A DNA stretch of 64,000 nt from NCBI RefSeq assembly GCF_013426735.1, contig NZ_AP023274.1, forward strand, positions 124,001 through 188,000. Reading direction: 5' to 3'. The notes below the pieces were generated by a model. That model made no database searches and was not told the origin of the DNA. It saw nothing but the letters and a program-made list of their open reading frames with translations. This document shows, piece by piece, positions 1 through 64,000 of the stretch. This DNA comes from Agrobacterium vitis. Lineage in GTDB: Bacteria; Pseudomonadota; Alphaproteobacteria; Rhizobiales; Rhizobiaceae. Numbering within the stretch: position 1 is the stretch's first letter; each line of letters starts with the position of its first letter. Made by a program: the position numbers and the translations under genes.

Positions 1-206
1 GTGCGCGACAAAATGTGATTTAAAGCGCATTTTAATGCTCTTTTCGTTGAAAACGCCCTATCGACATTTATCGCTTTTACGATCATTATCATCGTAGATA
101 TGAGGAGATAATCCTCATACGGTATGCCTGTTGGCAGGGCGTTTTGATCCGGGCTGATCGCGCGATAACCACCGCGATCCTCCCGGATCTTGTTGCCGGG
201 GAGTTT
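1..206. other. Left-edge intergenic segment
   Basis: This AT-rich stretch lies between the window edge and the 3' end of the aldoxime dehydratase gene. I see no reading frame with a plausible ribosome binding site and no clear terminator. The open frame that starts at 144 on the plus strand runs into the dehydratase gene on its opposite strand and is a shadow. Confidence 0.5.
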
Positions 207-1271
207 TTAAGCGGACAGTTCATCCATGGCGGCGTCGCGCATCATGCCGGTTTCCGGATGGCAGTTGATATATTCGTAAAACTGGTGGCCACCATCGAAC
301 ACGGAAACTTCATGATAAAGTCGAAGCTTTTCAAGACCCGCCGCCACACGGAAGAAGGTGACGAAAATTCGCAAATGGGTGGGATGCGACTCTGCCCAAC
401 GCTCCAAGAGGTCAAGTGAGCGCCAATGTCCGATATTATAGCTCTTCTCAAGAAAATTACCCTCGAGATCGATATAGCGGACATATCGGTTGCTGTAGCA
501 GCCGAGCGCCTTTCCATTGTCACGCAGAAAATTCATGCCATCGCGAAGCGTCGGTTCGATCTCGTCGAGATAAAGCGTACGCTCGGCACCATCCGCCTCG
601 GCCCAATCCTGTCCGGACCGGATAAGAGCAATATTGTCATGGGCTTTGACGAGAACGCGTCCGCGCTGGTGCGGGTTACCGGAGACAATTTCAAGCGTGC
701 CGGTGGCACTCATGCGATCCGTCTGCGAGATCGGAAACCGGTCGCGCATCGAACCCCAATAGCCATGTTCCTGAATATCACCGCTGATGGTGTCCATCAC
801 CGCGCCGACGCCGGGCAGACGATCCTTAAAGGCGTACAATGTTTCAAATTGCTCGGCGCGTGGTGCAACGATTTCGCGAAAATAGCCGAGACCTTCCGTC
901 AGTCTTTCATCGGAAGACCACCATTCTGCAACCGCTGGAGTGGCAAGCCAGCGATGATAGCTTTCCTGATCTCGCCAGTAACCGACAGCGATCAGATTAT
1001 CATATCCCTGCGCGTCCTGATGATGGGTGGTGTCATGTTCAGTGGGACCATTGGTAAGCGCAAAATCACCAACGATATGGCGCAGTGCCGCAAGAGCATC
1101 ACCTTTTTTGTCTTCTCCAGAATACTGAACGCCGAAGTAAGCCATCACGACCTGCTGGAGATCGCTGTCGGCGCGCGCGACCCACATGGAGAATGGTGGT
1201 TCGTATTCATCGGCAACGCGGCGAGAAAGCGTTCTTGGACACTTGAGATGGGGGGGTATAGCGGATTCCAT
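207..1271 (-). CDS. oxdA: Aliphatic aldoxime dehydratase (haem enzyme)
   Basis: The 354-residue protein dehydrates aldoximes to nitriles, the first step of the aldoxime-nitrile pathway. It closely resembles Pseudomonas OxdA as I recall it and keeps the same numbering. His299 is the proximal haem ligand; Arg178, Ser219 and His320 are the distal catalytic residues; all four are present. The N-terminal start MESAI and the stretch GYWGSMRDRFPISQTD match the family. I chose the ATG at 1271 because GAGAGG lies a few bases upstream; a GTG eight codons earlier has no such site. The gene is divergent from an AraC-type regulator, and nitrile and amide genes lie beyond the IS630 remnant. The enzyme should be cytoplasmic. 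Confidence 0.96.
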   Translation of the reverse strand: MESAIPPHLKCPRTLSRRVADEYEPPFSMWVARADSDLQQVVMAYFGVQYSGEDKKGDALAALRHIVGDFALTNGPTEHDTTHHQDAQGYDNLIAVGYWRDQESYHRWLATPAVAEWWSSDERLTEGLGYFREIVAPRAEQFETLYAFKDRLPGVGAVMDTISGDIQEHGYWGSMRDRFPISQTDRMSATGTLEIVSGNPHQRGRVLVKAHDNIALIRSGQDWAEADGAERTLYLDEIEPTLRDGMNFLRDNGKALGCYSNRYVRYIDLEGNFLEKSYNIGHWRSLDLLERWAESHPTHLRIFVTFFRVAAGLEKLRLYHEVSVFDGGHQFYEYINCHPETGMMRDAAMDELSA

Positions 1272-1299
1272 TGTTCCTCTCTTTCTTTTTTCCACCTGT

Positions 1300-1327
1300 T
1301 GCGGCAGGGCGCGTGCGCCGTGCCGCA
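1300..1327 (-). promoter_or_regulatory. Strong hairpin in the oxdA upstream region
   Basis: A near-perfect inverted repeat (TGCGGCA, one mismatch, GGCGC, two-base turn, GCGCC, one mismatch, TGCCGCA) lies 28 bases upstream of the oxdA start. If it falls inside the transcript it would form a 12-pair hairpin in the 5' leader. Otherwise it could be a protein-binding dyad. No poly-U tract follows on the oxdA strand, so a simple terminator is unlikely. Confidence 0.45.
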
Positions 1328-1414
1328 GGGGCTTGTTCGAATTCGCCGGGGGCCCAGCTCCCCTTTGAGCTCAGAGAAAGAATGACACTGGCATCCGGAT
1401 TGGTATCGTCCGGA

Positions 1415-1443
1415 ATTGCGGAATCTTTTGCCTATATTGCGGA
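1415..1443 (+). promoter_or_regulatory. Direct repeats spaced 21 bp: candidate AraC-family operator
   Basis: ATTGCGGA occurs at 1415-1422 and again at 1436-1443, exactly 21 bp apart, or two helical turns. That geometry is typical of sites bound by AraC-family proteins. The repeats lie between oxdA and the araC-type gene. A pair of TCCGGA hexamers at 1394-1399 and 1409-1414 lies beside them. The assignment to the neighbouring regulator is inference. Confidence 0.5.
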
Positions 1444-1463
1444 TTGACCGGAGAGGGAACGTG

Positions 1464-2351
1464 ATGACAATAAACTGTCACAGCACCAGGAAATACAAGA
1501 CGGGGACCCTCCTGTCGCTTGCCTATGATGCCCCCCGGATGAGAGTGGAAACCTGGAGACATGAAGCGGGTTGCCTGCCCGAAGTGAAGCTTGAGGCAAC
1601 GGAGGTTGCCGTCATGCTCTCGGGACGGCTGACTGTGGAGAGAAAAGGCGACGGCAGACATCAGAAAAGTGCCGCCACTGCCGGCACTTTCTGGCTTTGC
1701 CCGGCGGGCGTCCATGAAACAGACATCGTACTGTCCGATAAGATGATCGAAACGGTTCACATGTTTCTACCGCCGGACCTTCTCGGCGCCACGGCCCTCG
1801 AAGAACTGGACATCGATCCTTCATCCGTCCTTTTGGATTATGCGGGCGGGGAATTCGATCCGATGCTCAATCAGATTGCAACATCATTTCGCGCCATGAG
1901 CCATTCACCACAAGGCTCGGTGGACCAACTGTTGGCGGACAGCCTCGGGACCACCCTGGCAGCTCACCTCCTCCGCTCCTACCTTGCCAGGCCTGCAATT
2001 CCCGATAGGAAAATCCAGCAGGGAGGAGTTCTGGATTCCCGTCGGCTGAAAAAAGTCTTTGATTATGTTGAAGACCGGATTGATCAGGAACTATCATTGC
2101 GAAGCCTGGCAGACGAAGCCTGTCTCAGCCCCTTCCATTTCATCAGGGCTTTTCATCGCTCGACAGGAAAGACACCCTATCAATATCTGATAGAAAAACG
2201 AATCGACGCCGCAAAAAGCAAGCTTCGATCCAGTTCGCTCTCCCTTGCGCAGATCGCCTCGGAAACGGGCTTCTCAACACAATCCGGCTTCACCCGCACC
2301 TTCAAAAAACTGACTGGCCGGACACCGGGCCAGTTTCGAAGTGAAGGTTAG
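1464..2351 (+). CDS. AraC-family transcriptional regulator, probable oxdA activator
   Basis: The 295-residue protein has an N-terminal cupin-like effector domain (about 1-140). A C-terminal double helix-turn-helix (about 190-290) carries the AraC signature around SLAQIASETGFSTQSGFTR and ends FKKLTGRTPGQFR. I start it at ATG 1464, preceded by GGAGAGGG; the frame stays open to 1416 without a better site. Divergent pairing with an aldoxime dehydratase is known in other bacteria where an AraC-type protein induces the enzyme. Control of oxdA is therefore likely but not shown by sequence alone. It binds DNA in the cytoplasm; the effector is unknown, with an aldoxime or nitrile a reasonable guess. 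Confidence 0.9.
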   Translation: MTINCHSTRKYKTGTLLSLAYDAPRMRVETWRHEAGCLPEVKLEATEVAVMLSGRLTVERKGDGRHQKSAATAGTFWLCPAGVHETDIVLSDKMIETVHMFLPPDLLGATALEELDIDPSSVLLDYAGGEFDPMLNQIATSFRAMSHSPQGSVDQLLADSLGTTLAAHLLRSYLARPAIPDRKIQQGGVLDSRRLKKVFDYVEDRIDQELSLRSLADEACLSPFHFIRAFHRSTGKTPYQYLIEKRIDAAKSKLRSSSLSLAQIASETGFSTQSGFTRTFKKLTGRTPGQFRSEG

Positions 2352-2384
2352 TGCCTTTACAAATGTATCCCAAGGTCCCGATAA

Positions 2385-2416
2385 GGGCGTGTCGCAAATT
2401 TTTCTGCGACACACCC
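2385..2416 (+). terminator. Hairpin after the araC-type gene, weak terminator candidate
   Basis: A 12-pair stem (GGGCGTGTCGCA with TGCGACACACCC, one G-U pair) with a T-rich loop starts 34 bases after the regulator stop. The usual downstream U-run is missing, so termination is uncertain. The arms resemble GCGACACGCCC at 40987, so this could be a relic of a mobile-element end. Confidence 0.3.
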
Positions 2417-2766
2417 AGAACGTAGAAATTTATTCCTGCGGGTTTTGAATTTGACGGATGTTTTCGGAAATCGAGGCGACTTCGGCTCAGGAATGACCGG
2501 TCAACCGAGCTCTTTTAGGCTGATGAAAACTGGTGCATACAGAATAAAAAACTACGCCAAGAAATTTTGCGCCAAGCCCCAGACTTGCATTCAACGGAAT
2601 TTGTGCGTGACGCTGTCCGGCTCAATCCCCGCATTGGTCCATTCGCTGATTGCGATTGGCCAATGACCTGGATTGCGGCACACCCAGAGGCAACGCTTTG
2701 CTCCTACACGCATGACGATCACACAGTATTTTTTAAGGGCAAGCCACTCATACAGGTTCTCACTGA
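2417..2766. other. Gene-poor segment before the IS630 remnant
   Basis: Short open frames are present on both strands, but none has a convincing start, codon pattern or recognisable motif. The segment probably contains the outer end of the IS630 element and older flanking DNA. I could not identify its terminal inverted repeat. Confidence 0.4.
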
Positions 2767-3871
2767 TCACAACCCAATTGTCCAGTCTCTGCGGCCGATG
2801 GAAATGATGCGCCAAGGCTTGCTTTCGAGCTTTCGCCAGGCATCACAGCAATGATCGACGATGTCGTCGTAGGATTTAAAGATGCGGTTCGAGAGCTAGT
2901 TTTCACGCATGAAGTGCCAGAGGTTTTCGACCGGGTTCAGCTCGGGTGATTTCGGCGGGAGTGGCAGGATGGTGATGTTTTCAGGCACGACAAGATTGTT
3001 GGACATGTGCCAGCCTGCTTGATCCATGATGAGGACGGCTTGGGCATCCTCGCCGACATGGCGGGCGATTTCGGTCAGGTGCTGCGTCATCGCGTGGGTG
3101 TCGCTACCCGAGGCAGACGAGAGCTGCCGCTTTACCGAGCTTGGGGCAAATTGCACAGAAGATATAGGCCGACCTTGTGCGTTGATCATGCGGCGCGGAT
3201 GGCCGCGTTCCACGCCTGGCCCAGCGGCGGGTGATCTTCGTTCGTCGGGCAAATGATTCACTGGATCATTTGCTTTTCCGCCTCACTCTGCCCGATACGG
3301 GCCTCGTCCTGGAAGCAAATCTCTATGCGTTTTCCTTGGGCCGCTCCGGCGGCAATTTCTGCCACTGCGGTGGGGAAGTTTTTTTAAAACCCACAATGGC
3401 TTGAGGGTCTTGCGCATGATGTTTGGGCCTGGCAGCAAGCTTGCGATAGCCCATGGCTCGTACTTCACGGCTCAGCGTTTGCTCGCTCACTGAAACGCGA
3501 AACTCTTCCCAAAGCCATTGAGCCAAGTCGCACAGACGCCAGCGAACAACGCCGTCGAGATAGGGCGTTGGACCACGCTCGACGGCCTGCGCCAAGGCCG
3601 CACGCTGCTGATCATTCAACCGCGACTGCTGACCGAGAGCCTTGCCATTGACCAGGCCTTGAGGACCGCGTTCGTTGAAGCGTATAACCCAGTCCCTGAT
3701 GATCTGGAGCGTCACATTGCCGAGACGGGCGGCATCTGAGCGTGAGCCGCCGTCGTAGATAGAGGCGAGTGCCAACAGGCGTCGTACCTGGGCTGCATCC
3801 TTCGTCTGCCGCGCCAGCCGCCGGAGACGTTCACCATCAAAATCTTCACGTAACGAAATCCCTGATCGCAT
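2767..3871 (-). pseudogene. IS630-family transposase, broken
   Basis: The N-terminal half (3871 to about 3323) carries the helix-turn-helix part of an IS630 transposase. The FQDEARIGQ segment with the first catalytic Asp follows in another frame. A palindrome-containing insertion then brings a stop. The C-terminal half keeps the second Asp (LIMDQAGWH) and the Glu (SPELNPVENLW), but a TAG at 2896 replaces the Trp codon expected after FMREN. The frame is otherwise readable to a TGA at 2767, with family-typical SNRIFKSYDDIVDHCC. So there is at least one frameshift, one insertion and one nonsense change. The element separates the oxdA/araC pair from the amide genes. Confidence 0.9.
3249..3273. 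repeat. Short palindromic insertion inside the transposase
   Basis: Perfect 9-base arms, GCAAATGAT and ATCATTTGC, flank a 7-base centre. The palindrome sits where intact IS630 transposases have the stretch joining ARIGQ to TRPR, and it creates an in-frame stop. It looks like a small mobile palindrome. Whether it belongs to a named rhizobial or Brucella repeat family must be tested by search. Confidence 0.65.
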
Positions 3872-4118
3872 CCTAAACCTCCCGCTTGCGACAGAGATTC
3901 AGATTCACCGCGTTTTGGGAAGGCCAAAAAGTCGAAATCACTGGGGCTGCGTATTAGGCATCTTCCCTATAGCGTATCGAACAGGCACGGATGTTCCGTC
4001 CCACTGGCCCAGCTCCTCAGCGAACGAGCGGCACCAGATGAGCCGACCGCCTCTTAGTTGCGGGGACGTCTGTTCCCCGAGCAATTCAATTGGCTTCCCC
4101 TACGGCGTCTCAAAGTGC

Positions 4119-4149
4119 TTGACAGGAACTTTCGCCGGCCGGCAACAAT
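4119..4149 (+). promoter_or_regulatory. Possible promoter of amiC-amiR
   Basis: TTGACA at 4119 is followed after 18-19 bases by CAACAAT, a poor -10 match. It lies 62 bases upstream of the amiC start. The 339 bases between the transposase remnant (3871) and amiC show no other supported feature. Confidence 0.3.
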
Positions 4150-4210
4150 CCTATTAAAGTCTGCCGATTTCCGGGGTAGGAGTGCACCATCGAATGAGGG
4201 AGAGTGCGGC

Positions 4211-5341
4211 GTGACCAATGAATGGCGAGTGGGAGTTCTGTTTTCCCGCAGCGGGATTACCCAGATCACCGAGACCGAACATTTTTTCGGAACGGCGCTC
4301 GCGGTCGAGGAAATCAATGAGGCAGGTGGCGTCTTGGGCAAACCGATCGTACCGGTGGCCCACGACCCCGGCGGCGACAACACCGCCTATCGTAATCTGG
4401 CCCGTCGTCTGCTGACCGATGACGACGTGAACATCATCTTCGGTTGTTCGATGTCGGCGAGCCGCAAGGCCGTGCTGCCGATCGTCGAGCGTCACAACGG
4501 CCTGCTGCTGTATCCCTCGATGTATGAGGGCTTCGAATATTCCGAAAACGTCGTCTATACTGGCGCGACGCTCAATCAGAACACGTTCGCCCTAGCCGAA
4601 TATCTGCTGCGCCATCACGGGCCGCGCCTCTATTTCGTCGGCGTCGATTATATCTACCCGCGTGAATCCAACCGCGTGATGCGCGATATCGTCGAATCCA
4701 AAGGCGGCGAGGTCGTCAGCGAACGCTATATTCCGCTGCATGCGGACAACGACACATTGAAATCGGTGCTCGCCGATATTGTCCGTCTCAAGCCGGACGC
4801 GATCTTCTCCACAATCATCGGCCGCCCGGCTCAGCAGTTCTATCGCATGTATGCCGAGGCCGGCATTGATCGCCTGCGCCATCCCATTGCCAGCCTCACC
4901 ATGGCCGAGACCGAAATCCGTGAAATCGGCGCCGGTCTGTGCACCGGCCACATCCTCTCCGCAACATACTTCCAGACAGTCGAGGGGGCGACCAACGAGC
5001 GGTTCGTCAAGGCCTACAAGCGCCGGTTCGGTGGCGAGGTCACGACCAGCGTCTGGTCCCAGCCGGCCTATGCGCAGGTCCATCTGTTCGCCCGCGCCTT
5101 GGCCCGCGCCGGCTCGCTGGAGACCCATCGCATCTCCGAGGAAATCCTGGTAGAAGACTATGCAGCGCCGGAAGGCCGGCTCAGTTTCGATGCGGATACC
5201 CGCCATCTATGGCTGCATCCACGCATTGGCGTTGCCCGCGCCGACGGCCTGTTCGACATCGCGTGGCAGGCGCCGGGGCCGATCCGTCCGGACCCATATC
5301 TGACCGCGTCGCGCTTCGAAGACGCCTGGTTGGAGGCTTAG
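4211..5341 (+). CDS. amiC: AmiC-like amide sensor / negative regulator
   Basis: The 376-residue protein belongs to the type I periplasmic-binding fold family (Peripla_BP_6). It has no signal peptide, as expected for cytoplasmic AmiC, which binds short amides and sequesters AmiR. Landmarks shared with Pseudomonas AmiC include SRKAVLPIVER, YEGFEYSENVVY, VDYIYPRESNRVMRDI and the C-terminal PIRPDPY. I start at GTG 4211, preceded by GGGAGAG; the frame is open further upstream to 4058 but that part does not look like AmiC. The amiR start codon follows three bases after the stop, so the two proteins are probably made together. The real ligand may be an amide or a nitrile. Confidence 0.92.
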   Translation: MTNEWRVGVLFSRSGITQITETEHFFGTALAVEEINEAGGVLGKPIVPVAHDPGGDNTAYRNLARRLLTDDDVNIIFGCSMSASRKAVLPIVERHNGLLLYPSMYEGFEYSENVVYTGATLNQNTFALAEYLLRHHGPRLYFVGVDYIYPRESNRVMRDIVESKGGEVVSERYIPLHADNDTLKSVLADIVRLKPDAIFSTIIGRPAQQFYRMYAEAGIDRLRHPIASLTMAETEIREIGAGLCTGHILSATYFQTVEGATNERFVKAYKRRFGGEVTTSVWSQPAYAQVHLFARALARAGSLETHRISEEILVEDYAAPEGRLSFDADTRHLWLHPRIGVARADGLFDIAWQAPGPIRPDPYLTASRFEDAWLEA

Positions 5342-5343
5342 GA

Positions 5344-5970
5344 ATGGCGGGACCCAACAGGATTGTTCAGGATCTGCGCCGCGCACGTGTTTTGGTTGCG
5401 CATCCGCGTGATGAGGACGGCGATGTGCTGGTCGCGCATCTGAAGCGCCTGGGCTGCGAGGTCAGGGCCACCTGGCCACTGCCGCCGACACTGCCGCCAG
5501 ATGTCGACACGCTCTTCCTGCATATCGAGGATACCCAGCTCGAGCAGGCTCTGCAGATCAGCGAAACCCAGCAGCCGGCGATCATCGCCATTCTGACCTA
5601 TGAGAGTCCGACCGCGCTACAGGCCATAATCGATCTCAACGCCCATGGTGTGATTTCCAAACCGCTGCGGCCGCTCGGCATCCTCACCCAGTTCGCGCTG
5701 GCGCGCTACCGCCACAGCTACGAAAAACGCCTGGTCGGCAAGGTGCAGAAACTGGAGGAAACGTTGAAGGGTCGCCGGCTGGTGGACAAGGCCGTTTCGG
5801 CGCTTAGGGCAATGAACGGGCTCGAAGAGGAGGCTGCCTACAGGTTATTGCGTGACCAGGCGACAGCCAAGCGCGTGCCGATGGCTCAGGTGGCCGAAGC
5901 GATCATCGCTGCCCATGACACCATGCGCAGCTTCGGTCTTCCCCTGCCCGGCAAGCCCAGCGCGGGCTAG
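5344..5970 (+). CDS. amiR: AmiR-like ANTAR antiterminator
   Basis: The 208-residue protein has a pseudo-receiver domain (about 1-125), a coiled-coil stretch (YEKRLVGKVQKLEETL) and a C-terminal ANTAR RNA-binding domain. ANTAR landmarks are DKAVSALRAMNG, EEAAYRLLRDQA and VAEAII. Known family members bind paired hexaloop RNA hairpins and stop intrinsic termination. A fitting leader lies directly downstream at 6065-6156. The ATG at 5344 is two bases after the amiC stop, suggesting translational coupling and a sequestered AmiC-AmiR complex. The inducer is unknown. Confidence 0.92.
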   Translation: MAGPNRIVQDLRRARVLVAHPRDEDGDVLVAHLKRLGCEVRATWPLPPTLPPDVDTLFLHIEDTQLEQALQISETQQPAIIAILTYESPTALQAIIDLNAHGVISKPLRPLGILTQFALARYRHSYEKRLVGKVQKLEETLKGRRLVDKAVSALRAMNGLEEEAAYRLLRDQATAKRVPMAQVAEAIIAAHDTMRSFGLPLPGKPSAG

Positions 5971-5995
5971 GGCCCATAGCCCTTCTGCCTAAAAC

Positions 5996-6022
5996 TTGAC
6001 CATCGAAAAGATTGCCTAATTT
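5996..6022 (+). promoter_or_regulatory. Weak promoter candidate upstream of the ANTAR leader
   Basis: TTGACC at 5996 and TAATTT at 6017 are separated by only 15 bases, shorter than ideal. If used, it would start a short leader RNA feeding the terminator at 6117-6156. Read-through from amiCR is the alternative. Confidence 0.25.
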
Positions 6023-6064
6023 CATGGCTTGACTTGCCCGGTTTTCCGTGGAAGTTTTGGTCAC

Positions 6065-6095
6065 GAGCAAGCTTGCTCAGCGGCAGGGCTGCCGC
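6065..6095 (+). promoter_or_regulatory. Dual hexaloop hairpins, candidate ANTAR-binding RNA
   Basis: Two hairpins stand one base apart. The first (6065-6078) has stem GAGC/GCTC and loop AAGCTT. The second (6080-6095) has stem GCGGC/GCCGC and loop AGGGCT, with A at loop position 1 and G at position 4, the signature recognised by ANTAR proteins. The first loop has A1 but not G4. GGCTGC at 6087-6092 can also pair with GCAGCC at 6113-6118, giving an alternative fold next to the terminator. The motif lies directly after amiR. Confidence 0.65.
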
Positions 6096-6116
6096 AACGA
6101 CATCATGGCTATGCAG

Positions 6117-6156
6117 CCTCTGGTTCACGGATTGATTTCCGTGCCAGGGGTTTTTT
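6117..6156 (+). terminator. Leader intrinsic terminator controlled by AmiR
   Basis: The stem pairs CCTCTGG (6117-6123) with CCAGGGG (6144-6150), then CACGGA with TCCGTG around loop TTGATT, with a two-base bulge. TTTTTT at 6151-6156 follows. The structure ends only 16 bases before the start codon of the next gene and just before its GGAG site. It therefore looks like a regulated leader terminator rather than the end of amiR. Confidence 0.8.
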
Positions 6157-6172
6157 GCGTTTGGAGATTGAA

Positions 6173-7018
6173 TTGACTGACACCGCACAGACGTCGCGCA
6201 ATTTGACGATCGCCTCGATCCAATTCGAACCACGCATCGGCGATCGCGACCACAATCTCGCAGCCATTGACCGGCTAGTACGCCGTGCCAAAGCCGATGG
6301 CGCCGATCTCGTGGTGCTGCCGGAACTCGCCGACAGCGGCTATGTGTTTCGCGACACGGCCGAGCTGGCCGAGCTAGCCGGGCCAGTCCCTGAGGGCGAA
6401 AGCGCGCAGATGCTGATCGCGCTTGCCCGCGAAATCGTTATCCATCTGGTTAGCGGCATTGCCGAGCGTGACGGCGAAACCTTCTACAACTCGGCGATTC
6501 TATGCGGCCCAGACGGTTATATCGGCAAATATCGCAAACTCCACCTGTGGAACGAAGAAAACCGGTACTTCGCGCCAGGCGATCTCGGTCTGCCGGTCTT
6601 CGACATCGGCCGTGGCAAGGTCGGCATCGCGATCTGCTACGACGGGTGGTTTCCAGAGGCGTTCCGCCAGCTGGCTCTGTCGGGTGCGGAACTGATCTGC
6701 GTGCCGACCAACTGGGTGCCTATGCCCGGCTCCGAAGACCAGGCTGACGCCATGTCGAACATCCTGGCTAAGGCGGCCGCCCACTCCAACGCCGTCTACA
6801 TCGCCTGCGCCGATCGGGTTGGCACCGAGCGCGGTCAGCCTTTCATCGGTCGCAGCCTGATCGTCGGCCCGCAAGGCTGGTCGGTAGCTGGCCCGGCCAG
6901 CGGCGACCGCGAGGAGATCCTTCTTGCCAAAATCGATCTGTCGAGCGTGGCGGCCAGCCGTACGCTCAACAGCTTCAATCATTTGCTCGGCGACCGCCGG
7001 GCGGATGTCTACGGGTAA
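6173..7018 (+). CDS. Nitrilase-superfamily carbon-nitrogen hydrolase (amidase or nitrilase)
   Basis: The 281-residue enzyme has the Glu-Lys-Cys triad: Glu51 in LVVLPEL, Lys122 in KYRKLHLW and Cys155 in AICYDGWFPE. The CYDxxFPE-type nucleophile site is more usual in amidases and related hydrolases than in classical nitrilases, so an amide may be the substrate. In context it would release ammonia from an amide or from the nitrile made by OxdA. I chose TTG 6173 because GGAG lies six bases upstream and conserved sequence begins there. The longer frame would start inside the terminator hairpin. Translation should depend on AmiR-mediated antitermination. Confidence 0.85.
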   Translation: MTDTAQTSRNLTIASIQFEPRIGDRDHNLAAIDRLVRRAKADGADLVVLPELADSGYVFRDTAELAELAGPVPEGESAQMLIALAREIVIHLVSGIAERDGETFYNSAILCGPDGYIGKYRKLHLWNEENRYFAPGDLGLPVFDIGRGKVGIAICYDGWFPEAFRQLALSGAELICVPTNWVPMPGSEDQADAMSNILAKAAAHSNAVYIACADRVGTERGQPFIGRSLIVGPQGWSVAGPASGDREEILLAKIDLSSVAASRTLNSFNHLLGDRRADVYG

Positions 7019-7050
7019 AAAACACGCCATACTCACAAAAGGGGAACATA

Positions 7051-8199
7051 ATGAACCGCAAATCCATCCTTCTCGCACTTGCTTCACTCGCTTTCGCCGG
7101 CAGCTCCCATGCCGCGGACCCGATCAAGATCGGCGTGCCGGTCGGCCTTTCCGGCGCCAACAGCGTCGTGGCGCCGTCGGTCGTGCAGGCCGCCGAACTG
7201 GCCGTCGAGGAAATTAATGCCAATGGCGGCGTTCTCGGCCGTCCGCTGGAACTCGAAATCGCCGACGATGCCTCGGGCGCAGCCGGCGCGCAGAAGGCTT
7301 TCGATGCGCTGGTCTTCCAGAAGGAAGTCAATGTCATCATCTCTATGGAAACCAGCGCCGCCCGCAATGCCGGGCTGCCGATCATCACCAAGGGCGACGT
7401 GCCTTACATCTACACGTCGTTCTACGAAGGCAAATCCTGCAACGCCAACCTCTTCGTCAATGCCTGGGTGCCGGAACAGCAGGTGCCGCCGCTGGTTGAC
7501 AATTTCATCGGCAAGCAGGGCGCCAAGAAATTCTTCCTGGTCGGCTCGGACTACGCCTTCGGCCGCGGTATGCTGGAATTCGCCAAGGCCTATATCGACA
7601 AGTCGGGCGCATCCGTCGTCGGCGAGGAATACCTGCCGATGGACAGCAGCGACTGGACGGCGGTGATTTCCAAGCTCAAGGCCTCCGGCGCCGATGCAAT
7701 CATCACCTCGACAGCCGGCGGCGCACCGAACGTGACGCTCACCAAGCAGCTGCGGTCTGCCGGCGTCAGCCTGCCCTACGGTAATCTCGCCGTTGACGAA
7801 GGCACGGCCAAGAGCATGGGCGCCGATGCCAGCGGCATCTTCCTCTCGGCCTCCTATGTGACCGGCATCGACAGCGCCGAGAACAAGACCTTCCTGGCAT
7901 CTATGGAAAAGAAGTTCGGCAGCGAGTTGCGCACCCCCAACGATCTTTCCGTACCGCAATATGAGGCGATCTATCTTTACAAGGCCGCCGTCGAAAAGGC
8001 GGGCTCTACGGACACCGCCGCCGTGATCGAGGCATTGCCTGCTGTCTCCTATACCGGCCCGCGCGGCCTGATTTCCATGGCCAAGCAGCACCACGCGCCG
8101 CTCACCATGTATCTCGGCCAGGTCCAGGACGATGGCAGCGTCAAGGTGGTCGACAGCTACAAGGACGTCGATCCCGGCGCACAGTGCCCCAACCTCTGA
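7051..8199 (+). CDS. Liv/Urt-type ABC transporter substrate-binding protein
   Basis: The 382-residue periplasmic protein has a typical signal peptide (basic start, hydrophobic core, cleavage near SSHA-AD) and the type I binding fold with KIGVPVGLSGANS at the mature start. AGGGGAACAT-like purine-rich sequence precedes the ATG. The family binds branched-chain amino acids, urea or short amides. Placement behind an AmiCR-controlled hydrolase favours an amide-like or nitrile-derived solute. The permease genes follow in the same operon, and the fold is the same as in AmiC. Confidence 0.9.
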   Translation: MNRKSILLALASLAFAGSSHAADPIKIGVPVGLSGANSVVAPSVVQAAELAVEEINANGGVLGRPLELEIADDASGAAGAQKAFDALVFQKEVNVIISMETSAARNAGLPIITKGDVPYIYTSFYEGKSCNANLFVNAWVPEQQVPPLVDNFIGKQGAKKFFLVGSDYAFGRGMLEFAKAYIDKSGASVVGEEYLPMDSSDWTAVISKLKASGADAIITSTAGGAPNVTLTKQLRSAGVSLPYGNLAVDEGTAKSMGADASGIFLSASYVTGIDSAENKTFLASMEKKFGSELRTPNDLSVPQYEAIYLYKAAVEKAGSTDTAAVIEALPAVSYTGPRGLISMAKQHHAPLTMYLGQVQDDGSVKVVDSYKDVDPGAQCPNL

Positions 8200-8252
8200 A
8201 AACGCGACCAGGGCGGGGCAGCGAGCCCCGCCTTCACATCAGGGAAAAATGC

Positions 8253-9086
8253 ATGACGCTCTTACTGGACATCCTCAGTACGGCAGCCATCCTGTTCATT
8301 GTCGCAACGGGGCTGCTCGCCATTTTCGGCGTACTCAAGATCATTAACTTCGCCCATGGCGCCTGGCTGACGGTTGGGGCTTACTGCACCGTCGTCACAA
8401 ACGAACTCGGCCTCAATCCCTGGTTCGCCCTGCTCCTGGCTTTCGTCACCGGCGCCGTTCTGGGCGCCCTAACGGAGCGCTTCATCGTCCGCCCGCTCTA
8501 TCGCCGTCCGCTCGACGCGATCCTGGCCACCTGGGGGCTCGGCATTGTCATTGGCCAGCTGATCACCCTGTGGTTCGGACGCGACGTGCATTTCACCCCT
8601 GCGCTCCTGCCAGGTACGCTTGACGTCCTCGACACCGGCTATTCGCTCTACCGGCTGTTTGCCGTCGGCGCAGCACTTGCCATCGGTCTTGGCTTCGCCT
8701 TCCTGCTCGAAGGCACGCGGCTCGGTCTTTCAGCCCAGGCAGTCATCATGAACGAAAACCTTGCCCGCGCGCTCGGCATGGATACCGAGAAGATCCGGCT
8801 CGCCACGTTCATGATCGGTACCGGCCTTGCCGCGCTGGCCGGGGTGCTGCTGGCGCCGCTCACCAGCGTCGATCCCAATATGGGTGTTGCCTGGCTGACC
8901 GGCGCGTTCATGCTGGTCATGGTCGCCGGCACGTCCTTCGGCGCGCTGGCCGTCGCCTGCCTTGTCTTTGGCGCCGCGCAGGTTCTGGTCTCGACCTTCC
9001 TCAGCCCCATCCTCGGCGGCATCACCGTGGCCGTCCTCTGCGCCATCACGCTTCGCATCCGTCCGAAGGGATTTGCCCGTGCCTGA
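8253..9086 (+). CDS. Liv-type ABC permease, LivH subunit
   Basis: The 277-residue inner-membrane protein has about eight hydrophobic segments and the LivH hallmark GLLAIFGVLKIINFAHG near the N terminus. The cytoplasmic EAA-like loop includes NENLARALGMDTEKIR. I start at ATG 8253, preceded by AGGGAAA; upstream residues in the same frame are not membrane-like. The stop overlaps the GTG of the next gene by eight bases, so the two subunits are likely coupled. Confidence 0.92.
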   Translation: MTLLLDILSTAAILFIVATGLLAIFGVLKIINFAHGAWLTVGAYCTVVTNELGLNPWFALLLAFVTGAVLGALTERFIVRPLYRRPLDAILATWGLGIVIGQLITLWFGRDVHFTPALLPGTLDVLDTGYSLYRLFAVGAALAIGLGFAFLLEGTRLGLSAQAVIMNENLARALGMDTEKIRLATFMIGTGLAALAGVLLAPLTSVDPNMGVAWLTGAFMLVMVAGTSFGALAVACLVFGAAQVLVSTFLSPILGGITVAVLCAITLRIRPKGFARA

Positions 9087-10830
9087 CAGACAAAGAATCC
9101 AGCTCGTCCTTCTCGCCATATTTGCCGTCGCGGGCATGCTGCTGGTGCTCTTCGGACCGGCATTTCTCGACCGCTTCAGCCTCAACGTACTGACCCGCTC
9201 GATGATCTACGCTATGCTCGCCATCACGGTGGACCTGCTGTGGGGCTATACCGGCATCCTCACCTTTGGCCAGGCCGCCTTCTTCGGCGCCGGCGCTTAC
9301 GCCACAGCAATGGTGCTGACCCATATAGGCGCCAGCCCCGCCCTCTTCGCACTCGCCTTCGCCGCAGCCATTCTGGTGCCGCTGTTGCTAGGCCTCGCTG
9401 TCGGCTGGCTCTCCTTCTATCAAGGCTCGACGCCGCTTTATGCCACAGTCATTTCGCTTGTCGTGCCGATCGTCGTCACACAACTGATCTATTCCGGCGG
9501 TGTGTGGACCGGCTCTTCCAGCGGCCTGGTCGGCTATCAGACATTGCCACTGGGTCTTCCCGGCTTCTTCCGCCTTACCGGCCTTTGCCTCGTGGCGCTT
9601 GCGGTTCTCGCCTTCGTCTTCGTGCGCTCGGATGCTGGCCGGCTGCTGAAGGCCATTCGCGACAACGAAGCCCGTGTCGCCTATCTCGGCCTCAGTCCGT
9701 CGCGGGTGAAGATCGCCCTGACCGCCGCGCTCGCCGGCGTGGCGGGACTGGCCGGCTTTCTCTACGCCAATGCCTCAGGCGTTGTCGCCCCGGAAAATAC
9801 CGGTTTCGTGTTCGGCACCGAGATGGTCGTCTGGACCGCACTTGGCGGCCGCGGCACGATCATTGGCCCACTGCTCGGCGCCATCGGCATAGACTATCTC
9901 AGTGCCAATCTTTCGGGCGAACTGCCGTTCCTGTGGCAGCTGATCGTCGGCGCCCTGTTCGTCGTCATGATCATTCTTCTGCCGGGCGGCCTCGCCTCCC
10001 TCGTCGCCCGCCACTTCCGCGATACGGCTGCGAAACAAGCACTCGAAGCACTGCCCGCCACTGTCAATATCTCGGCAGGCGGGGCAGACACACTCGTCTC
10101 GATCCGCAACCTCGGCAAGTCCTATGGCAGCCTTGCCGTGCTCAAAGGTATCGACCTGAAAATCCGCCCCGGAGAACTGGTCAGCGTCGTCGGCCCGAAT
10201 GGCGCCGGCAAGACCACGCTGATGCGTTGCCTGTCAGACGGCACCGAAGCGATCGACGGCCAGGTCGAGAGCAATGGTCACGATATAGCCGGCATGCCGC
10301 CGGAACGTATCGTCGCACTCGGCGTCGGCCGCAAGTTCCAGGTTGCCAGCATCTTCGACAGCATGACCGTGGCCGAATGCCTGCGCATGGCGCGCCTCTC
10401 CCACGAGCGTCCGAGCTTGACCAGATCAGGCACAAGCATTCCGCTACCGGTCGCCGCAGTGGAGATCCTGCGGCTTACCGGTATCGCCGACATCGTCGAC
10501 AGGCCCGTCTCGCTGCTGTCTCATGGACAACGTCAGGCACTGGAACTTGCCATGGTCGTGGCGCTCGAACCCCGCCTCATCCTGCTCGACGAGCCGACCG
10601 CCGGCCTGACCAAGGCGGAGCGCATGACCATAGGCACCGTCCTAAAGAAGCTGACATCGGAAATGGGCTTCGCCGCCATCCTGGTGGAGCACGATCTCGA
10701 TTTCGTTCGGGAGATTTCAAGCCGCATCGTCGTGCTGCATCAGGGCAAACTCGTTCTCGACGGAACGGTCGAAGATGTCGTCCAGTCCGAAACGGTCCGC
10801 ACCATCTATGCAGGAGGCGCCCATGTCTGA
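9079..10830 (+). CDS. Fused LivM permease and LivG ATPase
   Basis: The 583-residue protein joins two subunits usually encoded apart. Residues 1 to about 330 form a LivM-type permease (DLLWGYTGILTFGQAAFFG, RDNEARVAYLG). Residues about 337-583 form a LivG-type ATPase with Walker A GPNGAGKTT, signature LSHGQRQALEL and Walker B LILLDEPTAG. The start is GTG 9079 inside the end of livH. The ATG of livF lies inside its last codons. The fusion fixes one ATPase to the LivM half of the heterodimer. The whole frame is open, so this is not an assembly artefact from a lost stop alone. Confidence 0.92.
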   Translation: MPDRQRIQLVLLAIFAVAGMLLVLFGPAFLDRFSLNVLTRSMIYAMLAITVDLLWGYTGILTFGQAAFFGAGAYATAMVLTHIGASPALFALAFAAAILVPLLLGLAVGWLSFYQGSTPLYATVISLVVPIVVTQLIYSGGVWTGSSSGLVGYQTLPLGLPGFFRLTGLCLVALAVLAFVFVRSDAGRLLKAIRDNEARVAYLGLSPSRVKIALTAALAGVAGLAGFLYANASGVVAPENTGFVFGTEMVVWTALGGRGTIIGPLLGAIGIDYLSANLSGELPFLWQLIVGALFVVMIILLPGGLASLVARHFRDTAAKQALEALPATVNISAGGADTLVSIRNLGKSYGSLAVLKGIDLKIRPGELVSVVGPNGAGKTTLMRCLSDGTEAIDGQVESNGHDIAGMPPERIVALGVGRKFQVASIFDSMTVAECLRMARLSHERPSLTRSGTSIPLPVAAVEILRLTGIADIVDRPVSLLSHGQRQALELAMVVALEPRLILLDEPTAGLTKAERMTIGTVLKKLTSEMGFAAILVEHDLDFVREISSRIVVLHQGKLVLDGTVEDVVQSETVRTIYAGGAHV

Positions 10831-11530
10831 GGCCGCAAAACTTCAGCTCAACGGCATCAGCAGCGGCTACGGCGCCGTCGACGTGATCAACGACGTGTCT
10901 CTGGCCATAAAACAGGGGGAGATTTTCGCCCTGATGGGCAAGAACGGCATGGGTAAGACAACGCTGCTCAAGTCGATTCTAGGCTTCATGCCCCTCTCCA
11001 AGGGATCAGTGAATGTCGATGGCAAAGCGATTGCCGGAAAGAGACCCGCTGAGCTTGTCGCCTCGGGCATCGGCTACGCGCCACAGGAACAGCCGCTATT
11101 TCAGGACCTTTCGATCCGCGACAATCTGCGGCTGGCGTTGCGTAGCGACCGCGAGCTCAGCCCGGCGCTGAAGCGAGTCTACAGCTATTTCCCATTCTTG
11201 GAAGATCGACTTGTTCAAAAGGCTGGAACACTGTCTGGCGGCGAACAGAAGATGCTGATCTTGGCGCGGGCGCTGATGCTTCGTCCGACGCTGCTGCTGA
11301 TCGACGAAATCTCCGAGGGCCTCCAACCCTCCGTCATCATCCACATCGCGTCTGTGCTAAAACATGATCGCGCACGCAACGGCACCACCATTCTACTGGT
11401 TGAGCAGAACCTTGACTTCGCGCTTTCAGTCGCCGATCGTTGGGCAGTGCTTAAGCTCGGCGCCATCGACGACGAGGACAACAACGGTCCCGATACCCGC
11501 GCACGCGTGCTGCAACATCTGAAGATCTGA
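10823..11530 (+). CDS. Liv-type ABC ATPase, LivF subunit
   Basis: The 235-residue ATPase has Walker A GKNGMGKTT, signature LSGGEQKMLILARAL, Walker B LLLIDEISEGL and H-loop VEQNLDFA. AGGAGG lies just upstream of ATG 10823, inside the livMG gene. It should pair with the LivG domain of the fusion. The next, decayed gene begins two bases after its stop, so the original operon continued into an amidase. Confidence 0.92.
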   Translation: MSEAAKLQLNGISSGYGAVDVINDVSLAIKQGEIFALMGKNGMGKTTLLKSILGFMPLSKGSVNVDGKAIAGKRPAELVASGIGYAPQEQPLFQDLSIRDNLRLALRSDRELSPALKRVYSYFPFLEDRLVQKAGTLSGGEQKMLILARALMLRPTLLLIDEISEGLQPSVIIHIASVLKHDRARNGTTILLVEQNLDFALSVADRWAVLKLGAIDDEDNNGPDTRARVLQHLKI

Positions 11531-11532
11531 CA

Positions 11533-12330
11533 ATGGAAGACCGCTGGAATGCGCTCATGCCTTATCCGGCGGTGCCATCGCACATTCGGCAGATCCGAGC
11601 CGGCCATTGGCGAACATGCGGCTCGCCGTCAAGGATCTGGTCGATGTCGCGGGCTATCCTACGGCGGCGGGTAACCCGCACCTGCTCGCCGCCTCCGGCA
11701 TCAAGAACAAAACGGCGCCTCTTGTACAGCTGCTGCTGGATGCCGGAGCGCAATTTGTGGGCAAGACCAACACAGATGAACTTGCCTACTCGCTCATTGG
11801 CGGCAACATGCATTTCGGCATGCCCGTCAATCCAGCTCATCCGGAGCTGATCCCCGGAGGACCTCTTCTGGCTCCGCTGTAGCGGTCGCGGCTGGCCTCG
11901 CCGATATCGGTCTCGGAACCGACACGTCAGGCTCGATCCGTTTGCCAGCTAGCCAATAGCGTCATCGGTTGGCGGCCCGCCCCCTGGTTTGCTTAACACC
12001 GACAGCATTTGTCTCTTGGCATCAAGTTTCGATGTGCCGGGCTTCCTGACGCGAACGCTCGATCATACGGGCGCCGTGATGGCGGCACTGGACGTCTCTG
12101 AAAATCCCTCTCCCGATCCGTCTTTCGTTGTGCCTTGCGACATGCTCGAACGCTGCGACCCAGAGATTGTTGCGAATTTCCTCAGGGCGCTGAACAGGAA
12201 CTCCATGGCGTTCACTAAGGTAGCTTCCATGTCGACCATCCCTCTTTCCGACCTGGCGGATGGCTTCAGGACTCTTCTCCAAAAAGAAGCCTCGGAGGCC
12301 AATAAGGATGTCTTCGTCAAAGCTAGTGCA
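11533..12330 (+). pseudogene. Amidase-signature-family hydrolase, decayed
   Basis: Several frames together spell an amidase. MEDRWNALMPYP starts at 11533, and RLAVKDLVDVAG with the catalytic Lys follows in a second frame. SSGSAVAVAAGLADIGLG with GTDTSGSIRLPAS, carrying the Ser-cisSer region, comes in a third. VIGWRPAP and SSFDVPGF lie further on. At least three frameshifts separate these pieces. The gene follows livF by two bases, so the operon once encoded its own amidase. It ends where the truncated IS630 begins, near a TA dinucleotide at about 12324. Confidence 0.85.
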
Positions 12331-12335
12331 CGGAC

Positions 12336-13035
12336 TCATACAGATGGTACAGGGATTTCAGCGATATTTGCGAAAATGTTACTGGCGGATTTTGTCCAGA
12401 CGAATGGTTTTGGGTCTGCGTTGTTCCGTTTGATATAGTCACGAATTGTCTTTTGCAGGTCGGGCACGGATTTGAACACACCGCGCTGAATTGCCCGACG
12501 GGTGATGGCGGAAAAGAAGTTTTCGACCGCGTTGAGCCACGATGCTGATGTCGGCATGAAATGAAAGGTCCATCGTGGATGATCGGCCAGCCATTCGAGC
12601 ACTTTGGGGTGTTTGTGGGTCGCGTAATTGTCGAGAATGGCATGAACGACTTTTCCGGCAGGGACGGCTTTTTCCACGGCATTGAGAAAGCGTATGAATT
12701 CCTGATGACGATGGCGGGGCATGCACCGCCCCAGCACGGTTCCGTCAAGGACATTGAGGGCAGCCAACAGGGTGGTCGTGCCATTGCGCTTGTAATCGTG
12801 GGTCATGGTGGCGCATTTGCCGGGCTTGAGCGGCAATCCCGGCTGGGTTCGGTCGAGTGCTTGTATCTGGCTCTTCTCATCAATGGAAACGACGATGGCA
12901 TGGGCTGGCGGGCTCATATAGAGTCCAACCACATCTTCTACCTTCTCGGCGAAGGCTGGGTCGTTGGATTTCTTGAACGTACGCAGGCGATGCGGCTGGA
13001 GACGATGGGTCTCCCATATGCGCTGGACAGACCGC
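12336..13035 (-). pseudogene. IS630-family transposase, 5' truncated
   Basis: The C-terminal catalytic part of a second, different IS630 transposase reads from VQRIWETHRLQPHR through SIDEKSQ (first Asp), ILDNYATHK (second Asp) and NAVENFF (Glu) to a stop at 12336. The N-terminal helix-turn-helix region is missing. The upstream frame at about 13036 runs into the antisense of an MFS gene, marking a deletion junction. The element is dead and separates the amidase and MFS pseudogenes. Confidence 0.88.
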
Positions 13036-13039
13036 AGCG

Positions 13040-13824
13040 CAGGGGCAATAGCCCTCATGATCAGCGGACTGACCATCGCCAATGTCGTGGGCGTGCCTCT
13101 CGGCACCTTCATCGCCCAGGCCGCAGGCTGGCGCACTACGTTCCTTATCGTTGCCGGCATCGGTGCGGTCGCGCTGCTTGGTCTGGTTTGTTTTCTTCCG
13201 TCAATCGAAACCGCGCGTGATCTGGATGCCGAGATTCGAGCGCTGAAGGTGCCGCCGGTCTGGCTGACGCTGACGGTCAGCACGCTCGCCTCCACCAGCA
13301 TGTTCGCCTTCTTCACCTATGTGACGCCGATCCTCACACGGATCGCCGGCATTGCCGAAGCACATGTCGGTTTCGTCCTGCTGGCCCTCGGGGTTGGACT
13401 GACAGCCGGGAATTATCATGGCGCGCGGCTGGCGGACTGGCGGGCGGGCCAAGTCTTGTCGCGGTACTGGTCGGTGTCGCCCTCGTGTTGCCCGCCTTCG
13501 CCGTATACGGGCAGGCGCCGCGGGCCGCGTCGGTAATCGTCACTGTGTGGGGCGTTTTGCCTTTGCGGTCTGCGCGATTACACAGGCCGTGGTGATCGCG
13601 GCCGCGCGTGAAGCGCCCAACCTTGCCTCGACGTTCAACATCAGCGCCTTCAATCTCGGAAACGCCCTCGGGGCCGGCTTAAGCGCTGCCGCATTGTCGG
13701 CCGGGCTGAGCCTGTGGCAATTCCATTGCTCGCGGCCGGGTTGGCAGGGCTGGCCACCGTTGTCGCGCTGGTTTCCGCCGCGATCACGCCATTTCCGTTG
13801 GGCGGCAGCAAACCGGAAGGCTAA
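13040..13824 (+). pseudogene. MFS transporter, truncated and frameshifted
   Basis: The sequence begins mid-protein at GAIALMISGLTIANVVG, a sugar or drug efflux MFS motif region. It continues through membrane segments to about 13440, then changes frame (VAVLVGVALVLPAFAVYG) and again (QAVVIAAAREAPN, ASTFNISAFNLGNALG). It ends in a further frame with SAAITPFPLGG and TAA 13824. The 5' half is absent at the IS630 junction. Confidence 0.85.
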
Positions 13825-14135
13825 TGCCCCCGCGGCCTCGACCGGTATTTGCAATCGACGGAAGCCATATCCGGAGAGCGATGGTCTTAATTCCTTGCAA
13901 AAGGAGGGCGATAGCGCAGACATAGCGCTCGTCTTCAACCGGCGCGGTGCGCCAAATTCCGCCGATTGCCCTCCAATTAATATGTAATTGCATGGCTTCG
14001 GGGCGTTTGCATGGGCCTCGGCATGATGTGCTGCAGGCTAAACCTAGCCCTGACGAGGTGGATAGGCGACCGCGCCGCCATCAAACGACACCTGCCGGCA
14101 GGAGGCGTCGCGCTGACGCACAGCAGCGTGCCGTT
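13825..14135. other. Gene-free spacer between MFS pseudogene and LysR gene
   Basis: No frame here has recognisable protein motifs. The two converging genes end on either side. I see no clear intrinsic terminator for either. Confidence 0.45.
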
Positions 14136-15026
14136 TCAGGCGCAGTTATCCGCTGTCAGATGCTCGAACAGGCTTTGTGCGGCAGGTGTCAGTTCAGCAC
14201 CGCTGTGTATGCCAGCGGACAGGTGACGTGTCGCCCATTCGTCTGAAAGTCTGGCGAAATCCATTCGCACCGTGCGCTTCCAATGCCGAGCCGCCGTTTC
14301 CGGAACAATGCCGATGCCTGCTCCTTTGCCCGCCAATCGGCAGATCCCTCCGAAACTGCGAAGAGCCACGCGCAGTCTCACCTTTGCGCCAAGTCGCATC
14401 GCCTGCATTTCAATGTGCCGCTGCAGAGCACCGTCCATCAATCCGATGAAGTGGTGATCGAGCAGTTCAGCGAAACGAAGCTGTTTCTTTCCAGCAAAGT
14501 CATGATCCGGCGCAAATACGGCGACAAGCCGATCAATGGCGAACGGACGCAAGATCAACTCTTCTGTCCCGGCTGTGCTTGATAAAATTCCAATATCAGC
14601 AAAACCCGCCGCAAGCGCGCGGGCGATATCAGGGCTCTGCCGTTCCTTCAATTCGATATCGACTTGCGGATTGGCCCTCATCCAGGCCCCAAGCCTCTCG
14701 GGCAGGAACTCCGATACGGCGGCCGTATTGGCCAGGATGCGTATCGTGCTGCGAAGCCCCTTCGCATAACGGCCGATCTCGCCTCGCATCTGCGCCATCT
14801 GGTGAAGGATCGCACGGGCATGATGCGCCAAGGCCTCGCCAGCCTCCGTCGGGCTGACGCCGCGCCGGCCGCGATGGAGCAGCAGGACTTCACCCGAGGC
14901 CTCCATGTCCCGCAGTCGTTCGCTGGCAGCCGGCAGCGACATCCCCGCTTCGGCCGCACCATGCGTGATGCTGCCAGCATCGATGACGGCGAGAAACAGA
15001 CGAAGATCGACGAGGTCAAAGCGCAT
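14136..15026 (-). CDS. LysR-family transcriptional regulator
   Basis: The 296-residue protein has the LysR helix-turn-helix at residues 1-60 (DLRLFLAVIDAGSITHGAA, then SLPAASERLRDME) and a C-terminal substrate-binding domain. I use ATG 15026, where the family N terminus begins; the longer frame to 15146 adds unrelated residues. It is divergent from a TauE/SafE-type permease 98 bases away, the usual arrangement for LysR control of the neighbour. A TauE permease beside a LysR gene suggests export or uptake of a small organic or sulfur-containing anion, but the ligand is unknown. Confidence 0.92.
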   Translation of the reverse strand: MRFDLVDLRLFLAVIDAGSITHGAAEAGMSLPAASERLRDMEASGEVLLLHRGRRGVSPTEAGEALAHHARAILHQMAQMRGEIGRYAKGLRSTIRILANTAAVSEFLPERLGAWMRANPQVDIELKERQSPDIARALAAGFADIGILSSTAGTEELILRPFAIDRLVAVFAPDHDFAGKKQLRFAELLDHHFIGLMDGALQRHIEMQAMRLGAKVRLRVALRSFGGICRLAGKGAGIGIVPETAARHWKRTVRMDFARLSDEWATRHLSAGIHSGAELTPAAQSLFEHLTADNCA

Positions 15027-15124
15027 GGGGGAAGGATAGCAGCTTATGTGCCTTCGGAATAGCCGAAGGCAGGCATCAACCACATCCGCATTGTCGCCTG
15101 CGTCCGAAAGGATAGTCATATGCC

Positions 15125-15874
15125 ATGTTTGATCTTTCGACAGCAATGCTCGCCGCCGTTCTGGCCACCTTTTTTGCGGCAGGCCTGGTCAAGGGCATCA
15201 CCGGAATGGGCCTGCCCACGGTGGCCATGGGCGTTCTCGGTGCGCTCGTCTCTCCGCTGGCGGCCGCAAGCCTGCTCATCATACCGTCGTTAGTCACCAA
15301 TATCTGGCAACTCTTTGCAGGCCCGAGTTTCAAACCGCTCCTGCGGCGGCTTTGGCCCATGATGCTGGCGATCGTGGCGGGAACCTTGCTTGGATCTGCA
15401 TGGATATCGGGTGGCGATACCAAAGCGACGACACCCTTCCTCGGTCTCGCCCTCATCCTCTATTCCGCCTATACGTTATTCGCCCGCCAGCTAAACTTTC
15501 CACGTTGGAGCGAACGCTTTCTGTCGCCGCTCGTCGGTGGCGTCACGGGTACGGTCACGGGGGCTACAGGCGTGTTCGTCATTCCCGCCGTGCCGTATCT
15601 ACAGGCGCTTGGGCTTTCAAAAGACGACCTGGTTCAGGCGCTCGGCCTGTCCTTTACCGTATCGACCGTGGCTCTCGCCATCGGTCTTGGCGCATACGGT
15701 GCCTTTGAGCCCGACCGGCTGGCCATTTCGGCGCTGGCCGTGATCCCGGCGCTGGCGGGCATGTGGGCGGGACAGCGTGTTCGCAATCGGATCAGCCCGG
15801 CGGCCTTTCGTCGCGGGTTCCTGGTCTGTCTTCTGCTGCTCGGATGCGAGATGGCAACGCGCCATTTGCTGTGA
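15125..15874 (+). CDS. TauE/SafE-family permease
   Basis: The 249-residue membrane protein has about seven to eight hydrophobic helices and the internal duplication typical of TauE/SafE. GLVKGITGMGLPTVAMG near the N terminus is echoed by GGVTGTVTGATGVFVIPAVPYLQ in the second half. Family members move sulfite, sulfoacetate, taurine-derived or other anions across the inner membrane. The gene is divergent from the LysR regulator. Confidence 0.88.
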   Translation: MFDLSTAMLAAVLATFFAAGLVKGITGMGLPTVAMGVLGALVSPLAAASLLIIPSLVTNIWQLFAGPSFKPLLRRLWPMMLAIVAGTLLGSAWISGGDTKATTPFLGLALILYSAYTLFARQLNFPRWSERFLSPLVGGVTGTVTGATGVFVIPAVPYLQALGLSKDDLVQALGLSFTVSTVALAIGLGAYGAFEPDRLAISALAVIPALAGMWAGQRVRNRISPAAFRRGFLVCLLLLGCEMATRHLL

Positions 15875-16194
15875 TCGACCTCGGTCCTTCGGCACGATAT
15901 GGGCAAGTGCGCTTGCCGCCGCGAAAAGGACAGAGAACGGGGTAGGAATCGTTAATCTCGGCCCCTGGGACGATTTCGAATGGGGAATGATAACGGGAAG
16001 CCGTCAGCTGTACAATGGGTCACGGACGCCTGATATCAGCGGCCACCGGCTCGATGCAACAACGTCGCAACAAGCCGGGCATTCATCCAGACCGCAATGA
16101 TCAAGCTTATGACAAGACGGCTGGCACGTATCCGCTTTCTTGAACAGACTCTGACTGCCTCCCGTAAGAATTCGAAAATGCTTGTTCAAACTTC
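15875..16194. other. Spacer with no supported gene
   Basis: Short open frames on both strands show no motif or ribosome binding site. The right part adjoins an IS5-type remnant and may be flanking debris. Confidence 0.4.
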
Positions 16195-16311
16195 CCGACT
16201 AGCCCAGCATTTGTGCTGCTTGGCAAAGTTACGAATTGCATCGGTATCATAAGTCTTGTCAGCAAGGATCGTCGCGCTGGGCTGAACGTTGCTCAGCAGC
16301 TTTTCAGCCAT
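16195..16311 (-). mobile_element. IS5-family transposase fragment
   Basis: On the minus strand, translation gives AEKLLSNVQPSATILADKTY, continuing DTDAIRNFAKQHKC. The ILADKxYD block matches the central part of IS5-family transposases. Only about 40 codons survive. It lies beside the 3' end of the GlxA-type regulator. Confidence 0.55.
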
Positions 16312-16405
16312 TGGGCATCTGCAGCCTGACCTGCAGTTAACTTCTGTCGAACCCGCGGCGCATTTATTGTCGCATGAATCGTGCAGCGCGCGGACGGCAT
16401 TAAAC

Positions 16406-17443
16406 TCAATCAAATTGGAGATATTTGATCGGTGAGTTTGGGGGCGTCCGGTCACTTGCCGGCCGTTGGGCAAAACGATTGCGGTAGATCACGGGGCTAA
16501 CCCCGTAACATCGACCAAACTGAAGCCTCAGGTTTTCGGCGCTTCCAAGTCCAGTCACTCTGGCAATCTCATCGGGTGCGGTCGTGCTGGTTTCAAGCAG
16601 GATGCGGGCTTGCTCCAGCCGCTCCCTCAGGATCCACTTGAGCGGGGACAAGCCGGTCAGAGACTGAAAGCGACGTTGAAAAGTACGCTCGCTCATACCG
16701 GCGTGGCGGGCAAGAGAACTGATTGTGTGCGGATCCTGAAGGTTGGCCAGAATGTGATCGAGGATCGACGACAGGCGGCCAGCCTCACGCCTTAATGGGA
16801 CGGGCCGCTTGATGAACTGGGACTGGCCGCCCTGGCGATGGCTATACATCACCAGGCGACGCGCCACCGTATTGGCAAGTTCCGCCCCGAAATCCGCCCG
16901 GACGATATGCAGGCACAGATCGATGCCTGCCGAGCTACCCGCCGATGTCAGAATGTCCACCTCATCGACATAGAGACAGGTCGCGTCGATCTCGATAGCA
17001 GGATAGCGGCGGGCCAGGTGCTCGGCGAAACGCCAGTGCGTCGTGGCACGGCGACCATTGAGCAGACCGGCGGCCGCGAGCACGTAAGCACCTCCACAGA
17101 TGGAAACGATCCGGGTGCCGCCCCGATGAGCGCGGGCCAGGGCGTCGCAGATCTGATCGGGCACAGGCGCATCCGGCCCGCGCCAGCCCGGAACGATGAT
17201 TGTTCCGGCCTGATGCAGATCGGCTTCCACGCCTGTCGCTGTGACCGTCAGGCCACCGCAGGCATGAAGAACCTGGTCCTCCAGCGAGACCGATTTGAAC
17301 TGATACCAGTTTGGTCCTGCTTCAGGACGGTCCAGGCCAAAGACTTCGGCAGTGATCCCGAACTCGAACGTGCAGAGGCCGTCATAGACGAGGCTGACGA
17401 CACGATTGTTTGCGGGAGAGCGAGGCTTCTCAATATTTGGCAT
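16406..17443 (-). CDS. GlxA/FtrA-type AraC regulator with DJ-1/PfpI-like domain
   Basis: The 345-residue protein has an N-terminal DJ-1/PfpI-like domain (about 15-180), with the nucleophile-elbow Cys in VSICGGAYVLA. A C-terminal AraC helix-turn-helix pair (about 235-335) includes ISSLARHAGMSERTFQRRF. I start at ATG 17443; the long upstream frame is Arg-rich noise. Such regulators often control catabolism of amines or amidated compounds. The divergent genes at 17536 onward are the likely targets. Confidence 0.9.
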   Translation of the reverse strand: MPNIEKPRSPANNRVVSLVYDGLCTFEFGITAEVFGLDRPEAGPNWYQFKSVSLEDQVLHACGGLTVTATGVEADLHQAGTIIVPGWRGPDAPVPDQICDALARAHRGGTRIVSICGGAYVLAAAGLLNGRRATTHWRFAEHLARRYPAIEIDATCLYVDEVDILTSAGSSAGIDLCLHIVRADFGAELANTVARRLVMYSHRQGGQSQFIKRPVPLRREAGRLSSILDHILANLQDPHTISSLARHAGMSERTFQRRFQSLTGLSPLKWILRERLEQARILLETSTTAPDEIARVTGLGSAENLRLQFGRCYGVSPVIYRNRFAQRPASDRTPPNSPIKYLQFD

Positions 17444-17535
17444 GAATGCCGTCTTATCTGGCAATTCTGCCACTGGCAACTGGCGTTGTCGGCGTGCGAC
17501 ACGGTCATAAGCCGACAAACCACGGAGCAAGCGCA

Positions 17536-17916
17536 ATGAACCGCGATACCGAGCTGCTAGACGCAATACAAACGTATTTCGATGCCCTCTACGCCTGCGA
17601 TCTCTTGCTTTTCGACAAGGTCTTTCATCCGGCCTGCAGCCTGTTCGACGCGGAGGAAGGCGCAATTACAGTCGACCCTATTGCCGATTATCGCCAGGTG
17701 ATCGCAAAGCGTGAATCCCCCGCAAGCCGCTCACAGGAACGCGAAGACGAGATCATCCTGATCGACTGGCTTTCGCCGGCCGCAGCAACTGTAAAGGTGA
17801 GGTTGCGAATTCACGCGAATGTCTTTGTCGATCATCTTTGCTTCGTGAGAGGCGTTGACGGCTGGCGGATCGTTGCCAAGGTCTGGCATCTCGAAACTGT
17901 ACGGGTGCCGTCTTAG
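17536..17916 (+). CDS. NTF2-like / lumazine-binding-like small protein
   Basis: The 126-residue protein has the cystatin-like NTF2 fold pattern. An N-terminal helix (ELLDAIQTYFDALYACD) is followed by DKVFHPACSLFD, a variable loop, and C-terminal strands ending WRIVAKVWHLE. This matches the putative lumazine-binding (SnoaL-like) family, whose members are small enzymes or ligand binders. GGAG lies upstream of ATG 17536. The gene is divergent from the GlxA-type regulator and is followed by a broken hexapeptide-repeat gene, forming a probable two-gene unit. The precise function is unknown. Confidence 0.8.
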   Translation: MNRDTELLDAIQTYFDALYACDLLLFDKVFHPACSLFDAEEGAITVDPIADYRQVIAKRESPASRSQEREDEIILIDWLSPAAATVKVRLRIHANVFVDHLCFVRGVDGWRIVAKVWHLETVRVPS

Positions 17917-17936
17917 TGGCCAGGAGAGCAGGAACC

Positions 17937-18555
17937 ATGCTTTTGTCTTACGAAGAACAGTCGCCATCAATCGATCCTGATGCCTGGATTGCTCAGGACG
18001 CGACGGTCTGTGGCGATGTTGTTATCGGTGCGGGTAGCAGGATCATGCATGGCGCTCGCCTGGCGGCAGAAGCTGGCGGCTCCATCCGCATCGGACGCAA
18101 CTACATCATGTTCGAGAACGCGGTCATCCGCGCGACCAGTCGGCATGACTGCTCCGTAGGGGAACCACTGCATCGTTGGTCCGAACAGCCATGTGGTCGG
18201 TGCTCAAATCGACGCCGAAGTGTTTGTCGCCACCGGAGCCGCCGTGTTTCATGGGGCGCAAATCGGACATGGATCGGAAGTCCGCATCAACGCAACCGTG
18301 CACCTGCGAACGCGGTTGGAACCGGGCTCGACCGTACCGATCGGATGGGATGATAACGATGGCCATGAAGGCTGGATCTTGCAGTTGATCCCCGAATGCC
18401 GCCAGAAGCCATTGATATTACGCCGTTGGTCTACCCCTTCATCAGTCCACAGCCCTTGGCGGGTCATCCTCCACCTTTCTCGGCACAGGCCCCCACACAA
18501 AGCCGGCAAACTGGTTGCGACCTCCAAGTTTGGCTCAAAGCGGACTCTATTGTAA
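17937..18555 (+). pseudogene. Gamma-carbonic-anhydrase-like hexapeptide protein, frameshifted
   Basis: The first part (17937 to about 18160) reads as a left-handed beta-helix protein (DAWIAQDATVCGDVVIGAGS, then GSIRIGRNYIMFENAVIRA). At GGGG 18159-18162 the frame is lost. With one G fewer the protein continues GNHCIVGPNSHVVGAQI, EVFVATGAAVFHGA and VPIGWDD. The gene belongs to the gamma-carbonic anhydrase / acetyltransferase superfamily. A single-base change in a G-run could be a real mutation, a sequencing error or a slippage site. It lies 20 bases after the NTF2-like gene. Confidence 0.8.
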
Positions 18556-18614
18556 AATAGGTCTGCGTCACCAAAGCAATGCCGCAATGCAGATTATCTG
18601 GTGGTGCGAAATTC

Positions 18615-19064
18615 TCAGCGCCCTGTAGTTCCCGATCTGAATCTTAAACCCGTCGTCATCGAAGCCAGGCAAAGTGTCTCGTCGGTAAATCGCGGCTCGT
18701 CACCTGGCTTGCCGCGCGTGACCCAGTCGCGCTTTGCGCGCAGATAGCCGGTCAATTCGGCTAGTTCGGCCGCCTTCTGCTCCAGCTTGGCAAGCTGGAC
18801 TTCCATGATTTCGACTTCACGCGCCTGCGAGAGACCTTCGCGTTGCAGTTCCGTCGCAATTTCGGCAATCTCTTTGAGCGACATTCCCAGCGCTTGCGCG
18901 AAACGGATCATCCTGGCCGTCGAGGCGTCCTGTTCAGTGAATATCTGATAGGGATTGCGACCGCCCTTTACACCCACCTGCGGCGTTAGCAGACCCTTGC
19001 GAATATAGAAGCGAATGGTGTCTTGGCTGAGCCCTGTCCGATGGGCGAATTCCCCTATTAGCAT
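18615..19064 (-). CDS. MerR-family transcriptional regulator
   Basis: The 149-residue protein starts with the MerR winged helix (MLIGEFAHRTGLSQDTIRFY, then the KGLL turn). A long dimerisation helix (about 80-125) and a short effector tail without the Cys pattern of metal sensors follow. ATG 19064 is the family-typical start; the frame extends a further 17 codons upstream through promoter DNA. It is divergent from an SDR gene, and a MerR-like operator lies between them. Confidence 0.92.
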   Translation of the reverse strand: MLIGEFAHRTGLSQDTIRFYIRKGLLTPQVGVKGGRNPYQIFTEQDASTARMIRFAQALGMSLKEIAEIATELQREGLSQAREVEIMEVQLAKLEQKAAELAELTGYLRAKRDWVTRGKPGDEPRFTDETLCLASMTTGLRFRSGTTGR

Positions 19065-19080
19065 TTTACCTCTTAAGCTC

Positions 19081-19112
19081 TTGACCATTGACCTTGGTCT
19101 AGACTTATAGAG
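19081..19112 (+). promoter_or_regulatory. MerR-type promoter/operator for the SDR gene
   Basis: TTGACC at 19081 and TATAGA at 19107 are separated by about 20 bases, the long spacing typical of MerR-activated promoters. The dyad GACC-TT-GGTC lies between them at 19090-19099. The position between a MerR gene and its divergent partner fits. Confidence 0.6.
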
Positions 19113-19140
19113 CATGTTCCCTCAACAGTGGAACATTTTC

Positions 19141-20208
19141 ATGTCTAACGATCCCAATATCACTTCCCGTCCGTCCATTGCCTTCGTGACGGGGGCAACA
19201 GGCCTTCTTGGCAACAATCTGGTGCGTGAACTAATTGCCGAAGGTTGGCGGGTGCGGGCGCTGGTGCGCTCACCTGAAAAAGCAGCACGACAGTTTGGCG
19301 GACTGGATCTGGAGATCATCATCGGCGACATGCTCAATGTAGCCGGTTTCGCGGATGCGCTTCGAGGCGTCGATGTGGTTTTCCATACTGCGGCCTATTT
19401 TCGGGATTCCTATAAGGGTGGCCGCCATTGGGATGCGCTCCAAGCGGCCAATGTCGAGGGTGTCAGCGCCCTGCTAGAACATGCATGGAACGCCGGGGTG
19501 CGCCGTTTCATCCATACCAGTTCGGTTGCAGTGTTGCGCGGCGATCCAGGACAGATCATTGATGAAACCATGTTGCGGGATGAACGGGACGCCGACGACT
19601 ATTATCGCAGTAAAATCCTGGCGGACCGCGTCGTGCTCGGCTTTCTCGATTCTCATCCCGACTTCTGGGCGACGATGGTACTTCCCGGCTGGATGCACGG
19701 ACCCGGCGACATTGGGCCGACATCGGCAGGTCAGACCGTCCTCGATGTGGCGCTTGAACGGCTGCCCGGCGTTCCGCCGGGGTCCTTCTCAGTGGTTGAC
19801 GCCCGAGATGTGGCGCGGGCAATGATCCTTGCCAACCATAAGGGCAGGCGCGGCGAACGTTACCTAGCCGCCGGGCGGCATATGACCATGGCTGATCTGC
19901 TGCCGCTGATCGCGCAGGTGAGTGGGACCAACGCGCCGACCCGCCGCATTCCGCTGATCTTTCTCTACATGATCGGCGCGGGCAATGAGCTTTACGCCCG
20001 GTTGACCGGCAAGCCGGTGCTGTTGAGTTGGGCTATGGCGCGTACCGTCGCGACCGAGAATGACCGCTCCCGTTACGATCCCGCAAGAAGTCGACTAGAA
20101 TTGGGCCTTGAGTTCCGGCCAATCATTGAAACTCTGCGCGATGAAGTGGGTTGGTTTCGTGCAAACGGCCTCTTGCCCCTGCTAAACGGATCAAAATGTG
20201 GCCGATAG
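19141..20208 (+). CDS. Extended SDR, NAD(P)-dependent epimerase/reductase-like
   Basis: The 355-residue protein has an N-terminal Rossmann motif FVTGATGLLGNN and the extended-SDR active site with Ser in HTSSVAVL and YxxxK in YYRSK. It resembles dihydroflavonol-reductase-like dehydrogenases that reduce carbonyls or epimerise sugars with NAD(P). ATG 19141 lies downstream of the MerR-type promoter; the earlier start at 19114 would fall near the transcription start. It is probably induced by the divergent MerR protein. The substrate is unknown. Confidence 0.88.
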   Translation: MSNDPNITSRPSIAFVTGATGLLGNNLVRELIAEGWRVRALVRSPEKAARQFGGLDLEIIIGDMLNVAGFADALRGVDVVFHTAAYFRDSYKGGRHWDALQAANVEGVSALLEHAWNAGVRRFIHTSSVAVLRGDPGQIIDETMLRDERDADDYYRSKILADRVVLGFLDSHPDFWATMVLPGWMHGPGDIGPTSAGQTVLDVALERLPGVPPGSFSVVDARDVARAMILANHKGRRGERYLAAGRHMTMADLLPLIAQVSGTNAPTRRIPLIFLYMIGAGNELYARLTGKPVLLSWAMARTVATENDRSRYDPARSRLELGLEFRPIIETLRDEVGWFRANGLLPLLNGSKCGR

Positions 20209-20291
20209 CGTAGACATAGCGATAATCATAATGGGCTGAGGGTTGGTGCATCGGTCGATGACTGAACGGATTCTACTCTATGATGCTGTGT

Positions 20292-20715
20292 TTATGCCGT
20301 GGCTGCCACGCGCCGGACGGACTTCGGGCGCGCACATGCCAGCATTCGATTGAGGCTGGTGCAGCCGATGGCGACTTCCGTCTGTTGTGCGGCGAATGAG
20401 CGTGCTCGCAACCGGCCTCCGATGATTGATTTATAGCGACCGATCGCGGTCTCGACCAGGAATCGTTTGCCGTAGTCGGTAACTGCCTGCCATTTCATCC
20501 GTCCAACCGTCAACGGCCTCAGACGTTATCCAAAGGGTCAGACCGCCACGTTGGCGCAGACCCGCATACTCGGCCCAGTTCGTCACCTTGAAATTCATCT
20601 TGCCGATGTGATGACGGTGAGCGGCGTTGTGTATGTGTGGCATCGATGGTCAATCAAGCTGTTTTCGATCGCAGCTCCATAGGCGGAAACGGTTGAAATT
20701 TGATCCGTGCACCAG
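20292..20715 (-). mobile_element. IS5-family element remnant with internal deletion
   Basis: The left side encodes a transposase C terminus (KRFLVETAIGRYKSIIGGRL, LNRMLACARP). The right side encodes the N terminus (KMNFKVTNWAEY, GGLTLWITSEAV). They are joined without the catalytic middle, so most of the gene has been deleted. The terminal segment 20603-20715 is homologous to 60899-61009. Confidence 0.8.
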
Positions 20716-20958
20716 CGCTGATCCAAGGCGGATCGGCCTGGATAAGATCATCGAGCGATTTCAAAACGATACCGGCTGCGAAGGCAGCGTCAGATTATTG
20801 ATATCGCGGCCGGGCGAAAGCGCCCACGCCGTTAGGCGGGACGACCAAGCAGATGTATTTCGTGCGGACGGCGCGAACGAATCCATGCGCCGAATTATAG
20901 ATCAGGCGCGCAGTTGTAGGCAGAAATATCGGTTTGAACCGCACCCATCGTCATCTAG

Positions 20959-20997
20959 CAAATATGCCCGATAATCTTGCATTATCGGACATATTTG
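20959..20997. repeat. Long dyad upstream of the tyrosine recombinase
   Basis: Two 17-base arms with one mismatch, CAAATATGCCCGATAAT and ATTATCGGACATATTTG, flank a 5-base centre CTTGC. It ends 13 bases before the recombinase start codon. The layout fits a tyrosine recombinase core site, with two inverted binding arms around a short crossover region. It could also be an operator. Confidence 0.6.
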
Positions 20998-21010
20998 TCA
21001 TTATAGAGAA

Positions 21011-22144
21011 ATGGCCCACATCATCGAGCAAAACAGCGAAATTCACCTCCAGGAGAGCTCAGCGCCGTCTCTCAGCACGGCTTCTGATCGTGATGTTTCC
21101 GCGCCGGAGGTATCGGGCGACAGTCCTCTCCCCTCGCCTACAGGCGCGGAACAAGCACCAAGCCATCTCGCCAGCCTCACGGAGCGAGCCCGCAGCTATG
21201 TCGAAGCCGCCAGTTCCGCCAACACCCGCAAGGCTTATGCCGCAGACTGGAAGCACTTTGTCGCTTGGTGCCGACGATCGAACCTGGGCCCCCTCCCCCC
21301 GGTTCCGCAGACAGTCGGTCTCTACATCACTGCCTGTGCATCCGGATCTGTCGAACGGGGCGCCAAGGCCAACGCGGTATCGACGATCGAGCGACGTCTT
21401 TCTTCTCTCTCATGGAATTATGCCCAGCGCGGGCTGATGCTCGATCGAAAGGATCGTCATATCGCCACGGTGCTGTCCGGCATTCGCAACAGCCACGCCC
21501 GGCCACCGGTCCAAAAGGAAGCGGTGCTGGCCGAGGATCTCATCGCGATGCTGGAGACGCTGGATCGTGGCTCGCTGCGTGGCCTGCGCGATCGGGCCAT
21601 GCTGCTGATCGGGTACGCCGGCGGCCTGCGCCGGTCCGAAATCGTTGGTCTCGATCTGAAAGCAGATCAAACCGAAGACGGCCGCGGCTGGATTGAAGTC
21701 TACGATGAAGGAATGCTTCTCGTCCTACGCGGCAAGACCGGATGGCGCGAGGTCGAAATCGGCCGCGGCAGCTCGGATGCCACCTGCCCGGTCGTCGCCG
21801 TCGAAAGCTGGATCACCTTTGCCAGGCTTGCCCATGGCCCTCTCTTCCGCCGCGTCACCGGACAAGGCAAGTCCATTGGCCCAGAGCGCCTGAACGATAA
21901 GGAAGTGGCAAGGCTGGTGAAGCGAACCGCCATGGCTGCCGGGGTTCGCGGCGATCTCAGCGAGATTGAACGTGCCTTCAAATTCTCAGGCCATTCCCTG
22001 CGCGCTGGTCTCGCCTCCTCCGCCGAAGTCGACGAACGCTATGTGCAAAAGCAACTCGGCCATGCCTCAGCCGAAATGACACGCAGGTACCAGCGCAGAA
22101 GGGATCGCTTCAGGGTTAATTTGACAAAAGCCGCCGGGCTTTGA
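21011..22144 (+). CDS. Tyrosine recombinase / site-specific integrase
   Basis: The 377-residue protein has an N-terminal core-binding SAM-like domain (about 55-165) and a catalytic domain with Arg207 (GLRRSE), His328 and Arg331 (GHSLRAG), His351 (LGHAS) and nucleophile Tyr360 (RRYQRR). All key residues are intact. It is close to the plasmid-borne integrases of rhizobia. No phage genes or second att site flank it, so it may act in plasmid dimer resolution or integration. The dyad 13 bases upstream is a likely target. Confidence 0.92.
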   Translation: MAHIIEQNSEIHLQESSAPSLSTASDRDVSAPEVSGDSPLPSPTGAEQAPSHLASLTERARSYVEAASSANTRKAYAADWKHFVAWCRRSNLGPLPPVPQTVGLYITACASGSVERGAKANAVSTIERRLSSLSWNYAQRGLMLDRKDRHIATVLSGIRNSHARPPVQKEAVLAEDLIAMLETLDRGSLRGLRDRAMLLIGYAGGLRRSEIVGLDLKADQTEDGRGWIEVYDEGMLLVLRGKTGWREVEIGRGSSDATCPVVAVESWITFARLAHGPLFRRVTGQGKSIGPERLNDKEVARLVKRTAMAAGVRGDLSEIERAFKFSGHSLRAGLASSAEVDERYVQKQLGHASAEMTRRYQRRRDRFRVNLTKAAGL

Positions 22145-22583
22145 TCTTGTTCATTTGAACCAGAATTCGCATCCCTTGAATCGCTGATCACAATGTTTGG
22201 CGCCTGAAAATAGGATTTTTCGGCCACGAACTCAATTCAGCCCGGTTGTTTCACAAGGATTTTTCATGACAATTGAGACTGCTGATCCAATTCAGTTACC
22301 TGCCAAAATGCACGTCAACATAGTCCCATCACGACCGAAGATCATAACGGTCTATCGCGCTCATCGCGTCGAAATCCCTTTCCGCGCCACACCCCGAGCT
22401 TTTAGCCTTGCATGATAGCGGATTAGCGGTTTCGGTTATTGATGACATAAAATCGAGTGCGCCATTGCGGGTTTTGTACGCCATTCCATACGCATTTTCA
22501 CTCTGGCGGAAGCGGAGATTCACGGCAAGAGGAAAGCAACGTCGCCAAGGCTGAGGGGCAGTCAACAGAATCGGATCGCTTCC
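22145..22583. other. Spacer between recombinase and diguanylate cyclase
   Basis: The only candidate gene is the short frame at 22266. Otherwise nothing is recognisable. The genes on both sides converge. Confidence 0.4.
22266..22415 (+). CDS. Possible 49-residue protein, doubtful
   Basis: ATG 22266 is preceded by AAGGA six bases upstream. The product (MTIETADPIQLPAKMHVNIV at the start) has no known motif, signal or membrane segment. It is short, so chance is a serious alternative. Confidence 0.2.
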   Translation: MTIETADPIQLPAKMHVNIVPSRPKIITVYRAHRVEIPFRATPRAFSLA

Positions 22584-24290
22584 TCAATCCGTAATCGCGC
22601 TGGTCGTTTGTTCAAACCTATTTCCAGACGGCAGAAAACAAACAACTCTATTTCTACCGGTCTGCTTTGCCCAATAAAGGCGCCGATCCGCCAGTTGCAA
22701 AACCGCCTCGGCATCGACTGCATGGTCTGACATTGCCACTCCGATACTGACGGACACATTCAGCCCATCGGCAATTTCGGACCAGTCAAAGTTGGTAATT
22801 GTCATTCGCAGTCTTTCGGAAACTCTTTCCGCGTGGGCGGGTGTTAGGTCCGTCATAAGTATCACGAACTCTTCGCCACCGAAGCGAACTGCAAGATCTG
22901 TTTCACGAATAACAATTTTGACCAGTGTCCCGATTTGCACGAGGACACGATCACCAATAATATGGGAAAACGTATCATTGATTTTCTTGAAGTGATCGAC
23001 ATCAAGGATCGCCAGCGCATAACTCGCGCTTTGAGTATTAATGTCTGATATTATCGTCTCCAAATGCCGCCGATTGGAAAGTCCCGTCAACGGGTCCGTA
23101 TTCGCCGCTTCGGTCAGGACATTGGTTTGCTGCTGAAGGGCCTCTAATGACCGGGCAATTTCTGCAGAGCGCTCTGCCTCTGTATCAAGCATTGCCTTGA
23201 GTTTTTTCGTTTCATAACGGATCTCCGCCATACGGGCATTTTGCTGGATCCGCTCCGCTGTGAACTGCTGATGGAGCTTGTGATACTTTTTATGAAAATC
23301 CAGTGCAGACTCAAATGCTCCAAGATACTCATGAGCCTTTGAAAGAGACAAACAGGCATGCATTAACGTCTCAAGATTGAAATTTTCCCCGGCAAGCAAG
23401 TGGGCCTGCTCAAGTGGAACCAAGGCCTCTTCATAGCGCTTTAACGAAACGAGCGTGCTTCCCAGTGTAACCAGATAATGCCCCTCACCGCGGACATAAT
23501 CGTCTCCCGGAATGTCACGATACCGCTCCAATAACATTTCTGCGGCGGAAAAATCCTCAACCGCATTAAAATATTCTGCTAAATTTGCGATACACAACCT
23601 CTCGGCCCAAGCGTCTTTAAGTGATTGAGCGAGGCTGAGTGCTTGTTTCGTAATATCTATTGCGCTGCTAATCGACGTTTCGAATTTTTGATTATCGGCT
23701 TCCTGAGCGAGATAAGCATCCTCTGCATGCGCCCCACCAAGATTAATCAACCACCAACATTCGAATGTAAGATCGTATGCCTCTCGGGCTAGCTCCACGG
23801 CTCGACTGCAATAATCAACAGCGAGAGATGGTTGACGCGTCATCCAGAATATCACGCCAATCACATTTATAGCCAAAGACCGAGATCGGAGATTACGGCT
23901 CTGGTCGGCAATGTTGAGTGCTTCTGCGGCAAACTCGACAGCCTGCTCTAGATTACCGAGTTCCAGATGCAGCCAAGCACCGACACTAAGAGCTTGTGCC
24001 TCAAGCACTGGCTCTTCAAGATGCTTCCACAGAGAAATTGCTTTCTCCGCGTAAACTAGCCCCGTCTCTGCCTCACCAAGTTGAAAGCAATACCAGGCAC
24101 ATTGCTGAGAACTGCCCGCTATAAGACCCTGATCTCCCCGCTGTTCTGCTGAAGCCAAAACTGAATTCGCTAAAGAAAATGCGCGAATGGAACGACCTGT
24201 GCATGCGAGGTCCCAAGCTTCATCCAGCGCGGCTGCAGCGTCCAAATCAAAACTATTTTTACGATTGCCAAACTGGTGGTTCAATATCAT
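22584..24290 (-). CDS. Soluble TPR-like diguanylate cyclase
   Basis: The 568-residue protein has no signal peptide or membrane segment. Residues about 20-370 form repeated helical pairs of tetratricopeptide type. A coiled linker (about 375-405) and a GGDEF domain with RFGGEEFVIL follow. An RxxD inhibition site (RETD) lies five residues before GGEEF, so product inhibition by cyclic-di-GMP is expected. The domain start TDPLTGLSNRRHLE is canonical. It should make cyclic-di-GMP in the cytoplasm, with TPR repeats sensing a protein or peptide. It is monocistronic and flanked by gene-poor DNA. Confidence 0.93.
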   Translation of the reverse strand: MILNHQFGNRKNSFDLDAAAALDEAWDLACTGRSIRAFSLANSVLASAEQRGDQGLIAGSSQQCAWYCFQLGEAETGLVYAEKAISLWKHLEEPVLEAQALSVGAWLHLELGNLEQAVEFAAEALNIADQSRNLRSRSLAINVIGVIFWMTRQPSLAVDYCSRAVELAREAYDLTFECWWLINLGGAHAEDAYLAQEADNQKFETSISSAIDITKQALSLAQSLKDAWAERLCIANLAEYFNAVEDFSAAEMLLERYRDIPGDDYVRGEGHYLVTLGSTLVSLKRYEEALVPLEQAHLLAGENFNLETLMHACLSLSKAHEYLGAFESALDFHKKYHKLHQQFTAERIQQNARMAEIRYETKKLKAMLDTEAERSAEIARSLEALQQQTNVLTEAANTDPLTGLSNRRHLETIISDINTQSASYALAILDVDHFKKINDTFSHIIGDRVLVQIGTLVKIVIRETDLAVRFGGEEFVILMTDLTPAHAERVSERLRMTITNFDWSEIADGLNVSVSIGVAMSDHAVDAEAVLQLADRRLYWAKQTGRNRVVCFLPSGNRFEQTTSAITD

Positions 24291-24840
24291 CAGCTCATCT
24301 TGCGCAACGATCAGACAGAATACCCAGCAAATTTAGCAGAGATCGATTTAAGGGAGTCCTAAAATCAATTTTTTCACAAGGCCTCTTCTCACGTTCCTTG
24401 CGATTGTGCATTGCGAACTTACGTAAGCATCGGCTGCTCATCGGCGCGCTGACTTCTCCTCCCCTCGTCTCTTACTGCGTTGTTAATCTCGCCAAAAATT
24501 TCCTCTCTTTGTATATCGCTCATACCAACCTAAGAGCTTCTACCAGATTGAGATTTCGGTCCACTATCATCATAGAGTTGTAGATAGCCCGCATCGGCCG
24601 ACTATTCGTAAACAGCTAACGTCCAAGGAAGAGATGGAGACTGCCTTGGCGAGCATTCGCAGAAGCGAGGGATGCCGACTTAATGAGATGCCCGACGACC
24701 AAGAAAAACGAATAATGCAGACAAATTTACTCCTACAGCCACAGCAATAAGAATCCTCGTTGTCCCTGCCCCTATGCTTCGGCTCTCGGCAACACCCCAG
24801 GGGCCAGCACACACTTCAATTTATAGAAAGGACGAAACAA
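24291..24840. other. Gene-poor 550-base spacer
   Basis: Only short frames without motifs or good ribosome binding sites occur. It should hold the promoters for the divergent diguanylate cyclase and monooxygenase genes, but I cannot single out a site. Confidence 0.4.
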
Positions 24841-26092
24841 TGCCTGTCGAAAAAATACATGCACTCGTCGTCGGCGGTGGCCAGGCGGGCATCGCTATGA
24901 GTGAGCATCTGACCAGGAACAATGTGGCACACGTTGTCCTTGAAAAAGGAAGGATAGCGGAGCGCTGGCGTTCCATGCGTTGGGATTCTCTGGTCGCCAA
25001 TGGTCCGGCTTGGCACGATCGTTTTCCAAACCTGAACTTTCCCGGCAATGCCGATGCGTTTGTTTCCAAAGAAGGCGTTGCAGATTATTTTGAAGCCTAT
25101 GCAAAAAAGTACAACGCACCAATACGCTGTGGAACCGAGGTAGCTCAAGTCGAGCGCCTGGGCGGTCGCCCTGGCTTCCGTGTCGAGACATCTAACGGAG
25201 TGATCGAAGCACGCTACGTCGTTGTGGCGACCGGTCCGTTCCAGTTGCCGAATATCCCGCCAATCGTTCCGCCGATCGCCAATATCAACCAGATACATTC
25301 CAGCGAATACCGCAATCCTCACCAACTCGGGGAGGGGGCCGCTCTCGTGATTGGCGCTGGCTCGTCGGGAACGCAGATTGCGGAGGAACTCATGCGAGTA
25401 GGCCGCAAAACTTATCTTTCGGTTGGTCCGCATGATCGTCCTCCGCGCGCCTATCGCGGGTATGACTGCCCTGGTGGCTCGGCGTTCTCGGCAAATGGGA
25501 TGCCCAGGTGAAGGAATTACAGACAAGCAACCATGTTACGGTCGCTGTCAGTGGTGCGCGAGGCGGAGAAACTATCGACTTCCGTCGTCTTGCAGCACGA
25601 GGAATGATTCTGGTTGGCATGACCGAAAGTTTTAAGAACGGCAAATTATCCTTCGCTGAAGACCTTGCCAACAATCTCGATCGTGGTGACCAGACCTATC
25701 TATCACTGCTCGACGAGGCGGATGCTTTCGTTGTATTGAACGGTCTCAACCTTCCGCAAGAACCGGAAGCCCGCATTCTTGGTCCGACGGCTGATTGTAT
25801 TACTAATCCGATTCTCGAACTGGATCTTACCGCGGCAGGCATCACCACCATCATCTGGGCCACCGGCTTCAGGTCCGACTATAGCTGGTTGAAAGTGCAA
25901 GCCTTCGATGACGCGGGGCGCCCTAGACATCAACGAGGTGTCTCTTCTGAGAGAGGCCTCTACTTCCTCGGTCTTCCCGGACTTTCCGGGCGCGCCTCCA
26001 GTTTCATCTGGGGTGTCTGGCATGATGCCAAGCACTTGGCCGATCACATCACCATTCAGGATAACTACCTGGCTTGTATGCCGCAGGCCTAA
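24841..26092 (+). pseudogene. Flavin-containing monooxygenase (CzcO-like), one frameshift
   Basis: The 5' part has the FAD-binding motif VGGGQAGIAMSEHL and the NADPH motif VIGAGSSGTQIAEEL. After YRGYD at about 25466 the expected WWLGVLGKWDAQ appears in the next frame from 25472. The rest runs to a stop at 26092 with the family C-terminal ATGFRSDYSWL and FLGLPGLSG. One missing base between 25464 and 25472 explains the break. Rejoined, the protein would be about 416 residues, normal for flavoprotein monooxygenases. AGGA precedes ATG 24841. It is inactive as read unless the indel is a sequencing error. Confidence 0.85.
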
Positions 26093-26323
26093 TCTTATTT
26101 TGACGTCTTATCCGGCCACCAGAATAGTGGCGTGGATGCATTCGGATTAGAGATACCGCAAACAATCTGCGCTCTTTTTCTGTTGTGATAATCAAGGCAG
26201 AAGCCCAATATTCCGCTTACACCGACCAATTTCACCGCAATCCGCATTTTTTGTGTAAATAATCACTCACAATCTGGCTTTCAAAGCACCATTGAAAAAA
26301 CCTTGCTCTTTCAACTACTTATG

Positions 26324-26345
26324 TTGGTGGTCAGCTGACCACCAA
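26324..26345. repeat. parS: Perfect palindrome downstream of repC, parS candidate
   Basis: A perfect 22-base palindrome lies 67 bases past the repC stop. Its core GTGGTCAGCTGACCAC is centred on GC and has the GT...AC ends of the 16-base repABC centromere pattern (GTTNNNNGCNNNNAAC), deviating at the third and fourteenth positions. Position and symmetry suit a RepB-binding site. Confidence 0.6.
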
Positions 26346-26411
26346 ATCACCCGCTCAATTCCTCGCATTTTGGCTCCAATCATCGTCCTTTTGGAGGATT
26401 CGCTCAACCTT

Positions 26412-27629
26412 TTACCCGGCCTTCATACCCGCTTCTCCGTTGGTCCTTAACAAAGCCATCATCATAGGCCCGAGAGAGAATTCTCCCTGCTGTGACCGAC
26501 GGGTTAGATCACGCAGATAACCTCCTGCCGAATTGATAAAATTTGCACGTTCTAAAATACATGCAATGGCGGTTGCCGCATTCTCTTGACCCATGATTTC
26601 GCAAGCTTCCTGATAGGCGGACGGACTTACACCCAACATGGATCTAACCACCACCGCAGCTGTCATTAAGTCACGCCAATTTGCGATCTTTCCATCTGGT
26701 CCGTAATCGCCAACCGAAGGGCAGGCCTTCAAAACCATTCCAAGCGGAAATGACTTTATCGGCAGTCTTTTAGGCGAATTGTCGTGCTCCGTCATCGCTT
26801 CTTGCTCTTTTCGAGAGCGAGGTTCAAATTCAGTTATGTATTTGGTATTTGAATTCTGTATGTGCCGCTCAATTTGAGCGGCATTGGCGCTATTTTTTTC
26901 TACATTAACTTGATTTTCCAGTCGTTTAACGATGTCTCTCTTAAGGGTGTTCATCTCATCTAAAACCAACGTGACCTCAGAAAGAGCCGGCGTTCTGGAT
27001 ATTTTGCCGACGAGAGAGATATAAGCGCATTCGATCTCTTGCCAGTCACCTTGCGCGCCCTCCTCGATCGCCGCCGTGATGAGCTTGCGGACGTCTCGGC
27101 GGCAAATGGTCAGGCTTTCCTTGGCTTTTCTAAAGGTGGCGCGATCAGCCATCACCTGTTGCGCCATCATCGCAAGCTCCTCTGAGCGTGCGAGGAGGGG
27201 CGATAAATCGAAACCAAATGCCTGCTCGATTTGACCGGCATTATCCTTGCGCGCGTATCGTTTTCCATTGGCGCTATCTTTGCGAACGATCAGGCCTGCA
27301 TCTAGAAGCACTGCGATATGCCGGCGTAAAGTCGCCCCGGCCAAGCCGTGCGCCCGAAGAGCAAGTTGGGCATTCGAGGGAAAAACAACAAGCTGTGCAT
27401 CCTGCCGCAGTTCATTCTCCGGATAAAAGCTCAATAAGGCATCGAGAACCGCAAGACTGTTGGATTGTATCCCAAGCAAGTCCATTGCGGCTGAGGCATC
27501 CCTGAATATTTTCCATTTATCCGCACGTTTGCCAGGCTTAATGTCGCTTGCGGCGACCTGCCGGCGCACCAGCGCAAGCGTCATACCCCGCCGCCCGAAG
27601 GGCGTCGTTACATTTCCAGTCTCCATCAT
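26412..27629 (-). CDS. repC: RepC replication initiator of a repABC replicon
   Basis: The 405-residue protein has the RepC pattern: TTPFGRRGMTLALVRRQ near the N terminus, the winged-helix-like segment FPSNAQLALRAHGLAGATLRR and the C-terminal block around IGQENAATAIACILERA-like residues. RepC initiates replication at an origin usually inside its own gene; that origin has not been located here. The gene is third in repABC and is separated from repB by about 150 bases encoding the antisense RNA. RepC sets copy number and is the target of that RNA. Confidence 0.95.
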   Translation of the reverse strand: MMETGNVTTPFGRRGMTLALVRRQVAASDIKPGKRADKWKIFRDASAAMDLLGIQSNSLAVLDALLSFYPENELRQDAQLVVFPSNAQLALRAHGLAGATLRRHIAVLLDAGLIVRKDSANGKRYARKDNAGQIEQAFGFDLSPLLARSEELAMMAQQVMADRATFRKAKESLTICRRDVRKLITAAIEEGAQGDWQEIECAYISLVGKISRTPALSEVTLVLDEMNTLKRDIVKRLENQVNVEKNSANAAQIERHIQNSNTKYITEFEPRSRKEQEAMTEHDNSPKRLPIKSFPLGMVLKACPSVGDYGPDGKIANWRDLMTAAVVVRSMLGVSPSAYQEACEIMGQENAATAIACILERANFINSAGGYLRDLTRRSQQGEFSLGPMMMALLRTNGEAGMKAG

Positions 27630-27684
27630 CTCTCACCTTTCAGCAGGCAAAAGAAAATCACTCACCAAAATGGCGCAAAAACTC

Positions 27685-27713
27685 TTGACGAGGATTCGAG
27701 GAAATGCGATTCT
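27685..27713 (+). promoter_or_regulatory. Promoter candidate for the repABC antisense RNA
   Basis: TTGACG at 27685 and GATTCT at 27708 are separated by 17 bases on the strand opposite to repB and repC. It is correctly placed to start the small RNA whose terminator is at 27735-27775. Confidence 0.5.
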
Positions 27714-27719
27714 GTTCTT

Positions 27720-27775
27720 GCTAGAGAGACAGAAGGGCTTCCACGACGGCGACGTTGGGGGAGCTCTTTTCTTTT
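27720..27775 (+). ncRNA. Countertranscribed RNA controlling repC
   Basis: All studied repABC operons encode a small antisense RNA between repB and repC that limits RepC synthesis and determines incompatibility. Here a promoter-like pair, a roughly 55-base transcript and an intrinsic terminator (27735-27775) lie in that gap in the right orientation. The 5' end is estimated from the -10 element. Confidence 0.75.
27735..27775 (+). terminator. Intrinsic terminator of the antisense RNA
   Basis: GGGCTTCC...ACGAC pairs with GTTGGGGGAGCTC around a six-base loop, with some G-U pairs. TTTTCTTTT follows at 27767-27775. In the repC mRNA the same DNA reads as the complementary hairpin, so it could take part in antisense control of repC. 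Confidence 0.75.
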
Positions 27776-27780
27776 GCGGA

Positions 27781-28803
27781 CTACTCTCCTTGTTTCTTCT
27801 GGTTCTGTGCTCGGTGCGCCTGATAAAGCGCAGGCAAGTGATCAATGACGAAGGCCGCGAAATCAGGCGTCGCCTTTCTGTCTATCGTTATTTCCAATTT
27901 GGATTTGCTTTGCGAAACCTGAGCCAATCGATCCCCATCAGGGGTCGCCATTATTTCCGGAAGTCCGCGAGAGACCCGCGGAGGCTTAAGGCTGACCAAT
28001 ACCGCCTTGAACCGCTCCGCAGATGGCAGTGCTTGTACTTCACGCGATAACGCGTACGTCGAGGCATCAGAAGGCGAGGGGGCCTTTTCGATAAGTTCCG
28101 TTAGTTGCTGCCAGCTGGGTCGGCCGACCCCTGGTGCGGGACCGATTGCATCGATCAGTTCCGGGGGGAGAGTGTCCACAAGCAAAAGCATTTTCGACAG
28201 GTTACTCTTGTCGATTGACATCGCGGCAATAACGATCTCGCGTGAAAATTGCTTATTCAGGCGATGTGCAAAACGTGCTTTCTCAATAAAGGTGAGATCC
28301 TGGCGTTCATTATTCTCCTGGCCCTGTGCAATGACCAATTGTTCGTCCGTCAAATCGCGAACAACCGCTTTGACCGGAAGACCTAATTCTGAAACGGCCT
28401 GAAGCCGACGGTGACCGAAGCCGACCTGATATCGGCCCGGCTGATCTGGGTGAGGGCGCACGAGGATTGGCACCTGCTGGCCCTGCTCTCGAATCGATTC
28501 GAGAAGTCCGTCGATGTCGCCAGGCATCCGGTCCTGCACGAAGGATGGATCTACCATCGCGACATCCAATTCGATGACCGCTTGGCCTTCAGCAAGACGC
28601 CGCTCTATCTCTTCAGCGCGACTCAACCGGTCATTCTGCTCACGCAGTGCGTTTCCAATATTCGCAGTCAGCTTTGTTGCCGGGTCGCGTTCTTTTCTGG
28701 CGACCCCTAGAAGCGGCATTGACCGCGTTTTACCTGCCCGGTTGTCAGAGGGCTTAGCGTCTTGGGCATCCGTTGAGACGCCAAGGATGTGCTTCCGGCT
28801 CAT
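27781..28803 (-). CDS. repB: RepB, ParB-type partition protein
   Basis: The 340-residue protein has the ParB/Srx core with the CTP-binding motif region YQVGFGHRRLQA and the second motif ENNERQDL, followed by a central helix-turn-helix (EIVIAAMSIDKSNLSKML). It binds centromere sites such as the palindrome beyond repC and works with RepA in plasmid partition. Its ATG overlaps the repA stop (ATGA), so the two are translationally coupled. Ranges are normal for the family. Confidence 0.96.
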   Translation of the reverse strand: MSRKHILGVSTDAQDAKPSDNRAGKTRSMPLLGVARKERDPATKLTANIGNALREQNDRLSRAEEIERRLAEGQAVIELDVAMVDPSFVQDRMPGDIDGLLESIREQGQQVPILVRPHPDQPGRYQVGFGHRRLQAVSELGLPVKAVVRDLTDEQLVIAQGQENNERQDLTFIEKARFAHRLNKQFSREIVIAAMSIDKSNLSKMLLLVDTLPPELIDAIGPAPGVGRPSWQQLTELIEKAPSPSDASTYALSREVQALPSAERFKAVLVSLKPPRVSRGLPEIMATPDGDRLAQVSQSKSKLEITIDRKATPDFAAFVIDHLPALYQAHRAQNQKKQGE

Positions 28804-30026
28804 GTGGTTCTACCCCATGCTTTTTTGATAAGAGATTCAATCTCATCATTTACAGCGTTCATAGCTTCCAAGGCGCGATCATAGGTTGATCGGGTAAACT
28901 GACCGCGTTCCACTTCAAAAAGTGTTTGGTTTGTCAGGCCCGCGTCTGAGACAGCCGTCGTTTTGAGCATTGGAAAATTGAGGACGTTCTCACCGAAAAT
29001 AGACCTGAGATAGCCAACCATTTGATTTTGTGGCCCATCACTCGGTTCGAAACGAGTGATAAGATAGCGCATCCAATTGAACTTGAACTCAGCGCCGGCG
29101 CTCTCAATTTCCCTCAACAAATTCGAGGTCATTGCCAGAAATTGGTTCATTGACATCACATCGAGCATCTGGGGGTGAACCGTCACAAGGATAGATGTTG
29201 CAGCCGTCAATGCTGAAAGCGTGAGGTAACCGAGTTGCGGAGGGCAATCGATGACGACGACATCATAATTATCTGCAATGTCTTCAATCGCTTGACTGAT
29301 GCGACCATAGAAGAGCGTGTCACCTTCCTTGCGCTTCATCAATGCACGAGGAGTGTCATGCTCAAACTCCATAAGTTCGAGATTGCCGGGAATGAGATGA
29401 AGGTCCGGAATATATGTTCCTCTAACAACCTGTTCGATCGGTACTTGCTCATCATCATATCTGATGGCGCCATAGAGGGTCTCGTTTGGACCGACATCCG
29501 TCTCCGGTTGGCTGCCAAAGAGCGCAGACAAGCTTGCCTGAGGATCGAGATCGATAGCAAGCACTCGGTAACCACGCATTGCGAGATATTGAGCCAAATG
29601 CGCAGCGGTCGTCGTTTTGCCCGAACCACCTTTGAAATTCATAACAGAAATGACTTGAAGCTGCTCCCCGTCTCGACGATGCGGAAGATAGCGACGGTTT
29701 CCACGACCAATCTGGTCCATATGTTTGCGGATCACGTGGATATCTTCAATCGAGAAAATGCGCCGGCCCCCGGGGCTCATGCTGACATTCAACTCTGGCA
29801 TTTCCGAAGCAATCTGTCGTAGATAAGACTCCCCAACGCCAAGCAGCTTGGACGCTTCAGACGGCCCGAATGACCTAATCCCCTTTTCGGAGGTCGGCGG
29901 GAAAACTTTCAAATGATGTGCTTGCAACTGGCTGGAAAGCGCGTCAGCGTGACGCTCCATCAAGGCAGTCAACCCCTCAATCATGGCATCAGTTTTCGGG
30001 GCGATCTTCGCCATGTCAAAACCCAT
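28800..30026 (-). CDS. repA: RepA, ParA-type partition ATPase
   Basis: The 408-residue protein has an N-terminal winged-helix DNA-binding part (about 50-110, GPSEASKLLGVGESYLRQI). A deviant Walker A ATPase follows, with FKGGSGKTTTAAHLAQ and IDLDPQASLSALFG, and with Walker B-like VVVIDCPPQLG. ParA-type ATPases segregate the plasmid with RepB. RepA also represses the operon from upstream sites, and a suitable dyad lies at 30035-30091. It is the first gene of repABC. Confidence 0.96.
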   Translation of the reverse strand: MGFDMAKIAPKTDAMIEGLTALMERHADALSSQLQAHHLKVFPPTSEKGIRSFGPSEASKLLGVGESYLRQIASEMPELNVSMSPGGRRIFSIEDIHVIRKHMDQIGRGNRRYLPHRRDGEQLQVISVMNFKGGSGKTTTAAHLAQYLAMRGYRVLAIDLDPQASLSALFGSQPETDVGPNETLYGAIRYDDEQVPIEQVVRGTYIPDLHLIPGNLELMEFEHDTPRALMKRKEGDTLFYGRISQAIEDIADNYDVVVIDCPPQLGYLTLSALTAATSILVTVHPQMLDVMSMNQFLAMTSNLLREIESAGAEFKFNWMRYLITRFEPSDGPQNQMVGYLRSIFGENVLNFPMLKTTAVSDAGLTNQTLFEVERGQFTRSTYDRALEAMNAVNDEIESLIKKAWGRTT

Positions 30027-30034
30027 TTTTTGCT

Positions 30035-30091
30035 ATCGGCGCTAATTTCCGCGAAACCAGTAAAATTTCGCCATTGATTATTAGCGCCGAT
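30035..30091 (-). promoter_or_regulatory. Inverted repeat upstream of repA, likely RepA/RepB operator
   Basis: ATCGGCGCTAAT (30035-30046) and ATTAGCGCCGAT (30080-30091) are perfect 12-base inverted arms, centre to centre 45 bases apart. They lie 9 to 65 bases upstream of the repA start. RepA with RepB represses repABC from operator dyads at this position in related plasmids. Confidence 0.7.
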
Positions 30092-30635
30092 TCGGATTTT
30101 CGAGCAAGGAGTTTAAGGTTGGTAAAAGGTTAACGTGTCTTCGCTGCATTGGGCGTTCCTGCCAATTTCACAATTGTATCTGATATTTAGACGGATTCTA
30201 GACCCTGGTGCCAGCTTTAACAAAATGCAGATCTGCAGTTTTGGAAAGTTGTTTTGCACAGATGTCGCGACGTTTTGCCTCCTAACCGCCCCACCGGCTC
30301 TCTAGAATCAGTGCCTTCAGCGCGTGATGATGCCATTGGAAGCCCAGACGTCACTGCGCAGTGGCCGGTGCGTGAGGCTTGGGCGTGAGGCTTGGGCGGC
30401 TTGTGGCTAACCGGCAAGGCGCAGGTCCGACTCCATAGTTTCCGGCATGCCATGATCTTATCATCGTCACGCAATACCAAACCCCACAGGAGATGCGTGA
30501 CAATGTCACCAACAGTGCTTCTGATGCTGCCCAAAGCAGGGGAGGGGAGGGGAGGCGGATCGGATTGACCTCGGTGTTCTCAACCTTCCGATCATCACGG
30601 TTTACGTTCAAAATCGGACACGCCATTGCCCGAAA
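30092..30635. other. Gene-free spacer between repA and the oxidase gene
   Basis: It should include the repABC promoter at its left end. A 13-base tandem repeat (GTGAGGCTTGGGC twice, near 30372-30397) and a G-rich tract at 30540-30560 occur. No coding frame is supported. The converging side is the 3' end of the oxidase gene. Confidence 0.45.
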
Positions 30636-31964
30636 CTACATCATCCCCGGCGCACCAAGGTTCGTGCCGTCAATCATGCGGCTATATCGAAATGGATGGG
30701 GATCGACGATCGGCGTATCTCCAGCGATCAGGTCGGCCGCAAGCTGGCCTGCTCCTGGCCCAATGCCGAAGCCATGGCCTGAATAGCCTGTCGACAGATA
30801 AAAGCCCGGCAATGAATCGATCGCGGAGATGACGGGAATTGCGTCCGGTGTGCAATCAACCAGGCCGCCCCAGCTTTGGACCACTTTCAGGTCCGCAAGT
30901 TCGGGGTAGGTTTTGCGCAGGAAATGCACCCCCATATCCACCAATGCGGGATCAGCGGGCGGATCAAGGGTGCGAGCCCGCTCAAACGGAGAAGGATGGT
31001 CAAGCTTCCAGCGCATGAATGCCTCCGGCCCCTCGAAAAATGAGCGGCCGATCGAAATCTTCAGCTTGGCGCGCCGCTTCTTGAACATGGGCCAGAATGG
31101 TCGTGCGTAGAGCAATCCTTGCGGCGAGATTTCGACGAGTCCACGCCCGCTGAGACCAACCGTATAGCCGCCGTCGAGCCGGCGTCGGATCGTGACATCC
31201 TCCATGGCAAGGCCACCTTCAGTCACCTTTGGTGCTGGCGCGGTATAGAACGATGTCGAACGCACAGATGCCTGCTGGAGAGGCAAGCCTTCGTGACGGC
31301 AGAACAGCGATGACCAGGCACCACCAGCGAGCAAGACCGCATTGGTGCGAATGACGCCCTTTTCGGTCACCACGGCCGAGACACGGCCTGCAGAGGTTTC
31401 AAGACCGCGTGCGGCGCAATTCTGATGCAATGTGGCACCATACCGACGCGCGCCTTCCGCGATGACGGGTCCGGCCATGGCTGGTTCAGCACGTCCGTCG
31501 CTCGGCGAATGCACGCCGCCGATCCAGTCGCCAATGCTGCCCGGCGTCATGTCCTTGGCTTCGGCAGCCGTCAATAGGCGGCTGTGCACCCCATAGTCGC
31601 GTGCCTGCGCAATCCATTGACTCCATTCTGCCATATCGGATTGGGATTTGGTAACATAGATGAGACCCGAACGCCGGAAACTGACATCGACCCCAAGGTC
31701 GCCACTCAGCTTGTTCCAGATTTCCACGCTATGCCGGGCCAGCTCCAATTCCCGGAGGTCGCGGTTCTGTTGCCGGCACCATCCCCAATTGCGACTCGAT
31801 TGCTCGCCACAGATGACGCCCTTTTCCAGAAGGGCCACGGAATGGCCCTTTCTGGCCAGCGCGTAGGCGGCCGAGACACCTGCAATGCCGCCGCCAATAA
31901 CCACGACATCTGCGGATGCGGGCAGATGTTCATCACTGAAGACCTTTTGGACGGGTGGAGACAT
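30636..31964 (-). CDS. FAD-dependent DadA/DAO-family oxidoreductase
   Basis: The 442-residue flavoprotein has the N-terminal dinucleotide fold VVVIGGGIAGVSAAYALA followed by LLEKG, a substrate domain, and a C-terminal FAD segment (GFYLSTGYSGHGFGIGPGAG). It would oxidise an amino acid, N-methyl amino acid or amine to the imino compound. AGAGGG lies upstream of ATG 31964. It follows the XRE-cupin gene by 54 bases on the same strand, and both are divergent from a polar amino acid ABC operon. The likely role is the first step in degrading the imported solute. Confidence 0.9.
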   Translation of the reverse strand: MSPPVQKVFSDEHLPASADVVVIGGGIAGVSAAYALARKGHSVALLEKGVICGEQSSRNWGWCRQQNRDLRELELARHSVEIWNKLSGDLGVDVSFRRSGLIYVTKSQSDMAEWSQWIAQARDYGVHSRLLTAAEAKDMTPGSIGDWIGGVHSPSDGRAEPAMAGPVIAEGARRYGATLHQNCAARGLETSAGRVSAVVTEKGVIRTNAVLLAGGAWSSLFCRHEGLPLQQASVRSTSFYTAPAPKVTEGGLAMEDVTIRRRLDGGYTVGLSGRGLVEISPQGLLYARPFWPMFKKRRAKLKISIGRSFFEGPEAFMRWKLDHPSPFERARTLDPPADPALVDMGVHFLRKTYPELADLKVVQSWGGLVDCTPDAIPVISAIDSLPGFYLSTGYSGHGFGIGPGAGQLAADLIAGDTPIVDPHPFRYSRMIDGTNLGAPGMM

Positions 31965-32018
31965 GGATTACCCTCTTAATTCCAGTGCTTTTTCAACGGA
32001 TTTGCAGCGCATCTGCTC

Positions 32019-32618
32019 TCACAAATGCGTGTCGAGCACACTCATGATCCACATGAGCGTGACTTGCCCGTCGGATCGATTGTAGACTTGGTGTGGAATA
32101 TCGCTCTTAAATTGAAAGCTATCGCCTTCACCAAGAACGGAAATGGTTTCGCCAACCTTCAGCGTCACTTCTCCAGTCATCACGAAACCACCTTTTTGTC
32201 CCTGACCGATCAGCACATCCTGCGTCTCACTGCCGGGTGGCATCGTCACGATCATGAAGCGAAGGTTCTGATCGGGCTGTGGTGACAGCAGTTCTTTGGT
32301 CAGTCCGCTGTCGTTCATGACCACGCTCAGGCGATCACTCTTGCGCCGAACAAAGGCTGGATCATCGTCGGGTATTGTCTCCTGGACACTCAGGAATTCC
32401 CAGAGATTGACCCCGAGTGCGACCCGTAGACGCTGTAACGTCTTCATCGAGGGGTTGGACAGCCCTCGCTCGATTTGACTGATGATGCCAGCAGACACCC
32501 CGGCCTTGGCGGCAAGATCAAGGATTGTGAGGCCGCGCTCGCCACGTAATTTACGAAGGCGTTCGCCCATTCTCTGAGCGTCCCCTGGCGACAGCGACCA
32601 TGCGGAGGATGAACTCAT
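32019..32618 (-). CDS. XRE-family regulator with C-terminal cupin
   Basis: The 199-residue protein has an N-terminal XRE helix-turn-helix (about 17-72: GLTILDLAAKAGVSAGIISQ) and a C-terminal cupin_2 domain (about 120-195: GQKGGFVMTGEVTLKVGE). This PuuR-like architecture is typical of repressors of amino acid and polyamine catabolism. It starts the oxidase unit and is divergent from the ABC transporter, so the 317-base gap between them is the probable control region. Confidence 0.92.
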   Translation of the reverse strand: MSSSSAWSLSPGDAQRMGERLRKLRGERGLTILDLAAKAGVSAGIISQIERGLSNPSMKTLQRLRVALGVNLWEFLSVQETIPDDDPAFVRRKSDRLSVVMNDSGLTKELLSPQPDQNLRFMIVTMPPGSETQDVLIGQGQKGGFVMTGEVTLKVGETISVLGEGDSFQFKSDIPHQVYNRSDGQVTLMWIMSVLDTHL

Positions 32619-32935
32619 GCGGATACCCGGATCTTCAACAAGGCCAACTCATTTTCAATTTAGCATCAGAATTTCATTTTCTTACTGTAGCTAGGGTTAA
32701 ATCAAGCCTCGCGATTGCGCAATCTTAAAATGACGGCAATTCTCCGGTCAACTGCATAGATTTTCTTCTTTTGCTTTTAAATTTAGCATAAAGATATAAT
32801 AATGAGCATTTTTGCCTGTTTTATTTGCAATAATACTTAACAAGAGACATTGACATAAAAATCATTATATTGAAAAATTTGTGCCTAGAGTGAAATTCGC
32901 AGCCATTGCCAGTTCCGTGCAACAGGAGAGCAGTT
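32619..32935. other. Divergent control region of oxidase and ABC operons
   Basis: This AT-rich gap separates the XRE-cupin regulator from the substrate-binding protein gene. TTGACA at 32850 is the best -35 candidate on the plus strand, but no good -10 follows at 17 bases. I cannot assign the operator from sequence alone. Confidence 0.4.
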
Positions 32936-33883
32936 ATGTTCGAGAAGACATCGAAATTCACCTTGTCCCGCCGCCGTTTACTTACCTATAGCGCAGGTGT
33001 CGCTGCCGGCTCGTTGATCGGCACTCGTGCGTTCGCCGCAGACAAGCCCAAGCTCAAAACGGTCAAGGAAGGCGTCATCACCATTGCCATGAGCGGAACG
33101 ATGCCCGTGACAGGCCTCAAGGATGGCAAGATCACGGGCAGTGATGCGGAGATGGTTGTTGCCATCGCCGAGCGGCTCGGCCTCGGCGTCGAGCCGAATG
33201 TTATGGCATGGTCGGCGACAGTGGAATCCATCAAGACCGGTCGCGCCGATATCATGTGCGGTGACATGGGCTGGAACACCAATCGCGCCAATGCGATGCT
33301 GTTGACCGACGCAATATATTTCGACAGTAATTACATTACTATGCACAAGTCGATGCCGTTCAAGGACATGTTCGACATAAATGACGCCAAGGGTTACACC
33401 ATCGGCACAGGCACAGGCTACAGTTATGTTCCAGATCTGAAGAAGATCCCCGGCATCAAAGAAGTCAAACTTTACGACAACGTCGATGCCTGCGTTCGTG
33501 ACGTGCTGGCCGGACGTCTCGATTTTGCTGTGCTCGATGCCATGAACATCGACTACATGATCCTGCAAAACCCGGGTCTCGACCTGAAACAGCTGCCGAT
33601 CAAGCCCAATACTGAATACCCAAACCTGTCCGGTCGGGGCCAGGCCGTCATGGGTATGAATATCGACAATACCGACCTGTTCGATGCCATGAATGAGGGC
33701 GTCAAATGGTTGTGGCGGTCCAAGAAGAACGCTGAGATCATGGCGCGCAACGGCATGACGAGCTCAAATTACATGGTTCCGCTGGCAAAGAACCCACGCG
33801 ACGGCGTCGATCGTGACGACAAGGGCGGCTACATTGGCCCCGCGGCGCACACACCGAAGGATTTTTCGGCGTATTTTGCCTGA
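32936..33883 (+). CDS. Polar amino acid ABC transporter substrate-binding protein
   Basis: The 315-residue protein has a twin-arginine-like signal (SRRRLLTYSAGVAAG, cleavage near AFA-AD), then a type II SBP_bac_3 fold with TIAMSGTMPVTG at the mature start. AGGAGAG lies before ATG 32936. It delivers an amino acid or small amine to the permeases at 34837-36185. The linked DadA-like oxidase and isochorismatase-like hydrolase suggest a modified amino acid or amine as ligand. Confidence 0.92.
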   Translation: MFEKTSKFTLSRRRLLTYSAGVAAGSLIGTRAFAADKPKLKTVKEGVITIAMSGTMPVTGLKDGKITGSDAEMVVAIAERLGLGVEPNVMAWSATVESIKTGRADIMCGDMGWNTNRANAMLLTDAIYFDSNYITMHKSMPFKDMFDINDAKGYTIGTGTGYSYVPDLKKIPGIKEVKLYDNVDACVRDVLAGRLDFAVLDAMNIDYMILQNPGLDLKQLPIKPNTEYPNLSGRGQAVMGMNIDNTDLFDAMNEGVKWLWRSKKNAEIMARNGMTSSNYMVPLAKNPRDGVDRDDKGGYIGPAAHTPKDFSAYFA

Positions 33884-34006
33884 TTTTGCGCGGTATATTC
33901 GACCGCAAGTCATTTTCTCAATGCCTGTATGGCGGTCATACACAATTCTGGCGGGGGCGGATCGCCGCTCCTGTTCATCCAATGACCACAATGAGGGAGC
34001 GGTAGA

Positions 34007-34840
34007 ATGTCCGAAGAACTGGTCTCAGGCCCGGTCGCCGATAATTGCACCAGCATTTTCCCGCTTCCACTCGTGCGGATCGAGAATCTGCATAAATATT
34101 ATGGTCCACTTGAAGTCCTCAAGGGGATCGACATTGACGTGCATGCGGGCGAAAAAATCTCGATTATCGGGCCGAGTGGCTCCGGAAAGACAACGCTCTT
34201 GCGCTGTATCAATTTCATCGAGACACCAACGAGCGGTCGCATCTCCATTGACGGCGAACCGATTGGAGAGAAGCAGGTTGATGGGCGTCGGATCGCGCTG
34301 TCGGATCGGGCACTTGCCCGCCAACGCGCCCGGATCGGCATGGTGTTCCAGCGCTTTAATCTGTTTCCACATCTCACCGTTTTGCAAAATATCCAGATCG
34401 GGCCCATCAAGGTAGGGCGGCGGCCCGCCGCCGAGGTGCGTGAACTTGCGCTCGAACTGCTCGACAAGGTCGGCCTGGCCGACAAGCGCGATGCCTATCC
34501 CGAAATGCTCTCGGGCGGTCAGCAACAGCGCGTTGCAATCGCGCGCGCACTTGCCATGCAGCCCCGTGTGATGCTCTTCGACGAGGCGACCTCCGCGCTT
34601 GACCCTGAACTGGTTGGCGATGTGCTGAACGTCATGGCGCAACTGGCGCGAGATGGCATGACCATGATCATTGTAACGCATGAGATGCAATTTGCCGAAG
34701 AAATCTCCGACCGTGTGGTCTTTATGGATGGCGGTCGGGTCGTCGAACAAGGTCCGCCTCGTCACATCTTCCACGCTCCAGATCATCCGCGTACCCAGTC
34801 TTTCTTGCGGGCAGTGTTACGAAAGCAAGTGCTGCAATGA
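34007..34840 (+). CDS. Polar amino acid ABC transporter ATPase
   Basis: The 277-residue ATPase has Walker [10 protein letters not shown] (residues 55-63), Q-loop [10 protein letters not shown], signature [15 protein letters not shown], Walker [15 protein letters not shown] and H-loop VTHEMQFA. It has a 20-residue N-terminal extension before the usual start. Its stop overlaps the ATG of the first permease (ATGA). A 123-base gap with short inverted repeats separates it from the binding-protein gene, which may explain higher expression of the latter. Confidence 0.94.
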
Positions 34841-35514
34841 CAGAAGGCGCATGGCTCCGGTTCTATGACAATCTTCCCTATTTTGTGAACGCGTTGTTTG
34901 CTGGCGTGGTGATGACGGTGATCGTGACCCTTGGCGCTCTGGTGGTCTCGCTGCTGCTCGGCCTGATGCTGGCCTGCCTCAAGGCGACCGGTTCACGCAC
35001 GTTCGCGGTTCTTATCTATGTCTATGTTGAGGTGTTCCGCGCCATTCCCGTGCTGACACAGCTGTTCATCATCTATTTCGGATTGGCGACAATCGGCATC
35101 AAGCTTGATCCTATTCCAGCTGCGATTATCGGCTTCGGACTGAATGGCGGGGCTTATCTGGCCGAGGTTTTCCGCGCCGGGATTGAGGGAGTTGACCGTG
35201 GGCAGACCGAGGCGGCCAAAGCCATCGGCATGCCACCGGCCATGATCCTGTTTTCGATTGTTCTGCCACAGGCGATCAGGATCATTCTTCCCTCGCTTGC
35301 CAATTTCTCGATCGGCCTGTTGAAAGAGACATCGCTCGCCTCGGCAGTGGCGGCTCCCGAACTCAGTTTTCAGGCGCATATGCTGATCGACCGGACGTTT
35401 CTCAGCACGCAGATCTATTGTCTCGTGGCGCTGGTTTATCTGGCGCTGAGCCTGCCGCTGTCATACCTATCACGCGCGCTTGAGCGCCGCTTTGGACGAG
35501 GTGTGCGCATATGA
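34837..35514 (+). CDS. Polar amino acid ABC permease 1
   Basis: The 225-residue inner-membrane protein has about five transmembrane helices and the HisMQ-type EAA loop ([19 protein letters not shown]). It probably forms a heterodimer with the next gene product, whose start overlaps its stop by four bases. Confidence 0.93.
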
Positions 35515-36185
35515 TCTCCGCACGTACGATGGAACTGATCGGCGAATGGATGCCGCAATTGCTGGTCGCGGCCGGGCAAACGCTACAAATGGCGGGTCTG
35601 GCCTATATTCTTGGGGCCGTCGTCGGGCTTTTGCTGACGCTCGGGCTCAGGTCCCGATATGGCATCGTGGCAAGGGGCTGCCGGATCTATATTGAGCTTA
35701 TCCGCAGTACACCGACGCTGACGCAGCTCTTTCTTATCTATTTTGGTCTTGCCTCTGTTGGCCTTGTCATCCCCAGTTTCGAGGCTGCCGTGTTGGCCCT
35801 TGGACTGCACTACGCCGCCTATATGGCGGAAATCTATCGCTCCGGTATTGCTGCGGTCGATCAAGGTCAGACGGAGGCCGCACAGGCTATCGGCATGACA
35901 CGGTTGGAAACCATGCGCTACGTGGTCCTGCCCCAATCCGTCAGCATCATCCTGCCACCAATGACCAATTCCGCCATCTCGATGCTAAAAGACACCTCTG
36001 TCGCATCCCTCATTTCTGCGCCGGAACTGATGCTGCGTGCCAACGATCTCGCAAGCGAATACTATATGCCCATGCAGCTCTACCTGATTACGGGGGTGAT
36101 GTATTTCATCATGGCCTATCCGCTATCGCTGGGCGTACGTTATCTCGAACACGTGGCAGCCTACGGTCGCCGGAAGGCTGGTTGA
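35511..36185 (+). CDS. Polar amino acid ABC permease 2
   Basis: The 224-residue protein has the same fold as its neighbour, with the EAA loop QGQTEAAQAIGMTRLETMR. The ATG overlaps the stop of permease 1. The stop is two bases before the ATG of the isochorismatase-like gene, so the operon continues. Confidence 0.93.
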   Translation: MISARTMELIGEWMPQLLVAAGQTLQMAGLAYILGAVVGLLLTLGLRSRYGIVARGCRIYIELIRSTPTLTQLFLIYFGLASVGLVIPSFEAAVLALGLHYAAYMAEIYRSGIAAVDQGQTEAAQAIGMTRLETMRYVVLPQSVSIILPPMTNSAISMLKDTSVASLISAPELMLRANDLASEYYMPMQLYLITGVMYFIMAYPLSLGVRYLEHVAAYGRRKAG

Positions 36186-36187
36186 AG

Positions 36188-36832
36188 ATGAAAATCGGAG
36201 ATGGCCGTATTGAGATTGAAATGCCGCTTGCCGGGAGACGGCGGGCGCTTTTGGTTATCGACGTACAACCCGCCACGCTGTCGGCGGATGCTGCATTTCA
36301 GACGCTCGAACGAATAAGGGCCTATATCCGAAACGCCAATTATGATGCCTATGTCATTGCCAGTTTTCATGCGCCTGATGGTTCCATGTTTGAGCGCCAG
36401 CTTCAATGGACCCTGTCAAAAGATGCGGCAGGCCCGGTCGATCCTGTGATCGCAGCCATAATCGCTGCAACCGGAAAACCATGGTTTGCGCTGGATAAAA
36501 CCGTTCGGTCGGTGTTTAAGGCAGAGAAAGATGATCCGTTGCGAGACTTTCTCACAGCTCATGAAATTGATGAGCTACACATGACGGGATTTGACATCAA
36601 TGATTGCGTGCTTGCTTCGGCCTACGACGGGCTCGACCGAGGCTATTTTAGCTTCGTCATTGAAGAATGCAGCGGCCGCACGGATGCTGACAGGCTTGTC
36701 ACCGATGCCGCCTTGACCGTCTTGAGAAAGCAGGCCATGACCAATCGCAGCTCAAGGTCGGCTTCGATTGCTGTTGAGATTTCGCTGGGGCAGATGGGCG
36801 GACATTCATCGCAGGCTACTCTGGGCCTATGA
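36188..36832 (+). CDS. Isochorismatase-like cysteine hydrolase
   Basis: The 214-residue protein has the isochorismatase-like triad: Asp in LLVIDVQPA, Lys in ALDKTVRSVF and Cys in DINDCVLASAYDG. Such enzymes hydrolyse amides, carbamates or related C-N bonds. I start at ATG 36188; a TTG two codons earlier overlaps the permease stop and is also possible. As the last gene of the ABC operon, it may release ammonia or an amino acid from the imported compound. Confidence 0.88.
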   Translation: MKIGDGRIEIEMPLAGRRRALLVIDVQPATLSADAAFQTLERIRAYIRNANYDAYVIASFHAPDGSMFERQLQWTLSKDAAGPVDPVIAAIIAATGKPWFALDKTVRSVFKAEKDDPLRDFLTAHEIDELHMTGFDINDCVLASAYDGLDRGYFSFVIEECSGRTDADRLVTDAALTVLRKQAMTNRSSRSASIAVEISLGQMGGHSSQATLGL

Positions 36833-37080
36833 TAATTCAGCCCTTCATTTTCAATGGATTGTTGCCAAGACCAAAATCATGCACAATTAATAATTCGAAC
36901 GTGCTCGTCCAGGGTGGCAAAGGCCTCTATTTCCGGTACATCATCAGAATGGCAACGCTAGGCGTCATCTTCTGTTTGAATGATCGCTCCACCCTATCAA
37001 GGATCAATCGCCAAGTGAAAAGATCAGGCTTATCCTTTGACCCGGTTCCTGTCACATCCGAAGGAATACCAACGCAAAAG

Positions 37081-37752
37081 ATGAAACCTGTTGATAGGGA
37101 AAGCCTGCAGCAGCAGAGCTATCAGGCGTTGCGTGAGGCTTTGATGAAGGGCCGGTTTATGCCCGGCGATACCGTGAGCCTCAGAAATCTGGCACAGGAA
37201 CTCGGCACCAGCCCTATGCCCGTCCGGGAAGCGGTACAGCACTTGATCGCCGAGGGTGCGCTTGTCTTGAGACCGAACAGGACCTACGCCGTGCCGGAAA
37301 TGACGCGCGAAATCCTTGCGGAACTGAAGAAGCTCCGTGTTCTTCTTGAGGGAGCCGTGGCAGAGGCCGCCGGGTCATTGATCGGCGCGCCGGAATTGTC
37401 CAGCCTCTACGAGCTTCAAGGTCAGATGCGCTCGGCTTTGGCGGTTGGAGATTCAAAACGGTATCTTATAAAAAATCAGGATTTTCATTTTACGCTTTAT
37501 CGAAGCTCGGAAATGAGCATTGCTATTGGCATTATCGAGACCTTGTGGCTGCGAATTGGACCAAGCTTCAACTTGCTGACGTCGGGTAAGCGTGCCGCTG
37601 AGCGTGATGAGAAGCAGGTCGCTTCGCTGACCGATCATCACGAGGCTGCATTGGCTGCAATCGCCGCCAAGAGTCCGTCGAGGCTTCGAGGTGCCATTGA
37701 ACAGGACATCATTCAGGGAATGGATTTTATCATCGAATGCACGCCAACCTGA
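37081..37752 (+). CDS. GntR-family (FCD) transcriptional regulator
   Basis: The 223-residue protein has a GntR winged helix (about 10-75: QQSYQALREALMKGRF, LAQELGTSPMPVREAVQHL) and an all-helical FCD effector domain (about 85-215) with metal-binding His residues (FHFTLYR, DHHEAALAAI). The frame is open from 36829, but ATG 37081 best fits the family length. It lies 248 bases after the hydrolase on the same strand and may regulate the same pathway or the kinase and aminotransferase genes that follow. Confidence 0.85.
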   Translation: MKPVDRESLQQQSYQALREALMKGRFMPGDTVSLRNLAQELGTSPMPVREAVQHLIAEGALVLRPNRTYAVPEMTREILAELKKLRVLLEGAVAEAAGSLIGAPELSSLYELQGQMRSALAVGDSKRYLIKNQDFHFTLYRSSEMSIAIGIIETLWLRIGPSFNLLTSGKRAAERDEKQVASLTDHHEAALAAIAAKSPSRLRGAIEQDIIQGMDFIIECTPT

Positions 37753-38288
37753 TTGGCTGCGTGGGTATTGCCAGGTTGTCTGACCCCGGTGTTTCGGGTG
37801 TCGAAGAAGGGAAATTACCGGGCTTTTCCCGGTTTGAAGGGGTCGTCATTGGGCTCATCGTTGATTGAAAGCAATTTCACCGTTTAGCGGTAGAATCTGC
37901 GAGCGTGCGCACATATTGCTCGCACACCATAAATAGGCATGGAACCAATTGTGATCTCACTCCACGAATGTTTTGTGGCGCACTGAGAATAATGCTGCAG
38001 CACCCGCTCTCTGCGTAGCCAATCGAATACGAGGCGCGATTAATAGCGCTTCAATCGATTAGAAGCTGTTTTAAGCTCAAAAAATACTTAATTCTCTCTC
38101 GACGGTAGTTTGGGCCGTTTCGGGAAGTGACCTAGGGTGACAATTTTTCGTTTGGACAATTTTATTATCTGCGATATGTGATCACAGTTGAAGCGCCCTT
38201 GGAGAGATACTTGGGGCGCCTCTACCATTCGCTCAAGAGTGGCAGAAAACTTTGAACCGAAGGGATTGTTCATCAACCTATCTGTTTC
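37753..38288. other. Spacer after the GntR gene
   Basis: No gene is supported. A small hairpin (ACCGGG, loop CTTTT, CCCGGT, 37817-37833) with a short T stretch is a weak terminator candidate for the GntR gene. The promoter of the kinase gene should lie in the right part. Confidence 0.4.
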
Positions 38289-39470
38289 ATGTCCGCAAGC
38301 GTGACTGCAGCGACCCCGAATAGACGAGGATCTTCAAAATTGGGCGTACCTCCTGATCTGACCACCGAGGGTCACTTGGCCCGCCCTAAAGGGTCTCAAG
38401 CTGTTGATATCGACTATGGGCAGTTTCCGGCAGTTTCCAGTGAAGCCTATTTTCGGGCTGCCACGGCAACCTTGGCCACGCAGCCAAGCACGATGAAAGC
38501 CGAGCGGACTGCCGAGCTTCTTAAGCAGCACTATGGTTTGAGCGGACTCCATTCGACGTTGTCGTCAGAGCTCGAACGTACCGAGATGGTAGAGCTTTCG
38601 GATGGCCGCAGACTGATCTTTAAGACCTCAACCCAGCCAGAGGCAATCGACAGCTTTCGGTTTCAGTCAGCGGCCATTGCCGGAGTGCAAGGAGGTGCCG
38701 GGTTTGTTACGGCGACCATTCTGCGCACAAAGAGCAACGCGTTGATGTTTGAGGAAGACGGCGTCTGCGGATACGTTCAGAACTGGGTTGCTGGGGTTCC
38801 GTTGCATCAGGCGAACATAACGCCTGACCTGCTTTTTCGCACGGGCAGCGCGCTTGGCCGGTTGAACCGGGCACTTGAGGTGATCGATACGCCTGCGATC
38901 CATCGTCCGATTCTTTGGCATATCGGTTGCTGGCCAAGGCTTTTGGAACTGGAGCAATATTTGCCGTCCGGGCTCGTTGCGGATAACGTGCGTGCTGCAA
39001 TGAGCAACTATATTGAGTGTGTTGAACCGCAGCTATCGGGCCTTGCGTGGCAGGTGACGCATAATGACCCAAGTCCGTTCAATACACTTGTGACTGAAAA
39101 TGGACTTAGCTTCATTGACTTTGGCGATGGCTGCTGGGGACCAAGGATTCAGGACCTTGCGATTGCTGCAAGTCACCTCGTCAACGATCCAACGCTTGCT
39201 TTGGGCGGGGCAGAATATCTTATTGCCGGTTACGCCTCCGTCATTCCACTTTCAGCGCAGGAAGCGAAACTGCTTGTCGGGCTGATGCGTGCACGACAAA
39301 GCGCGCTGATCCTCATCAACTATTGGCGATCTCATCTCTTTCCTGACGAGGCCCAGTACATCAAAAAGAATGTTGCCCGGGCCGAGCGTGGCCTGTCTAT
39401 CCTCGCACCTCTGGGTGCTGTTGACGCGGAGCGGGCCGTTCTCACAGCCACCAATCTTTTAAGCATATGA
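38289..39470 (+). CDS. APH-family small-molecule kinase, hydroxylysine/ethanolamine kinase-like
   Basis: The 393-residue protein has the aminoglycoside-phosphotransferase fold with catalytic loop THNDPSPFN (Asp and Asn intact) and metal-binding SFIDFGDG. Its partner, 63 bases downstream, is a class III aminotransferase-like enzyme. This pairing resembles animal hydroxylysine kinase / phospho-lyase and ethanolamine kinase / phospho-lyase systems, where an alcohol-amine is phosphorylated and then eliminated. That reading is inference. It is not evidence of antibiotic resistance. Confidence 0.8.
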   Translation: MSASVTAATPNRRGSSKLGVPPDLTTEGHLARPKGSQAVDIDYGQFPAVSSEAYFRAATATLATQPSTMKAERTAELLKQHYGLSGLHSTLSSELERTEMVELSDGRRLIFKTSTQPEAIDSFRFQSAAIAGVQGGAGFVTATILRTKSNALMFEEDGVCGYVQNWVAGVPLHQANITPDLLFRTGSALGRLNRALEVIDTPAIHRPILWHIGCWPRLLELEQYLPSGLVADNVRAAMSNYIECVEPQLSGLAWQVTHNDPSPFNTLVTENGLSFIDFGDGCWGPRIQDLAIAASHLVNDPTLALGGAEYLIAGYASVIPLSAQEAKLLVGLMRARQSALILINYWRSHLFPDEAQYIKKNVARAERGLSILAPLGAVDAERAVLTATNLLSI

Positions 39471-39533
39471 AACGAGACGTCTTGAACGGTTTCTCGGATT
39501 CATCATCGCACTCTCTCAAGCAGGCTGAAACAT

Positions 39534-40877
39534 ATGTCTACAGATCTCATGCCAAATCGTTACACACCGGGTGAAGCGGATGTTCCTGCGCGAGAGGCCG
39601 AGCTGATTGCGCGCCGTGACAATGTGCTCGGGGCGTCTTACAGGCTCCAGTATCGACGTCCCGTGCATTTTGTTCGTGCAGAAGGCATGTGGCTGTACGA
39701 CCCTGATGGGCAAGCCTATCTGGACTTCTACAACAATGTACCGTCTCTCGGTCACTGCCATCCAGAGGTCAACGCTGCCATGGCCGCGCAGGCTGGCCGG
39801 ATCAGTGCCAACACGCGCTATCTCGAACCAAGGCTTGTCGATTATGCCGAGCGGTTGGCTGCAACATTTCCCCATGAATTGAACCGTGTCGTCTTTACCT
39901 GCACGGGAAGTGAATCAAATGACCTTGCGTTGCGTATCGCAAGACTGGCGAGCGGCAACGAAGGCGTGATTGTCTCGTCCTACGCGTATCATGGCACCAG
40001 CGCAGCCGCGGCATCGGTGTCGCCCAATCTGGGCGATGCGGTCAAGCTTAGTCCGTTCGTGCGCATGGTTGACCTTCACGGGCCAGCAGAGATACCGGAA
40101 GCGCAGGCTGCGGATTTTTTTGAAGCGCAGGTTCGTGCAGCCATCGTCGATCTTAACCGTCGTGGCATTGGTGTTGCCGCCATCTTGTTCGACAGTATTT
40201 TTTCCAGCGATGGCGTATGGGTCGATCCTTGCGGCTTCATTGCAGGCGGCGTTGCCGCAGTGCAAGAAGCAGGTGGTCTCGTCATTGCCGATGAAGTTCA
40301 GCCCGGCTTCGGCCGAACAGGCGCTCATATGTGGGGTTTTGAGCGACACGGCATCGTTCCGGACCTTGTTACCCTGGGCAAGCCTATGGGCAACGGGTTT
40401 CCAATTGGCGCTGTGGTAGGACGGAAATCACCGATGGATCGATTTGGTGCGACAGCGCGGTACTCGAATACATTTGCTGGAAACACGGTGGGAATTGCAA
40501 CGGCTGATGCCGTTCTGACAATTCTGCAACGCGATCAAATACCACAAAATGCGCTTGCGATGAGCGAGCGCCTGCGCGTCGGGCTGGAAAAACTGGCCAT
40601 GCAGCCCTGTGGTATTCGCGGCGTGCGAAACGCGGGCCTGTTCTTTGGCATAGATCTCGGGCATGAAGGCGCAACCACCGCAAGTCGGCGTATCATGGCC
40701 TTGAATGTGGTGAATGCGATGCGAGATGACGGCGTGCTGGTGAGCACGACGGGTGCGAATGAAGACACACTGAAAGTGCGCCCTCCGCTCGTTTGCCAAG
40801 CGGAGCATATAGATCGCTTTCTCACAGCCATAGACCGTGCCCTCTTTAAGGTGGAAAGTCAGCCGCATACAAATTGA
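39534..40877 (+). CDS. Class III PLP aminotransferase / phospho-lyase-like enzyme
   Basis: The 447-residue enzyme has the class III pattern: NNVPSLGHCHPEV, FTCTGSESNDLALRIAR, the PLP-site Asp in LVIADEVQPGFGRTG, and the Schiff-base Lys283 in TLGKPMGNG. It resembles the AGXT2L group, which acts as ethanolamine-phosphate or phosphohydroxylysine phospho-lyase. The upstream kinase makes a phospho-lyase role attractive; a simple omega-transaminase is the alternative. Confidence 0.88.
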   Translation: MSTDLMPNRYTPGEADVPAREAELIARRDNVLGASYRLQYRRPVHFVRAEGMWLYDPDGQAYLDFYNNVPSLGHCHPEVNAAMAAQAGRISANTRYLEPRLVDYAERLAATFPHELNRVVFTCTGSESNDLALRIARLASGNEGVIVSSYAYHGTSAAAASVSPNLGDAVKLSPFVRMVDLHGPAEIPEAQAADFFEAQVRAAIVDLNRRGIGVAAILFDSIFSSDGVWVDPCGFIAGGVAAVQEAGGLVIADEVQPGFGRTGAHMWGFERHGIVPDLVTLGKPMGNGFPIGAVVGRKSPMDRFGATARYSNTFAGNTVGIATADAVLTILQRDQIPQNALAMSERLRVGLEKLAMQPCGIRGVRNAGLFFGIDLGHEGATTASRRIMALNVVNAMRDDGVLVSTTGANEDTLKVRPPLVCQAEHIDRFLTAIDRALFKVESQPHTN

Positions 40878-41033
40878 TCTGCAAACCACGGACAAAAGAC
40901 TTTGAAATCTTCGTCTTCTATTCGACTCTTAAAGTAACAGAGCTAAACTATTGGAACTGGTTCACTCCTTCATCGCAGAAAAGTTGCGACACGCCCATTT
41001 TTGTTACTCGAAAACATTCAATCTCTGTTTTTT

Positions 41034-41400
41034 GGCTCTGTTAAAAAAATCAATTCATGCCAGACAGAGGGCTAGTGATTTTCATTAGGACTCCTAATGA
41101 GCGATTTCCGTGGCACTGGCGCCCATCGCAATCAAAAAGCTGTCGCGTTGACAAAACCTATGTGAAGGTTCGCAACAGCCGGGCATATCTGTACCCTACC
41201 GTCGATAAGCTCCGAAACACGATCAATTTCTATCTGTAGCCGACCCGCACTACCAAAACGGCCAAGCGCCTTCTTGGCAGACCTGGCGTTTGCACTGCCT
41301 GACCATGGCTAAAATTGATAAGGCTTTCAAACAGCACCTGAAGCCGGGCAGGATTAATGCCAACGCGAAATTCTGGTTAATCCAAATCGGAAATCAACAA
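41034..41400 (+). mobile_element. IS6-family element relic
   Basis: GGCTCTGTTAAAAAA at 41034 resembles an IS6-family terminal repeat. From about 41130, translation gives CRVDKTYVKVRNSRAYLYP, the IS6 catalytic region with its Asp, then a stop and fragments such as KTAKRLLG. The right side is degraded. The element is not functional. Confidence 0.75.
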
Positions 41401-41407
41401 TCGACCC

Positions 41408-42343
41408 TTATAGCGATTTTAGAAACAGCGGCCAACGAGGGTCGTTTATGATGGAGCGGGCGCGCATATGTTTCCAGATTCCATATTTGTAGAAATCGAA
41501 ATCGAGCGTTGAAATCCGGTTCTGCACCATGGCCCAGGTGCTCCACTTTATGTCAGCCAAGGCCTTCAGCACGATGAAGCGGGCATGATAACCGGCATCA
41601 TAGTGGCCGAAGTAATCCTCGATGATTTCCCGATCGATGGATTCCGAAAAGAACATTTCCCCACTCCAGATCGCCAGATCATAAAGACGTTCATTGTTGG
41701 AGGCATATTCGAAATCGATGAGCTTGATCGAATTGTTCTCGCCAATCAGGAAATTGCCCGGCATGGGATCATTGAAACAGGGAACGAGATCGAGGCCGGA
41801 TGCCTCCAGCGCCATGCGCGCTTGTCGATATTGATCACGAAGCCATGCATGATCACTGGGCCAGTAACCGCCCAGCTCTTCCACCTGCGCATAGTGCTCG
41901 TCGATCATGTCAAAGACGGTTTTGGTCAGCGGCAGTTCTGGCGCCGCGTGAAAATCACAATAAAGGGAAACAGCTTTGTGGCGGATCTGGGGATCGGCAA
42001 AGTCGCGATGGGTGGATGGTCTGCGACCATCGATGAATTCTGCAATTTCAATGTCCAGATGGGCGAGATAATCGAATGTGCGTGGCCCAACGCCAATGGT
42101 TTCAGCCTGTTTGCTGGCCGCTGCCGCCGCCTTGCGATCAATGAACATTTCCGTACCGCGACCAGGTATTTTCAGGAAATAGGAGAGGGGATCTCCTTCC
42201 ACCTCAATGCGAAAATTGGTGTTACTGATACCGCCGAGAACGGCTCTATAGCGCAGTTTACGGCCTTGCCATCCGGCGACCTGATTGAGTGCAGCCTCCA
42301 GGGCGTGCTCAACTTCGGTGGTCGCCATACCAATTTCGTTCAT
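41408..42343 (-). CDS. Choline/ethanolamine kinase-like phosphotransferase, altered catalytic loop
   Basis: The 311-residue protein has the choline-kinase fold with GGISNTNFRIEV and metal-binding IKLIDFEYAS. The catalytic loop reads PCFNDPMPGNFL, with Phe where relatives usually have His before Asn-Asp; the Asp and Asn are kept, so activity is plausible. AGGAG precedes ATG 42343. It is the last gene of the minus-strand operon that starts at 50836, 15 bases after the sister kinase gene. Confidence 0.82.
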   Translation of the reverse strand: MNEIGMATTEVEHALEAALNQVAGWQGRKLRYRAVLGGISNTNFRIEVEGDPLSYFLKIPGRGTEMFIDRKAAAAASKQAETIGVGPRTFDYLAHLDIEIAEFIDGRRPSTHRDFADPQIRHKAVSLYCDFHAAPELPLTKTVFDMIDEHYAQVEELGGYWPSDHAWLRDQYRQARMALEASGLDLVPCFNDPMPGNFLIGENNSIKLIDFEYASNNERLYDLAIWSGEMFFSESIDREIIEDYFGHYDAGYHARFIVLKALADIKWSTWAMVQNRISTLDFDFYKYGIWKHMRARSIINDPRWPLFLKSL

Positions 42344-42358
42344 GATCCTACTCCTGCT

Positions 42359-43324
42359 TCAAATCGATCTGACCAATTCTTCAAATCCGGGACGACCCAA
42401 CAGCATTCTGCACCGCAGGAAACGCCATTCGGCATATTTCAAAAACTCGACGCTTCGCCGGGGAGAGCGCATTTCCAGAAGCATGCTGCGCAAGGCCCAA
42501 TAGAAATCATCGGCTGCCGCATACAGGCGGCAGCGGGCCAAAGCCTTGGTGGAAAAAGCCCCATCATGCATTTCCAAAAGGGGCTGCATCTGGCTCTCGA
42601 ACTGGTAGAGCTCGTTCATCTGCACCCCAAGCTGATAATAGGGGTCCATGTCGCCAGCCATGTCGAAGTCCACCAGCTGCAATTGGCCGGACGGACCGAT
42701 CATCACGTTAGACGAATGCGGATCGCCGTGGGCCGCAGAAAAATCAACGCCAGCCGCAGAAATGGCGGAGTGGAGAGTCCTGCTCCAGGCATACATCCAG
42801 GATGCATCCCCCGGCAGCGGGGCTTGCAGAGTTTGCATTATGGCCCAAAGCCCATCGATCCCCTCGAAGATCGACCACGGCCTACCGAATAAAGGGCCTG
42901 CGGCGATCGCCTTTTGCATCTTGATCAATTGCGATACGGGAGCCTCGTGCATGAGATCATCGATTTTCGCCGCCCGCCACCCTTGCCCCAGACGCTCCCA
43001 GAGCACCGCCCGCTCAAGGGGGGCGCGGGCGATTGGCTTTGGTGAAAGCCCAAGATCATACAGGCGCGTTGCGGCCGCAAACGAGATGGCATCATCCACC
43101 AGTTCTTTTGTTTCATCTCCGGCCAACTTAAGAAACAATGTCGGTTCAGTGCCATCAGGCGCGATGTCGAATGTAACGGATTCCACCGCATGATAGGACG
43201 GCGAAGCCACGGCGGGCAGCGCGACGCGGTAGGTCAGGGTGTGCAAGGGGAGGGTGGTGAACCGCGATAAGGCGCGCTCAGCGCGGGCCTCATCTTCATT
43301 ATCGGGTGTGCCGAGTGGTTTCAT
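42359..43324 (-). CDS. APH-family phosphotransferase
   Basis: The 321-residue protein has an intact small-molecule kinase core with AAHGDPHSSNVMI and LVDFDMAGDMDP. It overlaps the stop of the upstream amidohydrolase (ATGA) and is followed by a choline-kinase-like gene. Two kinases in one operon may act on successive or related amino alcohols released from an imported conjugate. The substrate is unknown. Confidence 0.82.
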   Translation of the reverse strand: MKPLGTPDNEDEARAERALSRFTTLPLHTLTYRVALPAVASPSYHAVESVTFDIAPDGTEPTLFLKLAGDETKELVDDAISFAAATRLYDLGLSPKPIARAPLERAVLWERLGQGWRAAKIDDLMHEAPVSQLIKMQKAIAAGPLFGRPWSIFEGIDGLWAIMQTLQAPLPGDASWMYAWSRTLHSAISAAGVDFSAAHGDPHSSNVMIGPSGQLQLVDFDMAGDMDPYYQLGVQMNELYQFESQMQPLLEMHDGAFSTKALARCRLYAAADDFYWALRSMLLEMRSPRRSVEFLKYAEWRFLRCRMLLGRPGFEELVRSI

Positions 43325-44616
43325 TGCGCCGCCTCATTGTGCTGCGCAGCCTCCAGTCCGTCGCAGGCAAGGCGATAGAGCATGTCCGCCAGAACCTGCG
43401 TGCCAAATGCCTGATCTTCTGGTGTCGTATATTCCGTGGGGTGATGAATGACGCCGTTCTGGCTGCGCACGGCAAGCACCACGGCTGGACAAACAGCCGA
43501 TAGCGCCACTGCGTCGTGACCTCCCACCGTATCGAGGTGACGCACTGGCTCGCCGTAGCTTTTTGCCGTCTGTTCTGCCAGGGCAATCAGACCGGGCGCA
43601 AAGCTGCCTGCCTTACGCCGATCAATGGAGCGTATTTCATAGCCTATTGTGGCTTTTGCAGCGGCAGCTTCAATGCTTACGTTCAGCTTGCGCTCCGCTT
43701 CCTCCAAAATCTCCGGCGAGGCAGAGCGCAGCTCGATGAACAACACGGCTTCCGCTGGAACGATATTGGGCGAATTGGGAAAAACCTCCAGACGGCCAAC
43801 AGAGGTGTGAAGGTCAAGCCCGTAAGCGTCCACCATGGTCCGCAGATCGGCCATCAGATAGGCGGCGCCCAACAGTGCATCCTTGCGCTCCGCCATGGGT
43901 GTCGGACCGGTGTGAGCCTGGCGGCCGAGAAAAGCGAGGCGGTATTTTGTGGCCCCCCAGAAACGGGTGAACGCCCCGAATTTCTCCTCAGCGTCGAACA
44001 GAGTGCTTGCACCTTCAATGTGCAGCTCGATCAAGGCGTCGGGCACGGGCACCTTGTCCTTGCCCGCATAGCCAATCTCCTGAAGTGACTGGCGAACTGT
44101 GACGCCGTTGCCATCGGCCCTGTCAAGCGCCCAGTCCAGTTCAGCCGCACCGGTAAAAACGCTGCTTCCCAACAGGCTCGGTTGAAACCGCGCCCCTTCC
44201 TCATTTGTCCAGTTCACGACCTGGAAATTGCAGGCCGCAAGACGATTTTCCGCCGCCAACCGTTCGCGCACCGCCAAAACGGCCTCGCAGGCCGCAACGA
44301 CGCCCAGTGCTCCATCAAAACGCCCACCATTCGGCTGACTGTCAATGTGAGAACCAACCATGACGACAGGTGCATTTGCCCCGGCCAGCGGTGCTGAACC
44401 AAACTGATTGCCAATGGCGTCCACGGATTGGACAAACCCATTTTCAGCAAACCAGGACGCAAGCCAGTCGCGCGCCCTGCCATCTTCCTGCGACAATGTA
44501 AGCCGGTTCATGGAACCGTCCGGACCGCCGCCGAAGGAAGACAATGTATCGACCATCGCCTGAAACCTCTTGGTATTAATAGGCGCTTTGGATGATTTTG
44601 AAGACGCTTCAGGCAT
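43321..44616 (-). CDS. M20-family amidohydrolase (hydantoinase/carbamoylase type)
   Basis: The 431-residue metalloenzyme has the M20 landmarks of the allantoate amidohydrolase / N-carbamoyl-amino acid hydrolase group: GSHIDSQPNGGRFDGALG, NWTNEEGARF and TVGGHDAVALS. It would cleave an N-carbamoyl or ureido bond, using two metals in the cytoplasm. ATG 44616 overlaps the DeoR stop by eight bases, so I use it; the frame is open to 44673. It links the transporter to the two kinases. Confidence 0.9.
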   Translation of the reverse strand: MPEASSKSSKAPINTKRFQAMVDTLSSFGGGPDGSMNRLTLSQEDGRARDWLASWFAENGFVQSVDAIGNQFGSAPLAGANAPVVMVGSHIDSQPNGGRFDGALGVVAACEAVLAVRERLAAENRLAACNFQVVNWTNEEGARFQPSLLGSSVFTGAAELDWALDRADGNGVTVRQSLQEIGYAGKDKVPVPDALIELHIEGASTLFDAEEKFGAFTRFWGATKYRLAFLGRQAHTGPTPMAERKDALLGAAYLMADLRTMVDAYGLDLHTSVGRLEVFPNSPNIVPAEAVLFIELRSASPEILEEAERKLNVSIEAAAAKATIGYEIRSIDRRKAGSFAPGLIALAEQTAKSYGEPVRHLDTVGGHDAVALSAVCPAVVLAVRSQNGVIHHPTEYTTPEDQAFGTQVLADMLYRLACDGLEAAQHNEAAQ

Positions 44617-45370
44617 TGATGATGTCCACGTTTGATTGCGAAAAATAATCGGAAAAGTCTTTCGGCAGCACACCGCTGGTCACCACGGCGTCAATCTCGC
44701 TCAGGCCAAAGGTATGGATAGAGCCGAGCCGCCCGAATTTTGAGCTGTCCGCCACAATGATGGAGCGGCTGGCCTGCCCACGGGCAATGCGGCGCAGGAC
44801 GGCTTCATCCTCGCCAAAGTCCATAAAGCCCCGCTCCAGGTGGATGGCACTGATAGCGATAATGGCCAGATCGAAAAAATGCTCCTTGAGGGCCGCAACC
44901 GTCTCATGGCCGTAGGTAGCCTGATACTCCGGTCGCATGCGCCCGCCCAGAACCCGCACGCTGGCATCGGGGTAGGGGAAAAAATGGGCCGCAACCGCAA
45001 TGGAGTTGCTGACAATTGTCACATCCTTGCGGGACTCCAGATGTTTCAGGCAGGCCAGTGTCGTGGTGCCGGTATCGATAAAAATCTTCATGCCGTTTTC
45101 GACCATGGAGGCTGCAGCCTCGCCGATGCGGGCTTTTTCCCGGGCGCTGACACGGATACGCTCACCGAACGGTTGGTCGCTGTCATGTCCGTCGATTACG
45201 GCGCCACCATAGACCCGACGCGCATAGCCACGGATCTCCAGCTCCTTTAAATCGCGACGGATGGATTCGTGGCTGACCTGCAACTGCTCGGACAGTGCAA
45301 CAACAGTCACTCTTTGATGCAGTTTCAGCATCTCCAGAATGTGTTTGATGCGGTTTTCCGTAAAACTCAT
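44609..45370 (-). CDS. DeoR-family transcriptional regulator
   Basis: The 253-residue protein has an N-terminal DeoR helix-turn-helix (VTVVALSEQLQVSHESIRRD, KELEIRGYARRVYGGA) and a sensor domain with IDTGTTTLACLKHL and VVTSG. DeoR sensors usually bind phosphorylated sugars or similar phosphates. That suits an operon carrying two kinases, whose product could be the inducer. It lies inside the operon between the transporter and the amidohydrolase. Confidence 0.92.
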   Translation of the reverse strand: MSFTENRIKHILEMLKLHQRVTVVALSEQLQVSHESIRRDLKELEIRGYARRVYGGAVIDGHDSDQPFGERIRVSAREKARIGEAAASMVENGMKIFIDTGTTTLACLKHLESRKDVTIVSNSIAVAAHFFPYPDASVRVLGGRMRPEYQATYGHETVAALKEHFFDLAIIAISAIHLERGFMDFGEDEAVLRRIARGQASRSIIVADSSKFGRLGSIHTFGLSEIDAVVTSGVLPKDFSDYFSQSNVDIINA

Positions 45371-45425
45371 GGGCTTGTTTTTTCCTGCTGTTCTCTGCCT
45401 GTTTCAATATGGAGTCTGTCTTTCG

Positions 45426-47270
45426 TCAGGGGCCAGCCTCTACAAGCGATCCTTTGTCCGGCGCTGTTCCAAAAATCGGATTGACGAGGTGGCAGGCGGC
45501 GAAATCCTGCTCTCCCCTGTCCGTTAGGCTTGGACTGATTGTCCGGCATTTTTCCATGGCCTGCGGACAGCGCGACTTGAAGCTGCACCCATCCGGAATG
45601 TGGATGGGGCTTGGCGGCTCGCCTTCCAACAGGCAGTCCTGGGGCTGGTAGCGCCGCTCTTCCAGCGTTGGCATGGCGCTGAGCAGCGCCTTTGTATAGG
45701 GGTGGCCCGGATCGAAAAACAATCTCTCGTTTTCGGCCAGTTCAAACACCTCACCCAGATACATCACCGCCACTCGGTTGCAGACCTTCCGCACCATGGC
45801 CAGATCATGGGAGATGAAAATATAGGTCAGGTTGTATTCCTTCTGCAATGTCTGGAACAGATCAAGCAGTTTGAACTGCTCTGCCTGATCAAGGGCCGAC
45901 AGTGTTTCATCCATGATCAGAATTTCAGGTTCCAGCACCAGAGCGCGCGCCACATTGATGCGTTGACGCTGACCAGCGCTGAGCCCCAATGGCAATTCCT
46001 CATAGAGCGCAGCCGGCAGGCCCACTTCTCCCATCACCTTCAGCACGCGCGTGCGGATTGTTGCCTTGTCACGCCATCCATGGGTGCGCAGCGGCTCTTC
46101 CAGCATGCGGCCAACGGTGGTGCGTGGCGGCAGAGAGCCGAAGGGGTCCTGCAACACCATTTGCAGCGTGCTGCGAAACGCCAAAAGGTCTTTGCCACTG
46201 AGCTGGGCAATGTCTTTGTCTTTGCACAAAACCTGACCGGAGCTTGGACGCTCGAGACGGCTCAACAGCCGCATCAGCGTGGATTTACCGCAGCCGGATT
46301 CGCCAACAATAGCGAAACTGTCGCCTCTGCGAATATCAAACGTCACATTGCGCACCGCCCGCACGTTGTTGACCCCGCCAAGGCCCGTCTTCTTGCGAAC
46401 CTTATAGATCTGTGAGGCGTCACGCAGGCTGATCACCACCGGCCTGTCATCGTCGAGGCGTGCAACAGCGTTTTTTTCAAGCCATATTTTCGGCGTCTGG
46501 GCCACCAGTTCGCGGGTGTAGGGATAGATTGGTGTGGCAATCAGGTTTTCTGCCAACTGTTCCTCGACGATACGGCCATCCTCCATGACGAGAATGCGCG
46601 AGCAGGCTTCACGCGCTACCGGAAGAGAGGAGGAAACAAACAAAACGGCCGTATCGAAATCAGCCGTCAGCTCTTTCATCAAACGGATCACCTGCGCCGC
46701 CACCGTCACATCCAGCGGTTGGGTAACGTTATCGGCAATCAACAACGCCGGATTGGTAATCAGCGCATCGACAATCAGGGCTCGCTGCATCATCCCGCCG
46801 CTGAATTGGGAGGGATAATCATGAAAGCGGCTGCGTGCTGAGGGAATGCGCACGGCCTCCAGCAAGGAAATCACCCGCTTTTCCGCATCGCCATACAATG
46901 TGCCGGGAACAACGGCCCGCAGCTTTTCAACAATCTGAGCACCGACCGACAGGGTGGGATCAAGAGCCCCCATTGGGTTGGACCCGACATAGGCCACGCG
47001 GCGACGCAATTTGCGCATTTCTGCCGCACCAATAGCGAAAATATCTGTGCCCTCAAACAGCACCTGTCCCGACCGCACGGATAAAGGTGGCTCCAGCCAA
47101 TTGACCACCGCCTTCGACAATACCGTTTTGCCCGCACCGCTGGCACCAACAACGCCAACGATCTCGCGGGGCTGTAATTTGAACGATATGCCGTCAAGAA
47201 TCCGGCGCGACTGTTCGGTGTAGCCAGCAGTTACGACAAGATCTTTGAGTTCAAGAAGCGGGCTTGTCAT
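45426..47270 (-). CDS. Fused dipeptide-type ABC ATPase with degenerate first domain
   Basis: The 614-residue protein joins DppD-like and DppF-like ATPases. Domain 2 is canonical ([50 protein letters not shown]). Domain 1 keeps Walker A (GASGAGKT, 42-49) and the signature FSGGMMQR. It has Ser97 in place of the Q-loop Gln, Asn181 in place of the Walker B Glu ([12 protein letters not shown]) and Ser214 in place of the H-loop His. Only one composite site is thus likely to hydrolyse ATP. The ATG overlaps the stop of the permease (TAATG). The long frame to 47831 is spurious. Confidence 0.93.
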
Positions 47271-48187
47271 TATTCTGCGCCTCCGTGAATGGTGTTTCTT
47301 GCCCGTTCCAGCGATGCGCCAACCAGATTGATACTGGTGAGCGTCAGGCCGAGGAAAATTCCGGGCATGGTGGCAATCCACCAGGCGTTGAGCAGATATT
47401 TGCGTCCATCCGCGATGATATTGCCAAAGGTCGGCGTCGGTGGCTGAACACCAAGGCCAAGAAAGCCCAGAATGGATTCGAAAATCATCATCCGCGCCAC
47501 ATCCAGCACCGAGATGAACAGCACGGGCGGCAGCAGTAGCGGCACGAGCAGTGTTAGAATAATGCGCAGGTCTGTGGAGCCACCGAGCTTTGAGGCACGG
47601 ACATATTCCCTCTGACGCTCCGTCATCACAATGCTGCGCATGATGCGGGCATAGACCGGCCAATTGGACAACCCAAGCACAAGAATGATGGCGGGAATGG
47701 TGGGACGCGATACGCCCAGAACCGAGATGGCCAGAATGATCATCGGGATCGATAGTTGCGCATCGGTCAGGCGCATGATGACCGCATCGGTGCGTCCGCC
47801 AAAATAGCCGGCAAGCGTGCCAAGTACGCAACCGATCATCAGCATCACCATGACAGAGGATACACCAATCAGGAAAGAATAGCGCAAGCCAACCAGCGAG
47901 CGGACCAGCATGTCACGGCCGATCTGATCGGTGCCAAGCGGGTGGGCAAAACTCCAGGTCTCACCAATGAACAGGGGCGGTAGCAGCCGGGCACGCACGT
48001 TCATTTTTGTCGGGTCGAGACCGCTCAGTTCGGGATAGAGTGCCGCTGCGAGAGCCAGCAGCAGAAAGATGGCAACGCCAATGCGAAAACCCGGTGTGGA
48101 AGAAGCCTTGTCATAGATCCGTCGGGGGATCGATCGCGACAGGACCGGTGCCATGATGGCCGAAGGGGCTGGGCTGGTGAAGGTCAT
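47270..48187 (-). CDS. Peptide-type ABC permease, DppC subunit
   Basis: The 305-residue inner-membrane protein has the DppC pattern: N-terminal helix, periplasmic domain, HPLGTDQIGRDMLVRSL and the EAA loop REYVRASKLGGSTDLRII. Its start follows directly on the stop of the DppB gene. Confidence 0.93.
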   Translation of the reverse strand: MTFTSPAPSAIMAPVLSRSIPRRIYDKASSTPGFRIGVAIFLLLALAAALYPELSGLDPTKMNVRARLLPPLFIGETWSFAHPLGTDQIGRDMLVRSLVGLRYSFLIGVSSVMVMLMIGCVLGTLAGYFGGRTDAVIMRLTDAQLSIPMIILAISVLGVSRPTIPAIILVLGLSNWPVYARIMRSIVMTERQREYVRASKLGGSTDLRIILTLLVPLLLPPVLFISVLDVARMMIFESILGFLGLGVQPPTPTFGNIIADGRKYLLNAWWIATMPGIFLGLTLTSINLVGASLERARNTIHGGAE

Positions 48188-49173
48188 CAGTATTCGAGCC
48201 TCGGATCAATGGTGGTGGCAACGAGATCAACGAGGATGTTGATCAGCACGAAGATGGCGCTGGTGACGATGGCAATGCCTTGGATCAGCGGAAAATCCCG
48301 TTGCAGCACTGCGTTGATGGTCAGCAGGCCAAGGCCGGGGTAATCGAAGATATATTCAACGATGATCACGCCACCGAGCAGACTGGAAAATTGCACACCC
48401 AGCAGATTGAGCAGCGGCACGGACGCATTGCGCAGCGCATGATTGGCAATGATACGGGTATTGCTCAGGCCACGAACCCGTCCGACAGACACGTAAGGCT
48501 CCATCATCTGGGCAGAGACGGAGCTGACCAGCGTGCGGATCAACACCGGCGCAAGCTCAACGGCCAGGACGATGGCGGGCAGGATGGTATAGGCAAAGCC
48601 CTGATAACCGATGGCCGGAAGCCAGCCGAGCTTGACCGAAAACAGCAAGGCCAGCACGATTCCGAGCCAGAAATTCGGCAGGGATATGAAGATCGAGGAG
48701 ATATAGAAGGCAAGCTTGTCCGGCCATCGCCCCGGTGCCAATCCTCCCGCTACACCGACAATGCTGGAAAATACCAGAGCTATCACAAGCGTAACCGCCG
48801 CCAGTTGCAAGGTCATGGGCAGCGCATCAAAAATCAGGGTGAAAACCTTGGCGCGCTCGCCCCGCGTTGTATCGTTGAAGCTAGAGCCGCCTGTTGCCGC
48901 GCCATTGGCGGGCCGCACAAAGGATTCGCCAAGGTCACCCTGCACCACGCCAGACATATAGCGCCCGAACTGAACGAGAATCGGATCACGCAATCCCATA
49001 TCCTTGGCGATTTTCTCGATCAGGGCTTCGGGAGCCATGCCGCCCGCCATCATGCGCACGGGATCGCCCGGCACCACCCGCAGTAGGGTGAAGATCAGCA
49101 AAGATACCAGAAAAATAATAATCGCACCCTGAAACAGCCGTCTGACGAGGAAATTCAATGCGAACATCGACAT
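48187..49173 (-). CDS. Peptide-type ABC permease, DppB subunit
   Basis: The 328-residue protein has the DppB pattern FLVRRLFQGAIIIFLVSLL, VVPGDPVRMMAGG and MMEPYVSVGRVRGLSNTRII. I use ATG 49173 with GGAG four bases upstream; ATG 49167 is also possible. The frame to 49272 adds sequence inside the binding-protein gene and is unlikely. It pairs with DppC. Confidence 0.92.
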   Translation of the reverse strand: MSMFALNFLVRRLFQGAIIIFLVSLLIFTLLRVVPGDPVRMMAGGMAPEALIEKIAKDMGLRDPILVQFGRYMSGVVQGDLGESFVRPANGAATGGSSFNDTTRGERAKVFTLIFDALPMTLQLAAVTLVIALVFSSIVGVAGGLAPGRWPDKLAFYISSIFISLPNFWLGIVLALLFSVKLGWLPAIGYQGFAYTILPAIVLAVELAPVLIRTLVSSVSAQMMEPYVSVGRVRGLSNTRIIANHALRNASVPLLNLLGVQFSSLLGGVIIVEYIFDYPGLGLLTINAVLQRDFPLIQGIAIVTSAIFVLINILVDLVATTIDPRLEY

Positions 49174-49249
49174 GCACTCCGCTTCGGTCCTGATGGTCGC
49201 CGCACGCTGAAATCTCCGGCGTGCGGCCAGTCTTACGTCCGGTGCTGCA

Positions 49250-50836
49250 TCATGCCGCAGGCTTTGAAGCATCCATGGACCCGTCAGGGTAGATGTAGAG
49301 GCCTTCCTTGAACTCCTTTTGCATGGCGTGGATCATGACAGAGGTGAACAGCGACAAGGCCGGCATTTTCGAAGCGATCAAAGGCATCGTTTCGGATTGC
49401 AGAACTTTCCTGCGCTCTTCCAGGGTTGCCGCATTGCGCTCCTTGTCGAGGCTTGCATCAATGTCCTTGTCAACAATGCCGCAAATGCGCTTGGAGCTTG
49501 AATGGAAGTGCGTTCGCAGAACAAGATCGGGCTCCGGTGATGCCGTTGACCAGCCGCAATCGACCATATGACCGGGGCCGCCGCCTGGGCGATCGTACAA
49601 TTGCTCGTTCCATGCGGCAGGCTCCAGCACGGTCAGGCTGACGGGGAAGCCTTGTTCGTTCAGCATGCCCGTTAGCACCTCGCCATATTCCTTGGTCTTG
49701 GGATAGAACCCAACCGAGGTAATATATTCTAGCGGCGGCAAGCCCTTGCCGTTTGGAAAGCCTGCTTCAGCCAAAAGTGCCTGGCACTTTTCTGGATCGT
49801 ATTTCGGATAATTTTCCAGATCGACATAGCCGAACTTGACCGGCGATACGAAGTTGGAAGACGCATGGCCTGCTGATCCGAGCACTTCGAGGATCATGTC
49901 ACGGTCGATGGCATGGCAAGCTGCCAACCGGACGCGTGGATCGTTGAAAGGTGGCTTGGAGCACCGGAACCAAAGATATTTGTTTTCAACCGAAACCACC
50001 TCGTTGATGGCGATTTGCGGATTGCCTTTCAAGGTTGCCACCTGTTCCGGCTCCAGACGCTCGACAATCGACGCCTGACCATTCATCAGCGACAGCATAC
50101 GCGTGGTGGAATCGCCAGTGAACGTAAAGTTGATGCCGGGAATGCCTGGCTTGCCTTTGAAATAGCCATCGAAAGCAGCCATTACCGTGTCATTACCGCG
50201 CTGCTCAACGAATTTGAACGGTCCCGTGCCATTCAAGCGCTGGGAAAGAACCCCACCCGGGCCACCTGCCACGTCCTTTGCCGACATCATTGGAAGAAAA
50301 GAGGCGAGGAAGATGAAGAGATGGGCCGGATAACCACCCTTGGAGGTGTCGATAATGACCGTGTAGTCGTCCGGTGTTTCGATGGTGAGGGTTTCGGTCG
50401 GTCCTGGATACCATTGGGCCGGACGATCGGCCCTCGAGCCATATTCCAAAGTTGCCTTGACATCTTCGGCCTTGAACGGCTTGCCATCATGAAAAGTGAT
50501 GCCCTGCCGCAGCTTGATCTGCAACCGATGTGCATCCAGCAGCTTGATGTCGGTTGCAAGCTCGTAGACCACCTCGCCGGGATTATCGAGCTTCATCGGT
50601 GAGCGCGTCAGGAAGCCCATGACGAAACCCTCGATATTTTTCTGCGAGAGCGTCGTGTGGGCCGTCGGGTCCCAGTTGCCGGTGATGTTTTCGGCAGAGA
50701 GAAACGTCATGGTCTTGCCCGACTGGGCAAAGGCGGAGGAAATGAAGAAGTCGGGGTTCATCTGCATAAAGCCTGCGGCAGCGGCCGCCCCGGCGGTTCC
50801 TTGCAGGAAGCGACGGCGATTGATCTCTGAACTCAT
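49250..50836 (-). CDS. Peptide/solute ABC transporter substrate-binding protein (SBP_bac_5)
   Basis: The 528-residue protein has a twin-arginine signal (NRRRFLQG with a hydrophobic stretch and FAQS cleavage) and the large SBP_bac_5 fold. It is the first gene of the eight-gene minus-strand operon ending at 41408. Family members bind peptides, opines, nickel complexes or sugar conjugates. The amidohydrolase and kinases downstream suggest a carbamoylated or amino-alcohol conjugate rather than an ordinary peptide; this is inference. Confidence 0.9.
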   Translation of the reverse strand: MSSEINRRRFLQGTAGAAAAAGFMQMNPDFFISSAFAQSGKTMTFLSAENITGNWDPTAHTTLSQKNIEGFVMGFLTRSPMKLDNPGEVVYELATDIKLLDAHRLQIKLRQGITFHDGKPFKAEDVKATLEYGSRADRPAQWYPGPTETLTIETPDDYTVIIDTSKGGYPAHLFIFLASFLPMMSAKDVAGGPGGVLSQRLNGTGPFKFVEQRGNDTVMAAFDGYFKGKPGIPGINFTFTGDSTTRMLSLMNGQASIVERLEPEQVATLKGNPQIAINEVVSVENKYLWFRCSKPPFNDPRVRLAACHAIDRDMILEVLGSAGHASSNFVSPVKFGYVDLENYPKYDPEKCQALLAEAGFPNGKGLPPLEYITSVGFYPKTKEYGEVLTGMLNEQGFPVSLTVLEPAAWNEQLYDRPGGGPGHMVDCGWSTASPEPDLVLRTHFHSSSKRICGIVDKDIDASLDKERNAATLEERRKVLQSETMPLIASKMPALSLFTSVMIHAMQKEFKEGLYIYPDGSMDASKPAA

Positions 50837-51166
50837 AGGTTCCCCTTTTCTTATAGAAATTCACAGAACCGACAAAACGGTCAAATCAGTCAAGGCAATT
50901 TGCGTGCCATCCTGCTGAAGCTTTGATTCAGCGCCTATATACGAGAGAACCAATGTGGTTTTTGTTGATTTTGTCCAAATTTCGGGCGTACCGGGAAATC
51001 CGTGCTCAAATATAGGCCGCCCTCGAAGGCCAAGGCGTGACGTATCGCACGCGTTGAGAAGGACCCGTCGTTGGTCAGTTGGCATTGCATCGGTAAGCGA
51101 AACACCGATCTTCGCCTGCATTAGCCTGATCATGGAACACGCAGGCCGTTCTATAGTTATTTGGGA
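50837..51166. other. Divergent spacer, binding protein / topoisomerase
   Basis: This 330-base gap should hold the promoter of the minus-strand ABC operon and that of the topoisomerase gene. I found no convincing -35/-10 pair and no other gene. Confidence 0.4.
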
Positions 51167-52237
51167 ATGAACCAGATCGTCACCGAAATCGATGGAAACG
51201 CCACCGAGGCCAAACTCACCTCCGGGCTAGTCTACGGTCCTGGTTTGGAGACCGGGATCACCCGGAAGATGGGTGCCAGAGGCTTCCTCTATTACCGGCC
51301 AGACGGGCGGCGGATTACCCAGGCTGATGAGATTGCTCGCCTGAACTCTCTGGCAATACCGCCCGCCTACACAGACGTTGTCATCTCGACGAATCCCTTC
51401 TCACACCTGCAGGCAATCGGCACGGATGCCAAGGGTCGCCGGCAATACCGCTATCATAAAGATTGGCACGCCGAGCGAGGCAAAGCCAAATTCGAACGGC
51501 TAGCCGATTTCGCGTCCAGACTTCCTGACCTGCGCGAACGGGTCGACATCGACCTTCGTTCGCGTGGCCTCAATGTCGAAAAGGCGCTGGCAACTGTCGT
51601 GTGGATGCTCGATAACCTCTATATCAGGATAGGAAACGCTGCCTATGCAGAGACGAACAAATCGTTCGGCCTCACCACGTTGCGCAGTCGTCACGTGAGC
51701 GTCGATGGAGGCAGTCTCAAATTTCGGTTCAAAGGTAAATCCGGCAAGGAATGGAATCTTGCCCATAGTGACCGGCGGATCGCCAATGTCGTGCGAAAAC
51801 TACAGGAACTTCCAGGGCAGCATCTCTTTCAATACGTTAGCGATCAAGGCGGATGCAGACCCATCTCCTCACATGATGTGAATGCCTATATCCGAGAGAT
51901 GACAGGTGACGATTTCAGTTCACGCCAGTTTAGAACATGGGGCGCAACCTGCATGGCAGTGGATGCATTGGCTTCTGCCGAGGCCGCCACGACGAAGCGC
52001 GAGTTGGCCCGTCAACTCAATGCAGCGATCGACGCAGTCGCTGCGAAGCTGGTCAATACCCGATCGGTCTGTCGGTCTTCCTACATACATCCCGCCGTGT
52101 TCGAAGACTTCCAAGCTGGTACGCTTCGGGATGTCCTTAAGTTGAAAACCACGAGTGAACGCCTTCTTCAATGGATGGATGAAGGCGAGATCCAAGTGCT
52201 AAAATGGCTGAAGAAACAAACAGTATCCAAGGGTTAG
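51167..52237 (+). CDS. Type IB DNA topoisomerase
   Basis: The 356-residue protein is a bacterial, poxvirus-like topoisomerase IB. It has the N-terminal domain with GFLYYRPDGRRIT, the catalytic core (RYHKDWHAERGKAKFERL, LRSRHVSV, FKGKSGKEW) and the nucleophile Tyr306 in CRSSYIHPAVFE. It nicks and rejoins one strand to relax supercoils without ATP. ATG 51167 follows GGGAA; a TTG six bases earlier is also possible. Such genes occur on rhizobial chromosomes and plasmids. Confidence 0.93.
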   Translation: MNQIVTEIDGNATEAKLTSGLVYGPGLETGITRKMGARGFLYYRPDGRRITQADEIARLNSLAIPPAYTDVVISTNPFSHLQAIGTDAKGRRQYRYHKDWHAERGKAKFERLADFASRLPDLRERVDIDLRSRGLNVEKALATVVWMLDNLYIRIGNAAYAETNKSFGLTTLRSRHVSVDGGSLKFRFKGKSGKEWNLAHSDRRIANVVRKLQELPGQHLFQYVSDQGGCRPISSHDVNAYIREMTGDDFSSRQFRTWGATCMAVDALASAEAATTKRELARQLNAAIDAVAAKLVNTRSVCRSSYIHPAVFEDFQAGTLRDVLKLKTTSERLLQWMDEGEIQVLKWLKKQTVSKG

Positions 52238-52404
52238 TCTAACGCTGCTTACGTCAGGTCGGTTGTGCATCGTGACCGATCACTCCAAATCATCGAAGAT
52301 GATCTCCCGATGGAAGGTGGAGGATTTCATTAACCAAGCTCGGATAACAATCGTTAACCGTCCCGTAGATGTATACGGGCGTCCGCTAACGTTGGCCGAT
52401 CGAG

Positions 52405-55377
52405 ATGAAACCATTGCTGCCAGCATTCCGTCGCCGTTTATGTGTGTTCACGGCACTGGCCTCCGTGGTGTTGCCCGCGCATTGCTTCGCGCAATCGGCA
52501 TGGTCTGGCAACGCCGACAACGAATTTAGCAATGCAACGAACTGGACCCCTTCGGCGCCCGGGGCAGGCGATGATGCACATGTCGATACAGGCTCTCCAC
52601 AAGTCACCAACGACGTGACAGTCAATCGTCTGGACGTTGATGGAGGAAACGTCACCATCACCGATACAGGTGCATTGACCGCCACGAACGGCACCACGAT
52701 CACATCAGGCAGCGTTAGCGTCAATGCAGGCGGAGTGATGAACTCCAACGTCAGCCTTGATGGCGGTAGCCTTTCCATCGATGGTGACCTCAATGGCCAG
52801 TTGAAGCTCAACAACGGCAACGTCACCGTGAACGGTACGCTCAGTGGCGCCCTGGTAGAGACAGGGACCGCATTGTCCAACAACGGCACTGTAGATGAGG
52901 CCGATATCTCCGAGGGAGGGACCTTCGTTAACAATAGCGGCGCAACGGCGGGCGCGGTTACCAATGCCGGGACAGCATCCAACGCCGGAGAGGTCGGGAG
53001 CCTGACCAATACCGCTGGAAATTTTACCAATAATGCCGGCGGGACAATTTCGGGAAAGACGACGGTTTCGGGAGGAACCGTCACCAACAATTTCGTCGTT
53101 ACCGACGCCGATGTCGCGGCGGCGGCGGAATTCATCAACAACACCGGTGCAACAGCTGGCGCAATCAGGAATTCAGGCACCGTCGTCAATGCGGGAACCA
53201 TTGCCTCCCTACAGAACGATGCCGGTACATTCACCAATGATGTCGGCGGGGTGGTTACGGGGAATAGCAATATTTCCGGTGGCAGCGTGACGAACAACGC
53301 CACCCTTCACGACGTCGATGTCGGAGCAGATGCAACATTCACCAATGCCAGCGGCGCCACCGCCGGTGTTGTCGTCAATGCAGGCAATTCGTCGAATGCC
53401 GGGACTATTGATAGCCTGACCAATACGGCTGGACATTTTACCAACAATGCAGGCGGGACGATTACCGGAAAATCAACAATCACAGGCGGAACCGTCACCA
53501 ACAACTTCGTCATTACCGATGCGGACGTCGCTGCCGCCGCAATATTCGTCAACAACTCGGGAGCCACCGCTGGTACTATAAGAAACTCTGGCACGGTTAC
53601 CAATGCGGGGACCGTCGCGGCGCTTCAAAATGATGCCGGTACTTTCACGAACAATTCTGGCGGTACCGTTACGGGTACAACAACGATCAACGGAGGTCGT
53701 GTTGTCAACAACGCCACATTGGCAGACGTCGATAATGAGGCGGCGGGCGAATTCATCAACAACAATGGCGCTGTGGCAGGCACGGTTACCAATTCTGGCA
53801 GTGCCTCGAACGACGGAACAATCGCCACGCTCGTAAACACTGGCGGCACCTTTTCCAATACCGGCACAATTGATGGAACGGCCACGATTTCAGGCGGTTC
53901 ACTGATCAACGATGGAACCGTAGCTGGAGCCGTCGTCATCGATGACGGCGGGCTTCTGTCAGGCAGCGGCATCATTGGCGGGCTTTTCGTCAACGCAGGC
54001 GGTGTACTTTCACCCGGGCGAGACATAGGAACGCTCACCGTTGACGGAGATGTGACCTTTCGCACAGGGTCAATCTACCAGGTTGACATTGATGCCAACG
54101 GTGCCTCCGACCGGGTGGATGCGACGGGCACAGTCTCCATCCAGGGGGGAACACTTGAAATTAGAGCGGCGGGTGGCAATTACGGGCTGACAACCACTTA
54201 TACCATCCTGAGCGCAAGCCGCATCACTGGCACCTTCGACAGCGTTTCAAGCGATTTTGCTTTCCTGACGCCAACGTTGACCTATGGTGCTGCGACGATA
54301 GACATGCAGTTCGACCGCAATAGTGTAGCATTCGCAGATGTCGCGGATACCGCAAACGGTCGCGCAACCGCGGTTGCCGTTGAAGCATTGGGAACAGGAA
54401 ACTCGATTTACGATGCGGTCTTGTCACTGAATTCTTCCACCGCAAACAGTGCCTTCTCGCAATTGAGCGGTGAGGTTCATGCCTCGCTCAAAAGCGCTCT
54501 GCTGTGGGAGAGCCGTTTTGCACGCGACGCGGTGCTTGACCAAATGGCCCTGGATCTTGATCAGCGGAAGGATGACGTGACAGTCTGGACCAACAGTTTT
54601 CTGTCGTCCAACCGTTGGTCGGGGAATGGAAATGCAGCCGGAATCGATACCCGGACCGCAGGCGTAGTCATGGGAGTGGATGCGTCGGTCTCCGACCCGT
54701 GGCGTCTGGGCGGCCTGTTGGGTTACAGCCATGACTCGTTGGAGCAGGCGAAGACAGAGTCTTATCACGCCGGTCTCTATGCTACGGGTGATATTGGCCC
54801 CTTGAACGTCATTGGCGGCGCCATCTTCTCCCATAACGATGCATCAACCCTGCGCGATATCTCCTTCGGAACGATTACCAGCCAGCTCACCGCTGACTAT
54901 GCCAGTGCCACCAGCCAGGTTTTCGCAGATCTCTCTTGGACGCATGAACTGGATGCGATCAAGCTCCAGCCCTTCGCCAACGTCGCTTATGTCAATCTCA
55001 AGACTGGCGCCTTCTGCGAAAGTGGCGGCGATGCAGGCCTGTTGGCAGCAAAAGGTAGTGACGAGATCGTAACCTCCACGATCGGTCTGCGCTGGTCTTG
55101 GAGGTGGCCGGAAGACAATTTACCCGTTGCCGTCTCCGGCATGCTGGGCTGGCGGCATATCGAGGGTGACGTGTCGCCGTATTCCAGCCTCGCATTTTCT
55201 GGTGGCACACCATTTGTCGTCGAAGGCGTGGAAATGCCAAGGGATGCTCTGCTGGCAAAACTCGGAATTTCGGCCAGGCTTTCGAAATCGGCCCGCCTGA
55301 CGTTCAGTTATTCCGGCGAGTTTGGCAAAGGCCTGCGGTCAAGCGCAGCTCAGGTCAATCTGGCGGGGAGTTTTTAA
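52405..55377 (+). CDS. Type V autotransporter with tandem-repeat passenger
   Basis: The 990-residue protein has a signal peptide (about 1-29, cleavage near CFAQS), a passenger domain (about 30-700) rich in Asn, Gly, Thr and Ala, and a C-terminal autotransporter beta-barrel (about 715-990) ending in Phe. The passenger contains five 69-residue units starting near FxNNxGAxAG. A single Cys in the barrel (TGAFCESGGD) is unusual. The passenger resembles haemagglutinin-like beta-helix adhesins, exposed at the surface. A 167-base gap separates it from the topoisomerase gene. Confidence 0.92.
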   Translation: MKPLLPAFRRRLCVFTALASVVLPAHCFAQSAWSGNADNEFSNATNWTPSAPGAGDDAHVDTGSPQVTNDVTVNRLDVDGGNVTITDTGALTATNGTTITSGSVSVNAGGVMNSNVSLDGGSLSIDGDLNGQLKLNNGNVTVNGTLSGALVETGTALSNNGTVDEADISEGGTFVNNSGATAGAVTNAGTASNAGEVGSLTNTAGNFTNNAGGTISGKTTVSGGTVTNNFVVTDADVAAAAEFINNTGATAGAIRNSGTVVNAGTIASLQNDAGTFTNDVGGVVTGNSNISGGSVTNNATLHDVDVGADATFTNASGATAGVVVNAGNSSNAGTIDSLTNTAGHFTNNAGGTITGKSTITGGTVTNNFVITDADVAAAAIFVNNSGATAGTIRNSGTVTNAGTVAALQNDAGTFTNNSGGTVTGTTTINGGRVVNNATLADVDNEAAGEFINNNGAVAGTVTNSGSASNDGTIATLVNTGGTFSNTGTIDGTATISGGSLINDGTVAGAVVIDDGGLLSGSGIIGGLFVNAGGVLSPGRDIGTLTVDGDVTFRTGSIYQVDIDANGASDRVDATGTVSIQGGTLEIRAAGGNYGLTTTYTILSASRITGTFDSVSSDFAFLTPTLTYGAATIDMQFDRNSVAFADVADTANGRATAVAVEALGTGNSIYDAVLSLNSSTANSAFSQLSGEVHASLKSALLWESRFARDAVLDQMALDLDQRKDDVTVWTNSFLSSNRWSGNGNAAGIDTRTAGVVMGVDASVSDPWRLGGLLGYSHDSLEQAKTESYHAGLYATGDIGPLNVIGGAIFSHNDASTLRDISFGTITSQLTADYASATSQVFADLSWTHELDAIKLQPFANVAYVNLKTGAFCESGGDAGLLAAKGSDEIVTSTIGLRWSWRWPEDNLPVAVSGMLGWRHIEGDVSPYSSLAFSGGTPFVVEGVEMPRDALLAKLGISARLSKSARLTFSYSGEFGKGLRSSAAQVNLAGSF
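52924..53958 (+). repeat. Five 207-bp tandem repeats in the autotransporter passenger
   Basis: The units begin at 52924, 53131, 53338, 53545 and 53752, exactly 207 bases (69 codons) apart; the fifth ends near 53958. Units 1 and 3 resemble each other more than they do units 2 and 4, giving a second-order period of 414 bases. The identity is high at codon level, so unit loss or gain by recombination is possible. Confidence 0.88.
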
Positions 55378-55541
55378 ACCCCGTATTGCGTCGATACGTT
55401 TGGCGCGTTGCAACGACGTTTGTCGTCCCACGATGACCCGGGCTCCCCGTTGAATTGATCAACTCTCAAAGACCCGTTTCAGCTTGCTCTGGCCACACGA
55501 TAGCCTGCGCTAAAGGTTTAGACTAATACCAATGAATGAAC

Positions 55542-56054
55542 TCAGCCCCGACGCAGGTCAATCCGACTGGTAATGATCGACTTCCCTGTGGCCGGGTCGG
55601 TATCAACAGTGGTCAGGCGCATGCCGGAAGCTCCAACTTTTTCGATTGTCATCTGCGCACGTTGATCACCATTAACCTCTTTCGCCCAATTGATTGCAAG
55701 GTTGATGGCATCTCCACCGCGTTTGCCGTTCAGGCCCGCGACGCCCGTACCCGCACCCACGTAAGAGCCGCTATAGGTCGCGCCGTTGATCTTCAAATCG
55801 GCGCTGATGGCGCGAGAAAACACAACGAGGCTCGTACAGCGTCCATTCAATGCCAGCGATTGAGCCGTTGTGTTTGATTTGAATCTGCAGGTGACGTTGA
55901 TCGTGGGTGCATTCGTGCGCACCTTAACCGTTCCTTTGCCGCTCCAGCTTCCCGCCAGTGTTTTCAAGAAAGCGGACTCGTCGGCGTAAGCACCGGCCGC
56001 CGTCATCATCCATGTCATCGTCACGGTAATCGCGCTTGCAAGAACCTTGTTCAT
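55542..56054 (-). CDS. Small secreted protein of unknown function
   Basis: The 170-residue product has a signal peptide (MNKVLASAITVTMTWMMTAA, cleavage near AYADES). A mature part follows, starting ESAFLKTLAGSWSGKGTVKV, with strand-rich sequence and two Cys residues. It resembles conserved periplasmic proteins of rhizobia but I cannot name a function. ATG 56054 or the in-frame ATG at 56084 could be the start; the former gives a cleaner signal. Confidence 0.75.
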   Translation of the reverse strand: MNKVLASAITVTMTWMMTAAGAYADESAFLKTLAGSWSGKGTVKVRTNAPTINVTCRFKSNTTAQSLALNGRCTSLVVFSRAISADLKINGATYSGSYVGAGTGVAGLNGKRGGDAINLAINWAKEVNGDQRAQMTIEKVGASGMRLTTVDTDPATGKSIITSRIDLRRG

Positions 56055-56250
56055 GATCGTATCTTTCAGACAGGGGAACTCCATAACCTGGATGTTCTGC
56101 AGATTGAAGTGAGATTGTTACATCCCCACAACCCTTTAGCCGGGCAAGAAGTTCCGAATGTTGATTATCGGGTTGGAACCAGCACGAAAGAATGTGCGGT
56201 TATGGCGATCTCTCTGGATTAAACCGCGCCCCTGATCTATCGTCTTTCGC

Positions 56251-57204
56251 ATGGATTCGCGCGCCCCCACCTCAGAGCCGCCCTTGAGCTGGTCACCTCG
56301 TCTTCCAGGCTGGGCTTCGTTGCGCGGTCGCGATATTCCCGAATCCGACGCGGCATTCTCTGCGGGTATCGCTCTAAAATCGCTTGACGATCTGATACGG
56401 GCCGATCCGCCTTGGCTCGGCTGTTGGCGCGACCGCCTTGCCCTGAAGTCGGCTGCCATCGCCGCCAGAATGGATGGCCGTAGCGAGGACGAACATGCGT
56501 TGCGTGACGCGCTTTTGCTGACGGCGCCTGGTGATGATCCAGGGCCGGCGGGAAAATTGTTTTTTGCCACACGACTGCTGTCACGCCGGTCCGGGACAAT
56601 CACCACACCTTTTGTTCAGGAGCTTGCCGCGCTGTTGGACCTTCGCTGGGACGAGGGGCTTGCCTCCATTCCGGATCTTGTGGATTCTGCGATCCAATCT
56701 GAGCGGGCGGCGCCGTTCGTGACAGTGGACCTGATAGCAGCAATGTGCGCGATCCGCCCGGATATCGAGGTGCTGGCCCTGGGACTGGCGGATGTTGTGC
56801 TGGCTCAAAAGCTGAAATGGCCGAGACCCGTGCCGTTGCTTTTACCCGAACGTTTTGGTTCGTCCTTCCGAACAATCGGTGGCCGGGGTCGCGTTCGTCC
56901 GGGAGAGCCAGCTTATCCAAAGGCGATCTGCCTGGCACTGGTTGATGGGGTTGACGCAGCACTCCGGTCCACCATCGACATCAATCGACGCGCAGCACGG
57001 CTGCTGGCTGTCGCGCCGAAGGTTCGCACCAAAGGTGCCGAGCCGGTGATCCGCAGATTGCTGAACGAGGATGCCGTGCTGGCCTCGGCGCCTGGCAGTG
57101 GTCTCTCCCGCTGGGCGGCCAACCGGCTGTTCGAGCGGCTGGAAAGCTTTGAGGCGGTGCGCGAACTGTCCGGCCGCTCCTCTTTCCGGGTGTTTGGAGT
57201 GTGA
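56251..57204 (+). CDS. DUF1403 family protein
   Basis: The 317-residue protein is mostly helical, with landmarks LPGWASLRGRDIPESDAAF, WLGCWRDRLALKSA and DALLLTAPGDDPGP that I recognise as DUF1403, found mainly on rhizobial plasmids. It has no signal or membrane segment. Its stop is two bases before the ATG of a ScpB-like gene, a pairing seen in other plasmids. The function is unknown; a role in plasmid or chromosome organisation with ScpB is inference. Confidence 0.75.
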   Translation: MDSRAPTSEPPLSWSPRLPGWASLRGRDIPESDAAFSAGIALKSLDDLIRADPPWLGCWRDRLALKSAAIAARMDGRSEDEHALRDALLLTAPGDDPGPAGKLFFATRLLSRRSGTITTPFVQELAALLDLRWDEGLASIPDLVDSAIQSERAAPFVTVDLIAAMCAIRPDIEVLALGLADVVLAQKLKWPRPVPLLLPERFGSSFRTIGGRGRVRPGEPAYPKAICLALVDGVDAALRSTIDINRRAARLLAVAPKVRTKGAEPVIRRLLNEDAVLASAPGSGLSRWAANRLFERLESFEAVRELSGRSSFRVFGV

Positions 57205-57206
57205 CG

Positions 57207-57893
57207 ATGGCCGGAGCCCCTGTAGCCAAGCAATCCCGTCAGGAAAGGGCGAACGCCGCAGCCGAACGGCCGTTTGATCGGGAGTTGGAGGATCTGCCGC
57301 CGGAACTGCGCTGGCGGGAATGGATGCTGAGGGTCGAAGCGGTGATCTTTGCCTCTGCCGAGCCAGTCGGTCGCGAGACATTGGCGCGAGTGGTGGGAAA
57401 AGAGTGCAGCATCGATCTGCTGATCGACGACCTCATCGAGGAGCTTCGGTCCCGACCCTACGAACTGGTTTCGGTGGCCGGTGGTTGGCAACACAGAACT
57501 CGCGTGCGGTTCGCGGAGACGATACGCGCCTCAACTGCTCCGACGCGCGGCGCGGCAACGAAGTTGTCGCAGTTCGAGGCGATGGTACTGATGGCGGTGG
57601 GATATTTCCAGCCGGTCACCCGGGCGGAGCTGAGTAAGATCTTCGGTAAGGAGGTCAGCCGCGATACAATTGCTTCGCTTCGGGGCGCAGGGTTCATCGC
57701 CTCGGGGCCACGCAGTCCGACGCCAGGCGCGCCCTATACCTACGTCACCACCAAACACTTCCTGTCCGCCTTCGATATGGAGACCCTGCGTGATCTGCCC
57801 GACATCGAAGCGCTTGAGGATGCCGGGCTGTTGAGTAGAAATGCTGTGCGCGAGGGACCGATTGCAGGCGAGCCAGAGAGCGACGAAGAATAG
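57207..57893 (+). CDS. ScpB-like protein
   Basis: The 228-residue protein has the ScpB layout of two winged helices: residues about 35-110 (RVEAVIFASAEPVGRETLAR) and 120-190 (FEAMVLMAVGYFQPVTRAE). ScpB normally joins ScpA and Smc in condensin, but no smc or scpA gene is nearby. ATG 57207 has GGAG eight bases upstream; GTG 57201, overlapping the DUF1403 stop, is possible. It may serve a plasmid-specific partner such as DUF1403. Confidence 0.85.
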   Translation: MAGAPVAKQSRQERANAAAERPFDRELEDLPPELRWREWMLRVEAVIFASAEPVGRETLARVVGKECSIDLLIDDLIEELRSRPYELVSVAGGWQHRTRVRFAETIRASTAPTRGAATKLSQFEAMVLMAVGYFQPVTRAELSKIFGKEVSRDTIASLRGAGFIASGPRSPTPGAPYTYVTTKHFLSAFDMETLRDLPDIEALEDAGLLSRNAVREGPIAGEPESDEE

Positions 57894-57941
57894 GGACGGC
57901 GTAGAAGCGCAGAGATATTCGGTTGTCGGTCGCTATATGGA

Positions 57942-58592
57942 TTAGGCCGACGCTACTCCAACGCCTGTTCTTGTGGCAGATCCCATGATCCTATCGGCTT
58001 CCTCCGTAGGGACTGCGAGAGCGAGCAGGATCATTTTGCATATGTCATGCGCATATTCGCTCGAGCCACGCCCGCTCAATTGGGTTTTCATACCAGCCCG
58101 GACCGCGCCGACAACGAAGTCACGAGCACTGTCCAGATGGACGTAATGCAGCCGTCCCGCGCTCAAACCGGCTTTAAGATCAGGTGCGGGATAGGCCCGC
58201 AGGTCAGAGTTGACTGTTTCGGCATTGCCGGACAACGCGAAGATCAGCCACCCCCAAGCCTGGTCTTCGCCTGACCGGATCAATATGCGCCAAGCCTTTG
58301 CAATCAACCGCTCGGCCGGATCGCTGATTGAGGCGCAAGCCTTGCCGATTTCAAGAAATGGATCCTTGCCAACTTGCGTCCACAATGCATCCAGCAAATT
58401 CTCGCGGGTGGGAAAGTAGTTGTAGAACGTTCCCCGGGCAACGCCCGCCGCCCTGATGAAATCGTCGATCGTCGCGGTCTTGTCACCATTGGCGGCGATG
58501 ACGCGCGCCGCCGCAGCGATGAGCTTCTGTCTCGTCTTTTCACGACGCTCTTGCCCGATTTCGGCACGCCTGAGCGCGGTTCCGCCAGCCAT
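57942..58592 (-). CDS. TetR-family transcriptional regulator
   Basis: The 216-residue protein has the TetR helix-turn-helix (about 20-65: TIDDFIRAAGVARGTFYNYF) and a C-terminal all-helical ligand domain. It is divergent from a linalool dehydratase/isomerase-like gene, with a dyad overlapping that gene's promoter 65-81 bases from the TetR start. It probably represses both, with a hydrophobic small molecule as inducer; the ligand is unknown. Confidence 0.93.
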   Translation of the reverse strand: MAGGTALRRAEIGQERREKTRQKLIAAAARVIAANGDKTATIDDFIRAAGVARGTFYNYFPTRENLLDALWTQVGKDPFLEIGKACASISDPAERLIAKAWRILIRSGEDQAWGWLIFALSGNAETVNSDLRAYPAPDLKAGLSAGRLHYVHLDSARDFVVGAVRAGMKTQLSGRGSSEYAHDICKMILLALAVPTEEADRIMGSATRTGVGVASA

Positions 58593-58656
58593 GGTCTCTC
58601 CAGTTTATATCGGCCCGCTGTAAGTGGCCCATTCAAAAGAGTGTACTCGAATAGTT

Positions 58657-58689
58657 CATATTGACAAAATATGTCCAACTTCATATCAT
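58657..58689 (+). promoter_or_regulatory. Promoter with overlapping TetR operator candidate
   Basis: TTGACA at 58661-58666 and TATCAT at 58684-58689 are separated by the ideal 17 bases. The inverted repeat CATATT-GACAA-AATATG (58657-58673) overlaps the -35 element, as expected for a repressor site. Confidence 0.7.
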
Positions 58690-58730
58690 GCATGAACCAT
58701 GCATTTCAACGATTTCGGGGGAGGAAATCG

Positions 58731-60293
58731 ATGGCCATATCCGGTGAACTTCGAAAGAGTGAGCCTTTCGATGTCGCGCGCATGCCGATGCTTGACGCCG
58801 ATCAGATCGGCCATTTGCGCCGCATCGAAAATCTCTCCTTGCTGCTTCCCGATGATTGGTCAGGCATGCAAGCGAAATCGACCCTACAGGAAGATTTTGG
58901 CGGCCTTCGCTTTCAGCTTGCCTATATGTCCTATGCGCTTGCCTTGACGCATCGGCATCGTCTGCCAGCGGCCCCCGGGGTCTTCCGCAAGACTTTTGAG
59001 CGACTGATTGAGAAGATTCTTTCGCCTGATGTCTGGACCTATTGGCATTATATCAGCACCGGCAACGGCGTCATCAACGCCGCGCAGGGCGAATTGCCCG
59101 CCGAGTGGAACCCGGTCATCAAAGACAACATCATGTACAGCGCCTATGTGCAATCGATGTCGCTTCTCTATCACTATATTTTCAATGATGACCGCTATGC
59201 GCAGCCCGGCGCGCTGACGATGGAAATCAAGACCCTTTACTGGGCAGCGGGGGGCAAGAAGTTTGTCTATGACGAGCGCTCACTCAACGATCATCTCTAC
59301 TGGATGATGGTGGAGAAAGGATATCTCGGCATCGCCTGCGAGCCGAATTGTATCTTCCAGATCTGCAACCAGGTGCCGATCCTCGGCTTCCGGTTTCATG
59401 ATCTCGTGTATGGCGGATCGCTCGCGAAGGAAGTTACTGACGGCTATCAGCGCGCATGGTCCGATTTCGGCATCGCCAGTGAACGCGGCCATTTCAGGAT
59501 GATGGTTCAGGAAATCGAAAGGAACCTCATCCCCACAGAAGCGCCCTGGATTGACTTCTGGCTTGGCTCGCTGATGCACGCCTGGAACCCGGAACTGGTC
59601 AAACACCATTATCCCAGACAGATCGCAAAATGGGGTGAGGCGGGGCCGGATGGCACGCTGTGGATCAACGAAGCGCCCGGCATTCCAACCAGCCTCGGCT
59701 TTACCTCAGCACGCGATTTCGGCTGGGCGGCAGTTTGCGCGTCAGAAGTCGGCGATGATGACTCGCTTTCAAGAATGCTAGCCTATGCCGACAGGTTCCT
59801 GCATCGCTCATGGTCCGACGGTGGCCTGTACTACCGCCGACATGACTCATCCTTCGACGATCAAGGGCACTTCCGCGCAATGGACCCCCATACCGGCAAT
59901 GCGCTTCTGGGCTACGCACGGCTCAACGTGCCGGGCGGGCTTGAGAGGCTTTACGCAGAGCCCTGGGACAAGGCCCATTTCGAGGAACCGGCGCTCGTCG
60001 AGATATCGGACAATGCCGACGTGCTGCGTGCACGCTTCGAGCGTGACGCGAAAAGCCTGGTTCTGACGCTTGCACCGAGAGCGGATCGCCACGGCAAGGT
60101 TCTGCTGGAGCTTGGCAATATCTGGGGCCGTGGAGATTGGTCGCTCGCCGCTGACGGTGAGCATGTTCTATCGGGCAACGCGAGCGAACTTGGCAAGCAT
60201 TCAGATGCCGTCGGCGCCAAACGGGAGGGCGATATACTCGGACTGGAATGCGCCCTTCGCGCACCGACAAACTTTGTCTTGACCTTCCATTGA
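58731..60293 (+). CDS. Linalool dehydratase/isomerase-like protein
   Basis: The 520-residue protein contains the (alpha/alpha)6-barrel of the Ldi family. The block DNIMYSAYVQSMSLLYHY and IACEPNCIFQICNQ match Castellaniella LinD as I recall it, including the two catalytic-site cysteines nine residues apart (Cys203 and Cys212). LinD acts on monoterpene alcohols; here the substrate is unknown. It lacks LinD's periplasmic signal and has an extra C-terminal beta-rich part (about 420-520). GGGGGAGGAA precedes ATG 58731. A Sco-like gene follows after 10 bases, and a TetR gene is divergent. Confidence 0.82.
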   Translation: MAISGELRKSEPFDVARMPMLDADQIGHLRRIENLSLLLPDDWSGMQAKSTLQEDFGGLRFQLAYMSYALALTHRHRLPAAPGVFRKTFERLIEKILSPDVWTYWHYISTGNGVINAAQGELPAEWNPVIKDNIMYSAYVQSMSLLYHYIFNDDRYAQPGALTMEIKTLYWAAGGKKFVYDERSLNDHLYWMMVEKGYLGIACEPNCIFQICNQVPILGFRFHDLVYGGSLAKEVTDGYQRAWSDFGIASERGHFRMMVQEIERNLIPTEAPWIDFWLGSLMHAWNPELVKHHYPRQIAKWGEAGPDGTLWINEAPGIPTSLGFTSARDFGWAAVCASEVGDDDSLSRMLAYADRFLHRSWSDGGLYYRRHDSSFDDQGHFRAMDPHTGNALLGYARLNVPGGLERLYAEPWDKAHFEEPALVEISDNADVLRARFERDAKSLVLTLAPRADRHGKVLLELGNIWGRGDWSLAADGEHVLSGNASELGKHSDAVGAKREGDILGLECALRAPTNFVLTFH

Positions 60294-60303
60294 GGCGCTG
60301 AAC

Positions 60304-60804
60304 ATGCTTGAGGGAAGCTTCTCGCTCACCGATCATAATGGACATGCTGTCACCGAGGCGAGTTATCGCGGCAGCTTCATGCTGGTCTATTTCGGCTTTA
60401 CCCATTGCCGCAAAGTCTGCCCGCGCTCACTTGCCTGCATGACTGCGGCGCTGGACACATTGGGCGAGACCCGACGCATGGTCGTGCCGCTTTACATCAC
60501 CGTCGATCCGGAGCGCGACACGGCGGAGAGAATGAAAGCCTTTGTTGAAGCAAACTTTCCGTGTTTCACTGGCCTGACGGGAAGCCGCGAAGCGATAGAC
60601 AGCGCGAAGGCATCCTTCCGCGTCTTCGCCCGCAAGGGGCTCGATCCGGAAGATGCAGAAGGCTATGCCATGCCACACACGGCCTTCGCCTATCTGCTCG
60701 GGCCTGACGGCAAATATCTGACACATTTCATGGACACCGTTGATGATCTGCAAATGGCGAACCGTCTCCGCATTCTTCTCGCTGAAAACGAACGGGTCGC
60801 CTGA
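60304..60804 (+). CDS. Sco1/SenC-like protein without membrane anchor
   Basis: The 166-residue protein has the Sco thioredoxin-like fold, with the copper or redox motif Cys35-x-x-x-Cys39 (HCRKVCP) and His125 (MPHTAF). Typical Sco proteins are membrane-anchored and assemble cytochrome oxidase; this one starts directly at the fold and should be cytoplasmic. Ten bases separate it from the Ldi-like gene, so they form one operon. It could be a redox or metal partner of that enzyme, which is speculative. Confidence 0.85.
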   Translation: MLEGSFSLTDHNGHAVTEASYRGSFMLVYFGFTHCRKVCPRSLACMTAALDTLGETRRMVVPLYITVDPERDTAERMKAFVEANFPCFTGLTGSREAIDSAKASFRVFARKGLDPEDAEGYAMPHTAFAYLLGPDGKYLTHFMDTVDDLQMANRLRILLAENERVA

Positions 60805-60898
60805 ACACAGGAAACAGAGTATTCAGAGTAGCGTCGGCTTAACGGCGGCCGCTGCGGGAGTGGTCACGATGGGAGCCTATGCCGTGGTCGCAATCTCA

Positions 60899-61009
60899 CC
60901 GATGTGATGTCGGCGGACGGCGTTATGTTTGTGCGACATGCTGGGTCAATCAACCTATATTCGATCCTGACCGCATAGATGTAAAATGTTGAAATTTGAT
61001 CCCTGCGCC
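60899..61009 (-). mobile_element. IS5-family end, second copy
   Basis: This 111-base segment aligns along its length with 20603-20715 (shared CCGATGTGATG, GGTCAATCAA, TTCGATC and GTTGAAATTTGATCC blocks). It holds the first codons of the same transposase type (RRHHIGE) and the terminal region. No catalytic part remains. Confidence 0.6.
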
Positions 61010-61639
61010 CATTCGTCCCGCTGGTCAAAATACGGTTAAGCACGAAAATTTCGCAGCACGACCCTTCCAAATGTATTACTAGGTTTGCAGATACCCAATC
61101 GGCAATATTTACATAAATTTACATATTCTTAAATGACATTAACAGGAAGATGCTTATAGTGCGGCCAAATGCTCGAGGCACCACGAATTCAAGCGGAATA
61201 CAATTATTAGGTCCATCACAATCTTCGTCACCGAGCCTTTGTTGAGTTCGACGGGACCAAAAAGTCCGTCGGATACGCAAGCAAGCGGCAACGCCGTTGT
61301 CGATCATGATATTGCCATAACGCATGATAAGTCAGATCTTTTGGCTGCTGTTATCGGCAGTGAGACGGCGTTCCCTAGGGTGAAAACATCGATCACCAAG
61401 GCGAAGCTCGTTGTTAACGTCCATCATAGCCATTTTAGTCCGGTCATTCAGGGTGTGACCTTTGTCGGCATCAGTCTCTTTGACGGCCAACAAACTTTGT
61501 GTGCTGCGCGATCTGCACCGATCACCCTCATCGAAATCAAGCGCGACATCGTCCGCTACTGGGTCGCACCCCGCACGTCTTCAGGAGGCGGATTCTCCGC
61601 CCCGGTGGGTGCCCCGACCTCCGCAAAGGGAATTTATTG
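61010..61639. other. Spacer before the RND operon
   Basis: No gene is supported. An open plus-strand frame from 61239 ends in TGA at 61638-61640, overlapping the ATG of the adaptor gene. It has no internal Met, no ribosome binding site and no recognisable motif; it may be debris of a regulator or chance. The RND promoter should lie here. Confidence 0.4.
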
Positions 61640-62770
61640 ATGCGCAAATTTTCTACCAGGTCTCTCGTGATGATGTTCGCCGTGGGGTCTTTTTTTATAC
61701 CCACCTTCGCTGCCCAAAGTCAGGATAGTGAACAAAAGACGGATCAAGCGGCCGCACTGAGCGTGAGCTTGGTCAAGCCGGAGGTTTTGCTGTGGCCCGT
61801 GATTATCCCCGCCAGTGGTCGTCTTGCCGCCTGGCATGAAGCGACAATCGCAGCAGAGACCAGCGGTATGAAGGTCACCGATGTTAAAGCAGATGTTGGC
61901 GCACACGTAAAAAAGGGCGATTTGCTGGTGCAGTTTGCGCCGGAATCTGCCCAGGCTGACCTGGAGCAACAACAAGCGAATGTTGAGAAAGCGGAAGCCG
62001 ATCTTGATCAAGCAATAGCGAATGGTGACCGCGCCCGAGGATTGACAAGTTCTGGCGCATTATCAAGCCAACAGATAAAGGAATATCTGATTACCGAGCG
62101 TAAAGCGAAAGCCTCTCTCTTTTCGGCGCGGGCTGCGTTGGTATCGTCTCAGCTTACCTTGGACAGGACCAAGGTGTACGCAGTGGACGACGGGGTCATA
62201 TCCGAGCGCTCCGCATCTCTTGGTGATGTGGTGACCGCCGGTGGCGAGCTGTTCAAGTTGATCCGCCAAAATCGGATCGAATGGAAAGCGGAATTGCCAT
62301 TTAATCGGCTGGCTGATGTCAAGGTCGGCACGAAAGCCGTCATCCCAACGCCGCGCGGCGACGTGCACGGTGAGGTCAGGATGGTGGCACCTTCGATGTC
62401 AACCGACAATGGTCGCGTCATCGTCTACGTGACGCTGAATCCCACTCCAGGGATGGAGGCCCCAAAGATCGGCATCCTGGCCAGCGGCTACTTTGAATTC
62501 AACAACACGGATGCGCTCACAGTGCCCGCTGCTGCCGTCACCCTCAAGGACGGCTTCTCATATGTGTTCATTTTGAACTCGGCAGACAAAAAAACGGTGA
62601 CACGCAAGCGAGTAAAGCCTGGACGGCGGCAGGACGATCGTGTTGAAATCATTTCAGGAATTGAGAAGACTGACGACGTTGTTGCGTCAGGCGGCGTCTT
62701 CCTTGCAGATGGCTCTGTAGTCCACGTTGTCGACAGCAATGATGCGGCAACGACGGAGGAATCAAAGTGA
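61640..62770 (+). CDS. RND efflux periplasmic adaptor (MFP)
   Basis: The 376-residue protein has a signal sequence (about 1-26, ending FAAQS) and the membrane-fusion layout: a split lipoyl domain (SGMKVTDVKADVGAHVKKGD ... VYAVDDGVISERSA), a helical hairpin (about 95-150), a beta-barrel and a membrane-proximal domain. AAAGGGAA lies upstream of ATG 61640. It links the inner-membrane pump to an outer-membrane channel; no channel gene is in the window. Its stop overlaps the GTG of the pump gene. Confidence 0.92.
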   Translation: MRKFSTRSLVMMFAVGSFFIPTFAAQSQDSEQKTDQAAALSVSLVKPEVLLWPVIIPASGRLAAWHEATIAAETSGMKVTDVKADVGAHVKKGDLLVQFAPESAQADLEQQQANVEKAEADLDQAIANGDRARGLTSSGALSSQQIKEYLITERKAKASLFSARAALVSSQLTLDRTKVYAVDDGVISERSASLGDVVTAGGELFKLIRQNRIEWKAELPFNRLADVKVGTKAVIPTPRGDVHGEVRMVAPSMSTDNGRVIVYVTLNPTPGMEAPKIGILASGYFEFNNTDALTVPAAAVTLKDGFSYVFILNSADKKTVTRKRVKPGRRQDDRVEIISGIEKTDDVVASGGVFLADGSVVHVVDSNDAATTEESK

Positions 62771-64000
62771 ATTTCTCCTCTTGGTCTATTCGCAACCCTG
62801 TCCCGCCGTTGCTGCTATTTGCATTGTTGACGGCCTGTGGCCTTTGGGCATTCAATCGTCTCGACATCCAAAACTTCCCGGATATGGATCTTCCAACCAT
62901 CAATATCAGCGCGACGCTGGACGGCGCGGCGGCAGCCCAGCTCGAAACGGAAGTGGCCCGCAAGATCGAGGACAAACTGACCGGCCTGAGCAAGCTGGAT
63001 TCGGTAACCACGACGATCACTGATGGTTCAGTCAGCATTTCTGTCGCATTTGAGGTTGGGAAAGACACGCAAGCCGCATTGGACGAGGTCAAAAGCGCAG
63101 TCGATCAGGCCAAAAGCGACCTGCCACAAGATATGGATGATCCAACGGTCTCAAAGCAATCGTTGAACTCTTCTCCTCTGATTACCTTCGTGGTGCATTC
63201 CGACAAATTGGACGATGCAGAACTGTCGTGGTTCATCGATAACGACATGTCAAAAGCGCTGATGGCTGTCAAAGGCGTGGGTGAAGTTGGCCGTTTGGGC
63301 GGCATCGATCGGGAGATCAGGGTAGAGCTCAATTCCAACATGCTCGACAGCCTGGGCTTAACCGCCAATGACGTGAATACTCAGCTTGAAGCTGTGCAAA
63401 CCTATCTGTCTGGCGGCAAAGGACGAATTGGTGGTGAAAGCCAGTCTGTGCGTACCGTGGTTGCGGCAGAAACTGCCGATGAACTGCGCGCAATGCCTGT
63501 CCCGCTGCCAAAAGGCAGTTGGGTCAGACTGGACGAACTTGGCACAGTGACCGATTCCCAAAGCGATTTGACCTCACTTGCATATCTCAATGGAAAACCC
63601 GTCATTGCCGCCCAGATCAAACGGTCCAAAGGCTATTCAGATATCGCCGTCACCGACGATGTCCGCACCGCAATGAAGGCCTTTGCCGCGGCCAATCCGC
63701 AAGTGACAATCGAAGAAGCCTACAACACGATTGTTCCGACCGAGCAAAATTATGAATCGTCGATGGACATGATCTACGAGGGTGCGGTGATCGCGGTCCT
63801 GGTGGTCTGGATGTTCCTGCGCGATTGGCGTGCAACACTTCTGGCGGCTGTCGCTTTGCCGCTGTCGATCATACCGACATTCCTCGCCATGTATTTTTGT
63901 GGCTACACGCTGAACACGATCACGCTTTTGGCGCTATCGTTGGTGGTTGGTATTCTTGTCGATGATGCGATCGTCGAAATCGAGAATATTGAACGACACC
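62767..64000 (+). CDS. RND efflux pump inner-membrane subunit, truncated by the window edge
   Basis: The 411 codons present encode an N-terminal helix (NPVPPLLLFALLTACGLWAF), the first large periplasmic domain (FPDMDLPTINISATLDGAAA) and membrane helices 2-4 with the proton-relay Asp pair in GILVDDAIVEIEN. GTG 62767 overlaps the adaptor stop (GTGA). It belongs to the hydrophobe/amphiphile efflux group; the substrate cannot be read from sequence. The gene continues past 64000. Confidence 0.93.
   Translation, partial: MNFSSWSIRNPVPPLLLFALLTACGLWAFNRLDIQNFPDMDLPTINISATLDGAAAAQLETEVARKIEDKLTGLSKLDSVTTTITDGSVSISVAFEVGKDTQAALDEVKSAVDQAKSDLPQDMDDPTVSKQSLNSSPLITFVVHSDKLDDAELSWFIDNDMSKALMAVKGVGEVGRLGGIDREIRVELNSNMLDSLGLTANDVNTQLEAVQTYLSGGKGRIGGESQSVRTVVAAETADELRAMPVPLPKGSWVRLDELGTVTDSQSDLTSLAYLNGKPVIAAQIKRSKGYSDIAVTDDVRTAMKAFAAANPQVTIEEAYNTIVPTEQNYESSMDMIYEGAVIAVLVVWMFLRDWRATLLAAVALPLSIIPTFLAMYFCGYTLNTITLLALSLVVGILVDDAIVEIENIERH

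Follow-up and report, generated by a model that had tools for sequence, protein, structure and literature searches.

A probable ANTAR-type antitermination leader between amiR and a hydrolase–importer operon in Agrobacterium vitis

In the amiEBCRS operon of Pseudomonas aeruginosa, the structural genes lie behind a leader subject to attenuation. In the eut dual-hexaloop system, the second hairpin overlaps the terminator, and linkers of 5-12 nt work whereas one of 3 nt fails in vivo (Ramesh 2012, PMC3369931; PMC8934654). RNA binding by EutV is abolished by M172A, as reported in the structure paper, and by the triple alanine mutant of Asn173/Arg175/Arg177; the structure paper suggests that the methionine excludes smaller loops such as tetraloops. 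Analysis of 64,000 nucleotides of A. vitis DNA (the window) revealed a leader RNA on the + strand between amiR and a nitrilase-superfamily gene (Table 1). Judged from its sequence, it is very probably an ANTAR-type antitermination switch of the AmiC–AmiR kind, which would control an operon for taking up and hydrolysing a small nitrogen compound that resembles an amide or urea.

Table 1. Positions of the genes and leader elements in the window.
Feature	Position	Strand	Evidence or remark
amiC, ligand sensor of cytoplasmic type (Peripla_BP_5)	4211..5341	+	Pfam 418 bits; location putative
amiR, AmiR_N pseudo-receiver + ANTAR	5344..5970	+	Pfam AmiR_N 122 bits, ANTAR 50 bits
Promoter-like TTGACT-N17-AAGTTT	6029..6057	+	TTG[AC] box position kept among aligned loci
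Hairpin P_I, GAGC[AAGCUU]GCUC	6065..6078	+	Extra 5' hairpin; stem covaries, 2/4 pairs changed on both sides
Hairpin P_II, GCGGC[AGGGCU]GCCGC	6080..6095	+	Putative recruitment hairpin ("P1" of the ANTAR scheme); stem covaries, 2/5 pairs changed on both sides
Hairpin P_III, GGCU[AUGC]AGCC	6107..6118	+	Putative antiterminator ("P2"); 6115-6118 shared with terminator
Intrinsic terminator + T6 tract	6115..6156	+	z -5.79; 6/15 stem pairs changed on both sides
CN_hydrolase (nitrilase superfamily), 281 aa	6173..7018	+	Pfam 190 bits
Substrate-binding protein, UrtA/AmiC-like	7051..8199	+	8tg1 203 bits, UrtA 7s6e 172 bits
Permease, UrtB/LivH-like	8253..9086	+	Pfam/NCBIfam profiles
Fused permease + ATPase (UrtC-UrtD / LivM-LivG like)	9079..10830	+	Pfam/NCBIfam profiles, letters checked
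ATPase, UrtE/LivF-like	10823..11530	+	Pfam/NCBIfam profiles, letters checked

An AmiC-like sensor adjoins the AmiR_N and ANTAR protein in the window; its gene lies just outside the range (5344-11530) covered by an earlier sequence-only reading of this DNA. The best PDB relatives of the sensor are P. aeruginosa AmiC structures (1qnl/1pea, about 310 bits), and AmiR matches 1qo0_D AmiR (91 bits) and EutV (36 bits). Among the 80 fetched loci, amiC was found upstream in 79, and the order amiC, amiR, hydrolase, substrate-binding protein, permease, permease-ATPase fusion and ATPase is complete in 74. Rhizobium leguminosarum, a symbiont, carries this operon too. The hydrolase belongs to the nitrilase superfamily, as had been predicted, carries E51, K122 and C155 at the places of the triad and has PH0642 (1j31, 232 bits) as its nearest solved structure, but falls below the equivalog cut-offs for archaeal nitrilase (250/500 bits), aliphatic amidase (77/427) and formamidase (74/406). 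The importer had been read as Liv-type with a LivM-LivG fusion. The fusion is real, with BPD_transp_2 and ABC_tran inside one frame of 583-585 aa. All five subunits match Urt models best, and all score below the NCBIfam urea-transporter cut-offs (UrtA 235/493 bits, UrtB 193/250, UrtC 193/296, UrtD 206/304, UrtE 222/286). In a distant relative the same leader also precedes urease genes. Because of this, and because hydrolase and transporter both lie below equivalog cut-offs, the label "amide" is not established, and the ligand may be urea-like. An aldoxime dehydratase gene adjoins the operon both here and in A. vitis F2/5; a nitrile pathway was rejected as the operon's conserved partner, since no oxd match was found in loci L032-L112.

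Two adjacent hairpins directly 3' of amiR, P_I and P_II, had already been described and are present, separated by the single base 6079. The P_I loop has A1 but C4 in the window, and the P_II loop has both A1 and G4, as the sequence-only reading had stated for one of the two. That reading lacked P_III and the conserved TTGACT at 6029-6034. P_III follows P_II after an 11-nt linker and shares 6115-6118 with the terminator, which it overlaps and would exclude. The terminator stem (6117-6150) reads CCUCUGG-UU-CACGGA-UUGAUU-UCCGUG-CCAGGGG, can be extended by A6115/G6116 and is followed by TTTTTT at 6151-6156; the predicted strong stem-loop with six T residues is thus borne out, as is the spacing of 16 bases (6157-6172, with GGAGA at 6163-6167) to a TTG start codon. 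A simple scan of 3872-11600 returned neither a sigma-70 promoter nor a terminator, the latter probably because of the 2-base bulge in the stem. The -10 box AAGTTT is weak, and the consensus scan missed the promoter. Among 70 aligned loci, 68 have a TTG[AC] box that starts 35-41 nt 5' of the first hairpin, compared with a mean of 3.9 and a maximum of 9 in shuffles, which would put the transcription start near 6063-6065.

For the segment 6113-6158, the fold energy of -23.2 kcal/mol (z -5.79) was reached by none of 200 shuffles, and 6060-6158 gives z -3.01 (1/200 as low). The first two hairpins alone (6060-6112) are weaker at z -1.39 (13/200), and 6066-6096 reaches only z -0.32 (68/200). With such weak z-scores of their own, the support for P_I and P_II as predicted hairpins is comparative. 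The minimum-energy structure of 5971-6172, which includes sequence 5' of the presumed start, lacks P_II, and the RNAalifold consensus draws P_II and the terminator while omitting both P_I and P_III.

Conservation of the hairpins in related amiR loci had been set beforehand as a test. The leader is present in 83 of 83 AmiR loci, 70 of them by construction of the covariance model, and the model recovered each of the 13 loci held out of it, with E-values no higher than 1.6e-8; in these P_I is diverged or unclear, and the P_II stem and GGCU..AGCC are retained. Changes on both sides of a stem pair were counted in 101 cells; shuffles averaged 26.8, none of 500 reached the observed count, and slid structures gave at most 20. 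These shuffle tests ignore kinship among the loci. The P_III motif GGCNNNNNNGCC occurs in 83/83 leaders, one of them with an 8-base loop; its stem is paired in 100% of cells with almost no variation, which leaves covariation neutral on P_III.

The genome itself holds one strong leader match (1.2e-28; runner-up 0.059), and a multi-operon regulon was rejected on that basis. In an order sample of 249 genomes searched for leader and AmiR, a Thr-type AmiR (defined below; E 8.2e-48 or better) occurs in 15 genomes, each of which carries one adjoining leader, and all 12 with only Met-type AmiRs (matches at E up to 1e-30) lack it. Two leader matches in this sample, G791 (2.8e-6) and G801 (6.9e-5), were counted as false because their loci have no AmiR; the former adjoins what we take to be a ribosomal-S4-like frame, the latter presumably a GGDEF/EAL-like one. 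Weak matches elsewhere (7.1e-5 in G256, next 0.0066) were not counted as ANTAR targets.

A leader with a terminator, in a single strong copy directly 3' of amiR and co-conserved with it, is best read as placing hydrolase and importer under joint AmiC/AmiR control. A mechanism is proposed where the promoter directly after amiR yields an RNA that begins with P_I, followed by P_II and P_III. When ligand is absent, AmiR would be held by AmiC, and P_III would form briefly before the terminator displaces it, stopping transcription near 6151-6156. When ligand is present, freed AmiR would bind P_II and P_III, perhaps with P_I as an additional docking site, and keep 6115-6118 in P_III; the terminator would then be shortened at its base, and read-through would allow hydrolase and importer to be made together. 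In favour of the switch, retaining P_III costs 3.4 kcal/mol and changes the terminator from -22.5 to -14.4 kcal/mol; the stability of this residual terminator counts against it.

Since P_III is the hairpin that overlaps the terminator, the ANTAR pair is likely P_II and P_III, two hairpins a short linker apart in front of the terminator, with P_I as an additional 5' hairpin. The sequence-only reading had instead paired P_I with P_II, and in that case GGCU/AGCC would be only the terminator base and AmiR would block termination in some other way. P_I and P_II do share a loop pattern (A1, G3, U6), and both stems covary, so that both look protein-bound. We nevertheless consider this pairing unlikely: the published geometry fits P_II and P_III, whereas the 1-nt linker between P_I and P_II is shorter than the 3 nt that failed in eut, neither hairpin overlaps the terminator, and it is P_I that has diverged in the held-out loci. 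Moreover, Met-type sister leaders place P1 at the spot of P_I relative to TTGAC in 9 of 9 compared, which implies that two hairpins suffice there.

A stable leader fold that forms without protein could also belong to an attenuator that binds a ligand itself, or otherwise works without AmiR, and only happens to neighbour amiR; three short hairpins without a conserved junction or pocket, the strict linkage to Thr-type amiR and the lack of an Rfam family make this very improbable. It would be just as surprising if the terminator merely ended amiCR transcription, with the hydrolase served by an unregulated promoter of its own. Regulator genes are commonly followed by a terminator, and some read-through might be enough, but the TTGAC box lies 5' of the hairpins rather than past the terminator (68/70), the T-run ends just 16 nt before the start codon, and P_I and P_II covary.

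The proposed AmiR switch departs from the canonical motif in its loops. A1/G4 had been taken as a signature, and this was rejected: G4 occurs in 22 of 70 P_I loops and 38 of 68 P_II loops, and A1 and G4 are found in both together in 5 of 70. The conserved G is at position 3 in P_I and P_II and at position 4 in P_III (U1 69/69, G4 66/69), and loop positions 1 and 6 are able to pair. The leader would thus act in the manner of an ANTAR dual-hexaloop motif without strictly being one. What is new in the aligned proteins is an AmiR clade with Thr or Ser at the EutV Met172 place (position 174; T in 80 and S in 2 of 82), where 57 of 57 other AmiR-type proteins have Met. The EutV G4 contacts Arg142, Glu160 and Tyr164 are kept as R144, E162 and Y166, each in 82/82, as is R170; the fourth, Lys149, is V/I/T/A. 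At the places of Met172 and Asn173/Arg175/Arg177, AmiR has T174, A175, R177 and P179, of which only R177 (AmiR numbering) is kept, and this partial loss of contacts would count against binding of the leader by AmiR.

We tentatively suggest, at somewhat below even chances, that this clade changed its RNA code. Met would have been replaced by Thr/Ser once on the tree, the six-base loops, closed by a 1-6 pair, would have become tetraloop-like with G at position 3, and the ANTAR domain would read these along with the closed antiterminator hairpin and its G4, in a leader of three hairpins. A mechanical scan found candidate leaders for 87 of 93 Thr/Ser-type AmiRs (53 distinct hairpin pairs) and 20 of 58 distinct Met-type AmiRs (19 distinct pairs; in some, L020, L022 and L212 among them, the scan may have picked a wrong structure). 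Counting against the idea, a 1-6 pair is also possible in 5 of the 19 Met-type first loops. Among the Met-type second loops, four of 19 (L009, L262, L268, L270) have the closed U..G4..A form of P_III, which shows that such loops can accompany Met. The Thr/Ser proteins form a single clade, with support of 97/91 and recovery in 94% of 200 bootstrap trees. The tree covered 104 of the 150 distinct proteins, namely all 57 with Met and 47 of the 93 with Thr/Ser; the correlation thus represents one event. If true, this reading would be natural evidence on the structure paper's suggestion that Met172 keeps tetraloops out; a natural Met-less clade that matches closed-loop leaders one-to-one in the samples makes that suggestion testable.

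The locus presents a known kind of switch with an extra hairpin and altered loops alongside an unusual regulator change, and its covariance model describes an RNA without an Rfam family and a likely uptake and hydrolysis regulon in which the importer is paired with the hydrolase or, in one relative, with urease. AmiC and AmiR share homology with the P. aeruginosa pair. Unlike in Pseudomonas, the A. vitis locus opens with the regulator genes, and its targets are an ABC importer and a hydrolase of another CN branch. The sequence-only reading had drawn this contrast of order. It is broadly correct, although amiC-amiR-leader-targets is itself a common arrangement: a leader roughly 90-140 nt past amiR is also seen in several Met-type relatives. 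Met-type Rhizobiaceae sister leaders (e.g. L200-L207, L211) likewise combine amiC-amiR, TTGACT, hairpins and a terminator, but have only two hairpins (in the 9 compared) with an 8-nt gap, open G4 loops and Met at 174. The importer is closest to UrtABCDE, from which it differs in its sub-cut-off scores and in the fusion of the UrtC- and UrtD-like parts; presumably it also resembles short-chain amide (Fmd) ABC importers. As in the Enterococcus faecalis EutV antiterminator, hairpins precede an intrinsic terminator that the last one overlaps, and the G4-contacting ANTAR residues are largely retained; unlike it, the leader has three hairpins, loops closable by a 1-6 pair and G3 for G4 in the first two, and AmiR has Thr/Ser for the obligatory Met plug.

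The blastn search of the gap that carries the leader RNA (see table) against plasmids returned 39 records. Among the matches listed, 17 of the 18 Rhizobium/Sinorhizobium rows (two A. vitis rows left aside) align only from 6063 to 6167/6168, at 91.5–93.3% identity, and the remaining one aligns from 6026 at 84% identity. Because these 17 alignments begin there, conservation of the leader sets in at about 6063, and the sequence 5' of it is much less conserved. A covariance model, R1, was built from the 70 rows of leader alignment A2 (window, L031, L032 and L033–L099). The sequence-only reading had predicted this leader, and its conservation at related amiR loci is borne out: R1 matches 13/13 held-out loci (L100–L112; Bradyrhizobium, Aureimonas and others; E 4.9e-13 to 1.6e-8). 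Over all sources 83/83 loci match, 70 of these by construction; no Rfam family matches the leader.

Features of the amiC–amiR locus in the window
Feature	Coordinates	Strand	Remark
amiC	4211-5341	+	
amiR	5344-5970	+	
leader-bearing gap	5971-6172		202 bp, between amiR and CN_hydrolase gene
promoter-like box	6029-6034		TTGACT; AAGTTT after a further 17 nt
CN_hydrolase	6173-7018	+	
substrate-binding protein	7051-8199	+	
permease	8253-9086	+	
fused permease+ATPase	9079-10830	+	
ATPase	10823-11530	+	

An AmiR-alignment scan of genome contigs yielded 80 loci (L033–L112), with the seven-gene order identical in 74 and incomplete at a contig end in L051, L072, L100 and L106; among these fetched loci amiC was not found in L052, and L112 (a betaproteobacterial MAG) is without the hydrolase gene. 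The amiC–amiR locus of the window (C3:124001-188000 of the 5.88 Mb Rhizobiaceae genome G000) has a near-identical counterpart in A. vitis F2/5 (AmiR 99.0%) on a 437-kb plasmid. Rfam S-element and ctRNA_p42d matches lie at 27624-27777; such elements are typical of repABC plasmids, so contig NZ_AP023274.1 is probably a plasmid or chromid. An aliphatic aldoxime dehydratase gene, OxdA (NF050090, 666 bits, cut-off 600), adjoins an AraC-type regulator gene (the two at 207-1295, minus strand, and 1416-2351, plus strand); in F2/5 the genes that come next are for an amidase, for a transporter and for a subunit of nitrile hydratase.

In the leader, 97.1% of cells of the named stems (hairpins P_I and P_II and the terminator) are paired in A2, and 101 cells change on both sides (shuffled mean 26.8; 0/500 shuffles as high). 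Sliding the structure by 1–3 columns lowers pairing to 42.6–50.6% and the cells changed on both sides to 20 or fewer. For P_III, 100% of cells pair, yet 3/4 pairs never vary; this invariance is a fact of sequence, and the pairing itself is predicted. The RNAalifold consensus draws P_II and the terminator, with P_I and P_III absent. Since AGCC 6115-6118 is both the P_III 3' arm and the base of the terminator 5' arm, the two are mutually exclusive. When successive prefixes starting at 6063 are folded, those that end at 6120–6144 contain P_III, and at 6150 the terminator has taken its place. Retaining P_III has a computed cost of 3.4 kcal/mol and leaves a hairpin of -14.4 versus -22.5 kcal/mol, two bases from the T-run; binding of modest energy could tip this balance. 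A TTG[AC] box starts 35–41 nt 5' of P_I in 68/70 A2 rows, against a mean of 3.9 and a maximum of 9 in shuffles; exact TTGAC occurs in 34. Because its position is constant, transcription likely starts at the foot of P_I, although a promoter scanner made no call on TTGACT-N17-AAGTTT, in which the -10 is poor.

The loops, counted without rows whose loops are not six long, have A1 67/70, G3 67/70 and G4 22/70 in P_I, A1 65/68, G3 59/68 and G4 38/68 in P_II, and U1 69/69, G4 66/69 and A6 68/69 in P_III. Positions 1 and 6 can pair in 63/66 (P_I) and 60/66 (P_II) distinct rows. In the wider alignment A3 (n=64, two gapped rows dropped) the P_II 1-6 letters are A-U 49, C-G 10, A-C 3, U-A 1 and U-U 1, and the A-U to C-G change fits a real closing pair.

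Alignment of AmiR to EutV, the E. faecalis ANTAR protein (numbering of PMC8934654, alignment chain offset by 2), places the G4 contacts Arg142, Glu160 and Tyr164 reported in that paper at R144, E162 and Y166, and Arg168 at R170, each 82/82 in L031–L112. The residue aligned with Met172 is T174 (T in 80, S in 2). The same paper reports that M172A abolishes RNA binding, and its authors suggest that Met172 may exclude tetraloops. Across 150 distinct AmiR-type sequences this place holds 91 T, 2 S and 57 M; of 237 protein-database homologues, each of the 120 listed has T. One mechanical scanner, applied to both leader groups, found closable first and second loops in 47/53 and 52/53 Thr/Ser-type leaders, and in 5/19 and 4/19 Met-type leaders; first loops have G3 42/53 and G4 27/53 in the former, G3 4/19 and G4 18/19 in the latter. 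Counter to a link between Met and loop type, closed second loops thus also occur in four Met-type leaders. Thr/Ser AmiRs form one side of a single tree branch (support 97/91), and their association with loop type is a single evolutionary event. In all nine Met-type sister leaders inspected, TTGACT precedes the first hairpin, P1, by 38–42 nt; because P1 thereby occupies the place of P_I, the third hairpin of Thr/Ser-type leaders looks derived. Two Met-type leaders (L184 8552, L193 5958) have the second hairpin GAGC[AAAAAA]GCUC; A1/G4 fails there too because the loop is all A.

With stricter filters, R1 matched 17/249 genomes of the order, 15 of them being the 15 genomes with Thr-type AmiR, each with one leader adjoining amiR; the other two matches were judged false. 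The 12 other genomes of this sample with an AmiR match (E <=1e-30) are all Met-type and have no R1 match. A separate run matched 12/12 genomes or records that had been selected because they carry the locus. A second amiC–amiR pair in G000 (C2:116517-117032, L003), Met-type as read from its translation, has no strong R1 leader. An R1-like match in genome G256 (L196 4069-4175, minus strand; E 7.1e-5 in its own genome) comprises two hairpins and a terminator ahead of a 467-aa frame, with no AmiR match within the fetched 10 kb.

The substrate-binding protein has 8tg1 and UrtA proteins as its best PDB relatives, and PH0642 and Pyrococcus nitrilase come closest to the hydrolase. At several loci, that of R. 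leguminosarum among them, the gene after the ATPase encodes an amidase-signature enzyme. A remnant of the amidase gene that R. leguminosarum has there occupies 11604-12324 of the window, matched in two frames, the second part at low identity; transposase-like frames follow from 12323 on. Genome G505 (same phylum, Thr-type AmiR) has two R1 leaders (L183 1908-2034 and 10597-10707); one precedes urease genes (gamma+beta, alpha, UreG-like, UreD), the other lies between amiR and a substrate-binding protein/permease set with 66% and 59% identity to that of the window. This single genome, with leaders ahead of urease genes and an importer, suggests a urea-like or small-amide signal. By eye, the sequence lying 5' looks sigma-54-like (GG-N10-GC). 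Among the titles listed by searches of an open-access library, none describes the leader or the Met-to-Thr change, which is no proof of absence. Ramesh 2012 (PMC3369931) mentions putative ANTAR RNAs that precede urea transporters, and its Table S2 may include some of the leaders described here.
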